From positions 9,615,606 through 9,679,605 of the forward strand of contig NC_088305.1 in NCBI RefSeq assembly GCF_032854445.1: a stretch of 64,000 nt of DNA, written 5' to 3'. Made by a program: the position numbers and the translations under genes. The notes beneath the pieces are model-generated. The model was not told where the DNA came from. It saw only the letters and a list, made by a program, of their open reading frames with translations, and did no database searches. The stretch comes from Liolophura sinensis (taxonomy: Eukaryota; Mollusca; Polyplacophora; Chitonida; Chitonidae). This document shows, piece by piece, positions 1 to 64,000 of this stretch. Position 1 is the stretch's first letter. Each line of letters begins with the position of its first letter.

Positions 1-1798
1 ACAGGGGATACTCCTAGGCTGAACAATGGTAATTCTGTGAAAGGTGCGCTAATACGGCCTAAGTTAATTTCTTTATTAAGTTATTCGCCTACCAGGGTTG
101 CACATTTACTTGCCGATTTACGATTTTTACACTCTAGACGCACACGGGGACCAGAATAGTTAAGGCTAAATCGTTCACGAAAACCAGTTGACAATAGTGT
201 GGCAGCTTCAGTATCGGATATAGAGCTAGGTAACTATCCAGATCCTCGGGTTTGATAGGAGAATGTCCTAGTGCCCAAAAATTGAGCGTTGGCGGGACGG
301 GACCGCTGAGAGACATAGTGGTTTCGAATCCCATTGAATATGTGCTTGGGAAGTGCAGGGTGGGATGGTTGATATCGAAATGTTGGTCGAAATGTACCAG
401 ACTGTAAAACTACAGCAAGATGTCTAAGGCAGGTAACGGCTGGGTGATTGTCGATTACCATTTACATGCATGCAAGTAAGGACAAAGGTGTTTCAGACAA
501 GAGCTGATGTTGTTTTGCAGGTAGCATTTTGCTTGCGCTGGTTGTGAACTAGGATCAGCTCGATACCCGGTTGCAGAGCCCATGTAGATAAACAATAATT
601 CCGTGTCTACCACCGCCCAAGAATTAGAAGGATTGACTGCTTTCCTTAAACTATACTGCATGTGGTATTCTTTCCACGCAGTGGCCCCCGGTTGACACCC
701 AAACGGATTGTATGCACATACCTCAGCAATCCCCGGGCTGCTCCAGGCTGAGCCTCGAGATAAATATCCATAAAAATTATGAAATCATCAAATCATCTGT
801 CAAAAGTATCTGTCTTTCGAGGATTTACATCTTTTGTGACTATGTCCCCAAACTTATTTAACGTAAGTCGTTTCTCAAACTTAACACCATGATTAACTGA
901 TAATAAGATTGCCAAGTCGACATACCGGCCTTTAATAATTTTTTTTTGTTTTATGCATAACTAAACCAGGCGCATCGCAAGATACGACTGGTTTGGGCTG
1001 GTCGCAAGTGACAGGTGGATAGGCATGTACATCAGGTGGTTTGTCCCATGGGTGCTAGTCACCGGAATAACATTGTCGCTTGTGGGCTCAACTACATGAA
1101 ATCTGAGACTGCCGACCGTGATGAAAATTTAGGCCTGCTTATTGCAGTGGGAGCGATGCCATCCCTAGACTTAGACTTTGGTGTTGGCATGCTGACACAT
1201 TGAAGATATTAGTACATGGAAAATGAAAATAATCTTAATTATAAACGGTTCTCAATATAACGTACATAACAATATAAAAGTATACGTGGGATGTATGCCT
1301 AGAACAGACACACTTGAGAGATTGGAAAAATTTAACCTTGTTTCAAAACATCGTTCAATTGTTGTAATATATCCATCAAGCTACGTAACTATATTTATCA
1401 AAACATAAAAAGTATGCAAACTTCACGTCAGTTTACACTTCATCTTAAAGTGCAAAGAAGCAAAGTTCTGTCGTTGCGGGAAAGCAACTATATGGAACAA
1501 CTGTACTGGCCCTAGTGACAAGGGAGACTACTCCAAACAAAGCAGGCTACAAGGTGCCCCGGAGAGACAAGGGAGACCACTCTATATTAAAGTGCCAAAT
1601 TATCTCCTTTCAATAATATCAGATATTTCTTATGAAAGAAATAGCCTTTATATTATTCTCTTGCATTTTATGAATAATACGTCACCAGTTTGCCGACAAG
1701 ATTTCGCCGCAAATTGAGTAATAAACTGTAATACAGCTTAGACTTAAACACTTTCTTCTGTATTGCATGGTTTACGACCTGTACCACATCGGTTTGAG
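1..1798. other. Non-coding stretch upstream of the GPCR exon array
   Basis: I see no exon with family motifs here on either strand. The short open frames have no recognisable domains and no convincing flanking splice sites. Because the downstream GPCR exons (5356-6487) encode only TM6 to the C-terminus, this stretch is most likely intron of that gene, with the TM1-TM5 exons lying before the window. That placement is inferred, not seen. Confidence 0.5.
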
Positions 1799-4700
1799 GA
1801 AGCTGGTCAAATTCATACTAGTGTTAATCCCCCAATACGGAGTGATGTATATCCCTTTTTCTACACTTCTCTTTCAGGAAGCTGGCTAAATTCATACTAG
1901 TGCTGATCCCTCGATTCGGCGTCATGTATATCACCTTTTCTACATTTCTCTTTTAGGAAGCTGGATAAATAGATACTAGTGCTGATCCCTCCTTTCGGCG
2001 TTGTGTATGTCCCCTTTTCTACATTTCTCTTTCAGGAAGCTGGCTAAATTCATACTGGTGCTAATCCCTCTATTCGGCGTTATCTATATCACCTTTTCCA
2101 CATTTGTGTTTCCAGAAGATGGCCAAATTCATACTAGTGCCAATCCCTCTATTCGGCGTCATGTATACCACCTTTTCTACGCCTCTCTTTCAGGAAGCTG
2201 GCTAAATTCATACTGGTGCTAATCTCTCTATTCGACGTCATGCATATCACCTATTCTACACGTCTCTTTCAGGTAGCTGGCTAAATTCATACTATTATAG
2301 ACGAATCCCTCTATTCGGCGTTATGTATATCACTTTTTCGACATTTGTGTTTCGGGAAGCTGGCCAAATTCATACTGGTGCTAATCCCTCTATTCGGCGT
2401 CATGTATATCACCTTTTCCACATTTGTGTTTCCAGAAGCTGGCCAAATTCATACTAGTGCTAATCCCTCCTTTCGGCGTCATGTATACCACCTTTTCTAC
2501 GCCTCTCTTTCAGGAAGCTGGCCAAATTCATACTGGTGCTAATCCCTCTATTCGGCGTCATGTATATCACCTATTCCACATTTGTGTTTCCGGAAGCTGG
2601 CCAATTCATACTAGTGCTAATCCCTCCTTTCGGCGTCATGTATACCACCTTTTCTACGCCTCTCTTTTAGGAAGCTGGCCAAATTCATACTGGTGCTAAT
2701 CCCTCTATTCGGCGTCATGTATATCACCTATTCCACATTTGTGTTTCCGGAAGCTGGCCAAATTCCTACTAGTGCTAATCCCTCCTTTCGGCGTCATGTA
2801 TACCACCTTTTCTACGCCTCTCTTTCAGGAAGCTGGCCAAATTCATACTGGTGCTAATCCCTCTATTCGGCGTCATGTATATCACCTATTCCACATTTGT
2901 GTTTCCGGAAGCTGGCCAAATTCATACTAGTGCTAATCCCTCCTTTCGGCGTCATGTATACCACCTTTCTACGCCTCTCTTTTAGGAAGCTGGCCAAATT
3001 CATACTGGTGCTAATCCCTCTATTCGGCGTCATGTATACCACCTATTCCACATTTGTGTTTCCGGAAGCTGGCCAAATTCAAACTAGTGCTAATCCCTCC
3101 TTTCGGCGTCATGTATACCACCTTTTCTACGCCTCTCTTTCCGGAAGCTGGCCAAATTCATACTGGTGCTAATCCCTCTATTCGGCGTCATGTATACCAC
3201 CTTTTCCACATTTGTGTTTCCGGAAGCTGGCCAAATTCATACTGGTGCTAATCCCTCCTTTCGGCGTCATGTATACCACCTTTTCTACGCCTCTCTTTCA
3301 GGAAGCTGGCCAAATTCATACTGGTGCTAATCCCTCTATTCGGCGTCATGTATATCACCTATTCCACATTTGTGTTTCCGGAAGCTGGCCAAATTCATAC
3401 TAGTGCTAATCCCTCCTTTCGGCGTCATGTATACCACCTTTTCTACGCCTCTCTTTCAGGAAGCTGGCCAAATTCATACTGGTGCTAATCCCTCTATTCG
3501 GCGTCATGTATATCACCTATTCCACATTTGTGTTTCCGGAAGCTGGCCAAATTCCTACTAGTGCTAATCCCTCCTTTCGGCGTCATGTATACCACCTTTT
3601 CTACGCCTCTTTTTCAGGAAGCTGGCCAAATTCATACTGGTGCTAATCCCTCTATTCGGCGTCATGTATATCACCTATTCCACATTTGTGTTTCCGGAAG
3701 CTGGCCAAATTCATACTAGTGCTAATCCCTCCTTTCGGCGTCATGTATACCACCTTTTCTACGCCTCTCTTTTAGGAAGCTGGCCAAATTCATACTGGTG
3801 CTAATCCCTCTATTCGGCGTCATGTATATCACCTATTCCACATTTGTGTTTCCGGAAGCTGGCCAAATTCATACTAGTGCTAATCCCTCCTTTCGGCGTC
3901 ATGTAATCCACCTTTTCTACGCCTCTCTTTCAGGAAGCTGGCCAAATTCATACTGGTGCTAATCCCTCTATTCGGCGTCATGTATATCACCTATTCCACA
4001 TTTGTGTTTCCGGAAGCTGGCCAAATTCATACTGGTGCTAATCCCTCTATTCGGCGTCATGTATACCACCTTTTCCACATTTGTGTTTCCGGAAGCTGGC
4101 CAAATTTATACTGGTGCTAATCCCTCCTTTCGGCGTCATGTATACCACCTTTTCTACGCCTCTCTTTCAGGAAGCTGGCCAAATTCATACTGGTGCTAAT
4201 CCCTCTATTCGGCGTCATGTATATCACCTATTCCACATTTGTGTTTCCGGAAGCTGGCCAAATTCATACTAGTGCTAATCCCTCCTTTCGGTGTCATGTA
4301 TACCACCTTTTCTACGCCTCTCTTTCAGGAAGCTGGCCAAATTCATACTGGTGCTAATCCCTCTATTCGGCGTCATGTATATCACCTATTCCACATTTGT
4401 GTTTCCGGAAGCTGGCCAAATTCATACTAGTGCTAATCCCTCCTTTCGGCGTCATGTATACCACCTTTTCTACGCCTCTCTTTCAGGAAGCTGGCCAAAT
4501 TCATACTGGTGCTAATCCCTCTATTCGGCGTCATGTATATCACCTATTCCACATTTGTGTTTCCGGAAGCTGGCCAAATTCCTACTAGTGCTAATCCCTC
4601 CTTTCGGCGTCATGTATACCACCTTTTCTACGCCTCTCTTTTAGGAAGCTGGCCAAATTCATACTGGTGCTAATCCCTCTATTCGGCGTCATGTATATCA

Positions 4701-5355
4701 CCTATTCCACATTTGTGTTTCCGGAAGCTGGCCAAATTCATACTAGTGCTAATCCCTCCTTTCGGCGTCATGTATACCACCTTTTCTACGCCTCTCTTTC
4801 AGGAAGCTGGCCAAATTCATACTGGTGCTAATCCCTCTATTCGGCGTCATGTATATCACCTATTCCACATTTGTGTTTCCGGAAGCTGGCCAAATTCATA
4901 CTAGTGCTAATCCCTCCTTTCGGCGTCATGTATACCACCTTTTCTACGCCTCTCTTTCAGGAAGCTGGCCAAATTCATACTGGTGCTAATCCCTCTATTC
5001 GGCGTCATGTATATCACCTATTCCACATTTGTGTTTCCGGAAGCTGGCCAAATTCATACTAGTGCTAATCCCTCCTTTCGGCGTCATGTATACCACCTTT
5101 TCTACACCTCTCTTTCAGGAAGCTGGCTAAATTCATATTAGTGCTAATCCCTCTATTCGGGGTTATCTATATCACCTTTTCTACATTTGTGTTTCCGGAA
5201 GCTGGACAAATTCACACTTGTACTATTCCCTCTGTTCGGCGTCATGTATATCACTTTTTCTACATTTCGGTTTCAGGAAGCTGGCTGAATTTATACTAGT
5301 GCTAATCTCTCTATTCGGCGTCATGAAAATCACCTTTTCTACATTTCTGTTTCAG
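1799..5355 (+). repeat. 79-bp tandem array made of duplicated GPCR intron/exon boundary
   Basis: About 45 head-to-tail copies of a 79-bp unit. In the middle of the array they form an alternating 158-bp dimer; starts at 3054, 3212, 3370 and 3528, and at 4239 and 4397, are 158 bp apart. Each unit has about 55 bp that translate as the start of class B1 GPCR TM6 (KLAKFILVLIPLFGVMYI), followed by about 24 bp of pyrimidine-rich intron-like sequence. In half of the units this ends in a good 3' splice site (CTCTCTTTCAG or CTTTTAG). In the alternate unit type it ends TTTCCG, so the acceptor AG is lost. The array runs straight into the genuine exon at 5356, which carries the same boundary, so the unit arose by tandem duplication across that acceptor. 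Edge copies (1799-2300 and 5100-5355) are more diverged than central ones. The unit is 79 bp, not a multiple of three, so read-through frames close after 60-90 residues. The short open frames inside it are not genes. Confidence 0.93.
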
Positions 5356-5494
5356 GAAGTTGGCCAAATTTACACTGGTATTAATCCCTCTATTCGGCGT
5401 CATGTACATCATATTCGTGGCTTTCCCGCCGGACCTTCCAGAAGAAACGGAAACACCATACCTTTACGCAGAAATGTTTATTAACTCCTTCCAG
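5356..5494 (+). CDS. Class B1 GPCR, exon coding TM6-ECL3-start of TM7
   Basis: This is an internal exon of a secretin-family (class B1) seven-transmembrane peptide-hormone receptor, a plasma-membrane receptor that signals through heterotrimeric G proteins. A pyrimidine tract and TTTCAG precede it and GTAAGA follows. It enters in phase 2 (the G completes an Arg-like codon) and leaves in phase 0, giving 46 codons. It reads KLAKFTLVLIPLFGVMYI (TM6, with the family LxPLFGV motif), then an extracellular loop PPDLPEETETPYLY, then AEMFINSFQ (start of TM7; NSFQG is a hallmark of PTH/secretin-type receptors). The loop and the EMxxNSFQG stretch look most like the PTH receptor branch, but CRH-, PDF- or PACAP-type receptors cannot be excluded. 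Its own acceptor is the last copy of the 79-bp array, so about 45 decoy boundary copies precede it. Only this copy continues into TM7 in the right frame. Confidence 0.88.
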
Positions 5495-5775
5495 GTAAGA
5501 GATATAGCTACTCAAGTTCAATCGGTCACATTATTTAATAATTTGTTGATTTATTGATCTATTTGTCACTTATCGCAATCCGATCTAGACTTTTTCATTT
5601 TTATGATGGCAGTCAGTTTTATTGGTGGAAGAAACAAAAGTGCCTGGTGTAAACAACGGACCTTTGGCAAGTGGCGGACTAACTTCCCCACAAGCGACAT
5701 ACAGAAAAGCACATGTACCGTATTTGTGGAAGACAAGAGGTCTTTGCTAAAACATTCTTTATTTTATTTTTGAAG

Positions 5776-5817
5776 GGCTTTCTGTTGGCACTGCTGTTCT
5801 GCTTTCTAAACGAAGAG
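5776..5817 (+). CDS. Class B1 GPCR, 42-nt TM7 exon
   Basis: A 42-nt micro-exon bounded by TTTTTGAAG and GTGAGT, phase 0 at both ends, encoding GFLLALLFCFLNEE. It joins the previous exon to give NSFQGFLLALLFCFLNEE, the classic end of TM7 in class B1 receptors (family pattern NSFQGFxVxxxYCFxNxEV). A separate 14-codon exon at exactly this place is a known trait of this family in vertebrates. That supports both the gene call and the exon boundaries. It is too short to be found as an open frame. Confidence 0.9.
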
Positions 5818-6097
5818 GTGAGTGCTTTGCAATGGAACACCCTGTAATTGCCTTCAGATTGCGCATGAACAATGTCAACGTGACGTTATTCAGTGACATC
5901 GCGTCTTTTCTCTCTGTACATACTCTTTCGGAATTCATAATACAAAAGCTTTACTGTCGTAATTGTTTTTTGCCAGATTTTTATTCCCGGGGACTAAAAT
6001 TTCACGCAAAAATAGAACTCGTCCACGTCAGCCCGTATTTATTTAGCAGTCTATAAATATTGCGAAATTATTGTTGCTTTTTTCCATTGATCCTCAG

Positions 6098-6487
6098 GTC
6101 CATCTCGAGCTGAAGAAGATTTGGACGCGCCACAAGATGAGACGGCGGGATAGCTACCTTCTCACGAGATCCTTCGTTGTTTCTTCGACTGTGCACGCGT
6201 CTAGCCGCCGAAAGGGATCCGCCTTACGTCAGGGCTACGATACCGACTCGATCGGCAACCACCACGCCACGGTAATCGTCAAGGGAGATAAGCCATCATC
6301 ACATTTGCCGGGCAAGCCCAGAGATCAGCATTACGAGATGAAGACAGTGTGTAATGGAAAAGCTCAGAAGGGTCGACGAAAGGTGTATTCGTTTAGCAGG
6401 CGAGACCAAGGTTCTAACGGATTATCTCCCCTCCATTCAGATCGCTCGCAGAGTGACGACTCAAAACACAAACCGGAAGCTGTGTGA
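6098..6487 (+). CDS. Class B1 GPCR, last exon: cytoplasmic tail and stop
   Basis: This terminal exon starts after TCCTCAG in phase 0 and runs 129 codons to TGA at 6485-6487. It opens with VHLELKKIWTRHK, the helix-8 segment (family pattern EVQxELKRxWxRW), so the junction reads FLNEE-VHLELKKIW. The rest is a polar, basic, serine-rich cytoplasmic tail with several Arg/Lys clusters (RRRDS, SRRKGS, KGRRKVYS) of the type phosphorylated by kinases and bound by arrestins. It ends PEAV. The frame from 5356 through the three exons is uninterrupted, so this end of the receptor looks intact. The extracellular hormone-binding domain and TM1-TM5 are not in the window. PTH-receptor-like is the best subfamily guess; the tail itself is not diagnostic. 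Confidence 0.87.
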   Translation, partial: VHLELKKIWTRHKMRRRDSYLLTRSFVVSSTVHASSRRKGSALRQGYDTDSIGNHHATVIVKGDKPSSHLPGKPRDQHYEMKTVCNGKAQKGRRKVYSFSRRDQGSNGLSPLHSDRSQSDDSKHKPEAV

Positions 6488-7313
6488 CTGGTTTACATTT
6501 ATCATATTTATACTGTTGAATGGAGTTTTTTATCTGGCCGAATGGTTAACAATTTAAAAGCGTCTGTGATTTGTGACATAGTGAATATTGCGTGAATATA
6601 GTAGGATTTCGAGAATTATGAAATATGACACAAAGCCACAAGTGAATTTATACACACAGGAAAGCGACGGATTTGATTTTACGTAGTTACGAGCCTATGA
6701 AAGTGTGCCCGTTAACTACCCTAAACCGGTGAAATGTAAATAATCTATGATCTTCACCTCACTGTGTCATACCATCAGGTACCCGTGACATCATCACTGC
6801 TGAAAAAAGCACTACTTACATTTTGTGTTTTGTGCATCGTAAATCGCTCAGATAAGAAACCGGGAACGTGTTCGTTCTATCAACTCATCACGTCTCCGGA
6901 AGAAATCGATGAAAGGATAAGTAGCAGTGATATAAAAGGATACTTGCGAATTCGCCGTTCTCCGGAGGACAAACGTACTACAGGAGGTAACATTTATTCA
7001 AGCTTTATCATAATCACGATTATGAAACTTGACATATCAGTATTAAAATGGGGATTATTTCTTCTATCAGGGCTAGGGGAAAATAACTCCAAACAAACTG
7101 TCTTCTAATTGCTTCTGGTTAGTTCAGTAATCTGCCCAGTAAGGTAGTGGGATCGAATTCAACACGCACAAGGTCTGAAGGGACATGGGCTGAGGTTGGT
7201 TTGGGTGGGAATTAGATTTGTGGTGCTGTGAGTTTAGCAGTAGCATTCCTTCCCAGGTTCAGTCATTTTGTGTCTACCACAAAAGCATTGCGGCTCGTTC
7301 CTTAATAAATAAA
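6488..7313 (+). other. Probable 3' UTR and flank of the GPCR gene
   Basis: The sequence after the receptor stop has no polyadenylation signal close by. The first clear AATAAA signals lie at 7304-7309 and 7308-7313, so the 3' UTR could be about 0.8 kb. A possible separate exon (6771-6986) lies inside this stretch and is listed on its own. Confidence 0.35.
6771..6986 (+). CDS. Possible exon of a small secreted or peptide-precursor protein (tentative)
   Basis: I do not recognise this. An open stretch is bounded by ACCATCAG and GGAG/GTAACA, which fit an acceptor and a donor. It translates to a hydrophobic start (SSLLKKALLTFCVLCIVN) and a charged part with basic pairs (YLRIRRSPEDKR), the layout of a signal sequence followed by processing sites. 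There is no in-frame ATG: the frame upstream is closed by TAA, so it would have to be an internal exon. It sits downstream of the receptor stop, in what may simply be 3' UTR. Chance is a real alternative, because the sequence has no family motif. Confidence 0.18.
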
Positions 7314-10300
7314 AAGGTGGAATCGTGTCTGCCTTGATTGCATGGAACAGTCAGTTATGTATGAGTTTAATATTTAGCCCAGTAATGTTACCAGTCTTAT
7401 CCCATTTCGACAAAGGTTCATAACTGTCATTTTTGGAAAGTTTTCTTACACATGGCCCTGCTGACTGCTTTCTAACACGGACAAAGACCCCCTCCCCGCA
7501 CCTGAAATAAAAGAAAAAACTATGAAAAAGAAATCGTTTTTTTCCTTGACTGCATGGAACAATCAATATGCACTGGAGTACTTAGATGGAAAAATCATAT
7601 GACGAAAGCATAATATTCGTCTCTCTGAATAAACTTGTGGTAATATACATTTAAAAAAATTCAATTTCATCTCTTCACTCTCAAGATTTGTTTTAAAAGA
7701 AAATACCTTCCTTGGGTTTAAATCCTTTTAAAGCTGACTGCCTTCTAACATGGACAAAGACCCCTACCCCCGACTTGAACTAAAAGATAAAAGTAACAAA
7801 AATAGATTTATTAGAAAACGGAATAAGAAGTTTCAAAAGAGTGGCCAAGGAGATTACTTTGTATTATATGGTAACATTCAGAAAAATCTATACTCTGCGT
7901 ATTCGACTGTTTGTAAAATCGAAAACGTTTTGTCTTGCAGAAATCAGTCTGCTTTTCTGGTACACTAACTGATTAACATCCTCGTCAAATTTTCTTCCAT
8001 TTCAGAAAATAAACAGACGGTTTTTTTCCCGCCGAAATCGAGGTGTAAATTTCTTCAACGTGAAACGGTTTGAACTGCCCTTTACATTGTGAGGCAGTAA
8101 CCAACAACACTGCTTCAATCAAAAAGGATTATTGGTCGGTAAAATCTTGTATCTCATCTCAGAATATAATTACATGATGACTGTGCGTGTTTTAGATGAA
8201 AAAACAACGAGAAAGTGAAAGCACAACGTTCTGCGCAGGAATAAATTTCGAAATGTTTATTACGGAATCGGATACCTTTTCGCCTACAATGGCTACACCG
8301 GTCCAAGCCGGATTGACCGCGTGCAACTAGAACCTTCCGGTCAAAGATGAACTTCAAAATGTTTGTTGTGGAATCGGGTACGTTTATGCCGCGCAATGGA
8401 TTGAACATTCTTTTCTTGTACTATATGTATATGGGTAACACGTTAACAATTTTTCAACACATCCTCATCATCAAGAGAGAATGGATAAAAGACTACACAA
8501 CTTTGAACCGACTCACTTTAGAGGAGACCGATTTTCCACTGATGTGCTGTTTTGGGAATAAGTGTGTATAGAGCACTGCACTTACCAAAATTTCAAAAGA
8601 ATCTATTTCACTGTTTCGAGATATGATCGTATATGCATATTTGTCGCCCTTGCATGGTTTTATAGCGCTTCAAAAATTTCACGTTGATTGCCGCATGTGC
8701 TATTGCAGTAATTGTAGAATGAAAACAGTTTTTTTGCACATTTTATGTTTGCACATCATTGTGAGGAGTGGAAATGAAGACCGTTTCAAGAGATGCCCCG
8801 AAGTTTCTTTGAAATTCCACGGTGTACGGTTTTAATAGCCTGAACGGCCAATTTAACACAGAAACCAGCAGACAAACATTTCTGAAAAGACTACAATTCC
8901 TTGACAGAAGAAATAAAACCATGATCCTAGCTTGTCCAATGTATAACAGGGCAGAGGCGCCTCCCATAAAGGTGATATAGTGCTTACACGGAAAGAAAGA
9001 ACGAAAGAAAGAAAGGAAGAAAAAATAAATTAAGTTTCAACAGAAAAACAATTGAAACGTATTTTTACATTAGGAGCCATATTAATAATGTATAGAATGG
9101 TTCATCTCTTCTAGACCATAGATATTCAGTTCCGATTAAAATGTACTTCTATAATGTGTATTTGTCTATAAAAAAAAGCAAATTTGACATTAAATACCAT
9201 TTTAGTGGGCGGAAAAAGTCATTGATAAAAATACATTACAAATATAGTCCGCAAAATCCACAATGCAATCATTTCTCTGCATTTAACTTAGTGAAACAAA
9301 TCTGAAAAGTAAGTAGAGGTACTCAAGATGCAGTTTTCTATGGCCTTTCTGCTTTTTTCCCAGTTTCTGTCATTTTAAATGGTTTTAAAACATTTATTCC
9401 TCACTCCCACATGTGTATGCCCATTGATGTAAGATTTAGATTGATGTTAGAGGAACACATTGTATAATATAATTGATACGTTTGCACCATTGAATCATTT
9501 TATGTAGGTATACATGTCTGGGTTTTCATGTCTTACTTAACAATGTTCATGTATTTGACGAGAAGAAATGAATTCGAGCGTCATTATCAAACACATATTA
9601 TCCGGATTGTCCAATTCTAGAATTCAGCCAAAAAACCTAACGATGTGAAAACTTTGCATGGAATGATTCCTTAGAAACTAAATCTACAAGGGCTTTTGTA
9701 GAATTAGTTATATAATTGAATTACAAAACAGTACTGGAAAGGACGCTGCCCGATTTAAGTATTTTTAAATTGAGTATCGCATGCTGTCTTTGCCAGAAAC
9801 TCATTTTAGTTATAAAACGGTGTATTTTGAAAATGAAGGGTGTGAGTGTGTAAATGTGCTAGTTGTAATTTTGATGGGGTTGTATATACACGTCACAGTG
9901 TTAAGACAGACATATATGAGTATAGGCATGCGCCTTAACGACTTACTGAAGAGCTTACTTTTAATTAGTTACGTATATGTAGTAAGTATCGATGGTGGGT
10001 ATTGTTTATCAAATCTACCATGGACGTTCGATATGGCCATTGTTACAAGCCTATTGCAAGTTATGTTGTTACTTGTCTCTGAAACCTCGTATTATCTCGC
10101 GTTACGTGGCGTTACCTGGTGTTATGTCCTATGATAATTAAAGATACACCTAAGCACATCACTGATTTAGGTTAGTGTGCTGGAGGACATCATGTCTTCA
10201 TTTCCAGGCTCCTTCTAAACTTTTCGTTTTTGAGATGCGTCATTTTCTGAGATTTTGTGGATCTAAGATTGTCTCCGTCCACTCGACATGGTAAATGTAC

Positions 10301-12233
10301 CAGTCAAAACAATCATGCGTATATTGAGCGCACAATTTTGAATGCTGTTTGCCACATGTGCATTCTTTCACATCTGTTTGCCTGTATGATAGAGAAAATG
10401 TGGTATATTTTGGCTGCCCTAAGCTGAAGAAAAAACATTGTGTTTTAAATAATGAATTATATCGAACTGTACACGTTGTGAAATATATATTGCGCGTATT
10501 TAATTATTTATTTCCTTTTTAATAAATTGCAGATAGGATCAGCGGGAGTCATAGATCTTGCAATGCTGATCATTATTTCAAGCATGAAAAGGTAAAAGCA
10601 CTTGACAGCTGATGGCTTACCTAATTCACTTAGTAACAAGGAAGATCACCGCATCGGCCCCAGGGTTCTGACACGGCTTTATTTTAGGTCATTGTATACA
10701 GTATGTTTCAGATCACTGATCAATTATATGTTACCATCTACATGTATGACTGTCATCGTTATTTCTGTGTTTTAATACAACTGCGTGCCTAATGTGCAAC
10801 CAGGTGAAAGTGAATAAATGAAATATTGAAACCAATAATTGTCCATTTTATTAATCCTTTAATATCCTGATGTCAACTATTAAACTCGAGGGAGAAAACT
10901 GCGTATGTTTGCCGTTTTCAAACATCCATAGGCCTATTTGTTGAATTCTTAACTTTTTTAAGGTTGCTTCCGGTCACCAATGTTCCCCAAGGCTACCTAT
11001 CTCTGAACTAAGGCAATTCGAGTTTGTTCCTATGCGCTTGTACTGTAATGCTCATGAGACTGCATGCCATGCTTTGTTTTCACCCGTGAGTTGCAGTCTC
11101 TACAAGGCAAGTGAAATGTACATGGTTTCATAACAAAATCTCCTCTTGAGCATCATCGTCGATTCATTGCCCATTGCCATCCTGGTTCTGGGGCCTCTCC
11201 GCTGCAAACCTTAACCTTGAGATGCCCTGAAACAAAGATAGCCCACTGCTTCGCGTTCATGCTCGACCTTTTCGAAGCAGCACAGTTTCTAGCATCTTGC
11301 CAAGAGTCGGCTAAATCCAAAATTCAGAGCGAGATGTGATATGTCTTTGCAGATATCAAGACGGGATAGCGGAAAATCAACAGATGTAATCTTTATTCGA
11401 CATTCAACTGTAGAATTGGGATGTTTCGAAAATATTGTTCTGCGATTCTCGGCTGCCGACGACAGTTTAGTCATACATGAAAAAACAGATGACAGGCCCT
11501 AAATCTGTGAAGACGGCGCCAGCCTATCATGACGTTGTCTGTTATTGCTTGAGCTAAGGGATGGCACCTTTTATGTATGTATCTATGTTTGGAGTTTAAC
11601 ATCGCACTTAAAATTTATCAGTCATATGTGACGACAAGGTGTCATTAGGTGTATATACATACACTGTGCCTTCTTGTGGCTCCAGCTATTGAAGTATGAT
11701 GCTGAAGACATCAGACATGACACCCCAACCAGTCACAGTATACTAAAACTGGGCCATTCCGGGGTCTCTCGATTTCGAGGGAAGGGGTCTGCAAACTACG
11801 CTGCAAAGATCGGCATTGGACCCTGTGCACGTTGTACTTCTGAGTCACATACGTTATAACTGCACCACCCGCCTATCCCCAGAAAGGATGAAAGCAGTGA
11901 TAATTCGCAAACAGAAGGGCAAAATAACCAAATAAGAGAAAACCGCGATATGCCTTTCATATTGCATACTGTGACAATAATATCGATTCCATAAAGTAGA
12001 CCACTGCTTCAAACATTGGACAAGCGCTGTGTCAAGCATCATTCTTATGTCATCCAATTAACACCGCAAGTCCAAAACTCGTATAAGTTAAACGTACACA
12101 CAGCAAAAATAACAATGTATTGAGTTTTAGACCAGTGTCTTACATGTCTTAATATGGCTTTGAAAGGTGATTTGTTCTCAGACGATTCATGGATTGTTGA
12201 AATACCACAAAGCTGGCATTACACTCGCTGATC
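7314..12233. other. Intergenic DNA between the GPCR 3' end and the lipase
   Basis: I can support no gene here. Open frames of up to 117 codons (for example 9781-10134, rich in hydrophobic residues) show no motif or splice context. Small imperfect direct repeats are visible: 7331-7358 with 7541-7568, 7458-7513 with 7732-7787, and 8240-8276 with 8346-8384. A GAAA-rich run lies at 8995-9018. The rest is AT-rich without obvious structure. Confidence 0.6.
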
Positions 12234-12239
12234 TTTATT
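12234..12239 (-). terminator. Polyadenylation signal of the lipase gene
   Basis: AATAAA on the minus strand, about 85 nt beyond the lipase stop codon at 12322-12324. Position and motif fit the cleavage signal of a short 3' UTR. Confidence 0.6.
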
Positions 12240-12321
12240 TCACATTTTAAACGTCATTACAACACATTCAGGACAGGCTGACGAAAACTGGACATGTATC
12301 CATGCAATGCTCGGAACAGTT

Positions 12322-12554
12322 CTAATCCTTGGAGAAAGGAGCCTTGCCGTTAGTGATGGTGGTATAGATACCCCTCTCTTTAGTAGTGGCGTGATAACCC
12401 ATCCTTCCACAGTCGTTATTGGGGCAATCCAGGCATTTCTTAAAGTCGTCTTGCGTCAGACACGGGTATGAGGTGAACTTGTGACTAGGGTCGATGCTCT
12501 CCTCGAACAAGTCCAAAACCCGAATATGATTACAGGTTAAACTTTTCATGAAAC
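12322..12554 (-). CDS. Lipase exon 6 (catalytic His, C-terminus)
   Basis: Begins after GAGCAG in phase 1 and ends at TAG. It encodes CNHIR (His276 of the triad), the YFxESI-like LFEESI, and a cysteine-rich stretch (YPCLTQDDFKKCLDC to CGRMGYHA) typical of the end of the lipase fold. There is no further domain after GKAPFSKD. Confidence 0.93.
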
Positions 12555-14658
12555 CTGCTCAACAGAAAAAACAGGACCTTTAACTTTTAACCGACAGACG
12601 GAGTTAGGAATATAGTGATACGTGCAATACAAAACCAATCTGTTAATTTTAACAGAAAATCTGTTGCCTGCGTGATTTATTTTTTGTGTGTGGGCACGCA
12701 AATGGATGCATAACAGATAAGAGGGGAACACTGCGCCCAAGAAGGGCATGATGTCCCAATATAACGTAGGTCTACCAGTGGCTGCAGGTATGACTTCACC
12801 GATTTGTGTGCTTAGCAAAGGACTCCTTTCTCAGACGTGTATTGTGAAAAGCATATGCTCAGCACAAGGATAACTGACGTAATGCCTGAACCCATTGGAA
12901 AAGAATGTCTCTGCTCCGCATTCGGCTTAGCTGTGACTATTAGGCCTGTACCGAGCAGTGGAATACGCCTTTCTAGCTATAAACTTTAAAGTTTTAATGA
13001 TTCCCCTGTCACGAAAAGTTATTCCGCATGAAGTTTATGTGTCATTGCAAATTCATGACTTTAAGCTCACAAATAAGCAAACGCTGAGCATCAAACTCAC
13101 CGTGTGCTAAATTTTAACTTTTAAATTCATTATTTATTGGTTGTGTTACTTTAGAGTTACGTTAAAATACATACAAACCTAAAAACAAATATTAAAACAA
13201 GTGACATTCACAAATGATTTGGACAGCGCCATCTACTGGAAGAACATGGAAATATGTCGTGTGAAAACTGCAGGCGTTGAAACCTGAACCGTCAGAAGCA
13301 GGGAATTGTGTCGGATGGCGGATGTTGAAGCGGTTGAAACCCTGTCATTGGCTGAAACATGCAGCCCTGTGTGGAGTATCTAAGCTGGTGTGAAAATTGT
13401 ATTGTGAGATGTGGCCAAAAATGTGGCCAAAATTGTAGCTCGTAAACCATGAACAGAGAAACAGAAAATAAAGAAAAAAGTAAAGAAAGTAAAAGTCGCC
13501 AGGATAGACTTTGTATTTACCACTTGTCCATCCGGTGAACAGGCTGCCCACGTGTTGCCACAAATAGCTGTCGCACCCTGGTTGTTTCTGGCCGCCATTA
13601 GGGTAGAAGTCAGCGTCTCCCATCCTCACTTCTGTGCCGAAACCTGTGAGATAATATTTTTGTTTTGTGTTTAATTTCATACTCAAGAATCTGTCACTTC
13701 TACGGTTAGTGTGATGGGTAGAGGATACCAGAGTACCCGATATGAACCACCGCATTTTGGTACCTTACTGAAGTACAGCTGAGCATGTGAAAGACAAGAC
13801 AAGTTGCCTTCAATAAACTTTAAGCTGTGCGTCGCCGACCGCTTATTGTCAGCAATGATTCACGAACAGTGAGATCAGCGAAATTAACAAAACCTCTCTC
13901 TACGGTCGGAAATTAACTTCCATCTTTTGTGTCCCACCGGTTGTTAGACAAGCCACTAGACCATGGTTCGATCCTTATTAACGGTTTGTATAACATTTTA
14001 TGTTCAAAGTGTTGCAGTTTTGTTATATAATCAATCTCACCGGCTTGCATGGTGTTGTCGGCATCGCTGTGAATGGCATCTACGTAAATAGCGTCGTCCT
14101 CGCTGAGCCGCCTCTCGGGTCCAGAGAATCGAAAACAAGGCCCGGCAGGGTCCAGTCCTGAGGGTGGGGACAGACAGTCTTAGACGATACGTGAAAGAAT
14201 TGGTTTTAATTCCATAATACACAGTTTGTCATGTGACCTATCATGTGAAAGCACAAAGAAGCTTCAGAGCTTTCTTCTTGCAAATCAAAACGACTCTGAA
14301 ATACTAGTGGTCACACCGGAATTTAAATATTCTGCAATCCTTTCCAATTAAAGACTGACTGCCATACACGGTTACGACGCGGCTGAACTAATGCTCAGCA
14401 TACATTAGAGCCAGAGACCAAACTAAAATGTAACAAACTGTTGCGTCGGGTCCTACAAAATCTTGTATGCGAAATAATAACCCGGATGGTAAAGACGTCT
14501 TAAGGGTTTGTCACCTGATAAACCTGTTTTCCTTTTATCATTACCACCTGTCTCACATGCTTTTCGAAAATGTTCCAGTGCATATGGTTATTCCCGTTCT
14601 GGGTAGTTTTTTCAGTATCAATTGTTTAGAAGAGCTGGGGCCCAGTTAAATAACAATA

Positions 14659-14701
<43 letters not shown>

Positions 14702-17700
14702 TCGCGGTACAGAAGCAGCGATTAAGAAACAAGGTGAGAACAAAGCTTGGACAGACTTCTTTTAAGTCGGCAAATTCTCAATTTGCCTCACCTGTGATCC
14801 GGCCAATTTTGCCACCAAGGCTGGCTCCAGCGAAGCCAGCAACGTGAGAGCCCAGGCTGTGACCAATCAGATGGAAGGAGGTGTACTCAGCGTCAGTCAC
14901 AATAACCATGTCCCTAACGAGGGAGGCGATTGTCTCCCCTACTCCTCGCGTGTTTGACGCCGCCTGGCCGTAAAACAGGTTGTCTGCACTCTGCTGCCAG
15001 TTCACGCAGATCACGTTGACGTCGTACTGAAGAAGCACAAAGTAAAAATACAAGGTAAAAAATTCAAAATACGAAAGTACAAAATACGAAAGACTCCGCT
15101 AGCTCAGCGTAATGAACCAGAAGTCTCTCACTGATCCGGTCGCTGTGAGTTCAAGTCTAGCTCATGCTGGCTTCCTCAACCTGCGGATGGTCGTGGGCTT
15201 CCCCCGCGCTCTGCCCGGTTTCCACCCACCATAATGCTGGCCGCCGTCGAATAAGGGAAATATTAGTAAAGAGTACAGGGTAAAGACCAATCAAGTAAAT
15301 AAATAAATTTATGGATTCCTTCTTCTCCGGTCACATGTGGGAAGGTCTGTCACAACCTGCGGATAGTTCTCCCGTGCTCTGCCCGAGTTCCTCAGCACCA
15401 TAATGCCGGCCGACGTCGTATAAGTGAAATACTCTTGAGTAAAACACCAGTGAAATAAATAAATAAATAAACCAAAGTTATTAGATTGTTTTCTATGCCA
15501 TAAACCGCAGTGCCAGGTGTCAGCTTCCAGACTTTCATTTATTTATTTGTTTATTTCATTGGTGTTTTACGCCGTACTCAAGAATATTTCATTATACAAC
15601 GGCGACTAGCATGATGATGGGAGGAAACAGGGCACAGCCCGGAGGAAACCCTCGACCATCCGCAGGCTGACAGGCTCCGGACTTTGACTAGTCGACATGT
15701 ATGCACGTTATATTTGTCAAGACAGGTGGTCTCTATTGAACGTTAGACTATGGAAACGATCGCACTGAAGCCGTCCATGGCTTATTCCTATGCGAACGGA
15801 GACGGGATATCCACAAATTCCCTGTCCAAAGCTGGGATAGTTTTTTTTTTCTATAAATTTAAATTTTTAATAGTACTATTGAGCACGAATGTACAATAAC
15901 GCGTTGGAATATATCCCCTCATAAAATATGATATGATATATAACCGTACAGAATATGGAATTATGCAATTTAGAACCGAAAAGCGCTCACTTTTTGGTTT
16001 GTTGAATCCAGATAATATACCTTAAAAGTTTCAGTCTCAAATAGCGATAATACAGTAATAAAAAAAAGCATACACCAGTCTAATGAAGTGTAAATACTTC
16101 GTAAATAAAACTATCCAGTTAGATAGCATGGAGGTATGAAGTTAACTCTATTTAACACAGGTTATAGTTCACTGTGGTTGTATGGTTATACTCTCTAGAT
16201 CCGTTCCCTGTTTTGCAATGCGATCATAGGCTAAGTTGAGTGTAACTATCGTGTCATTTACTCTACGTACATGGATCATTATATAACATGGGTTTTCAAG
16301 GTAGTGACAATTAACTTTATCAGCTATGGGCGCTTAGTGAAACAGGTCCTAGGGCACTAAAACGCCGTTAACAACAAAGTAAATAGTAAAGGCAAACAGT
16401 ATGTATAGGATTTCTGTTGGGTAGTGGTAAAGGACGAGAAGCAATCGAGACGATTGAGGACAGAATTAAGTATATTGTAAATGCTTCGTCGATTTTTTTT
16501 CTTCAGAATTTACTGACAAAATTACATGCAACGCAAGAATGTGTGGAAATAGTTTCGTGAACTGGAATAATTATTTATTTACTTATTTGATTGGTGTTGT
16601 ACGCCACACTGAAGAATATTTCACTAATACGGCAGCGGCCCGAATTGTAGTGGGGGAAAGCGGGCAGAGCCCGGGGAAACCCACGAGCATTGGTGAGAGG
16701 CTCTTGGGTAAACTGAAATAAAAAAAACTGTTGAATATTCTCCTAGACTGATTACTACTTTAAAGTAAAAGAATGATAATCAAGGCTATTGTTTTTATTA
16801 CATGTGTTCGCACATTGACAAAAAAACACCATAAATTACGGGCAAATTGTAACGATAATGAAATAAAACATCTCACAAAATCGATCATTTTCTCCGCCAT
16901 TCTGACCGCCCATCCCTCGTCACCTTTGTCGGTGTAACCATGGATAATGAACTTCGTGTCCCGGCTTCCCTTGAAGCTGGATTCCGTGATCCTTTGCTCC
17001 TGTGTGTGAGTTTCATCAGCTGTCAAGTTTTGTGGAACCTTCGGGTTCTCTCTCGTAAACAACAGGAACTCGGTATGCGCTGCGCATGTCTGTTCCGGAG
17101 ACACAAAACATACTTTCTCCTCTCCATTTGAAAAAAACCAACCTGCATGGCAAAACATTTTATATGTTGATGTTAGCGACAGACGGACAAGGATTCGCTG
17201 CATGCATAAGTGACATCATCCACTGTTTATATATTAACCTGCTTGGAAAAATATTTTCCATTTTTATGTCAGCAACAGTCACTTTTGTGCTCGTTTTGCG
17301 GGTGTTCGGGATATGCATGAGTGCACGGTACATGTGTCAGTGAGATCATCCACTTTTGACCAAACAACCAGCAAATCAAAACACTTTGCATATTAATGTC
17401 AGCAACAGTTTCGCTTCATTTCCGTAGACATACGTGTAATCGGGAATTGGAACATGAATCAATGCACTGTAAATTACATCATCGCAAATGTTTTGACACT
17501 AGCAATACACCCCATTGCAGAACTATTGTGTTTAGTGACGGTTCGCTTGTGCACTTATCAATGATTGTTGGCATCTCTCGTGTGATCCAGCGATAGGAAG
17601 GTTGCCTTTAAATATATGATCTTGCATTGCCAGGTTTACGGCACTAACTTGTCAATTTACCTCTGTTAGGGTTTTATTTTGACTGTTAATGTAAAAGCTG

Positions 17701-18104
17701 AAGTAATAGCAATTTTCACACAAATAACAACATGGCCTAGGCAGAATTAGATAAAACTAATCCAGTGCTGGTAAGGTGTTAATTGTAATTTATTGGACTT
17801 GATTCTGTAACCCTCTGTGCCTGACTGCCGTTGTATAAGTGAAATGATCTTGAGAACGACATAAACACCTGCCAAATAAATAAATAAATAGAACATGTCC
17901 CAAGATGCAGCTAAAGTTTCGAACATTTTAAGTGAAGCGATGCACTTCCATTTAGCAATGAAAAAAATTTCCATTTCACAAAATTTACGCATCCCATGTT
18001 TAAGTGTGTTATTTCATGACTAAAAGAAAAACAAAGAACCTTTTACCTTGAACTGAGTAGACCCCTAGGAGCCCGAGAAAGACGATTTGGAGCTTGTTAG
18101 ACAT
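12322..18104 (-). CDS. Secreted pancreatic-type triacylglycerol lipase, six exons, complete
   Basis: Six exons join in frame on the minus strand: 18104-18047, 17142-16877, 15026-14792, 14157-14041, 13643-13521 and 12554-12322. All have GT donors and AG acceptors, and together they give 1032 nt and 343 residues. Residues 1-19 are a signal peptide (MSNKLQIVFLGLLGVYSVQ). Residues 97-102 or so, FIIHGY, match the lipase oxyanion region (family xxIHGY/F). The triad is Ser165 in GHSLGSH, Asp189 in GLDPAGP and His276 in CNHIR. Spacings of 24 and 87 residues equal those of pancreatic lipase (152/176/263). Cys249 and Cys274 bracket a 24-residue lid, the full-length pancreatic type rather than the short lid of phospholipase A1. 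The protein ends shortly after the MGYHA segment, so the C-terminal PLAT domain of vertebrate pancreatic lipase is absent, as in many invertebrate members. It should hydrolyse ester lipids outside the cell, probably in digestion. The introns carry SINEs but the coding parts are undamaged. The substrate (triglyceride, galactolipid or phospholipid) is not decided by the sequence. Confidence 0.93.
13521..13643 (-). CDS. Lipase exon 5 (DFYPNGG and lid)
   Basis: 123 nt, phase 1 in and out, acceptor ATCTCACAG and donor GTAAATAC. It encodes GDADFYPNGGQKQPGC, the strongly conserved family segment, and most of the lid loop (DSYLWQHVGSLFTGWTSG) that covers the active site until lipid binds. Confidence 0.93.
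14041..14157 (-). CDS. Lipase exon 4 (catalytic Asp)
   Basis: 117 nt, phase 1 in and out, acceptor CACCCTCAG and donor GTGAGATT. It encodes GLDPAGPCF with the triad aspartate (residue 189) and DDAIYVDAIHSDA, the family DAxFVDVIHTD motif. Confidence 0.94.
14655..14702. repeat. (TAA)n microsatellite in lipase intron 3
   Basis: A nearly perfect run of TAA/AAT triplets, about 48 bp. Confidence 0.95.
14792..15026 (-). CDS. Lipase exon 3 (nucleophile serine)
   Basis: 235 nt, phase 0 in and phase 1 out, acceptor GCTTCTTCAG and donor GTGAGGC. It encodes YDVNVICVNW (family DxNVIxVDW) and HLIGHSLGSHVAGFAG with the nucleophile Ser165 in the GxSxG elbow. Confidence 0.95.
15096..15305 (+). repeat. SINE family A, near full length, in lipase intron 2
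   Basis: Family A is a tRNA-derived SINE. A fuller copy shows a head with A box (TGGCTCAGTTGG) and B box (GAGTTCAAGTC). A body with the block CAACCTGCGGATGGTCGTGG and a CACCATAATGCTGGCCGCCG block follows. The tail is a GTATAAGTGAAATATTC block ending in AAATAAATAAAT. This copy has a truncated head (from GCTAGCTCAGCGTAATG), the B box, the body and a mutated tail ending in AAATAAATAAAT. Confidence 0.85.
15340..15472 (+). repeat. SINE family A, 5'-truncated
   Basis: Body from CACAACCTGCGGATAG through GTATAAGTGAAATACTCTTG to an (AAAT)n end. It follows the previous copy in the same direction. Confidence 0.85.
15535..15672 (-). repeat. SINE family A, inverted copy
   Basis: Reverse orientation, (TTTA)n then TTGGTGTTTTACGCCGTACT and the body to CCATCCGCAGGCTG. 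It faces the two preceding copies, so the intron RNA can fold into a long hairpin. Confidence 0.85.
16566..16706 (-). repeat. SINE family A, internally deleted, lipase intron 2
   Basis: Tail and body present (TTGATTGGTGTTGTACGCC, GGGCAGAGCCCGGGGAAACC). It then jumps to the head-proximal ATTGGTGAGAGGCTCTTGG, skipping the middle. Confidence 0.8.
16877..17142 (-). CDS. Lipase exon 2 (N-terminal lipase fold)
   Basis: 266 nt, phase 1 in and phase 0 out, donor GTGAGATG. It encodes KVCF, FLLFTRENP (family F.LYTRxNP) and TKFIIHGYTDKG. The acceptor is either CCATGCAG (used here) or an AG exactly 21 nt further in, after TTTTTTTCAAATGGAG. Both keep the frame, so the mature N-terminus may differ by seven residues. 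Confidence 0.9.
17815..17892 (+). repeat. SINE family A, 3' end only, lipase intron 1
   Basis: Only the tail block (GTATAAGTGAAATGATCTTG) and the AAATAAATAAATA end remain. Confidence 0.75.
18047..18104 (-). CDS. Lipase exon 1 (signal peptide)
   Basis: 58 coding nt from ATG at 18104 to donor AAG/GTAAAA. The start is chosen because it leaves a short basic n-region, a hydrophobic core IVFLGLLGV and a small-residue cleavage region. The phase (1) matches exon 2, and a TATA box sits just upstream. An upstream in-frame ATG would add an unlikely Cys-rich leader and is rejected. Confidence 0.85.
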
Positions 18105-18152
18105 GTTTTCGGATATCTCCTGACAGCGACAAACATGTCCGGCAAACCCAGC

Positions 18153-18159
18153 ATTTATA
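18153..18159 (-). promoter_or_regulatory. TATA box of the lipase gene
   Basis: CCTATAAATG on the minus strand, about 50 nt upstream of the start codon. Transcription would begin near 18125, leaving a 5' UTR of about 20 nt. Confidence 0.6.
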
Positions 18160-18837
18160 GGTACCTGAATACAATGGCTGGGAAAAGAACAGCATTTAGG
18201 TGACAAAGTATATTTACATTGCTGATAATGCTCTTCATCCTACACATTTGTACACCTTTATGACATGTAATTCATTTAGTAATTATTTATTCATTCGATA
18301 ACATTTACGTTTGTCACCTAACAATTTAGTTCACTGAAGAAAAAATGGCATGATTATGACGCTCTAAGTAAACATGCAGCTGATCAAGCACTTTTTTCAT
18401 TAAAATGTATACAGACTGATATAACATTTTATGGAAATATTGATTCGACAATTTCTTTGAAATAGTTTTTCTCCCGTAATTTCGGAAATGTGCACAGCTG
18501 CGTAGAGACGTTTGCATGATTATTGTACTTACGAAACTGCTCAACAGAATTGTCAGCATTTTCAGACGTATTCGATATAACTATAATAACCGAATTCGAA
18601 AATCTATACTCAAAATTCCACGTGTACAAAGTAGGTCTTATTAAAATTAGGCTAATTTTATTTGAAAGTACATAATTAATGGAAGGCCTTTAGCTTGCAG
18701 TTTGTAAGACCAGTGGTTAAAGGTCTCTTGGGCAATCCCGTAAACATATAGCGTAAAATGAAGACGTGTGCACTATTAGGGGAAAACAACGCCAGTGAAG
18801 GTGGTTCGTTGAAGGACAGGTTAGTTGATGGATTGGT

Positions 18838-18882
18838 AGTTGATGGATTGGTTGGTGTTTAACGCCGTTCTCAAGCATAATT
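18838..18882 (-). repeat. SINE family A tail fragment
   Basis: GGATTGGTTGGTGTTTAACG and CTCAAGCATAATTTTTCAC match only the last 40 bp of family A in reverse. Confidence 0.55.
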
Positions 18883-18890
18883 TTTCACAA

Positions 18891-19300
18891 ATAAATATCA
18901 CAAAATGTTTAAACCAAAGGTGACAACAAACCTGCAAAGCTCAAATAAGTCAAATAAAACCTAACACCGAATTTAAGCAACTTTAGCCGCATTTTGTTCA
19001 GTCATAAATTACATTAAAATAATATAAGGTAGTTTTGGAAATAGTCTTTTAAATATCTTTTTCTCACATCATATTGAAATGATTAACACTCGTATCGTCG
19101 AAATGTCAAAAGTCAACAATATTTTTAGTCCAATATATCCAAAACAATGTGTACAGCTTAGTTCATGCGATTAAGTCTTAAATTTCAGGGGAAAAAGGGT
19201 TTAAGGTAGGTAAATACAATGTGCAGTACCCTATTTCAACTTCCATTAATAAATAAACGAACTTAATTCTGTGTGGATTAAGCTGTAAAATCGCCACCAG
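18891..19300. repeat. Dispersed repeat, copy 1
   Basis: 18891-19020 and 19230-19300 match 22588-22760 in the same direction. The intervening 19105-19225 matches 22108-22240 in reverse. No coding content is seen. Confidence 0.7.
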
Positions 19301-19306
19301 TGAAGG

Positions 19307-19456
19307 TGGTTGGTTGATGGATTGGTTGGTAAATGGAATGGTTGGTTGATGGATTGGTTGATTGATGGATTGGTTGATTGATGGATTGGTTAGTCGATGG
19401 ATTGGTGGTTGACGGATTGGTTGGTGTTGAACGCCGTTCTCAAGAATAATTTTTCT
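19307..19456. repeat. GGTTGATGGATT minisatellite with SINE A tail
   Basis: About eight irregular copies of a 12-16 bp unit (GGTTGATTGATGGATT) run into a reverse family A tail (GGTGTTGAACGCCGTTCTCA). The minisatellite appears to be an expansion of the SINE's own 3' simple repeat. Confidence 0.75.
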
Positions 19457-20269
19457 CGTATGTTTCGTTGGAGATTTATTATTACTGTAAGGCCAAACTA
19501 ACGGTGAACGGGGGATTTACAAATTCCCTGCCCAAGGCCGGTATTGTTGTCAAAGCAAACCAATGCGGAAAATTATCCAGTTTTGGACTGAATAGTCCTG
19601 GTTGGTTAGTGATGCAAAAAGCTTGAGGCGGGGGTCTGCGTTGGTTAGTTTTCTCCTCAATTTTCAATATTCGTTTTAGCCATATCAGTGTAAAGCCTTT
19701 TTTCAAGCGAACTTTCTCTCGTTACAGCTAATGAAACGTTTCGCCTGACAGCACAAATGCTATGTACATGGAAATGTACATTGTCACCAATTATTCCACA
19801 AATACATTCAAAGCCCAAACTCCTTTAGTCTCCATTACAAAACAAAAATATATGAGACTGGCTGCTGAAACTGGGCTGAAATTGTATTACCATCTAACAA
19901 ATGGTGGTCAAAATCTCATCAGTTTGATTCGATTCCATTAGTGAAATTAATTTGGATCAGAAATTTAGGGTAATGTCCGAACCAGGCCAGGTCTCCAATT
20001 TCCACATGCTGGGTTAGATCTATCGCAAGTACATTGTTGCCTTTTTCAAAAATATATGGGATCTGCTAAGTGTCTTAGATGTACATTTACACTTCTATGT
20101 ATTTCTAAGTTCCATTGAGGGGGGGTGGGGGGGAGGGAAGATTACCGTTTTCGGGTTTGATTCGTTTGTGAATAAAGATTTTGAACTTAGCTGTATAATA
20201 TATTTTATAATCTCAATACCAGAGCACGGGTACATTTACCGACACGTTGTACATGACAGACTTTTACTT

Positions 20270-20298
20270 GTATGTATGTATGTATGTATGTATGTGTG
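20270..20298. repeat. (TATG)n microsatellite
   Basis: About six TATG units ending in TGTGTGTG. Confidence 0.9.
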
Positions 20299-21002
20299 TG
20301 ATTTTTTCATTTACTTATTTATCCATGGTTTTAACGCTGCACATAAAACGCTTCACTGACACAGTTTTATTACATGGACCGCATCTATTGATGCCGTCCT
20401 CCTGACGATTTCTCCTACGGTATATCACAAAATACAAGTATCCAATATATTAAACGGCTTGAATTTAGACTTGAAACTGTGTGGGGTTCAGTAATCATTG
20501 TTTTCACTGCCCCCTTAAGATTGTACTGGCTGTGCGGTTTAATGTATACCGTATATGGTGCCTGTAATTATGGTTTTAGCTGTAATTTCCTTTCATAGTC
20601 ATATACAATTTGTTTTAACAATTGAAGGCGCAAGTGTCACCACACACGACCAAGATATCCTTTTTTCGTGGTTTGCATTGAGAAGAATAAAATAATGCTG
20701 GTGAAACAAATGCTAAATATTAACATACATGAGAACATGTTTGAAGGGAAACAACTCGATGCATTCCCTGTGTTCAAAAGTTAACTCCCTTCGTTGTGGT
20801 GAACTCGTCTGTACAAATCTGTGTTATGCGATCTGTATAATCTAGGTATATTTATTTACCGGTAGGGTTAATAAATGTAACATTTTACAGCATAAAAAGT
20901 AAAACCAGAGCTGTAACGACAAGAATAAAATAAACCCGCCTTCGTCTTATCCTCAAGTGCATCTACTGGGGGCCAAATTAACATTTAATCGAAAATTATT
21001 AA

Positions 21003-21190
21003 CATCGATCAATAAATATTTATCGATATTGGTAATCCATAAGCGATATCAGTAATTCATTTATTGATACCGATAAATCATTTATCGATATCAATAAGTA
21101 CCATTATTTATCGATATCGATAAATCATTTGTTGAATCTCTAGTATAATCTGTTATTGATATCGATAAGTCATTATCGGTATCTATAATT
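21003..21190. repeat. TATCGATA-rich palindromic block
   Basis: About 190 bp of irregular repeats of TTATCGATAT, GATATCGATAA and related words, many of them self-complementary (for example TTATCGATATCGATAA). No fixed period is seen. Confidence 0.8.
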
Positions 21191-21365
21191 CTCGACTTCT
21201 CCATAATTTGGCCCCTTATATACGTCAGTCATGGATTTATTCTAACTGTTTGTGCAAATGCGTCGACAGCATCAACTAAGACGCCTGTCTTACACCATAT
21301 ACTGAGTAGGGTCAAATGTTTACAACGCGGGTTTGGATACAAATTGATTAATTTGTCAGATCGGC

Positions 21366-21545
21366 GTCAGGTTTACGCCGTGTTCAAGAATATTTAACCT
21401 TATTCGGATACGATCAACGTTAAGGTGGGAGGAAACCGGATAAAGCCCGGGAGAGACCCAGGGCCATTTGTAGGCTGCTGATAGACTTTCCCACGTGGGA
21501 AAGCCAACATGAGCTGGATTCTCACCGCTCTGGTGAAAGGCTCCT
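21366..21545 (-). repeat. SINE family A, diverged
   Basis: Reverse copy: TTTACGCCGTGTTCAAGAAT, GGAGGAAACCGGATAAAGCC, then GAAAGCCAACATGAGCTGGA and head remnants GTGAAAGGCTCCTGAA. Confidence 0.8.
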
Positions 21546-22107
21546 GAATTACTATGCTACCGGGTGTATGAGAACAAAAAGAGGGTATTCAGATGTATGA
21601 CAAATGTCATACATCGATGGCTTGGTCGTTGTTCATGCCTCGTATATGCATCCAGGCAAGCATCATAACTGCCCAATAGACTGATAATGTACAGCTCTAA
21701 AACAGTATCTCATATCCACAATTCAGCAGAATTGATTGTCCGTCATGGCAGCTCACTCTACGATAAGGCCTTTATCCCAGTATGTATAACTAATGACTGC
21801 ACTCAGCTTCACCGCAGGCACATTACATTTTAAACCTGATAACGCTTTAAGGTTCATATTATTTTCAGAAACAAATTACATATTTCTGAGAAATAATCAG
21901 GGCATGAATATGGAAGAGGCAACGAAAACTCGTTGACACAAATAAATAATACATGAATATGATACAAGTGACTAATTGCATTGTTTGTTTCCAGACGTTA
22001 TATGTAAAACATTCTGCACTGGATAAATGGATGGCTGTTTTCTAAAGCCACGTGCAAACAGGTTGCTATTTATTATAAAAGAACAAAAACAGTTCGTACA
22101 CTAATTC

Positions 22108-22240
22108 ATAACACTTCACATTGTATTTACCTACCTTAAACTCTTTTTTCCCTGAAATTTAAGACTTAACCGCATGAACTAAGCTGTACTCATTGTTTTG
22201 TATATATTGGACTTCAAATATTGTTGACTTTTGACATTGT
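22108..22240. repeat. Dispersed repeat, inverted segment
   Basis: Reverse complement of 19105-19225 with high identity, for example AAGACTTAACCGCATGAACT against AGTTCATGCGATTAAGTCTT. Confidence 0.75.
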
Positions 22241-22587
22241 AACACTCCCTATCACAAATCGAGGCGCGGCAATGCAACTTAAAAAGCAGATAGATAACTA
22301 TTAAACCAAAAGACAATGAAAGACGAAGTAGGCGTGAGTTGCGCAATCTCTCAAAATTACACCCAATTATAACTACGTTAAATTTCTTAATTGGCATTTT
22401 TTTACTCTTTATCAGTGTGAGTCAGTGTTTGAATTCTATGATTGTTGTTTTTTTTTTTTTTTGTTTTTTTGTTTCTTTTTTTTTTGTCTACTTTAGGTAT
22501 CATTATGACGTCATTGTTTCGATCATTGTAAATGCGGTTGTTAACAGTGAAATATCCTTATAGTGCATACATAGATATGGGAGTAAT

Positions 22588-22760
22588 AAATATCTCAAAA
22601 TGTTTAACCCTAAGATGAAAATAAACTTGCAAAACTCAAATAAGTCAAATAAAACCTAACACCGAATTTAAGCATCTTTAACCGCATTCCAACTTCCGTT
22701 AATAAATAAACGAATGTAATTCTGTGTACATTAAGGTGAAAAATCGCTACCAGTCAGATT
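22588..22760. repeat. Dispersed repeat, copy 2 (internally deleted)
   Basis: Matches 18891-19020 and then continues directly into the 19230-19310 equivalent. The middle about 210 bp is missing here and lies inverted nearby at 22108-22240. Confidence 0.72.
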
Positions 22761-23117
22761 GTTTGGTGTACAGGTGTGTGCTCAGTACATGTATAGGAAT
22801 GAATATAACGGAAATTGTCTCAATCTTGGGAAGGTATGAGTTTTATTGATTAAATTATGAAATTCTTGGCGAGAGGACATACGGTGTCATTTAGTGATGA
22901 GACTATGAGACTCCCAATGGCGTTATTAGTCGCTCCTCCCCGATACTGGCTGAGGAATGTCCAGAACATGACGGTCGACATATGTCAAAATTTTTATGAC
23001 TGCTTTCTCACAGGCTGACAGATGGTTACGGGCAAATGGATGATTGGGGTTAAGTTACAGCAATAAACGTTAATGTTGTCGCTGATGGAAACTTCAAAGG
23101 GGACTGAGGCTCCTATA

Positions 23118-23378
23118 TCAAAACATTGTACTCTGGATCAAAACAAGGTCGGGTCATACCAAAGGTAACATTTTCTGCTGTCTTGCTTGACGATCAGCAC
23201 TGAGACGTTACAGAAAGGAAACATGACTGCTTGACCCGGTGTCATATATGGTGTCTTGGACATGATTGTTCAGTGGCGGCAGCACTTTGATGGCAAAGGA
23301 CTCGCCCTGCCACAAGAAGACACCCGCTTGTTATATGACTGTAAAATAGGTAAGTACGACGTGAAACCCTAATCATAC
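23118..23378 (+). repeat. SINE family C, 5'-truncated
   Basis: Shares with 38938-39240 the segments GGATCAAAACAAGGTCGGGT, CGATCAGCACTGAGACGTTA and CCCGGTGTCA. The GTCTTGGACAT/GTAGTGG region and the tail ATGACTGTAAAATAGGTAAG also match. Family C has a tRNA-like head different from families A and B but a 3' end related to B. Confidence 0.65.
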
Positions 23379-25148
23379 AATTACGGTAAATTTTTAACAC
23401 CTGAAACTGGACTCTGGTATAAGTTGAAGTCGAACATTTTACATAGGGCACACAAACATTGGAAGTCCTCAATATATATGCACATGGATAAATGGGCACG
23501 TGTTTTTGTTTGTCATATGATTTGTTCCGCGCATGTGTTATGCCACGCAGTGGAAAAAACCTGTTTCGCTTTTTGAAAATGTGTTTTCTGTTCTCTAAAC
23601 TGGGCTCTACAAATTCTGCCTGCATGAGAGTTGTACATTCGCTGATCACGATGTAGGAACACAGTGAGCTTAATTAGTTCCGGTTACTTAGTAATTTAGA
23701 CTTGAATCAACACACGCAGGTGTGAATGCGCTGTATAACTGGATGTGTTCCTGGAATCCAAACATCCTTTGGACTTGCAGGCTTTTCTCTCAGCAACTGT
23801 TCCTACGGACTTTTGTGAGACATTGAGTTTGATTACCCGTCACTGGCAGATTGAAGTTGGTATTGCATTTGAAAATTGCTTTTCCAGATATCTGATATGA
23901 ATCGATGACTATTAAACATGACCGATGGAGTGTGACTCACTGGGTATGTTGTAGATTAATATTTAATATCAAATCGTGTGTAACACTGATATCAACAACT
24001 GATTCCACAAGAGACCATGTAGATAAAGAAGCACTGCCAAACCAGTGCCAACCCACCATTCGTCTGTTACCCACCAGACGTAAATTTGAGAGAGAACGTG
24101 CCGGTATACAGGCCCTATACTTACCCAGGTATGGATACAAGGCTTCCAACATGTTTATTTTACCTCTGCCAAGACGAAATACTCACAGTGACCCCAATAT
24201 GCTTGTTGATTTGATTTGCTTGAGAGTGAAAACGATTTTTGCTAGAGGCCTTGCCTGAAGTAAAAGTACTAAGGAATATGAGGCATGAAATCAGAGAATT
24301 TTGCATGACACATCGCGATACATATACTGCACCATTGGCAAGGCGATGACAGGAAATAATAGAGGCACTCTTTGGTTGTTTGTCAACGTGTATTTGCAAA
24401 CTCTGTAGAGATTCCCTCTTTGTAATGCTGATTGCTTGCCTCGACATAATACAAGATCATCACGATAACTGATTTATGAATCAAATCTTCTTTATCAGGC
24501 ACAATGGCAGAATAGTGGCGGATATATGCCTTTGACCCACGTGGCTTTTAGCAAGTTCCTTTGAGCAAATTGCGTGACCCTGAGTAAACTTTGAATGAAA
24601 ACATCATAATTTTGAAGTCAATATTTGAAGCTCAACATGTTATAATCAATCCTTGATGTTTTGAGGAGGCAAATGTTTATCGGTAAACATTGAGGTAAAG
24701 AATTCCTAATGAACTTGTTATGGATTACGAATTATGGATACGTATTCGAAATTGTCATTGATTCTATAAAAGGAACACTTTCCCTGGGATGCTACCATTG
24801 GTATTAATATTTCCGGTCTTGGCACTGTTTTGGGACGGACTGCGACCAAACGTCCCAGACAAAAGAAATGTATATTACCAAAGGAATTGGCGTAATATAA
24901 CAAAAACAGCATAGGTACAAGCAGCAAGAATTACTCGCATTGACTATGCTTGTCCCTGTAGAGAAAGGTTAACAGTTCGAGACGAGACTGTTTAACTAAG
25001 TGGATTATTCATTGCAGTGGAGAAGAAAGAGCAGTGAGATTTTTCAACAAACTTCAGGAGAGCCGAAGATCCTCAAGGCCAATAAAATCCAGGCTTAGCT
25101 CTGATGAAGTTCGTGGGCGACAGCGCAACGAGTACGAGTGCTCAGAAC
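23379..25148. other. Intergenic DNA before the GPCR pseudogene
   Basis: Nothing recognisable. The open frame of 117 codons at 23905-24258 has no motif, signal or splice context and is taken as chance. Confidence 0.55.
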
Positions 25149-25945
25149 ATGCCGGAAAATGAAACAGATGATTTCCGCGACGACTGCATCGCCACAGCGG
25201 TTCGGGTGACGAATATGCTAACCTCGATTGTTCTGTACTTTACCAAGCAGATCCCTCCGATAGCCAAGATGTGCCGGATAAAGCGGAGTATCGCCCACCT
25301 GACATCCAGTACAGTAAGCATGATGCCGCGCATGTATAGCGCCGTTACAGGGGTCTGTCAATCTGGATCCTAGCAGTTGTCGGCATTAACAGGTGCATCG
25401 AAATCAAAACGTCAATGCGTTACCCGTCAGGCGTGACGACACGTCGCTGCATCTGCAGTCGAGCCAGCATTTGGACAGTCTTTGATTTGACGTTCCTTCT
25501 CCCCTGTGCAATGTCCACAGGGTTTAGTTATTACGCGTTCGACACTGCCCAACGTCTGTGTGAGATGTACTGCGCTTTCCCTTGGATCTGCATCGCAACT
25601 GGAATTTACACTCCCATAGCTTCAACCCCTGTCATTCTGTTTACCACCATCGGCATCGTTCGTCAAATTGGACCACAGGCCCAGAAGCGACTCTCAGTGA
25701 CATCGGTTGTCAGAGCTTATTTGCATAAATCTGCCAGCAAGAGGGACAACAGAGAGATAAAGACCTTCTCTCTTACGATCGGGATTTTCTACGCCGATTG
25801 AGGACCGTACGTGACTGGAGCTTCCCTGATGTCCTTTGCTCCTGACGTCCATGTCCACGACTCCGTCCGCTTCCCTCTACTATGGCTCGCCAACAGCAAT
25901 AATTTACTTAGCAGTGTACAAATCTTTTCGGCTGATTTTTCTTAA
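25149..25945 (+). pseudogene. Rhodopsin-class (class A) GPCR pseudogene
   Basis: Remains of a seven-transmembrane receptor. In one frame from 25361, TM3 reads SIWILAVVGINRCIEI (NRC in place of the D/N-R-Y motif). It is followed by TM4 (WTVFDLTFLLPCAM), ECL2 with cysteines, TM5 (ICIATGIYTPIASTPVILFT), a basic third loop (KRLSVTSVVRAYLHKSASKR) and TM6 (IKTFSLTIGIFYAD). TGA at 25799-25801 then takes the place of the tryptophan in the CWxPY motif, and GPYVTG continues in frame. TM7 follows (FPLLWLANSNN), but NPxxY is not preserved, and the frame ends at 25945. Upstream, an N-terminal frame with an N-glycosylation site (MPENETDD, 25149) lies in another frame. The shift is near a GGGG run at 25350-25353, and TM1-TM2 are not recognisable. 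The NRx motif is reminiscent of the moody/melatonin-like branch, but the subfamily is not secure. Confidence 0.72.
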
Positions 25946-27344
25946 TCTCTGCGGGTGTGTATTTACATGTAACTGGAGAGTCATCCGAAAAGGTGGATGA
26001 AATCTTGTTTTGGAAACAATACATATACTCCAAGAAGAAACATATGAGATTGTATATAGTGTAGGTAACATTGTATGTTGGGATGAAAACCTTGATTATC
26101 GTACTTTCTGCAACGGGATGTTTTCAACAAGGAAGGCCGCAAAAAAAACATTGCATAACACTGCCGTCATCCTTTTTGTAACGCTCTGTATTCCATTCAG
26201 TGAGGTTTAAAACGCTAAAGTCTGCTAAAAGAATTAAAACATTGCGTATCAATTAGAATTAACGTATACATCACCAAATATCCACTGCCAAGAATGCTTA
26301 GGAACGGGCATCTGCGTGGACAATGTGAGATTCTGGAGAGTAATTGTTGAATACAGAAGTACTTCGTGGAAATGAATATCCACAGGTTCTGCTGATGAAA
26401 ATACAGTTCATTATTGTTGATAAGTTTCTGTAATATTAATTTTGCACTTTCAGTCAGATAGATACGTTGTACATTTAACCGTCCTTGAGTACATTGTTTA
26501 GTGTTTATAGATACTTTTAAAGTCCAGACAACATTTAATTAACAAAAAATCATCTATATACGTGCGGCTTACTTGCACTCGGTAAGGAGTCTCATTGATG
26601 CAGCACTAGACAAAAGAGCGGTGGAAGTCCGTCCTGCAAAAAGGACGCACATTACATGCATTCTAAGTCATGTGTCGTCATGTGACTAAAAAATTCTTAA
26701 GTAAGACGTTAAACCCCAAGCACTCACTCACTCACTCATCACCTGTATAAGAGACCATTCCGTGTTCATTCTACACATGGCCTGCATGATTTTTTTTATA
26801 TTTTGACAGTGAATAAAATGCACATAAATTGGACCTTTTGGACCATACTAAACACGATGAAGTGGCGTTAATGATTCCTTTTGCTTAAAAATATTCCCTG
26901 ATTGCTATATTTTTATGTTCAACATCGATGTACATGTAGCACAGCATCTGTTATGGTATATAATGTGGAAATACAACTGTTAGCGTCCGTTCGCCAGCAA
27001 TAAAAGGAATCTGTAACGTCACCGCAAAGAAGGCGTAAAACATTTCTATCGAAATAAGAATTTCTTGAAAGAAAAAATAATTTTTGTGTTGTAAACTGTT
27101 TTGAAATTAATAGAAAATATCAGAAGTAATTTAACTTTAGGATTTTGATTTTTAATTTTGGGAGCTGTGTGAAAAGAGATCTAAACGACCGTAGCCTTTT
27201 TTGTTATGACATGCTGATTAAATCCATAAATTAACTTTATCTTTATTAATAATGTGTGTTACGACCCAAACTGTCTGTATTATAAAGAGATGGCTTGTTC
27301 GAAATACACGACAGTTTAGCCGCACAAAAAAGTAACCAAAACCA
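25946..27344. other. Intergenic DNA with one SINE B
   Basis: No gene recognised apart from the SINE at 26558-26740. AT-rich. Confidence 0.55.
26558..26740 (+). repeat. SINE family B, 5'-truncated
   Basis: Family B body: GCAGCACTAGACAAAAGAGC, GGTGGAAGTCCGTCCTGCAA, GTCGTCATGTGACTAAAAAA, then GACGTTAAACCCCAAGCACT and (ACTC)n. Confidence 0.85.
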
Positions 27345-27945
27345 GCAGATTTTATTTTACAATAATTTATTAGCTTAACAAGAACAGATAATAAGACTTA
27401 TACAAATACTAAAGTACTTAAGTTTAACAAGGAAGGATAGCAATATCTATACAAATACTAAAGTACTTACGGTGTCAAGTCCAAACGGACGCATATATTC
27501 CACAATATATATACCACAAAGGTATAAATGCTCAGAGGCAAATTCACAAGAGGGAAAATCCACAGTATAACTGAGTGTATGACGAAATATACACAAAATT
27601 CCACAGACAGGGTCCATGTACTAATAGGCACTGTGTATACAAGAGCACAAATTAAACATACAAGTTCAGACTGAACAAGTGCCCGGTGGAGATAGGATAT
27701 AAAAAAGCCAGAGGCTATAGAGACACCAAAATTCAGCACAAATGGCCTACTAAGGTAATACACAGCAAAAGCATCCAAGCTCTCAATAATTCTCCGTTCT
27801 CCGTTCTCTGTTCTCTCCGTTTGACCTGCTTTCATAGGTCTTCATAGCCTGGTGGAATTGTCCAGAATAAGAAAATTCCTGAACACTTGATGTAAACAAA
27901 CAGCACCGAACTGAGCGCATTCTGGAATATTCTAAGGTAGAGGCA
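27345..27945 (-). mobile_element. LTR-like dispersed repeat, copy 1
   Basis: Reads on the minus strand from CCTTAGAATATTCCAGAATG to an AATAAA-containing end (27360-27372). It is about 85-90% identical by eye to 42653-43110 over about 450 bp. It has a perfect HSF-type motif AGAATATTCCAGAAT near the start, a consensus splice donor CCGTAAGTAC about 450 bp in, and a polyadenylation signal near the end. That order fits an LTR (U3 to R/U5) of a retrotransposon or a solo LTR. No internal gag/pol region is present. Open frames of about 120 codons inside it are not conserved in copy 2. Confidence 0.5.
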
Positions 27946-28044
27946 GACAGTAGGCGCTGAACTCAGCATATGTAAACAGTGGCAAGCTAAATTTAGAAAC
28001 TGACGGCAGTCGTGCACATAACATGTGTTATTCTAATGAGGCCA

Positions 28045-28198
28045 TGAGTTGTACGTGGTAAAGTCTTGCAGCAACCTGCGGATGGTCGTGGGTTTCCCTC
28101 GGGCTCTACCCAGTTTCGTCCCACCATAATACTGGCCGCTGTAGTATAAGTGAAATATTCTTGAGTATGGCGTAAAACACCAATCAAATAAATAAATA
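28045..28198 (+). repeat. SINE family A, 5'-truncated
   Basis: From ACGTGGTAAAGTCTTGCAGC through GTATAAGTGAAATATTCTTG to AAATAAATAAAT; close to the family consensus. Confidence 0.88.
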
Positions 28199-29488
28199 AT
28201 TAACGAGGCCGTGGGATACGCCATGTTGGATAAACTGGAGACACGACTGCACGCCAAATGTACAACACGCTCATATGGTTGAAAAGTAGAACAGGGTTCG
28301 GTTGACGTCAGCGGAAACAGTCAGCCACTTCGGTTGTAGAAAAAACTTGTTTAAATGGTTAATATTGATGAAAGGGTGGCGCTTTGATTTCGTCAATGTG
28401 TGCAATGTTCATTCCTTTAAGCGGTGATACCTCGGTTTTGCAACTTCGCGATAGCGAAAAAGTACACTTTTGTAACTTCATGGGGGATACTTTGTCTATG
28501 GATATATCCTTGCAAAAAGTAGCAAATGTGTACCACTTTCTGTACATGTGTTTGTGTAGTCTGCGATGTGAAGAAAATGTGTATCACATGTACACAACTC
28601 GATACACATTAACAGTGCATGTACATAAAAATAATGTATGTGAGGTACACATTAATGTCCTTGCTCTAATGCGTTACAATACATGTGTACCTGTGATACA
28701 AATGTCACGTTTTTTTTGTTTGTTGTTTTTTTTTTCAATGCAGACTTTACTATGACTATGACTGATGTCCCATGCCATAAATTACCTGACGCGGTGCGAT
28801 TCTTTCCTATTAACTCTGCACAATTTAGATACACACAATCTTGCTCGTTGCAGCCTGTGTATATAAATAGCATAGTCTGGAATTAACCATTAACCACCAA
28901 ATGAATGTTAAAACTACAAAATACAAAAGCATGGAACTGGCACGGCTGAGTGTTTTTTTTTTTTTTTGACGTCTTTTCCATGCTAATAACAGAACCACGA
29001 TGAATGCTTGTTTGTCCCCAAACCTTCGCGTGATATGATGCCATGTCTCCATATGCAGGTTGCACTTTTCTGTATATCATATCTAAAGATCAACCTAGTA
29101 TAGCTATTATTTTTGCTTTATTTGCGTTTTCTGGAATTCAGTGAAGTCATAATATTTTGTTACCTCGGTAAGCTCCAGGGATGTGGGTAATAGCACTGGG
29201 CAAAAACTTTTCAGTTCTATCCAATATAGACACAACTTTATAGTGTATCAACGACCTAAAATATCTATGTGGCAGTTTTATTCAATCAGTGCTTCTTCGC
29301 GCTTCAGTTTGGAAGCTAATCTTGCACGCAATTGCCCCACTGGAGCATGTATAACCTTAACACTGCAGAGAATACGATGGTGGGGTTTATAGATGAAGCA
29401 CCCTGGATAGACTTCACCAGATACCTGACCAGCCTTTTGAGTTAAGCCCGCAGCCAAAACGATTAAAATATTACATTTAAACACACAA
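28199..29488. other. Intergenic DNA
   Basis: No gene or clear repeat, only T-rich and A-rich runs (about 28709-28737 and 28952-28969). Confidence 0.5.
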
Positions 29489-29745
29489 CCGGCGGCCTCC
29501 ATGGTCGAGGAGGTTAGCACGTCAGCATGGCGTATTGACCCAGAAGCCTCCCAATGCGGTCACGGTGAGTTTAAGTCCAGTTCATGCTGGCTTCCGCCCG
29601 GCCGAACGTGGGAAGGTCTCTCAGCAACCTGTGGATGGTTGTGGGTTTCCCTCGAACTATACCCGGTTTACTCCCTTCATAATGCTGATCGCCATGAAAT
29701 ATTCTTGAGTACGATGTAAAACACCTGTCAAATAAATAAATCAAA
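29489..29745 (+). repeat. SINE family A, nearly full length
   Basis: Head GGCCTCCATGGTCGAGGAGG, B-box region GTGAGTTTAAGTCC, body and tail ATGAAATATTCTTGAGTACG with AAATAAATAAAT. It lacks a few bases before the tail block. Confidence 0.85.
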
Positions 29746-30391
29746 TGTATTAGATTTAGTAATCACACAAAATCGATGGTCAAGACACTGACAGTCGGAA
29801 GGGCGTGAACGCCTTAAACATCTGGGCCAGGGATTGATCCCTTTTACAGATGCATGCAGTCGGGGCATGGTCAAAAGAAAGGTGAAGGTGAAGATATAGT
29901 GCAAATAAAGAGCAAATGTGATGAAAATAAACAATGATATAATACTTCGCAAAAGGTCATTGAAGGGAATAAAAAAAACAGCACTTCTCTTTGAATTTTT
30001 TTTACATCTTTGAAGACCGATTTAAGGTGATAATGCTACACTAATTCTCTAAAAAAACTAAAAAAAAAAACACTTTGTCTCTCCGTTTTTATGATGTGGG
30101 TAGTGCTTTTGGCTTAACACTAAACCCTGATTTTACCTAACCGTTACAATACTCATGTGAACTGTGCATCAGACCACTCTTAATGCATGTATTGTATCAC
30201 GAAAGATGTGTACAGAGTTATTTCCCCTTTTTTGTCCCTTCTTTTTTCCTCAGCTGGTGCCTTAATACTTGGTTTGTTATCTGTTGAAGCATGCGGCCTT
30301 CGTGTCATTACTGCCACTGTTTTTGAAATGCATTGTTAAATGTACTTATATTGGGTGAATTTCACATCAGTTTCGAAAGACGATAAGTTGT
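29746..30391. other. Intergenic DNA
   Basis: Nothing recognisable; short A and T runs only. Confidence 0.5.
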
Positions 30392-30480
30392 CCTCCCACC
30401 ATTATGCTAGCCGCCGTCGTATGAGTGAAATATTCTGCGAACACTATAAAAAGCACGTGTCAAAGCAATAAGTCAACTAA
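30392..30480 (+). repeat. SINE family A, 3' part
   Basis: TCCTCCCACCATTATGCTAG, GTATGAGTGAAATATTCTGC and a degraded end. It faces the next, inverted copy 70 bp away. Confidence 0.75.
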
Positions 30481-30547
30481 ATAAAAGATAAGTGGTGTAA
30501 TTATTTATTAGTATAGCGGCTTTGCTATAAATTGTTGTATTGTCTTG

Positions 30548-30765
30548 GATTTACTTGTTTTATTTATTTAATTGGTGTTTTACACCGTACTCAAGAATAT
30601 TTCCCTTACACGACGACGGCCAGCATTATGGCAGGACGAAACCGGGCAAAGCTCGGAGGACCAGGTTGCTGGCAGACATTCTCACATACGAAGGGAGGGT
30701 AATAGCGAGAAGCTCCTGGGTCATTGCGCGGCGCTGACACGCCAACCACTCCGGCATGTTGTATT
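30548..30765 (-). repeat. SINE family A, inverted, with a short body deletion
   Basis: TTTAATTGGTGTTTTACACC, then body and head to CCAACCACTCCGG. The GGGAAACCCACGACCATCC portion is missing. Confidence 0.85.
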
Positions 30766-31169
30766 TAACCTTTGTGCTAACTATTTCTGTTAGGACACGA
30801 CGATGTCTCTTTATAGCAAGTCATGTATGGTGCTGCCCCAGTGTAACACCACGTCGCAGACAACACACTCCACGCCCAGATAACATTTTAATGATACCGC
30901 CAGGAGCAGCACGTTATCTACCTCTACCAAATCCAACATTCCTAATTGCCATCTTAAGTCGGTATATTTTGTTCACTTGTAACAACGTTTGGAAAGCAAG
31001 TCGCCATGAGCTGAACTTGAACTTACATCGATAGCATTAACGAGTAGCTCATGGGTTTTGTGGTATTCTGTGCAACGTTAACCAATGTGCCACGGCAATA
31101 CTAAAGCCAGGTCAGAATCAATGTGCATATAGCGGCATATTCCGCTACGTCTGGCGTACGGGTCATTAT

Positions 31170-31436
31170 CTGATTTATTTATATGATTGGTGTTTTACAC
31201 CGTACTCAAGAATATTTCACTTATACGACGGCGGCCAGAATTATGGTTGGAGGAAGCCGGGCAGAGCACGGGGGAAACCCACGACCATCCTCAGGCTGCT
31301 GCCAGACCTTCCCACGTACAGCCGGAGAGGAAGCCAGCATGAGCTGGACTCGAACTCACAGCGACTGCATTGGAGAGAGACTCCTGGGTCATTGGGCTGC
31401 GTTAGCGCGCGAACCAACTGAGCCACGGAGGCCCCG
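31170..31436 (-). repeat. SINE family A, full length
   Basis: The best-preserved copy with 62432-62697. From the 3' tail (TTATTTATATGATTGGTGTT) back to the head GGGGCCTCCGTGGCTCAGTT, with A box TGGCTCAGTTGG and B box GAGTTCGAGTCC on the minus strand. Confidence 0.93.
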
Positions 31437-32671
31437 CATATGGGTCAACCACACCTTGGGTAGAGCAACTTCTTATATGAAAACTTCATGACCCATGCAA
31501 GCAAAACACACGTCGCTGCACTGATATTGCTCTCTATGCTGTATTTCACCATATCAGTATACTGCAGAGAACTGTTGAGGAAAGTTCTAGTTTCAACGTT
31601 ATTTCAATGTTATTTACCACAAAGAAGGAAATATACCTGCCCGACACAACGTTGGTGCATTGAGTTCATTTTTGTCTTTATTTAGTCAGATACAGTTGTT
31701 TCCCTTTACGCGGAGCTCACATAAACCCACACAAGACGTCAAGATAAAATTTCGGATACTACATTACAGACTGTGGTACACATGTACAGTTGATCTTGTG
31801 AATCATGCACTCAAAGGTTCAATCATAAGAGTTCGAGTCTTTTAATTCCACGTATTATATCATGTAAATTGATAACTAAATAACATAATTTGTAAAATAT
31901 CCACTTCGCCACGTGAAAGCGTGATGTAATCGGGAATATCTTTCTCCATTATCTCATGGTTTATTTATTTGATTGCTTAAGTGCAACTCCATTATCACTC
32001 TGCATTGCACAGAATCTTACAGCTAACACAATTATTATTTTTTTTTATTGACCATTTATTTGTATGGATCTGTGTTCCCGACAGAACATCGTAAAAGGAA
32101 TCAATTATTTCTTGAAACCAATACAGGCCTTACTGTCCAGCAAGACCACTGAGCTGTCTAACACGCCATAGGGCGCAGGACTGTCCTCTCTGGCTTTTAA
32201 CTCTAAGTCTAATGACAATGTTTTATTAATTAATTTTGTTAAATAAATCTATTTATGAAATTCTGAAAGTCCGGCCCTAGCTTCTAGTGTAGTGCAGCTG
32301 GTGTTTTATGAAATGGTGTCATGCCAGATGTAGGTTGTTATATTACACCAGACAATTTCTCACCGCGGATACAGCTACATGCATTTCGTGAACGTGTTGT
32401 GACCTCATTTCAGTCAGAAGCAAGATGAGTGCTCAAGGGTTACTTTGATATAATGTATAGATGCTCGTGTGAAAACAAAAATAATCAATTAACTCTGGAT
32501 TTTGAACCTCTCTTTCATCATAACAGCAAATTTGTATTTTTACAGTAAAATTTATTGGTTTTTTGAATCACATTGTGTCTTACTGCAATGAAATAACTCT
32601 CTTCTGATTTTAAATTCCCAGCTAACAGCGTAGTTACAAGGGGCTGTAAAAGTCTCGTGTTTCCTTCGCGG
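31437..32671. other. Intergenic DNA
   Basis: No gene recognised. One T-rich run near 32036-32046. Confidence 0.5.
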
Positions 32672-33010
32672 CCAAAGCCTCTGTTTCTGGAGCGGTAGAT
32701 CCTCGGTCAATCCTGGGTCGAGTCACACCTAAGATTTTAAAATAAGGAAGTTGTACCTTCTTCGCATGGCGTTCAGTATGATGGTGATAGTGCAACCAGT
32801 GGTTAAGCCGTATTAGTATAATGGCTCGGGCGGGGCGCCTTACTTGCCTGCGTTAAGGTGTCTCAGTGAAGCAGCTCTGGTTAAAAGAGCGGTAGAAATC
32901 CGTCCTGCAACAAAGAGGCACATTATATGCTCTCTAAGGATTCTTTCGTCGTCATATGACTGAAAAAATGTTACGTACGATGTTAAACCCCAGGCACTCG
33001 CTCACTCACC
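32672..33010 (+). repeat. SINE family B, full length
   Basis: A tRNA-like head (AGCGGTAGATCCTCGGTCAA, B box GGGTCGAGTCACACC) is followed by a body with GTATTAGTATAATGGCTCGG and AAAAGAGCGGTAGAAATCCG. The end is GTTAAACCCCAGGCACTCGC and (ACTC)n. Confidence 0.85.
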
Positions 33011-33063
33011 ATAAAATATACAGCAACATGAGGCAAAATCACAGCCTTCGGTGACCCAATGGT

Positions 33064-33125
33064 GACAGCGTCCACGTCGATGTCTGGATATCCAAGATAA
33101 ACCCAAATCGAGTCATACTAAGGAC
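33064..33125 (+). repeat. SINE family C head fragment
   Basis: GCGTCCACGTCGATGTCTGG and AATCGAGTCATACTAAGGAC resemble the head at 38955-39015. It abuts the end of the Tc1-like remnant. Confidence 0.5.
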
Positions 33126-33931
33126 TTAATCAGGTGACGTGGGATTCGTTGCCATTCATCTTGGAGAGCGAACGCCAGTTATTGTCGGTTGGCTGCAGAG
33201 TGTGGCCGTTGTCTTACTCGACGACCCATGGTATTCCAAAGGTGTTCTATGAGGGACATATCTGGGGAACGTGCAGGCCACGGCAAGACGTGGACGTCGT
33301 TGGCGTCCAGGTAGTTCTGCACAACTCGAGCTGTATGGGGTCTGGCGTTGTTATGCTGGTACAGCACACCACGTGGTTGATGTTGAAGGAATGGCAGGAC
33401 AACAGGACGTACAATTTCATCCACCTAACGTTGAGCTGTTCGGTTCCCGTAGATGATGAGTAGTTGAAACCAGTAGTTTCCGTTCCTCTCCACAAATCCC
33501 ACCCCACGCCATCACCCTGCCGCCACCAAATGGTATCACCTCCTGGACGCGTGATGCAGCCGTTCGTTAGCCTCTTCGACGGTAAACTCGCTATCGGCTG
33601 GGAACAGGCAGAAGCGGCTTTCACCCATGAAAATAACACGTTGCCAATCACGTGAGCCATGAGCCATGAGTCTCCTGGACACTCTCCGCCGATTGACCCG
33701 GTGACCTAAGGCATTGATTGACGATGACGTCAATGTCAGGAAGCGGTTCCTCAGATATAATGTGCTCAGGTACCCATCTTCTCTGGGCGTAGTTACCCTA
33801 GACCTGCCTGTTCTTGGCCTGTCCGATGTCTGCCCTGTGTGTCTGTAACGTTGCATCAAGTTTGACCCAGTTACACGAGAGCAGCCGAAGTTCCTTGCAA
33901 TGTGGGCATGGGTGGCTTCCATGGATACCAT
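33110..33931 (-). pseudogene. Tc1-like transposase remnant, inactive
   Basis: Remains of a Tc1/mariner DD34E transposase, the enzyme that cuts and pastes its element at TA. From 33931 it shows a helix-turn-helix DNA-binding part (THAHIARNFGCSRVTGSNLM), a GRSR linker and a second HTH (SSSINALGHRVNRRRVSRRL). The next segment, about 30 residues in relatives, is deleted before DWQRVIF. The first catalytic Asp of the SDES motif is Gly (FMGESRF). After a frame change, the second Asp is Asn (YQHNNARPHTAR). The Glu in SPDMSLIEHLWN remains. A stop after SAANRQ interrupts the C-terminus, and homologous sequence (LAFALQDEWQRIPRHLI) continues to about 33118. No matching terminal inverted repeats were identified. 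Confidence 0.85.
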
Positions 33932-35267
33932 ACCTAGGGCCCTCTCCGCGTTAACCTGGAGTCAATCGAGGCATTACTTTGGTGGTTTTTAGTCAGTGTG
34001 CAAGTCCAGCACACGGCGTATAACGTTTTTATACACTTATTACTTGTGCAGTTACGGCCATCCATGGGTCACGTGATATTTCAACTTTCTTCGTTATCTC
34101 AAAACAAATTCGTGTGTGCGTATATGACGCTTGTCGCACATGGGAATGTGCTTCGTACAATGTTTCCCTACAATAATTTGGTATTAATTTGCTGAAAAGG
34201 CTGGTTAAATTCAACTCACGGGGTCGTAGAGTTTCTTTTGGCCATCAGTTTATGAGAAAATACAGCCAGATATTGTGCATATAGGTTGTAGTCTTTTATG
34301 TATATACATATTTTCTGGCTAAAGTAAAAGAAATGTTTCTTTTATGTTTTAAGTATTTTGCCTATATGCAGCAATTTTATACAGTAATGTTGTTTTTCAC
34401 CTATTTCAATATGTTTATCTATTCTCCACCAGCAGACGGCCGGAAGATAAATCCTGAAATGGGTGACTTAATTCTGCTAGGGGAGTCCCCATGGGAATGG
34501 CATGGCGAGAGAAAAAAAACAGAGCATATTACCGTGAATATATTCTAGTTTTCTGTTTTTTCTGAATCTTAACTTCATATATTCAGTTTTCCTTCACTTT
34601 GTAGCGTTGAAATTCTCCGCTGTATGTTAAGTCACTTAGTCTGATGTAATTCAGCGGACCTTGCCAATGGGATGAAGAGAAAGCAAACGCTGCCGTATAA
34701 CTGCACATTACCTAACCTGCTGAACTCATGGGAAATCTGCGCTTGATGTTGGAGTGTTGTTGATGATTTAATTAAATTTATTCAACTTATTCCGATAGTT
34801 ATGCTTTCAAGTTTTGAAGATAAAAGGGGTAAAAAAAATGATTATTGTTATTATAGTTAAACACCACATTAGCAATATTCCAACTCTATCGTGACACTAC
34901 TCATTACCTGTTTGCCGAGATATAAGTGAAGACGTCTTGAATACGGCAATGAAACACTAATAACAAAAAAAAGTAAATATGTCGTGACAAGAATCCGCAT
35001 CACAGCATTCAGACTAATTATGCTAGCGTATGTTCAATGTAGCGCAATGTATGTGTCATAGAAACTTTTAAGTTTTCATTCCATTTTCTCCTGGAGAGTG
35101 TAAATGTCACAATCTGTTTGAAGTGTTGATTCTGACAGTTTAAAAGGTGACCTTCCGCACACTAGGTTATACCGAACAAATTTGCATATTCTCTGTAAGC
35201 TGTTAAAGCGTTCATGTGTCTTCAAACAGTCAGTACAAATGACTTCATGAAACTTTGCGAATAATTC
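33932..35267. other. Intergenic DNA
   Basis: No gene recognised. A faint SINE A-like tail occurs at 34908-34965 (GATATAAGTGAAGACGTCTT). Confidence 0.45.
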
Positions 35268-35412
35268 CTGTATGTTTAGAGACTGTGTGAATCTTTTCTG
35301 TATGTTAATAGATTTGTGAATCTTTCCTGTAGGTTTAGACACTTGCTGAATCTTTTCTGTAATTTTATAGACTTGCACATCCTTCCTGTAAGTTTTTAGA
35401 CTTTGTGAGTCT
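35268..35412. repeat. About 32-bp imperfect minisatellite
   Basis: Four to five diverged copies of a unit containing GTGAATCTTTCCTGTAGGTT, spaced 30-35 bp. Confidence 0.75.
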
Positions 35413-35989
35413 TTCTTCCAAGGATTTGATTTTCTGTTTACATAAATAATCCATGCAACGAGTGGATTTTAAGATATGCAAAACTCACGTTTATTTCTGA
35501 GGAATTCAGCACATAGTCATGATCATGAAATCATTTTTGATTTCTTCTTCTTTGATCATGTTGTTATGACAACCCATTGAAGATTGCTGTGAAAAAATTT
35601 CAATGTATGTCAAATAAATGCCCGAGGCGGCTTTCCATAATGGACCATGGTTCCATGATAGACAGTAATGTTCCCAGTTTGCCGCAATATCATTTTTCTC
35701 GAAATCATTTTCTCGGAATTTGTTTTAGGAAATCATCTCATAATCATGGATACCAGAAATCAGAAATGTTTGTAAAATTGCTTCCCCGAAATAAGATTTG
35801 AAACACCACGGGAGAAAACACAAAAGATATGCAAAAATCAAAAGAAAGAGCGTTAACACTTACTTGCAAATATGGTCTTCAATATTTTTATCGTTTTTTT
35901 TTTTTACGGTGCTTGAAAATATTTGTGCTTGGTGGGTATTTGATAAATATCTTGATGTACATTATCATTCCATAATAATGTTCCCATGC
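35413..35989. other. Intergenic DNA
   Basis: Nothing recognisable; a T10 run near 35896. Confidence 0.5.
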
Positions 35990-36189
35990 ACCAATGCGGT
36001 CACTGAGTTCAAGCTCATGTCAGGTACCTCTTCGGCCGTACGAGGGAAGGTCTGTCACCAACCTGTGGATGGGCATGGGTTTCCCATGGGCTCTGTCCGA
36101 TTTCCTCCCACCATAATGCCGGCTGCTGTTGTATAAGCGAAATACTCTTGAGTACGGGGCAAAAACACCAGCCAAATAGGTAAATAAAT
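35990..36189 (+). repeat. SINE family A, head truncated
   Basis: From CCAATGCGGTCACTGAGTTC through ACCAACCTGTGGATGGGCAT to GTATAAGCGAAATACTCTTG and the AAATAGGTAAAT end. Confidence 0.85.
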
Positions 36190-37689
36190 CATAACAATGT
36201 TCTAAATAAGAATGCGATGCATGTATAATACATTTATGAAATTGAAACGTGTTGTTTGTATCCAAATATATGCACTTATATAATATTTTATAATAATTAT
36301 ATAACATCAAAATCCCGTTTGAATACATTTGTTAGCCGCAATGACCAAAGAGCAAATACACTTATTAGACATGTGTTACATCACCATTTATAACATTGTT
36401 ACCCGAAATCAATATGTCCCAAGTGGTGATCCCAAATACCCACCACACAAAAATTATTATCAAGTGCCTTTTTCTCGTTTAAGAAAAAATCGAAAAAAAT
36501 ATTGAAGACCAAGTTTACAACTGACTTATATAGCAATATTTCGTCTGAACTTTATGTAATTTGCTTTGTTTTCTCCACCTCACATCTGTGCTCTGGCAAA
36601 TCATCTTACAGATGTCCGTGAATTATCTCGATTGATCCTGAAGCCGAGCATTGTTTACTGATCGTTTAATTCTTTTACATTTGTCAATTTCCATCTATAC
36701 ATGGACACCATACAATTTTACAACTTACGGAGAAGGCGGTCGACGCCATATCCTTGAAACAGTTGTGGCTGAATCAAGAATTTTACGAGGATGGTGATCG
36801 AGGAAAAGATTAGTATCTAAGCGTCTGTCCTGACATACTATCGCGACTTGTACTGCACGAAGGAGCGTTCCATATCAAAAATCAAAAGACCCATTTACTA
36901 AACACCTTATAAAGAGGCTTTGAGTTTTCAGAAGATTATGTAGGAGATAATATACAAAGATGAACTAAATAAAACTTGTAACATCTGGGAGAAAAGTAGA
37001 AATTATTTTTTTATTGATGTAGAGAACTAACAATTGGTATTGTAGGCATATATGTATATAGCATTCAGAGGAAAGCCAGTACCAATTTACTCGCACAGAG
37101 AAAACGTATAGAGTTTTTCCAACAGCTAAACAAAATGTTGTTTTTTTTTTTGCATAAATTCACCAATTCAACAACGACAAATTAATAATTGTTACCCGGT
37201 AAAGTGCGACCATTTTTGACATTTTTATTGCAGCAAGCGTCTCAGGCCGACTGGTGAGAATGCTTGAAATGGGAATGGCATTTCACCCCAGTATCAATAC
37301 TATCTCCGCCATTAAAACGTGAGTTCGTCATCTGGGCCATTTTCCATTACTATTTTAATTGGTGTCAAGTCCAGAAAAGAGACATCAATACTAATTTAAT
37401 AACAAATAATTTGGAGATCCATTTAGGTGGCAATAGTCGCGCGTTGACAATCCCAGCTGTGCAGTTCATTAACTTTGCATACACTTATCCCCCTTTATGA
37501 CGTAAAGCGGGTTAGCAAACGTGTAGGGCAAGACTGCTAGTGACTGCTGACTCGTACCGTGTTGCCCAAGAAAAGGCAAATGGTCATTTTAATGGGGTAA
37601 AACAGAAAGAGTCTCTGCGTTCAAGTAGCTACTGCAGTATGACCAGTCCAAATGCGCGTAGACCACAATCATCTCTGTTCAGTGCTTTT
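36190..37689. other. Intergenic DNA
   Basis: No gene or repeat recognised. Confidence 0.5.
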
Positions 37690-37976
37690 GACCCAATAGC
37701 ACAGTTGGTAGAGCGTCCGCTTCGGGGGTGGCAGATGCACAGTCAATTCTGGGTCGAGTCACACCTAAGACCTCAGCATGAAGGGTATAGTACAACGACT
37801 GGTTGACCCGTATCATTATAATGGCTCTGTTGGGGCGACTTAGTTGCATCCGGTAAGACCTCAGTGAAGCAGCACTAGACAAAAGAGCGGTGGGCATTCA
37901 CTGTAAAGATGCCTTTGTCGTCATATGGGTGAAAAATTGTTAAGTACGATGTTAAACTCGAAGCACTCACTCTCCG
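37690..37976 (+). repeat. SINE family B, full length
   Basis: Head with A box AGCACAGTTGGTAGAGCGTC and B box GGGTCGAGTCACACC. The body contains GACTGGTTGACCCGTATCAT and CAGCACTAGACAAAAGAGCG, with a deletion before GTCGTCATATGGGTG. The end is GATGTTAAACTCGAAGCACT. Confidence 0.88.
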
Positions 37977-38741
37977 TTCAATGGTTAAATTTGCATGTAG
38001 CAGTAAATTTAATCGTAAAATGACAAATTCCTGTTACCGTGGTAATATTTTAAAAAACATCAAGCATGATTCAGTGTAGACAAGAAAACTAAAAACAAAC
38101 TAAGTTAAACGACGCTTAATCCTGGATGAACAACAGTGTTGAGACTTGTATTTAGGCGGAATTTTTAATAAATAAAAATAAAAATGTAAACACATCCCAT
38201 GTGAGGTGTCATCAGCCTACTTTACGTCTTTCATGAGCGTATGGGCGTAAACGGTCTTTGACATGCTAAGGGGTTGTTTACTACAGTTTAAATACGTTAA
38301 AACCAATGATTCGTAAGGATGCTCTGTAGATTGTATTAATGGTATTCTCAGCGTCAAATAAATCTTGCTGTTGGGGAAAAATGTCACTAAACCATAAAAA
38401 TGAATAAGCCTGGAGATACCCTTGAAATGCTTTAAGCGGCTACGTGTATATAACAGCATTCAAACAATACTCTTAAACGTATTCTAAATATAAAATATGC
38501 CAAGTGAGTCCAGTGAGTAAGTGTTGAAGTTTTTCATTGAATGCAAAACTTTGAAGTTCTTGAGCAAGGTCATGTAATCTTAGAAATGTGCATAATCATG
38601 ATTGACGTACTCAGTATACTTATCACTATGCACGCACGACTACTTGTACGAGACTAAATCCCTATATAATCTAGAAATGCTATATAGATTTGTGGCTTTT
38701 ACGATTTTCATTAGTTTGTTAGTGTTGACGTGGCGAATATT
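37977..38741. other. Intergenic DNA
   Basis: No feature recognised. Confidence 0.5.
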
Positions 38742-38882
38742 TATTCATTTATTTGTTTGGTGTTCAAGAATATTTCACTTATACGACGGCGGTCAACATT
38801 ATGGTGAAAGGAACCCCAGCAGAGGCCGGGGGAAACTCACAACCATCCGCAGGATTCTGACAGACCTTCGCATGCACGACCT
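38742..38882 (-). repeat. SINE family A, truncated
   Basis: TTTATTTGTTTGGTGTTCAA (missing TTTACGCCGTAC), then CACTTATACGACGGCGGTCA and body to GACAGACCTTCGCATGCACG. Confidence 0.85.
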
Positions 38883-38937
38883 AGCAAATAAGGAAATGAT
38901 AGTCTAACAATTCCTTAGTGGTACAAGTTTCTACTTT

Positions 38938-39240
38938 CTAACCTAATGGTTAGAGCGTCCGCCTCGATGTCGGAAGACCTGGGATCAAAGCCAGGTCGGG
39001 TCATATCAGAGATTCGCCTAGTTTGGCGCTCAGCACTGAGAGGTTACATCAAGGAAAGGACTGGTTGGCCCGGTGTCAGTATAATTTGATTGTATGAGGT
39101 GTCATGTCTAGTGTCCAAAGCATAATGCTGTAGTGGAAGCACGTTGTCGAAATGGATTTGTCATGGAAGACACAGTATGCTCTTTTGTACTCACACTTAA
39201 TGACTCCTCGTCGTCGTATATGGCTGAAAAATCGCTAAGT
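38938..39240 (+). repeat. SINE family C, with tRNA-like head
   Basis: Head CTAATGGTTAGAGCGTCCGC (A box) and GGGATCAAAGCCAGGTC (B-box region). The body contains GCTCAGCACTGAGAGGTTAC and GCCCGGTGTCAGTATAAT. The 3' part, TCGTCGTATATGGCTGAAAA, is shared with family B. Confidence 0.75.
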
Positions 39241-40677
39241 GCAAACATATTGAACATTACAGAAACCCGTCCTTTGTCACTTGTGCATTTCAGAAACCCG
39301 TCCTTTGTCACTGATTTATGTAGCAGGACTATGTAGCACTGCAGAAATATGTCCTTTTTTCACATGATTATGTAGCAAAATTATGTGTCGTTGCACAAAC
39401 CTGACTATGCCTTGTTGCAGGATAAATAACATTGTAGAAAACAAATGATACTTGTTCAGAGGATTAGTAGCAGGATTATGTAGCATTCCAAAAAGACCAA
39501 ACGCTTGTCACAGGATTTTAAAGAATTACAAAATATTGATCCTGCTTTACATCAGAATAAAAAGCATTGGGGAGAAATAACCACGTTTTCCCACATAATT
39601 ATAAATCATTGACGATGACTGACAGAGCAGAACAAATCTTTAAACCAAATTAACGAATTAGGACGCGTAGGTTGTGATATCATTTAATACTGCCTCATAG
39701 CTGAGAGTGCTTCTTGGGTGGAAATATAATTATCAGCTGTTAAAATAAATGAATAGTTAATTTGTCGTCAATTTTAATGAGGTTTGCTCGTATTCCCTTT
39801 ACTCCGTGCGTAGTCGAAATGAGCGCCTCCATTGACGTGACTAGGAAAACGCAAATCTCACAAGTACGGAAGACTGAATAATGTTCTCTATACAAATGGC
39901 AATTTCGACGCATGATTACACCTGTGACTCAGATATGCATTCTTAAGACATATCGACCCTACAAATACAAAATAAAAGACAACCAGGATGTATATTGTTA
40001 AGCTGATTTAAGCTAAGCATTTTCAAAAAGAAAACAGGGAACTGTGTATCGCCCCCGTGGGTTAGCGCTCCAAGCTAGTCAATCTCCCTCAACCGTGACC
40101 GATGGGGTACCACCGTCGTAAACAGTTTTGGCTGAGAGATCACCTCGTGAAATTCCTCCAGCACATAAAGATATATAAATTTTGTAGCTTACTTCATCGA
40201 CAGAGATTGTATTGCGAGAGAATGGTCTGTTTTCATTTTTTTATGTGATTGAATGTGGCAAACAAATTAAAATTAACATCACATCGTTTTTCTCTGATTT
40301 GGTTTAAACCATTCTGCAAGGAAGGTGTACGTTTTCACTTTTTACTGATTTACATGAGCTATTGGTGTAAAACCCTATAACTGGGGTAAGTTGTAAGTGA
40401 CTGTATTTCACCGGTGAGCGTTTGTCAAGTATCCCACTGTCGTCGCTGCTCTGGTTTTACTCTCAGCGATCTAGTCTTCTATACGTGTTATCATAATTAT
40501 AGAGAGGTCACTACAAACTTGTTCATTACCGTGTCGTGTGGTTATATATACCAGCATATCTTTGATAGATGACTCGCATAAATGGGAAAGAATTTGCATC
40601 ATATAGACACTTAAGTCTGTGGAGATCAGTGGGTAAAATATTCTTTCTGCCGCTCGTATCTTCGATTGGTCTCGATA
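39241..40677. other. Intergenic DNA with short repeats
   Basis: 39250-39560 holds irregular repeats of CAGAAACCCGTCCTTTGTCA and GTAGCAGGATTATGTAGCAT. A copy of the dispersed repeat D (40382-40495) is listed separately. No gene seen. Confidence 0.55.
40382..40495 (+). repeat. Dispersed repeat D, copy 1
   Basis: Repeat D (my label) is about 110 bp, with GGGGTAAGTTG..., a CATTTGCCAA-like block, GTCGTCGCTGCTCTGGTTTT and a GTAGTCTTTTAT-like end. This copy has all parts, diverged. Confidence 0.6.
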
Positions 40678-41920
40678 GGCCTCGTCACGGGGACAGACAA
40701 AAGCCTTGGTGGACAAAAAAATCCGCGGACAAATGTACCGCGGAGAAAAACACCCCGGACAAAAGTTTAAGCCTCGATCAGTATTCAGCAAATATGGAAT
40801 ATAACATAAGCTGTTTGCTTGTTTGAGAAAACTTGAAACATTCTCCCTGAAATGACGTTTCAGATTCCAATATACGTTTGGAATAAATAGAACTTCTTCT
40901 CACTCGTTCATTATCCATGTACTCTAACCGTTTTGATAACATCGGAAAGAGATATATCTCTCTGCAGTATACAGAATGCTCGATCTCAGTTCCAGGTTTA
41001 TCTGAAAACTAAAGAAGTCTACAAGTACGGTAAACAACTGCTGCATTGCAGCTTAATTGGGTTAGACTTTCTCTCTCTCTCTCTCTCTGTCTATTGTTTC
41101 TATCCCGGAAAGATAATTAACACGTTATATCCTAACACCTCTAAAGAAAATGGTTGAATCCAAATATTTGTAACCGTGATAGCTTTAACCTCAGAAGCTA
41201 AAAGTAGCAAAACTTACCTGTTTCGATCTTTTTGAGAGTAGAAAACATGTTCAAAAACATGCAGCCAACATTCAATTTCCTGATTTAGTTGAAAAATACA
41301 TACATTTTAATTCACGCATTTGAAATAGAATGCTTCCATTCTAACGTTATGACTAATGATTCGTTTCATTTATCACATACTTTAGGGCATATTAAGTATA
41401 AAAAATACAGGGTAACCTATAATAAAAATAAATTTTTATTTTGTATTCTTTGTAGGAGTATTCAAAAAAAGTATTTTTCTTGTGAACTATAATATTATTT
41501 GGTTTAAATTTGTAAATAATCCACATTTTTAAATACACCAGTTATGGTGAAGATGTAAAATTACATAAAGTGCCTGTAAACCAACTAAAAATGCACACCT
41601 TACCGCAGCTGTGGGGTGAGATAGTGAATAGCACTAAGCTATAACCTGCATGCCATGCTGAAATATTTTAGCCAAACGTAGTCGTATTACGTAGAATAAA
41701 CTGATATTTGCTCGACGGAAAGCATAAGTAATATTATAGATATAAGAGACAGTCATTTTGGAGAAACTGTTAATTGATAAAGTCACACTATATGAATTTC
41801 CGTGAACAAATATTTGACATCATGTTTGTTGGACTGTCGGGTATGTTTTTTCGGTTAATTAAGACAACGGGGCTTTTGTCCACCAGGGTTTTTGTCCACC
41901 GGGGTTTTTGTCCGTGGGCC
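40678..41920. mobile_element. Non-autonomous DNA transposon-like unit with GGACAAAA inverted ends
   Basis: The left end (40678-40767) starts GGCC and carries several GGACAAAA words, spaced about 15-20 bp (TTGGTGGACAAAAAAATCCG). The right end (41866-41920) carries the same words inverted (TTTTTGTCCACCGGGG) and ends GGCC. Both ends are flanked by TA, the expected target duplication of Tc1/mariner-type elements. The 1.1-kb interior is AT-rich and has no transposase, so it would depend on an enzyme encoded elsewhere. The inverted ends are real; the exact boundaries are inferred. Confidence 0.6.
41072..41088. repeat. (CT)n microsatellite
   Basis: About 8 CT units inside the transposon-like unit. 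Confidence 0.9.
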
Positions 41921-42576
41921 TAGCGTAATACGCTAATTATCTAATTTTCAGGCAAAACATATACATTATGTACTGCACGACATCCCAATCACCTGCGTTC
42001 TGAACATCAAACAAAGCCTGTTTCGCGGAAAAATGAAAATATATATTATGAAAGTCATTCTTCGCGTAAAACTCTACTGATCCAAGTTTCAAATAAAACA
42101 TACACACGGTGTACTGATCGACATTTCACTTAACCGTTGTCCGAACATCAGACAAAGCCAGATATATGCAAGAGAGGACGTAAATAATGCTGCAACACTT
42201 TGATCAGGGTTAATGAAACGGTGGGATGAATTAAGATCAAATAAACATCAAGCGTCTGAGTACAAGGCCGGAGATCAAAATATAAAAAAAGCAGGCAGCG
42301 TTAGCTTTAATCTCGAGTTAAATAATTATAGGCAAAGGGGATTACGTTCAGCTAATTCATCCCAGAGGTGTGTTTTATAAGCCTCACTCCGAGCACATTT
42401 AGGACGCAGAAGGGTGCGCTCTATTCACCTCGCCTTTGACAACATTCGCATCCATAATGATCTCTTCAGCTGGAGGAGCCCAACAGCTGTTAGTCATGAT
42501 ATAGGAGTTATTATGCTCCCAGCGTAGTTTTTGCACGGATGCCGGATGAATATAGCGCATAACAATAGTTTACAAT
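41921..42576. other. Intergenic DNA
   Basis: No feature recognised. Confidence 0.5.
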
Positions 42577-42612
42577 GTATTTATTTATTTATCTGACTGA
42601 TGTTTTAGCTCG
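42577..42612 (-). repeat. SINE family A tail stub beside the LTR-like repeat
   Basis: TTTATTTATTTATCTGACTG ATGTTTTA matches only the last about 30 bp of family A in reverse, then stops. Confidence 0.5.
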
Positions 42613-42652
42613 AACTTGTCTCAACCAGTAGAATTCTGGTTAACGTTCCGAA

Positions 42653-43110
42653 TAACCTAAGAATATTCCAGAATACCTTCAGTTCGGTGCCTGTTTGTTT
42701 ACATCAAGTGTTCAGGAATTTTCTTATTCTAGACAATTCCATCAGGCTATATACGACCTATGAAAGCAGGTCAAAGGGAGAGAACGGAGAATTATTGAGA
42801 GTTTTGGATGCTTTCGCTGTGTATTACTTTAGTAGGCCTTTTGTGCTGAATTTTGGTGTCTTTATAGCCTCAGGCTTTGTTATATCAAGCTTGTATATTT
42901 GATTCGTGCTCTTGTGTACACCGTGCTTATTAGTACACGGACCCTGTCTGTGGAATTTTGTGTATATTTCGTCACACACTCAGTTATACTGTGGATTTTC
43001 CCTCTTGTGAATTTGCCTCTGAGCATTTGTGATTGTGTGGTATATATTGTGGAATATATGCGTCCGTTTGGACTTGACACCGTAAGTACTTTAGTATGTG
43101 TATAGATATA
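42653..43110 (+). mobile_element. LTR-like dispersed repeat, copy 2
   Basis: Same element as 27345-27945 in the opposite orientation. It opens with CCTAAGAATATTCCAGAATA (perfect HSF motif), keeps the CACCGTAAGTACTTTAG donor-like end, and then breaks off at a TA microsatellite. An internal stretch of about 30 bp is missing relative to copy 1, so the long open frames of copy 1 are interrupted. Confidence 0.5.
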
Positions 43111-43129
43111 TATATATATATATATATGC
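43108..43129. repeat. (TA)n microsatellite
   Basis: About 10 TA units at the broken end of the LTR-like repeat. Confidence 0.9.
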
Positions 43130-44363
43130 TGTAGTGATTAAGACTGCACTGAGCAGTCCATAGGCTTCACAACACGTATATTGATGAAGAGGTCGGATAG
43201 ACCTCAGAGCTGGTAGTGGAAGTCATTCTTCGTATGCTGAAAGTAATTATAGGGTCACCACACCAGTTAAAGCCAGGAGAACCCCAAGCAAGACAGCGGA
43301 TGGAACAATTGACAGTATGATATGGCTGAAACCAATTGGTGTGACAGCATGTGTCTCCACAGACAAATTATGCCGATGACTACGAAAAGCTCCTCCAATC
43401 TCTTGAAGACGACAGACAAAAGGGAAATGGATATGTGTATAGAGTTCACTGTGACGAGAAATCTACACTCATTTATAAGCGACAGAAATAGATGCGATCT
43501 ATAAGGTTACAACAGGGGAGATTTGACACTAAGATGAGAGTGGTGTACAGATCAATTAGCTGTAAGGCCCGAGTCAGGAGTTCCCCATGGTTAAGGGAGG
43601 TCACTGGATTGTAAACCAGGGTCACTGGATCAGGCTTCTGATGGTATTCAAAACAGACCAAACACCAATTTATAATGATCGAAAGATTGGCTTCCCTAAT
43701 CCTCGGGATGTCGCCTGAGTAAACTGCTTTCAATTAGTTTGCAGGGACCAGAAAACCAATGGGACTGAATGTACGACACATGAGATAGGCTTATCCGAGG
43801 AAAGCATGGATTTGCACATAATAAGCAAATTTAGTAACTTATTTATTTTATTGTTATTGTTTAAGGGAATACCCAAGAGTATTCAACACCATCCTTGGTG
43901 GACATTTTTGGGGCGGAGGAAACCAGAGGGCCTGCAGGAAAATATCGACCAAAAAATCACGCACTGTAAAGATACACTTATCCGACAAGAATCCCGATTG
44001 CACGTATGCCAAGGAAATTTATTTATGTAGTCTTTGTTTTTGTTTAACGTAAAACTAAAGAATATCTTAACTTAAACCTTGGCCAACAGGTTTATTTTTG
44101 GAGGTGTTGTCGGTGGGGGTAGGGCTGGGGAGAGGGTATGGATAACCGGAAGGCCTGGAGGAAAACATTTAGCAAGCTATGGCGTCATTCTTCTGACGCA
44201 CACCGTTTCCGGTTAACACACTGTTTAACTTAATTTACCCAAAGCAGTCCACTGAACGCCAACGAACGTTGATACTTTCTAGAGGGACAGATATCGAGCT
44301 GTGCATGCGTTCAAGTCCAGCTTTCGCTGTGACATCAATCCGTAAAAAAAATCCGGGGTATAT
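43130..44363. other. Intergenic DNA
   Basis: No gene. 43838-43945 faintly resembles a reverse SINE A (TTATTGTTTAAGGGAATACC, GGAGGAAACCAGAGGGCC). Confidence 0.45.
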
Positions 44364-44483
44364 GATGGCTTTGGTGTGCTTCCCTCGTACCTTGATGGCT
44401 TTGGTGTGCTTCCCTCGTACCTTGATGGCTTTGGTGTGCTTCCCTCGTACCTTGATGGCTTTGGTGTGCTTCCCTCGTACCTT
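44364..44483. repeat. Perfect 30-bp x 4 minisatellite
   Basis: Four identical units beginning GATGGCTTTGGTGTGCTTCC. Because 30 is a multiple of three, both strands stay open (a 10-residue repeat such as KVRGKHTKAI on the minus strand). There is no start context, splice signal or flanking domain to suggest a gene. Confidence 0.95.
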
Positions 44484-46019
44484 GATCCCTCCATAAATCC
44501 ATCCCAGTCCTCTACCGTGCATTTTAGTGAAACACCCACGGAATAAAAAAGCAACAATATATTAACTAAGTACACAGCTACATTGTCTCCATTTTGACAA
44601 AGCTGATAACATACGTAGGCGTTGTAGATAATATCACTGTTGCACTTTTCGCCTAGTATTTCATGCCCACACTAAATCAGCACCAGTGTCCAAATATTAA
44701 CTCAGAGACTAGAGAAATGAGCCATCGGAGAAGGGAGCATCAAATCATTTAGTTCCCTCCGTGGACTTGACACAGACAATAGGGACCGTCTTGAATAAAC
44801 AGTACGATAATAATGCTGCTAACGGAAGCCAAGTGTACCTTTGAGTGGGCCAAATCACCAGGCCATAAATGTGCTATATGCTGACTAAAAGCATCGCAGT
44901 CACCAAACCTAATATGTGCATTTATCTTAGAATATGTGGGACGCGGGGTGGGAAATTATGCCAACTTATGAGATTGAACTAGTTCCATCTTTCATAGATG
45001 CCTTTTGGATTAGTGTAATTAGGGTAGGAATCTGATCGTCTACATTGGACAGCTCTCTCTCCCTCTCTCTCTGTCTCTCTATCTGTTTTTGACCTAGTTT
45101 GCGTTTAGGTAAATCCGGCAGGCTGATTGCCCCTGTGGCCTTACAATAACCATGATTCACGTCTACTAACCCTTTGTATTTATTGTCCACCAAAGTTGTA
45201 ACGACTGTTCAATGGGGTCCTCGGAATAATGAAAGGGTTTCGAGTTCTGCGGTCTACTGTGACTTTAAATGGCACTTGCAGGGCAAATAGAAAGTGGAAT
45301 AAAAGCGACATTGTCTATGCGGGCCTCGTATATCCAGCTCAATCATAAATATTAGATCAACTGCAAACGCTTGCTAATCTTATGACGCTTAAACGGAAAA
45401 CCGGTAAGTGTTTATCAAATCGATCAAATTAGTGGGAGATTTTCTGACAATCGAAAGCTATTTTCCATTCACCTCGTTCCCGCGTAGCATTGTATTACAG
45501 AGTAAATATTCCCCGCCAAGGAGAAAGACGGTAATTGTCATAGATATATACGCACACGCAGTAGGGTAGTTATTTTACGTTTACCCGGAAGCGGTCTTCA
45601 AAAGTTTCTGAAGCGAGGACGACAGGAAACGAGTCAGAACTTCATTATTATAAACTAAATAACTTAAATTAGCTTTGCGTAAACATCGCGTATAAATATT
45701 GTACTTGGTCCTTTAAAAATTCAATTGTACAGCTTTAAAATACATGCGGCAATTAGATTTTCAAACGGCATTCCAAATGTAAGCCGATACCACATGGGTA
45801 AGAAAATAACACGTTGACCATATAGCCTGAAGGTATCATAGCACTGAGGGCGTTTTATATAAGCTATATACAAGTTTAACAAAAAAGAATGATTTCTGTC
45901 CGTAATATATGCTAATATCGATCACACTTATGCCAAATGTGTCCTCTTTATGATCGCATATATGTAATTTATACTAACACACATCACGACAAGAAATCAT
46001 TTACCAGTAGTTGCGTGTT
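44484..46019. other. Intergenic DNA
   Basis: No gene. A CT-rich microsatellite lies at 45050-45080. Confidence 0.5.
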
Positions 46020-46121
46020 TTATTTATTGATTTATTTGACTGGCGTTTTACGCCGTACTCAAGAGTACTTCACTTACACGACGGCGGCCAGCATTAGGGT
46101 GGGTGGAAAACGGGCAGAGCC
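46020..46121 (-). repeat. SINE family A, 3' part
   Basis: TTTATTTGACTGGCGTTTTA, CACTTACACGACGGCGGCCA, ending at GGGCAGAGCC. Confidence 0.88.
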
Positions 46122-46190
46122 TTTGCGTGTTTTATCATATCATCACCACGGAACAGCTGAAACGTGATATTACGCCATAAGCATACATAC

Positions 46191-46191
<1 letters not shown>

Positions 46192-46221
<30 letters not shown>
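46192..46221. repeat. (TG)n microsatellite
   Basis: Fifteen TG units without interruption. Confidence 0.97.
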
Positions 46222-46222
<1 letters not shown>

Positions 46223-46684
46223 AAGAGAAATTAATTTTCTGTCCGTTCACATTAATGGTTTTTATGCTCATAGGTGTTTCACGATTTTTCATCTCGTGTA
46301 TGTAGAAACGACTGGAGATAAGTGTACTTGTGAATTTCAGCTGATGTTTTAGCTTCTTCCCGCTCAATGAATATTTTAGCTTTCGTGCTCTAAACTGCCT
46401 TGGATGTGTGCTGAAATCATAGCTACGACGGCTGACATCTAGCAGCCATTCTTATTCACAAACAAAAAAATTCAATTAATTCAAGAAAATTGTTGTCGGT
46501 ACACCATGCAGTCAGAATCTTGGTAACATTACCATAATAGAGAATGAAGGTTACTAACAGCTTTCCTACTAACAAATTCGTCAAAAAAATTTTTTTTCAT
46601 AAGCACTAACTGAGGTCTGTTTTTTGGCAAAAACATTTTCTAATCTGTCCATGACCGAGGTTGGTGAGATTGATTAAAGCGTCA

Positions 46685-46795
46685 TTATAACTGGGGTAAA
46701 CTGACATGAGACAAGATTTTACTGGTAGGATGTGACCATTTGCCAACTAGCGCACCCCTGCTTTAGTAAATATGCTGTAGTCTTTTACATTGTTA
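46685..46795 (+). repeat. Dispersed repeat D, copy 2
   Basis: ACTGGGGTAAACTGACATGA, GTGACCATTTGCCAACTAGC and GCTGTAGTCTTTTACATT. The central GTCGTTGCTGC part is replaced. Confidence 0.65.
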
Positions 46796-47044
46796 ACCTG
46801 TTTGCATAAAGCCGTATTCTGCTGGTGTACTTAGCAACCATCAGGACTGGTGCCCTGCATCGATCCCATGTTATTGTTCGTTAAATGTAACGGCAATCCC
46901 GTAATTCCGGGCCAGTGACGTTTTGTGAATTTCTGTTATTGTTATATTATTGTACTCTACAGTCATTCCCGACTAGGCCATGTTTTGCTATGTGACATTT
47001 AAGTTGCTTCCTTTTAGGCATATACATCCAAAGCTTCAAGAATA

Positions 47045-47165
47045 CCGTCACTGAGGTAAATTGACAAGTGACCTCGTTACATCATGTACGACCATTTGCC
47101 AATTATCACAATGTCGTTGCTGCTCTGGTTTTATTGGCAATGCTGTAGTCTTTTATATTAAGCAA
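47045..47165 (+). repeat. Dispersed repeat D, copy 3 (best)
   Basis: CACTGAGGTAAATTGACAAG, CGACCATTTGCCAATTATCA, GTCGTTGCTGCTCTGGTTTT, GCTGTAGTCTTTTATATTAA. Confidence 0.75.
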
Positions 47166-47977
47166 GCGTAAGCTTGCTTCGATCTGCAAACGTCGTAAAT
47201 GTTTGTTGAAAAAAAAAGACATTGGATCTCTGTTTGCCCCTTGATAAAGCACAGCTAAGACAAAAGATTTCGTGTAACTCCATTTCGTGGAGATGGCCTT
47301 TCACATTAGATAGGAACATCTCCAACACACATTATACGTTTCCTTCTCTTGTCCCAGGGCATGGCACTTCTATAGGTCACACCAGCCTCAGTAAAAGTTA
47401 CTTACTTTTGTTGATTCAAATCGTGAGATGTTTGGGGTACGCAGAAACGACTTCTTCGATAGTGATCTTTTCTTGTTAACAAGTCAAGCCGAAAATGTCC
47501 ACCAAATCATGTGTTGGAAAAGCTAAATCCGGGAAACACTAGACAAAAATTAGTATCAAAGAAAGACGTATTCGTTGTTTTCGCTCTACGTTTCTCTCCT
47601 TCCTCCATAACATGTGTACACAGACAGCTTTCTCGCTCAAATATTCCCAAACATAAGGAGAACAAGTCGATCACATCTTTTTGTCTGCTTGTCTATTGAC
47701 GCACAATCCCTAAGCCATGTTTCTTCAAACGTCCATGTGAATAAGTACTCTCAAGTTAAGCAATAATAGCACAGCAATGTTGTTGCCATTTTGCAAGCAA
47801 CAGCTCTGATCGTATTGGCACACCTCCACAACTTCAGGTGCAAATGTAAACTTAACTGACCTTAAGTAATCATGAAAAAGCACAAATTGCCTTCATATTG
47901 CTGTGTGCCACCCCAAGGACAAGGTCGCCAAGGAAACGCATCGAGGCTTTGGTACCAACTGATTCCGTGGATAGAAA

Positions 47978-48107
47978 GTGTGTTGATTGTACATGTAAAT
48001 ATAAGAACGTTTGCTTAGTCTGTTTTCACATGGTGCAAATCAGTGTGTTGATTGTACATGTAAATATAAGAATGTTTGCTTAGTCTGTTGTAAAATAGTG
48101 AAAATCA
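47978..48107 (+). repeat. 65-bp tandem duplication
   Basis: Two copies of a 65-bp unit beginning GTGTGTTGATTGTACATGTA, with about five differences. Confidence 0.9.
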
Positions 48108-48109
48108 AC

Positions 48110-48880
48110 TAAACACTCTAGTGAAGCAATCAGTGAATATTACTGCATAGTTTCTAAGGGTACCACTATCAGAAAGAAAATATGAGAAACAACAGGCTTG
48201 TTCAACTCTCAGATCAGGGATAGGCCTTACACAAGATCAAAGAAACACGAAGGCGCTTGAATAAGCTCAGTACGTATATACAAATAATACAACTGAGAAT
48301 AATATGCAAAATAATACAAATGATCACAAAATATATAGTCTCCTACTGATGGCAACGTCCAAATCCGGAGGTGAGTCAGTCCACATAAATATAGAATCCA
48401 CAGTCAAAACGGATTCCTCAATCGCAGGATCACAGTCCAATAAGTGACAAGCTGTAGTGGGCACGGCACGCTGACGATGGTTGATCACCAACTGCCTGTG
48501 AAGGTGTAACTTCTCAGGGCGGACCGGTTGACAGTAGTGTTCGTGACACCGAGTTGGCGATGTGTGTTTTACTCATCGGAAATATACACAAAGTCAGTTT
48601 CAGGCTAAACCTGGATAAAATTCGTAATCGCACATAGAGACAATGAGCGATACAAGCTCCAGAATAATGTCTCGGTGAATAGCCAGTGGGAAAACACAAG
48701 CTCAGAAAGTGCCACCTACAGCAAATGAAGTATAAATGGCAAACGTGAGAGCCCATATTTCCAAACCCGGTAAAATCTTCCATAGTGGATGAAACTAAAT
48801 ATGACTGCTCTCAAGTGGACTTGAGTAAGTGATTGCGAGTTTCACAGCTCCATCGCTCATTTTCATGCACTAACGTAAAG
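48110..48880. other. Intergenic DNA inside the duplicated region
   Basis: Unique sequence, no gene recognised. Confidence 0.5.
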
Positions 48881-50404
48881 AAAATTCTGGATGATTTGAT
48901 TGTTTACAACACCGATGCATATTTCCAGAATGTATACTCTATGCACAATGACACTAAACTCCATTTTGATATCTTCTTGTTAATCAAGTCAAGCTGTACA
49001 TGTGCAGCAAATTATGTGTTGAAAAAGTTAAATCCTGGAAACACTAGGCCAAAATTATCACATATTTAGATTACAGAAACACATGTTCTTTGTTTTCGCT
49101 CTATATGTTAATGTTGTACATTACATAGTGGGGAAAATGTTGCAAATTCTCATGTAAAAGTGTTAACTTGTTTTTAAATTGTCTTCTGTTCCTCGTAGAA
49201 CAGTAACTTGTATTCATGAAAAATAATACAGGTTTACTAAGATACTTCGGTGAAGTCCACCCATATATTGTGACATAAGTTTAAAATAAATTCCTGCTTA
49301 ACAAAAGCAGCTGCTACATGCAGCTGAACGTCAACCAAACGCACTGGTACAGAATCGACTGCCTCACATTTTGCTGCTTCCTCCATAATATGTGTGCACA
49401 GACAGCTTTCTCGTTCAAATATTCCTAAAACAGAAACAGAACAATTTTTATCCTTCTTTTTTTTCTTTTCCTCGTAAAACAGTAGCTTGCAGTCACGAGA
49501 TACAATAGCAGTTGATCAAGATGTTTCTGTAAAATCCAAACATATACTGTGACATAAGTTAAAACAAATTCCTGGTTATGAGGTGTAACAAAAAAGTTGT
49601 ACAAAAGCTTGTAGCTGAACGTCAATTAAGAGCGCTGGTGCAGAATCGATTGCCTTACATTTTCCCCCTTTCTCCATAATACATGTATATAGACACTCTT
49701 ACAATATTTCCAAATATAATGAGAATGAGTCGATCACGTCTATATTCTTTACTTGATTATTGACGCGCAAAATCCCCATGCCATGTTTCTTCAAACGTCC
49801 AAGTGAATGTCTACTCCAAGGTTAAGCAATGGTGGCATAAAAATCCTCTTGCTATTTTGAAGGTAAGAGTTGTGGTCGTATTGACACACCTCAGGTCTTC
49901 AAGCGCAATTTTTTTTCTTTTAATTGACTTCACGTATTTAGAAAAAAAGCAGTTTGCTTTCATATTGCCATGTCACGGCAAGGACAAAGTCGCCAAGGAA
50001 ACGAATGAAGGCTTTTGCATCAAATAATTCCGTGGATAGAGTCTCCTGGGTGTACATGCAAGAATAATAACGTTTGCTTATTCCGTTTTCAAAAAAGAAA
50101 TTGTTACAGGATCAGAAACAACTAAACTATCAACCAAAGTAATCAGTAAATACTGCTACGTATTGACTCAAATACCAAAGAATAGATTCTAGGTGAATTT
50201 TTTTCTCTTTGTGATTTTCCTAAACCCTTGTACATACACCGACACACACAGTTCATTGCACACGCCTTGCTTAGACACACATTTACTTCAGGAAGTGGCT
50301 CGTTTTTTCTTGATAAGGAGTTCAGCCATTGTGACAGAGGGTGTATAAGTTACAAATACATGCATTTATTAAAACATTTACACCGACAGTTAGAATGAAG
50401 TCTC

Positions 50405-50525
50405 TTACTGAGGTAAACAGACATAGGAAAAGATTACACTAGTAAGCTGTGATCATTTCTTACCTACCACAGTAATCGCCGTTCTCGTTTTAATAGCTAT
50501 GTTGTCATCCCTTATACCACCCTGT
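50405..50525 (+). repeat. Dispersed repeat D, copy 4
   Basis: ACTGAGGTAAACAGACATAG, GTGATCATTTCTTACCTACC, GCCGTTCTCGTTTTAATAGC. Confidence 0.6.
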
Positions 50526-50744
50526 TGGTGGACTAAGCGACCACAAGGCCGTTTGTAAGTTCAATGTGACGGCGCCACTCCCCAGTTTTAGGTAATTCAA
50601 GAACAGTGACGTCTTGTGAATTGCAATTATTATTACTTTATTTCGTCGAAGCTAGGAAGCGAATAAGCAGCTATTTTTAGCGAGTAGAAAAGGTAGAAGG
50701 ATACTGCAACTGTGGTCAGTTGAAGAGGCCAAATTTTGGTGTTA

Positions 50745-50830
50745 CGTGTGGCCAACCATGCCCTAACCAAAACCCGGTCAACGCTGCTCTGGTCTTACTC
50801 GCTAGGCTGTAGTCTTTCAAATTAAACAAG
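50745..50830 (+). repeat. Dispersed repeat D, copy 5 (3' half)
   Basis: GTGGCCAACCATGCCCTAAC, CAACGCTGCTCTGGTCTTAC, GGCTGTAGTCTTTCAAATTA; part of the segmental duplication. Confidence 0.65.
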
Positions 50831-51994
50831 CGTAAGTTAACTTCCATCTGAAGACGTCGTTGACATCGCTGATGAAGTGCAAATGTGTCACGGCAGAGGT
50901 ACTCTAGTCGAGTTGTATACAGTGTGCAAAACGTGACTGCCCAGTGCAATGTTTAAGAACCATTTCCTCGTTTATCCCTCGCAGAGACACAGCTGAAACA
51001 AAAGGTTTCTTGTAACCCTGTTTCGTGACAGTGGTCTTTCGCTTGGATGGGATTGTTTTACAGTCTCAACATAGGTTATACGCCCTTTCTCTTGTCACAG
51101 AGCACGTCACTTCTACACCTGACACCGCCACTTGGTATAAGTTACTTAGTTTGGTTTACTCTCAGCGTGAGATGTTTAGGGTATGCAGAAACAGTTTCTT
51201 CGATATTGATCTCCTCTTGTTAACAAGTCGAGCCGAAAATGTGCACCAAACCATGTGTTGAAATAACTAAATCTGGGTAACTCTAGGCCAAAATTATCAC
51301 AGAATTAGCAGATAAAAAACATGCGTTCTTGGTTTTCACTATATATGTTAATGCTGTAAATCAAATAGCCGGGAAAATGTTGCAAATTTTCATGTAAAAG
51401 TGTTAACCTCGTTTTAATTTGTTTTCTCATAAAATAATAGCTTGCAGTCACGAGAGGTTTAACATACTTCTGTGAAATCCACCTCTATTCTGTGAAAATA
51501 TTCTAGGTGATGGGTGAAGCATAAAAAAAGTTGTCATAAGTGTACAGCATTTGGGACATAAACGTCAACCAAGCGCACTGGTGCAGGATCGATTGTTTAA
51601 CATTTTGCACCTTCTTCCAGAATACATGTATACACAGCTTTCTCGTTCAAATGTTTCCCAAAATGAAGAGAACAAGTTGATCACGCCTTTTTGTTTTCCC
51701 TTTTCATACGCCCACACACACAGTTTACTATGCATGTTTATAGATGCACTAAAGTTAGATAGTTTAGGACAGACTAGAAACAGTGGCACGATTACCCTAG
51801 AACCGCTATTTGCTGAACTATTTCAAAATTAGCGGCAAAACAAAACCAAAAGACCTGACTCTAGAACGGGTCAAAAAGCTTTTTCCTCTATTGGAGACGA
51901 AATACGATAGAAAAGCCTAAGGAGCCTGTCGAACTGTGATATCTAGCGTCTGGTCATATATAACCGCCATAATATAGTAACTTCCTCGCTTGCC

Positions 51995-52237
51995 GTTCAG
52001 CATGAAGGGGATAGTGCAATGACTGGTTGACCCGTATCAGTATAATGGCTCAGGCGGGGCGGCTTACTTGCCTTCGGTAAGTCGTCTCAGTGAAACAGCA
52101 CTAAATAAAAGAGCGGTGGAAATCCGTCCTGCTACAAGGAGGCACATTACACGTACATGCACAATAAGGATTTCTTCGTCGTCATATGAGTGAAAACTTG
52201 TTGAGTACGACGTTAAACCCCAAGCACTCACTCACTC
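51995..52237 (+). repeat. SINE family B, head truncated
   Basis: GTTCAGCATGAAGGGGATAG, GACTGGTTGACCCGTATCAG, AAAAGAGCGGTGGAAATCCG, GACGTTAAACCCCAAGCACT and (ACTC)n; the best-preserved B body. Confidence 0.9.
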
Positions 52238-52784
52238 GTCATAATATTGATGTATTGGATTTTCTTTTATCACAATGCACATCTTCACAACAATTTCAGC
52301 ATATGTTTTCAAAACATAGCATAACCGACAAACCACGCATACAAAATCACAGACGACTAATGTGTGTGGACGTGTGTGTGCAAATACATCCATACATACG
52401 CTCTTGTATGTACTTACACTTATAAATACACACTCAAATTAACAAATACTCGTACACATGTATCTGTATGTACTTTGTACATGTATGCTGGGATACGTAA
52501 TATAACTGACTAATATCTAATATTTGATTGACTACCAGTCAAATAAATAAATATCTTAATATCTACACATGTATCAAACAGCAATAGTTAAATTCCTTTT
52601 AAAAAGCAAAATGTTTTATAGGTTTACTACAGAATCCAATATTCATTCAAACACATTTTTTCGAAAAGCAGGGGTATTTAGCAGGGATCAGATTGATTAA
52701 ACGTAAGAAATGTAGAAACAAGGAGGCTGTTGAGATGTGGACGTAGTTTTCCACTGTATCGACGGTAGAATATAGTCCCACGCG

Positions 52785-52905
52785 AAGCACCAGAAAAACT
52801 ACACAATAGGGAGTAAAATGAGAGCAGCAACGACAGTGTACTAAATGGCAAATGGCCGCAGGTAATCGAAATACGGCCTCTAGTCATTTTACCATAGCTG
52901 GGGTT
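52785..52905 (-). repeat. Dispersed repeat D, copy 6
   Basis: On the minus strand: CCATTTGCCATTTAGTACAC, GTCGTTGCTGCTCTCATTTT. Confidence 0.65.
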
Positions 52906-53419
52906 TTATTCCAACTGTTCATGTAATTTCTTGAATAGTGGTAAACTACACAATACCTAGCACGACAGTTAGTCTAGGATTGCTTATAACATTGTGTTGT
53001 CATCACATGTAATAAACAACCAAACGGAGCGGGCCTCGGAAATACTTCATCTAGCAGGAGAATCTTGGTTTACACAGGAATAAAATATGAACGACTACTG
53101 TACGACAGTGTGATAGTTGAGTGATGGTGAAGTCCGGCTTCTTGTCGATTATCATGTACTTGAGTTATTGATTTAAAGTATGAAGAGCTAAAGTGACAAA
53201 TAACATCCGATAATTTGCCACCAAAATGTTTCAACTATCTCTAATACATTCACAGGTACCAGTACCAGCGTCTATCGACGGCCAACAAAGGGGCATAACT
53301 GGTGATCCTCTTCCTTGATATGTTCATCGAAGTCACCAAACCCAAGACTGTTGTTCTACTGAAAAGAAAGGAAATGGTGAATTGAAATAATATCAAAAAC
53401 AGAGCACAGAAAGTGAAAC

Positions 53420-53520
53420 CAGTACAATGCCGACAGTGTGACCGCTGACAAAAGGTCACACGTAATGGGTGAGATCAGGCCTCTTTTCACTTTACCTCAG
53501 TCACGGGTTTTATTAGCCGT
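53420..53520 (-). repeat. Dispersed repeat D, copy 7
   Basis: On the minus strand: GTGACTGAGGTAAAGTGAAA and GTGACCTTTTGTCAGCGGTC, then CACACTGTCGGC. Confidence 0.55.
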
Positions 53521-54273
53521 TTACTCACGTTTGTTGGAGAGAGCCCCTTCTCGTCTCGCTGAAAGTCACGCAACCTCGTGAGACAATTGGGCTTATTTCA
53601 TCGGTATCTAGGAGCTCGGTATCTAGGTGATGTGACGTATCACATCACCTTTTTCCCTAATGTTCACTAGAAGAACGGAAGATTTCGGAACATTATTTCA
53701 GAAATCTTTTACTCATGGGTAATAAGAGTGCGACATTCAGTGTCGTGATTAGATTTAGAAAAACGTCATAAAGTATATTTATGCACTGTTTTAATTGATC
53801 TATTAATCGATGCCTACTTCCATTTTCAGAGGTCTTCTCCTTTAAAGGCGTCACACATTCTTAGCGGCTGATCAGTAAGAAGACCTAGCTACCCTGTAAT
53901 CTGAGAGCATTCAATGTATCAAGTGAGAGATATCACTGAAAATTTCGGCAGAGACAGGTATAACCATATCGGTATCTGCAGTCCCAGGTGTCCAGTAGTT
54001 CTGTGATATTTTTAATCCCTCGACTGGTCACCACCAATAATGTTAGGTCTGAGAGACAGACTACGTGAATGCGTGCGAAGGATCAGTTGGGATTTAGGAT
54101 TACTCGATCACTTAGGCATCTATGGATGACCTCTAGCCTCATTGTCTGGCTTTCTAACCTATTATATTGATTATCGCTTTAAATCAGCATCGTCTGAGAC
54201 AAGGATCCCGCTTTTCTATGTAAGCTCATGCCAGACACCCTAACTCAATGTTAATGACTTTCCAAGGGTCGTT

Positions 54274-54651
54274 GTGAAGGGAATTTCCAAAGAGCTGTTG
54301 GCATTTGCGAGTGTCTCTGGCAACAAGAGCTCCGCTGATTTCTACCTGTTGATTAACATTCTGGTCTCGACGGGAGGTTATTACACGCCGTACCTGGCGC
54401 TAACCCCAGCGATCAGTCAATACTGGCGCTCACACCTGGCGCTGTCAGTCCATCAGTTTATACCGTTGAAGGTGATTGCCACGAAAAGACCACTCACACT
54501 TAGCGCAGATTTATACCGTGAAGAAACCACGCACTTTCTTGCAAGGCTTGGTCTCTGTCTATGTTATTGGCAGTCATGTGCTGCTGTTGTCCTTCATCTT
54601 TTCACATTTGTAAGTTATAAATTTGAACCAGTACGTTCACGGCCAGTTTAA
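54274..54651 (+). other. Unassigned 125-codon open frame
   Basis: I do not recognise it. It starts at a GTG, not an ATG, and could be read as an exon after AAGGGTCG. It contains mixed hydrophobic segments (FYLLINILVSTGGYYTPYLA and LARLGLCLCYWQSCAAVVLH) but no motif or clear splice sites. It may well be chance; it is recorded because it is the longest non-repeat open frame in this half of the window with a protein-like composition. Confidence 0.15.
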
Positions 54652-55604
54652 TAGGTGCAAAAAACAGGAGACAAAAAATCGACCCCCTGACTCTCCAAAA
54701 GGTATTCCATACAGGACAAGACTTTGAGAATCTCAAGTTACATTTAAGAAAATATGTGTTCAAGAATTTGTATTGGTGATCGAAATACCTAGTATTTCAA
54801 GCATATTAAACAGTTCTAAAAATGCAGTTGACCTCAAAAATCCATCACGCCATAGAAGGGACAATAAATCTTTAAAATTTTAAAATTTAAAGCCTTGTGA
54901 CTTGTTCTCACCAGGCTTATGTTATAGATGTAAGGACAACAAAATTAACAATTTCTGTAACTTTAAGTGAATCCGACAGACGGGCGGACCGATGGCCTAC
55001 GACAGAGACGTACTTTTCACAGTGAAACGTCATCTGGACGTGCAATTCTAGGGAAAGTATATATTGGGGTGATAGACAGCGCGTGAAGGTTGTTATCTAC
55101 CTTATACACAGTGCCCTTTGTTTCTAAATGATTCGATCAATAGCCAAAGACGACACGTTTGGTCAGGAAAATATGCCGTTACAACCTATTATGTAGACAG
55201 CAAAGTGTTACATTCATTCTTTCGCATGAATAGTTACGCTTAACATTTTACTCCGAGTCAGAATGCTTGATCTATACGTTGAATATGGTAAAAAGACGTG
55301 CTTTTTGCTCTAGCTTATGGTTCTTCAAATGTCGCTAATTTTCATGTCTCTAAATGAAAATGTCTTATCGTAATATATAATTGCACAAATCGCATTTATA
55401 CGCATTGTGTCCTATTATGTTGTACGTAACGCTGTTATGAAAATGGAATATGTTTGCTAACTGCATAACTATAGCAAATCTTGACTGCAAATAATATCAT
55501 ATTTGTCTTGTTCGATAAATATGATCCAATGAAATCTCTCAGTACACATTTTCTCGTCATACGTTGTTTTGAAATCAATTATATTACAGGAAGTCACCTT
55601 CTTG
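54652..55604. other. Intergenic DNA
   Basis: No feature recognised. Confidence 0.5.
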
Positions 55605-55795
55605 TTCAAGTCCAGCTCATGCTGGCTACCTCTCCAGCCGTACTTGGGAAGGTCTGGCAGCAACCTGCGGATGGCCGTGGGTTTCCCCCGGGCTCTGACC
55701 GGTTTCCACCCACCATAATGCTGGCCGCCGTCGTATAAGTGAAATATTCTTGAGTACGGCGTAAAACACCAATCATATAAATAAATAAATTCTTG
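55605..55795 (+). repeat. SINE family A, head truncated, well preserved
   Basis: From TTGTTCAAGTCCAGCTCATG to GTATAAGTGAAATATTCTTG and ATAAATAAATAAAT; close to consensus, so probably a recent insertion. Confidence 0.93.
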
Positions 55796-56324
55796 TTTAT
55801 CCATCTGTGAAACTCACTTGAGATTGATTGCCTTCCACCAACATGCAGCATGACACACAACCAACATGCACGAAGACACAAACATTCAAAGCAGTAAACT
55901 GTTAAGGATTTAGGGTGAGGCTAGAGTGTACACTGTTATAATAACATATAGGGCTGTCTCATATTCTACGGAATATTCAGTTCATCTAATACAATCTTTA
56001 TGTTAAATTAATGGAGTATTTGTGCTCTGCCTTACAAAATAATCTGCTGCAATAACAAAATGCATTTTAGCATCACTCAGACAACAGGCTTTATGTTTCA
56101 GTTCAACAGATTTTGTTTTGAGAGCAAACTTTTAGGTGTAGCTTAAATAGAGGGTACATACTTGGCTTCACAGAAATCAAGAATTGACCTGTTTGCCAGA
56201 TGACAGTCTCAGTCACCTATATTTTAGGTCACACATGCGCAGTTCCAAGTACCACATCATGACAGAAAAGAACACATTTACAAGAAGTACACGTTTTGGG
56301 GATCTGACGAAAGATTCTAGACGT
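55796..56324. other. Intergenic DNA
   Basis: No feature recognised. Confidence 0.5.
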
Positions 56325-56770
56325 TCGTCCTCGGTGTTTGAATTAGTTTTATCAAAGTACGTTTGACGAAAGTACTGTTGAGTAGTGACGCTCGCCCAAA
56401 GCTTTGAATTAGTCTTCCTTACGTGCGTTTGCCGAGAGTGCTTTTGGGTTCTAACGCCTGGAAGTTTTGAATTATATATACTCGTTTGGCGAAAGTAATT
56501 AATAGTCTCAGCATCCGTCGTCACTTTTGAATTAGTACTCTCGGTGACGATATGTTTGAATCTTGAGACCTTGATGTCAGTTGTCAGACTTTGAACTGAC
56601 GCTCTCGAATTATTTTTGACGAAAGTACTTTTGAATGACGCTTTGACGTCAGATTTTACGTCTTAACATGCTGTAAGTACTTTAAGTCAGAGTACTTTTG
56701 AAACTGGACACTCGTGGTCAGACTTTGGAATTACTCTTCCTTAGGTACGTTTGTCTATACTTCCGTGTGA
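56325..56770. repeat. Diverged about 65-bp minisatellite
   Basis: Six to seven degenerate units with recurring words TTTGAATTAGT, GTTTGACGAAAGTACTTTTG and GACGCTC. On the minus strand several units stay open and give FRQT...KTNSK repeats, but there is no gene context. Confidence 0.75.
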
Positions 56771-57619
56771 AATGAAGAGAGCGCCACTGAAATCAAGTTA
56801 AAGCCCGTTTCGCGTGCTTGATGAATCTCTGACGCCTATTTGAGATGGTCCGGCGTTTTTGAGTCGACTCAGCGTGAGTACTCCGTCACTTAACCTATCA
56901 CTTGAATTATGACGCGCCAAACGGAGCAGCGCCTAAACCAAATTACCGGTCACCCGAATGTATCAATCTCTTTAGGCGGGATGTTTAACGGCAGAGTGAC
57001 AGATCATCTCGCCGGCGTTCCCCAGGGAGCTGGCTGACCCCTGCTCCATAGAGCCGAAGGAAAGGGGGACTGGCTGGTAGATCTATCACCCTTGCGCTAA
57101 AGCTCCTTAGGTCTCACCAGCAACGCCTGGAACGAGGGGAGGGGGGGGGGGGGGGGGGCGTGTTCCCCAATAATCCGTACCGTCCAAGCCGGCAAATTAC
57201 TCATAATGGATATGGGTGGATAACCTTTACAGTTACAGACCCGCCCGTGTTTTATCAACAAATAAGCCATTACATTCCACGAAGAGATCTTGTTTTCGGT
57301 CAGTATGAAGAATGTCAGGGACATGTCTAGAATAGATAGTTTATGTTGAACAAGGGATTGGTATAATGTATTTTATACTAACCCATTTTTTGAGTCGTAC
57401 CTCTAGCCATATTACAATGTTCTGTTTTTTGGGGAGGGTTTGTTTGTTTGTTTGTATTTTTTTTTGTTTTTTTTGTTGTTGTTTTTTTGCAGTGTTAACT
57501 GTGTAAACACTGAATTGGCTATTAATCTACGTATTTTACTTTTTCACATTTTTCGGGAATTCGTTTCATTTCATTGACAGATATAGGGAGAAAAGTTTTA
57601 ACATATGAAATATTGATCA
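56771..57619. other. Intergenic DNA with a G tract
   Basis: A run of about 19 G (57141-57159) and T-rich runs near 57457-57490. No gene. Confidence 0.55.
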
Positions 57620-57720
57620 GGTTTCCTCCGACTTTAATGCTGACCAGCTTCGTATAAGTGAAATATTCTTCAATACAGCTTAAAACTTTAATGGAACAAT
57701 AGATAAATAAATAAATAAAT
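57620..57720 (+). repeat. SINE family A, 3' part, diverged
   Basis: GGTTTCCTCCGACTTTAATG, GTATAAGTGAAATATTCTTC, and AAATAAATAAATAAAT. Confidence 0.82.
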
Positions 57721-59074
57721 GTATTGATAAGCAATAAGCCCTAACCAAACAATAATGCAAGTATTCTGTTTAATATATACATTGCCCTTCTACGAACAAC
57801 CCCAAAGACTTTACTATTGCACAATCGTAATTGTTTTTGTCGTTTGTTGAGGTGTATAGGAAAGAATTGGTGGACGACCATTTCTGGATGGAATCTGCAA
57901 AGCAGTTATTGACTTAATTTAGAACGTTGTTGATTACTGTATATAAAGTTTTAAATGGATAATTCGTTTTATTTCTAGTATTTAATGGTGCACGAAAATA
58001 GAATCAATAATCTAGCACAGAACATTACGTCATTCTGTTTCAAACTGATTCCAAACAACTGATTCACAACGCCGTACGGTCACAACAAAAATTATGTTGA
58101 ACGGAAGCATTATAATAAAGTGTTTACACACTTCAACGTTTCCTATAGACTGAGATTAGATTTTATTTAACGTTTACAGACGTTCAATACGTACTGCAAT
58201 GCTCAGTTGTACGTACATGTAAAGTATAGCTTCACGATACTCTTGACTTGAGTGAGACGTAAACAATGTGGATACGCACGAGTGTATCCGTCATATGATG
58301 ACTAGTATCTTTATGGGAACAATTACTTAGGGCGCCAATCGGGCAAATGCAACACCGTGCGTTCCTGCCATTTCTCACATAGACAAGTAAGTTTTACGGG
58401 TAGATTTATTTGTTGACGATGAAAACCCAGTCAAATCTGTAACGGCACTGGATGGATGGACTAACGATTGGTCTGCCAGCAAATGGGGTCACTGCTGGGT
58501 TGATGGGTACAAAGTTGAGTTGATTGGTGTATTGAGAGACTGACTGATTTATGGTATGTTATTAAAACCGGTCTATAACAATATTTCATCCCCTTTGCAA
58601 AGCTTACTTTACTTTAAAGAGATCTTAGCCACAGTGCTCACGACCAAAACACCCATCAGTTCATCTATAACGCTGTTAATTACGCATATATAACAAAATA
58701 ACTTTGTTTAACAGATAATTAATTAGGTTTTGCTTACGTCATGATATTCGGTGCGTGTAATGTGGACCCGTCAAACGCCTGGGAACAGGATTTTGACGTC
58801 ATTTTATTGACGTCAAATGTTGTTTGCCCAGTTCAACATCCTCTATTCAAAGACAGTACGACGTTACAGTAGAAATTGATACATTGTAACGGTTTAGACG
58901 TTACGCTACAAACTAATTCTTGACGTAACAATGCCTTGTGGTCCTATTTTACACTAGTGCCACCTCACGGGAATATGACGCCTCCCCATTTGCACTGTTT
59001 AAGCATTTACAAAAACATTTGAATAAAACCCGAATTGGTGTAAATCTGTTTATTTACTTGATTGGTGTAAGCCG
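57721..59074. other. Intergenic DNA
   Basis: No feature recognised. Confidence 0.5.
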
Positions 59075-59175
59075 CACTTAAATTGACACCAGGCACAATT
59101 TGACAGGTTACCACTAACCATTTGGCAAAAGTCACACTATCGTCGCTTCTCTGGTTTAATCTCTTTGCTGTAAGT
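59075..59175 (+). repeat. Dispersed repeat D, copy 8
   Basis: AAATTGACACCAGGCACAAT, ACCATTTGGCAAAAGTCACA, ATCGTCGCTTCTCTGGTTTA. Confidence 0.62.
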
Positions 59176-59189
59176 CATTTATTACGTTA

Positions 59190-59392
59190 TGTTTTATTTA
59201 TTTATTTAATTGCTTGATGTTTTACTCCGTACTCAAAATATTTCATCCGCAGGTTGATTAGAGTCCTTCCAACGTACGACTGGAGAAAAAGCCAGCATGG
59301 ACTGGACGTGACCTCATAGCGACCTCATTTGTGGGAGGCTCCGGGGTCAGAGCGCCGTGCTGGCGTGCTAACCCCTAGGCCACGGAATTGCC
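59190..59392 (-). repeat. SINE family A, body deleted, head kept
   Basis: Tail GATGTTTTACTCCGTACTCA joins directly to CATCCGCAGGTTGATTAGAG, losing the middle of the body. The head (GTGGGAGGCTCCGGGGTCAG, GTGCTAACCCCTAGGCCACG) is retained. Confidence 0.82.
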
Positions 59393-62300
59393 TGTTACGT
59401 AAATCATTGGTCAGGTAACCAATGGATCACAGGTTACTGTCCAAGGTCGTTTGAAAGCAGACGTCTTGGCCACCCAACCCGATCCTTGTGCGAAATGGCA
59501 TTGCTGTAGTAGATGATTTACAGCAAAATACCTTAAACCCAAGACGACATGACAAACAGCTTGAAAAAGTGCCCAAGTATCTAACTGTGATAGCGTTTGG
59601 ACATGTTCCCATTATAGTTTCCACATAAAATGGAACTCGGTCCTCTCATATGCGCTGTCTGCAAACTGTCAACGCCGCACGTCACAGAAACGGGATTCCA
59701 ACCATTTTAGAAAATTCTAAATGCATATCACGTCAATATTCATAAATACTGTCGCAGAAATAACGCAAGCGATAAGCGGTGGATCCGCTTTTACACCATC
59801 CGAGAGCCAATAGGCATTATCAAGTACCTGGCAAACATAAAATAAAGATATTCCATCTTTATTTAACATTAGATGATTTTAAATTAGTGTAACTTAGGTT
59901 TAATTTTGAACAGGTTCACAACCTGCAAATCGTACTGTTATGGGCAGTGAGGGGAAAAAAGTCATCAGTGATAACTTGTTCTTTAACCTGCTCTCAGCCC
60001 GATATACATTTAGGCAATGACCACATGTATACACAAAGGAAAGGTAACTGAAGCCATTACTGGCTGTAATTAAAAGATTGTGTGGCTGCCAGATAGTGTG
60101 ATTACATACTTCGTCATCGCTGACATATACAGGTCAGCATAAGCTGATGGACGTCGGCTTGAAGTGACGCCCGCACATGCTGCAATTGAGCTGGTACATG
60201 CCAAAACGCCGTGTATGTGATTGCTAGCGGGAGATATCCCAGTCAACAACACTCAGAGTATAACGCCACTGACAATTGCCAAGCAGGACACAGCAAAAAT
60301 CATTCGAGAAAGACGGATAATCTGGAATTTTCTTCTCTCATTATTTTATGTAATTTCAGTGAACTGTTGGTTTTTAATGGATTTGTTGTTGTTGTTGTTG
60401 TTGTTGCTTTTAAGCCTTACTCAAGAACTTTCAAGTGTTCAGTGGTGCCCAGCTCTTTGACTGGGGGTACAGTTGATTGAAATGAAAAAATTTTCTGTTC
60501 ACAGTGTTTCTCTTTGGTCGTCATATTATCTGACAATATTTCTAAAAATGAGTTGAAGCTAAATTCTAGGAGCCAAACAACTGAATTTATTTTGGAACAA
60601 AATCTTTCACAATTTAACTTAACGTAACAGAATAGAATTACTGCTTATTTCCAGCCCATTCAGATATACATGCACTTTCTACGAACAGTTGGAGCCATAC
60701 GAAAGACGAGAGTCCCTGTCTAGGCCCAGGATTGAACTTGTTCCGTCTTTGCCGGTGTGGGCATCATATTTTGGTTATTGACGACTTATGACAACATGAT
60801 ACACGATTTGGGTAAGGAAATTCATTCATTCCTTGCGTCTTTCCAACATCATTGAAAACTTTTAACGGCCACTCCTTGCACGATTGTCTCTGAATTTCAC
60901 ATTTTCCTAGTTCTTTAGAGGTTGGTGTTGAGCGTTGCTTTAGAAATTAGCTTTGAAATTAATGGCCTGAGATGTCCATTTTGTTGACGTCTAAAATACG
61001 AATGTCTGTTTTGGTGCATAGATTAACAATCCCTACAAGTGTGTATCCTGCTTACCGTGATGGTTGCTCAAACTAAATTCATTATGGCTCGAACAAGCCT
61101 ACATTAACGAACGAATCAAAAATATAGTTAACTATCTCAGAACCATTTAATGATGAGAATTGGCTTGTAGTCACGCTGGCATTTTTGTGTCCTGTCATTA
61201 ACAAGTTGTGCAATCCTCAACGCATTTTTCATTCGGGACAGAAACAGTATATTTGTGTTTTACACGTTCTCACCATAGAGACGACGAGGGGGAAATGAAA
61301 AAGTGTGGGTGCTTAGGAAATATATTTCCAATGCGACGACAGTTTTTCTTTACAGGTACCAGACTGGGGCGAATGAATTTCTTTGTTTTGAGCCTTATAT
61401 TCTTTCTTCCACCCATTCACATGACCTTAGTCTTATAACTGAAATATTATGGAAAAACTTGTAATCAAGTTAATGATATAATTTAACTTCTCATGTGCCC
61501 TTGACTGCAAAGTTTAAGTTCAGATAAAACTGTAACGGCAGGGTATATGTCCATATCGCACTCTTCGAACTAGTTCCCTCGGGTCAAGCAAGATCTACGA
61601 ATTAAACATAGTTGACATACAAGAGGGTTGTACTCTCCTTCAAGAGTGGAGAGTAGATAAGAATCAAAGATGACATACCCGTTACACTTAGTTATGATAA
61701 TTGGCGGCATTTGTGTTTCTTCAAAGACTGCTAAAATCATGAACACCTGTCTAAACATATTGGTTTCAATAAAGAACTTCTTCCACGAACGATCTCAGAG
61801 GGATTATTTCAGCACGTGTGTCTTTTTCCCTGTACATTGTTAAATTGAGCTTAAAATTCAAGCTCAAGTAAAATGCACAAGGATTGCGCCTTGCAAAGGC
61901 GTATATGTATCACTAACTGACAGGGATTTCTTTTGGACTTGTTGAACAGTTTACTTTGAGACTCACGCGGGTATAATTTTCCCAAAATGACTGACATCTA
62001 CATGCCTATTAATGAGATTTAGGTGGAATCACCATGGTAGTTGACTGCTGTAGAAGAAAACAATAAAACCCAAAGTTGATGTCGTTATGGCATCATATTC
62101 TTCTTTTCTCAAACGTTATAATGGGGGGGGGGGGGGTTGTGGAGTTGTATACAAGCAAATAACAAGAGATATGTAAAAGGAAACCAGAAGACTTTTTGAA
62201 AAGAAGTCAATTCCCACCACACCCACCCCAACTCCATTGCTGGTAGTCGACTCCGGCTTAAGACATCCATTCACTACTTCAGCAAGAGCCGTGGTTATGC

Positions 62301-62431
62301 TCGATTTTGTGTTATAAAAGTTGTGTTAGGCCAAACGATGATTCTTTTACGTGCCACATTGCATAACAAACAAAGAACAAAGTGAAGAATTTTAGTTTTT
62401 TAAGATATCAAGTAAGCAAAACATTAATATA
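59393..62431. other. Intergenic DNA
   Basis: No gene. A GTT triplet run with a faint reverse SINE A tail (CTTTTAAGCCTTACTCAAGA) lies at 60384-60440. A 14-G tract lies near 62125. Confidence 0.5.
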
Positions 62432-62697
62432 CTTATTTGTTTTTTTAATTTTTGATTAGTGTTTTGCGCCGTACTCAAGGATATTTCACCTATACAACGG
62501 CGGCCAGCATTATGACGGGAGGAAACCGGGCAGAGCTCGGGGAAACCCCCAACCATCCCCAGGTTGCTGGCAGACCTTCCCACGTACGACCGGACAGGAA
62601 GCCAGCATGAGTTGAAGTCAAAGCGACCGCATTGGTGTGAGGCTCCAGGGTCATTACGCTGATCTAGCGCACTAACCAACTGAGCCACAGAGGCCCC
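62432..62697 (-). repeat. SINE family A, full length
   Basis: From TTAGTGTTTTGCGCCGTACT to GAGCCACAGAGGCCCC. Tail, body and tRNA-like head are all present, with a slightly shortened B-box region. Confidence 0.92.
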
Positions 62698-64000
62698 AGA
62701 TCATTTATACAAGACTATGGATTGTTTACACGCATCTCTTCGGCTCGTGCTTCTTTTGGCTTTTGGTGTCCACGAGTAAATATCTCTCTCGTAATTTACA
62801 ACAAAAGTTAAGCAGACGAACATTCATTCTTTCAAAAAATAGAAAAAAATCGCTCCAAATATATCGTAAATATTTACAACAAGCATGCCTCGTAAAGCAT
62901 TGTTCTGCTGTATTGTGTAGCCTCCTGTGACTTATTGTATGGCGTAGGCCATTTCCCCGAAGAGTGTCTATATTTGCACACTGAGTGACAAAAATAAACA
63001 GTGGGATGTCTTTAAATAGAATCGTTGTTAAAGACGAGCATTTGTACTTTAGTTTGAGTTAAATGTATGTTTATCTGTAATCATACCCACACAAGCCTCC
63101 CTTTCTTTTCCGGCCATTTTCTTTAGGGGGACTCTCAGACATAAACAGTCTCTCTGATTGGCTCATTTGAGAAAACATTGCAGAAACCCGCTTCCTCAAA
63201 TAGTCCTGACTGTGACGACAACGATTAAAGTGAGAGAGGAAACCCTGGCGCTGGCAGCACCGTGCGCTAAACGCATGGCCTTGAGTTGAGAAGGATCTGG
63301 CGAACTGTTTGAAGAGTAACCGGACTCCTTGCAGGCCGTCTGACGTTCTTAACGGGTCAACACTTCAAAACATCACTTCTTAACGACGCGTTCAAATCAA
63401 CACACGCTGTTGTCAGCTGACCGAGAGTATCCGACCAAAGCTGTCCATCAACTGGTAGGAAAAAGGCCCTCATTAATGTCAGCTTAGCCATACTAGTATC
63501 TCGACAGTTGTTTGTAACGACCGTTATGTGCGCACATCGGAAATTACAGTGTCTCTTTTAGACTATCGTACATGTATAAGTGTTGTCACAGAGGAAAGCA
63601 TTTGTACATTGGCCGAGGGGTTGTCCGTTTTTGTTGGATCCAAGCTGTGAACTGCGGACAAACACAAATCAACTGGACTTGTACCCAACGAAACCCACTC
63701 AAATGCAGATTCACCTGTTTTCTTTTGCTGCTGATCGTGGTAAGTGGAAAAACCAAGTCTGTAAGACCATGTCTATAATATTACGTAATGGTTCATACTG
63801 TGCAATTTTATTATTTACACGTCAAATTATACCTATCTTGAAAATACCTGTACTGTAGATATACCTTTATGTATACACACCATCACACTCCAAGGTTCAA
63901 TCCACTAACTAAACCTAGTCAGTTAAATTAAAAAAAAACTGTATATTTTAGAACCTTTTTTTTTTTTTTTTGCTTTGTCTACAAATAATGGAATGTAATC
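62698..64000. other. Intergenic DNA to the window end
   Basis: No gene recognised. T-rich run at 63955-63971. Confidence 0.5.

Follow-up and report, generated by a model that had tools for sequence, protein, structure and literature searches.

A mirage-type minisatellite built from an intron/exon junction of a class B1 receptor gene in the chiton Liolophura sinensis

An intron of a receptor gene in the chiton Liolophura sinensis carries 45 tandem copies of the junction at which that intron ends. The array lies in a 64,000-nucleotide stretch of contig NC_088305.1 (assembly GCF_032854445.1), referred to here as the window, and positions are those of the window, forward strand, unless a locus is named. 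It is a real, large and well-preserved array of the type called “mirages” in amphioxus, a name given to tandem repeats that extend over intron-exon boundaries (PMC3087553; PMC3902484). We consider it very probable that this minisatellite grew from one intron/exon junction, that its copies are removed together with the intron and that the last acceptor is selected by exon definition.

The extent and register of the array establish where its unit came from. TRF returned a single array at 1792-5411 with a period of 79 and 45.8 copies. When positions 1799-5355 are cut at the boundary GAAG, they yield 45 units (42 of 79 bp, two of 78 bp and one of 83 bp), each composed of a pyrimidine-rich intron end of about 23 bp and an exon start of about 56 bp. 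Unit-by-unit spacing places the real exon (5356-5494) as the next unit in register after the 45th. Its first 56 bp (5356-5411) correspond to the founder part of the unit: the consensus of the B-type units of the array core matches 50 of these 56 bases, whereas the best of 20,000 shuffles matched 28. The unit is thus the 3' end of the intron joined to the start of the exon, as the original prediction had proposed, and the similarity runs over 56 exon bases. On the left, homology reaches its limit at about 1773. The leftmost copy retains a decayed intron tail (1773-1798; profile match TACGACC...TTTGAG, 42.5 bits including part of unit 1), and, left of 1773, local alignment of 1641-1798 gave no copies that outscored shuffles (p = 0.12). 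When the 79-bp unit was searched against the 609-Mb assembly, it returned at least 45 matches. All 45 lay within window positions 1872-5411, the rightmost being the exon itself, and none of the other loci that a dispersed satellite would occupy was found in this search, which gives a lower bound. Rfam reported nothing in the window at the gathering threshold.

By its protein matches, the host is a class B1 receptor and the exon at the end of the array encodes transmembrane helix 6 (TM6). The best PDB matches to the translation of this 139-bp exon, (R)KLAKFTLVLIPLFGVMYIIFVAFPPDLPEETETPYLYAEMFINSFQ, were PTH1R and VIPR1 chains, and Pfam assigned it to 7tm_2. The real acceptor AG (TTTCTGTTTCAG) was located at 5354-5355 from the sequence and the boundary trimers, and the exon ends at a GTAAGA donor. 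The TM7 exon (42 bp, GFLLALLFCFLNEE, 5776-5817) and the last coding exon (VHLELKKIW...PEAV stop, 6098-6487), both delimited by matches and exon boundaries, are open and in frame with TM6. A genuine junction and exon are therefore kept at the end of the array, with an acceptor, a donor and open downstream exons, and the prediction of a TM6 exon in a class B1 receptor gene that appears intact downstream was borne out. Upstream, the same contig and strand carry a fragment of the hormone-receptor domain (Pfam HRM) and exons for TM1-2, TM3-4, TM5a and TM5b; the TM5b piece (27 residues) has no Pfam match and TM5a is below the cut-off, and both were assigned by similarity to paralogs. We infer that these pieces and the TM6-TM7 exons belong to one gene. 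The TM5b exon ends at window position -3519 (AG/GTATGA, where the slash marks the exon-intron boundary), which gives a TM5b-TM6 intron of 8,874 bp, 40% of it array. Five close paralogs begin the TM6 exon at the same codon, and in seven less closely related family members an acceptor occupies this position too, so the intron is older than the array; a newly gained intron would be absent from relatives, and all 12 share its position. Two other minisatellites (L001 5959-6275 and 7023-7670; 42-bp and 114-bp periods) were noted in introns of the host receptor gene, clear of the exons found.

The array has a higher-order structure in its core and decay at its edges. Units 8-42 (2356-5118) are mostly alternating A/B dimers, as seen from pairwise identity and boundary trimers. 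In the core, identity is 97.8% between A units, 97.6% between B units, 85.2% between A and B units, and 97.7% at a lag of two units. This alternation, with identity higher within than between types, makes 158 bp the true period of the core. The boundary trimer differs between the two halves of the dimer: (C/T)AG in one, mostly CCG in the other. The older units at the left edge (units 1-7, 1799-2355, unit 7 being the 83-bp one) and at the right edge (units 43-45, 5119-5355, adjoining the exon) are diverged: the best identity to any other unit is 85-96% for units 1-6 and 85-94% for units 43-45. For full-length units overall, the best match to another unit is 97-100% for 33 in the core and 85-96% for nine at the edges, so that the centre is homogenised and the edges are left out, as in mirages. 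Furthermore, the two edges share variants that are absent from the core, namely a T at position 9 (units 2, 3, 4, 6, 43 and 45) and a C at position 48 (units 4 and 43). This pattern fits a later amplification of the dimer inside an older array.

Three other readings of the array were weighed against an origin from the junction. The possibility of an unrelated satellite that resembles the exon accidentally or came to lie next to it is negligible. We found no point in its support, and the match to the exon far above the shuffles, the exact register with the exon and the lack of copies elsewhere in the lower-bound search all argue against it. Errors of assembly, in the array itself or in its copy number, are very improbable. 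In amphioxus, a draft assembly misrepresented a globin array (PMC3087553), and the chiton assembly has a coverage of 14x (PMC11068029). However, the HiFi reads behind it average 8,347 bp (PMC11068029), more than twice the length of the array, the units carry position-specific variants and diverged edges, and the 28 kb examined contain no N. A shade less probable still is a coding role, with the upstream units acting as alternative coding starts of the exon or as part of the protein. The exon-like part is open in the receptor frame in 41 of the 45 units, with stops in units 3, 7, 11 and 27. Yet 79 bp is 3n+1, so that every copy shifts the frame; only two of the 45 units (the 78-bp ones) have a length in multiples of three, as a coding tandem repeat would; and each of the 23 upstream AGs at a unit boundary, if used without further splicing, leads to a stop after 1-69 codons. 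Raw counts in the edge units (11/12/30 by codon position) had hinted at coding constraint. The hint was rejected once each distinct variant in the exon-like part was counted once (12/12/17 by codon position, p = 0.54), and variants confined to the edges gave 10/9/12 when treated in the same way. There is no detectable coding constraint in the copies; the lack of codon-position bias, together with the stops in four units, indicates that they evolve as non-coding DNA.

The splice signals of the units bear on how the spliceosome reaches the real exon and on a fourth reading, in which the array is a working decoy. About 45 copies of a splice acceptor had been predicted; the 45 units are indeed in tandem, but only 23 have an AG at the boundary (17 CAG, 5 TAG and 1 GAG). 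The other 22 end in CCG (19 units), CCA (2) or CGG (1), and a G follows directly in the two CCA units (5 and 9), shifting the AG by one base. Hence many but not all copies retain splice signals, as described for mirages. The last acceptor must still be chosen among many, as predicted, because these 23 AG-bearing units lie upstream of it. The real acceptor is equalled or exceeded by 20 of them in pyrimidine content upstream of the boundary, so a choice by acceptor strength alone would not single out the last one. The array contains 41 instances of TGCT(A/G)AT, a branch-point-like motif. Internal donors, which could turn each unit into an exon, were considered and rejected, since none is competitive: scored with human frequencies, the best GT of the array reached 2.0, against 4.2, 7.0 and 7.5 for three genuine donors of this receptor gene. 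From these scores, the last acceptor is probably picked by exon definition, because it alone adjoins a strong donor, 139 nt away. Under the decoy reading, upstream acceptors would send transcripts to nonsense-mediated decay and the number of copies would set receptor output. The abundance of AG-bearing, pyrimidine-rich units and the early stop that follows from the use of any of them are in its favor. We nevertheless regard it as quite unlikely, given that the array has no good donor to define exons, that nearly half of its units lack the boundary AG, that the three clearest copies in a paralog (L004, below) lack it as well, and that the amphioxus data are reported as suggesting no interference with regular splicing (PMC3087553). 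Passive removal of the copies with the intron thus stands as the preferred reading.

The array had been presented as a single case, but similar arrays are found at other splice junctions in this genome. A tandem-repeat scan, combined with reading of the sequence at the junctions, identified junction arrays in four of the five close paralogs besides the host (L004, L005, L006/L016 and L007). No junction array was seen in the stretch examined for the fifth, L003, which excludes the TM1-2 exon. In L005 (C11:20212200-20218200, minus strand), a donor-side array directly follows the TM5b exon (reverse-complement 3467-4146). Its 24-bp unit, TACAG/GTATAAGTAGGCAGTCACG, is present in 15 copies by TRF, with further decayed copies after them and 17 occurrences of ACAGGTA. 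At the L006/L016 locus, the TM2 exon has a 104-bp repeat in 6.5 copies on its acceptor side (L016 2564-3241; C11:12811363-12812040); a 97-bp array upstream of it (L016 2183-2434) looks like older copies. The TM3 exon of L007 (C2:19835900-19841900, minus strand) likewise has an acceptor-side array (reverse-complement 1930-2369), resolved by TRF as 3.2 copies of 136 bp. In L004, decayed copies of the gene's own TM6 junction scored 17, while the highest shuffle scored 14; slice overlap inflates the scores between adjacent slices, and these scores were excluded. Three of the five copies proposed there individually beat 200 shuffles, and these are the three without a boundary AG. L004 was the only one of 12 other family members with copies of the TM6 junction. 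L009 was borderline (p = 0.049) and far from the exon and was not counted. The scan of L013, whose acceptor occupies the same position and whose Pfam match begins upstream of the junction, was negative (p = 0.28). In L010, L011 and L014, where the TM6 probe had no hit, and in L012, where it had none usable, the Pfam match together with the nearest AG defined the acceptors.

Junction arrays were also present in genes unrelated to the receptors. A survey of 18 kinesin and 18 myosin exons, drawn from the best loci of each search, identified them in three of 36 exons, a lower bound because exons that extend more than 150 bp past the Pfam match could hide arrays. Two are donor-side: L018 (125 bp x 4), where the GT is lost in the three downstream copies, and L053 (66 bp x 8), which has eight ATCAG/GTATGT sites including the real one. 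The third, L023, is acceptor-side (64 bp x 11.8). Reading of the sequence placed the arrays of L019, L027, L034, L045 and L050 near the exon but outside it, and the raised scores of L020 and L052 were unconvincing by eye. A replicate fixed beforehand on ABC-transporter exons yielded no junction array in 19 exons, one from each of the 19 loci obtained out of 20 requested; the array of L066, with its start 13 bp beyond the end of the exon, was left out of the count. The pooled rate is 3/55 (95% interval 1-15%), which is not comparable with that of the receptor paralogs because the scan took in the entire paralogs but, in the surveys, only the surroundings of each match. Since 16.7% of the kinesin/myosin loci and 9.6% of the ABC loci consist of tandem repeats, frequent tandem duplication in genic regions may be enough to explain the junction arrays. 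The TM6 array is apparently one of several to many such arrays in this genome, and their genome-wide frequency is uncertain. We think it unlikely that junction arrays occur throughout the genome of this chiton, at a few percent of exons and on both the acceptor and the donor side, with introns growing from their own junctions and the number of intact decoys tuning the amount of correctly spliced host mRNA.

Other tandem structures were noted in passing. The window contains a decayed 30/59-bp array at 35254-35414, whose units have CTGTAAGT-like donor motifs, and a 30-bp repeat in 4.1 identical copies at 44363-44486. The latter lies inside four stop-to-stop frames of 66-130 aa (for example, RYEGSTPKPS on the minus strand) and may be coding. 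In addition, COX1 recurs seven times on G000:C99 at intervals of about 15.5 kb, with one copy matched only partially; this contig holds several mitochondrial genomes head to tail, either an assembly artefact or a nuclear insertion. The mitochondrial gene order, assigned by eye, is cox3-nad3-nad2-cox1-cox2, and a mollusc-type hemocyanin domain is repeated eight times consecutively on C8; both observations indicate a mollusc. The published chiton assembly (PMC11068029) first appeared under the name Liolophura japonica, which was later corrected to L. sinensis (PMC12441733).

The original prediction knew of no named system of this kind, and in this it needs correction. The amphioxus papers describe mirages in the BflGb6 and BflGb9 globins and in Adh3, and liken repeats in troponin C and PGBD5 to them (PMC3087553; PMC3902484). 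The BflGb6 repeat combines an intron 3' end with the 5' part of an exon, and its unit number is 6 in one haplotype and 3 in another; splice signals are retained in many, not all, units and the edges stay outside homogenisation (PMC3087553). Copy-number polymorphism and somatic instability are likewise counted among the traits of amphioxus mirages. From Adh3 and RT-PCR data, the authors suggest that regular splicing is undisturbed in amphioxus (PMC3087553). The chiton array shares the structural traits of mirages: minisatellite-like repeats in which intron tail and exon start span the boundary in register beside a genuine exon, AG or GT in many copies, and a homogenised middle with diverged edges. 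The occurrence of acceptor-side and donor-side forms is likewise common to mirages and to the chiton arrays. The differences are the mollusc host, the dimensions (45 x 79 bp versus 6 and 3 copies of 150-160 bp in BflGb6 and units of 10-72 bp in Adh3) and the regular dimer, one half of which mostly lacks the AG. Among the matches listed in the open-licence literature searched, all mirages in print were from amphioxus and none was from a mollusc. The apparently new aspects are the host phylum and, for the arrays, their size and recurrence.

Other systems resemble the chiton array in part. Human variable internal tandem repeats, with average units of 30 bp x 4, are also minisatellites at exon-intron boundaries and alter gene structure, but they are reported to produce novel introns and alternative splicing in recent human paralogs (PMC2812944). 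Tandem duplication near splice signals is likewise the basis of the model of intron gain by duplication of AG/GT sites (Rogers 1989, as cited in PMC3087553 and PMC2812944; see also PMC4974935). The chiton array differs from both: its intron is old and holds the array inside it, its position is common to the paralogs, and no new intron has formed. In a further case, the human IFI6 (6-16) gene reportedly contains a minisatellite with repeated splice donors (Turri et al. 1995). It resembles the chiton array as a tandem repeat that multiplies splice sites but is donor-side, and the short donor-side repeat of L005, with its 24-bp unit and 17 ACAGGTA, is nearer to it than the TM6 array is.

An origin that accommodates these observations can be outlined. 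A segment of about 79 bp across the acceptor, with about 23 bp from the intron and 56 bp from the exon, would have been duplicated in tandem. The extra copies would fall on the intron side of the last copy and leave the exon and its acceptor whole. The duplication would be tolerable for this reason, as the additional copies are spliced out with the intron. Unequal exchange or slippage could then have expanded the array, and a two-unit form of 158 bp would have spread in its middle, leaving older units at both edges. In splicing, exon definition would select the last acceptor, with its strong donor 139 nt away and an array devoid of good donors before it. We infer all three elements of this account, that is, the mechanism of duplication, the reason for its tolerance and the way in which the acceptor is chosen.

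A 45-copy case in a mollusc, together with arrays in related and unrelated genes of the same genome, suggests that splice junctions are permissive sites for tandem duplication. Whereas duplications confined to an exon do damage, a duplication across the exon's edge can be removed by splicing. Junction arrays would in this way be a source of intron growth and of decoy splice sites. The TM6 array also provides a natural test of splice-site choice, in which 23 AG-bearing copies of an acceptor precede the real one in a single intron.
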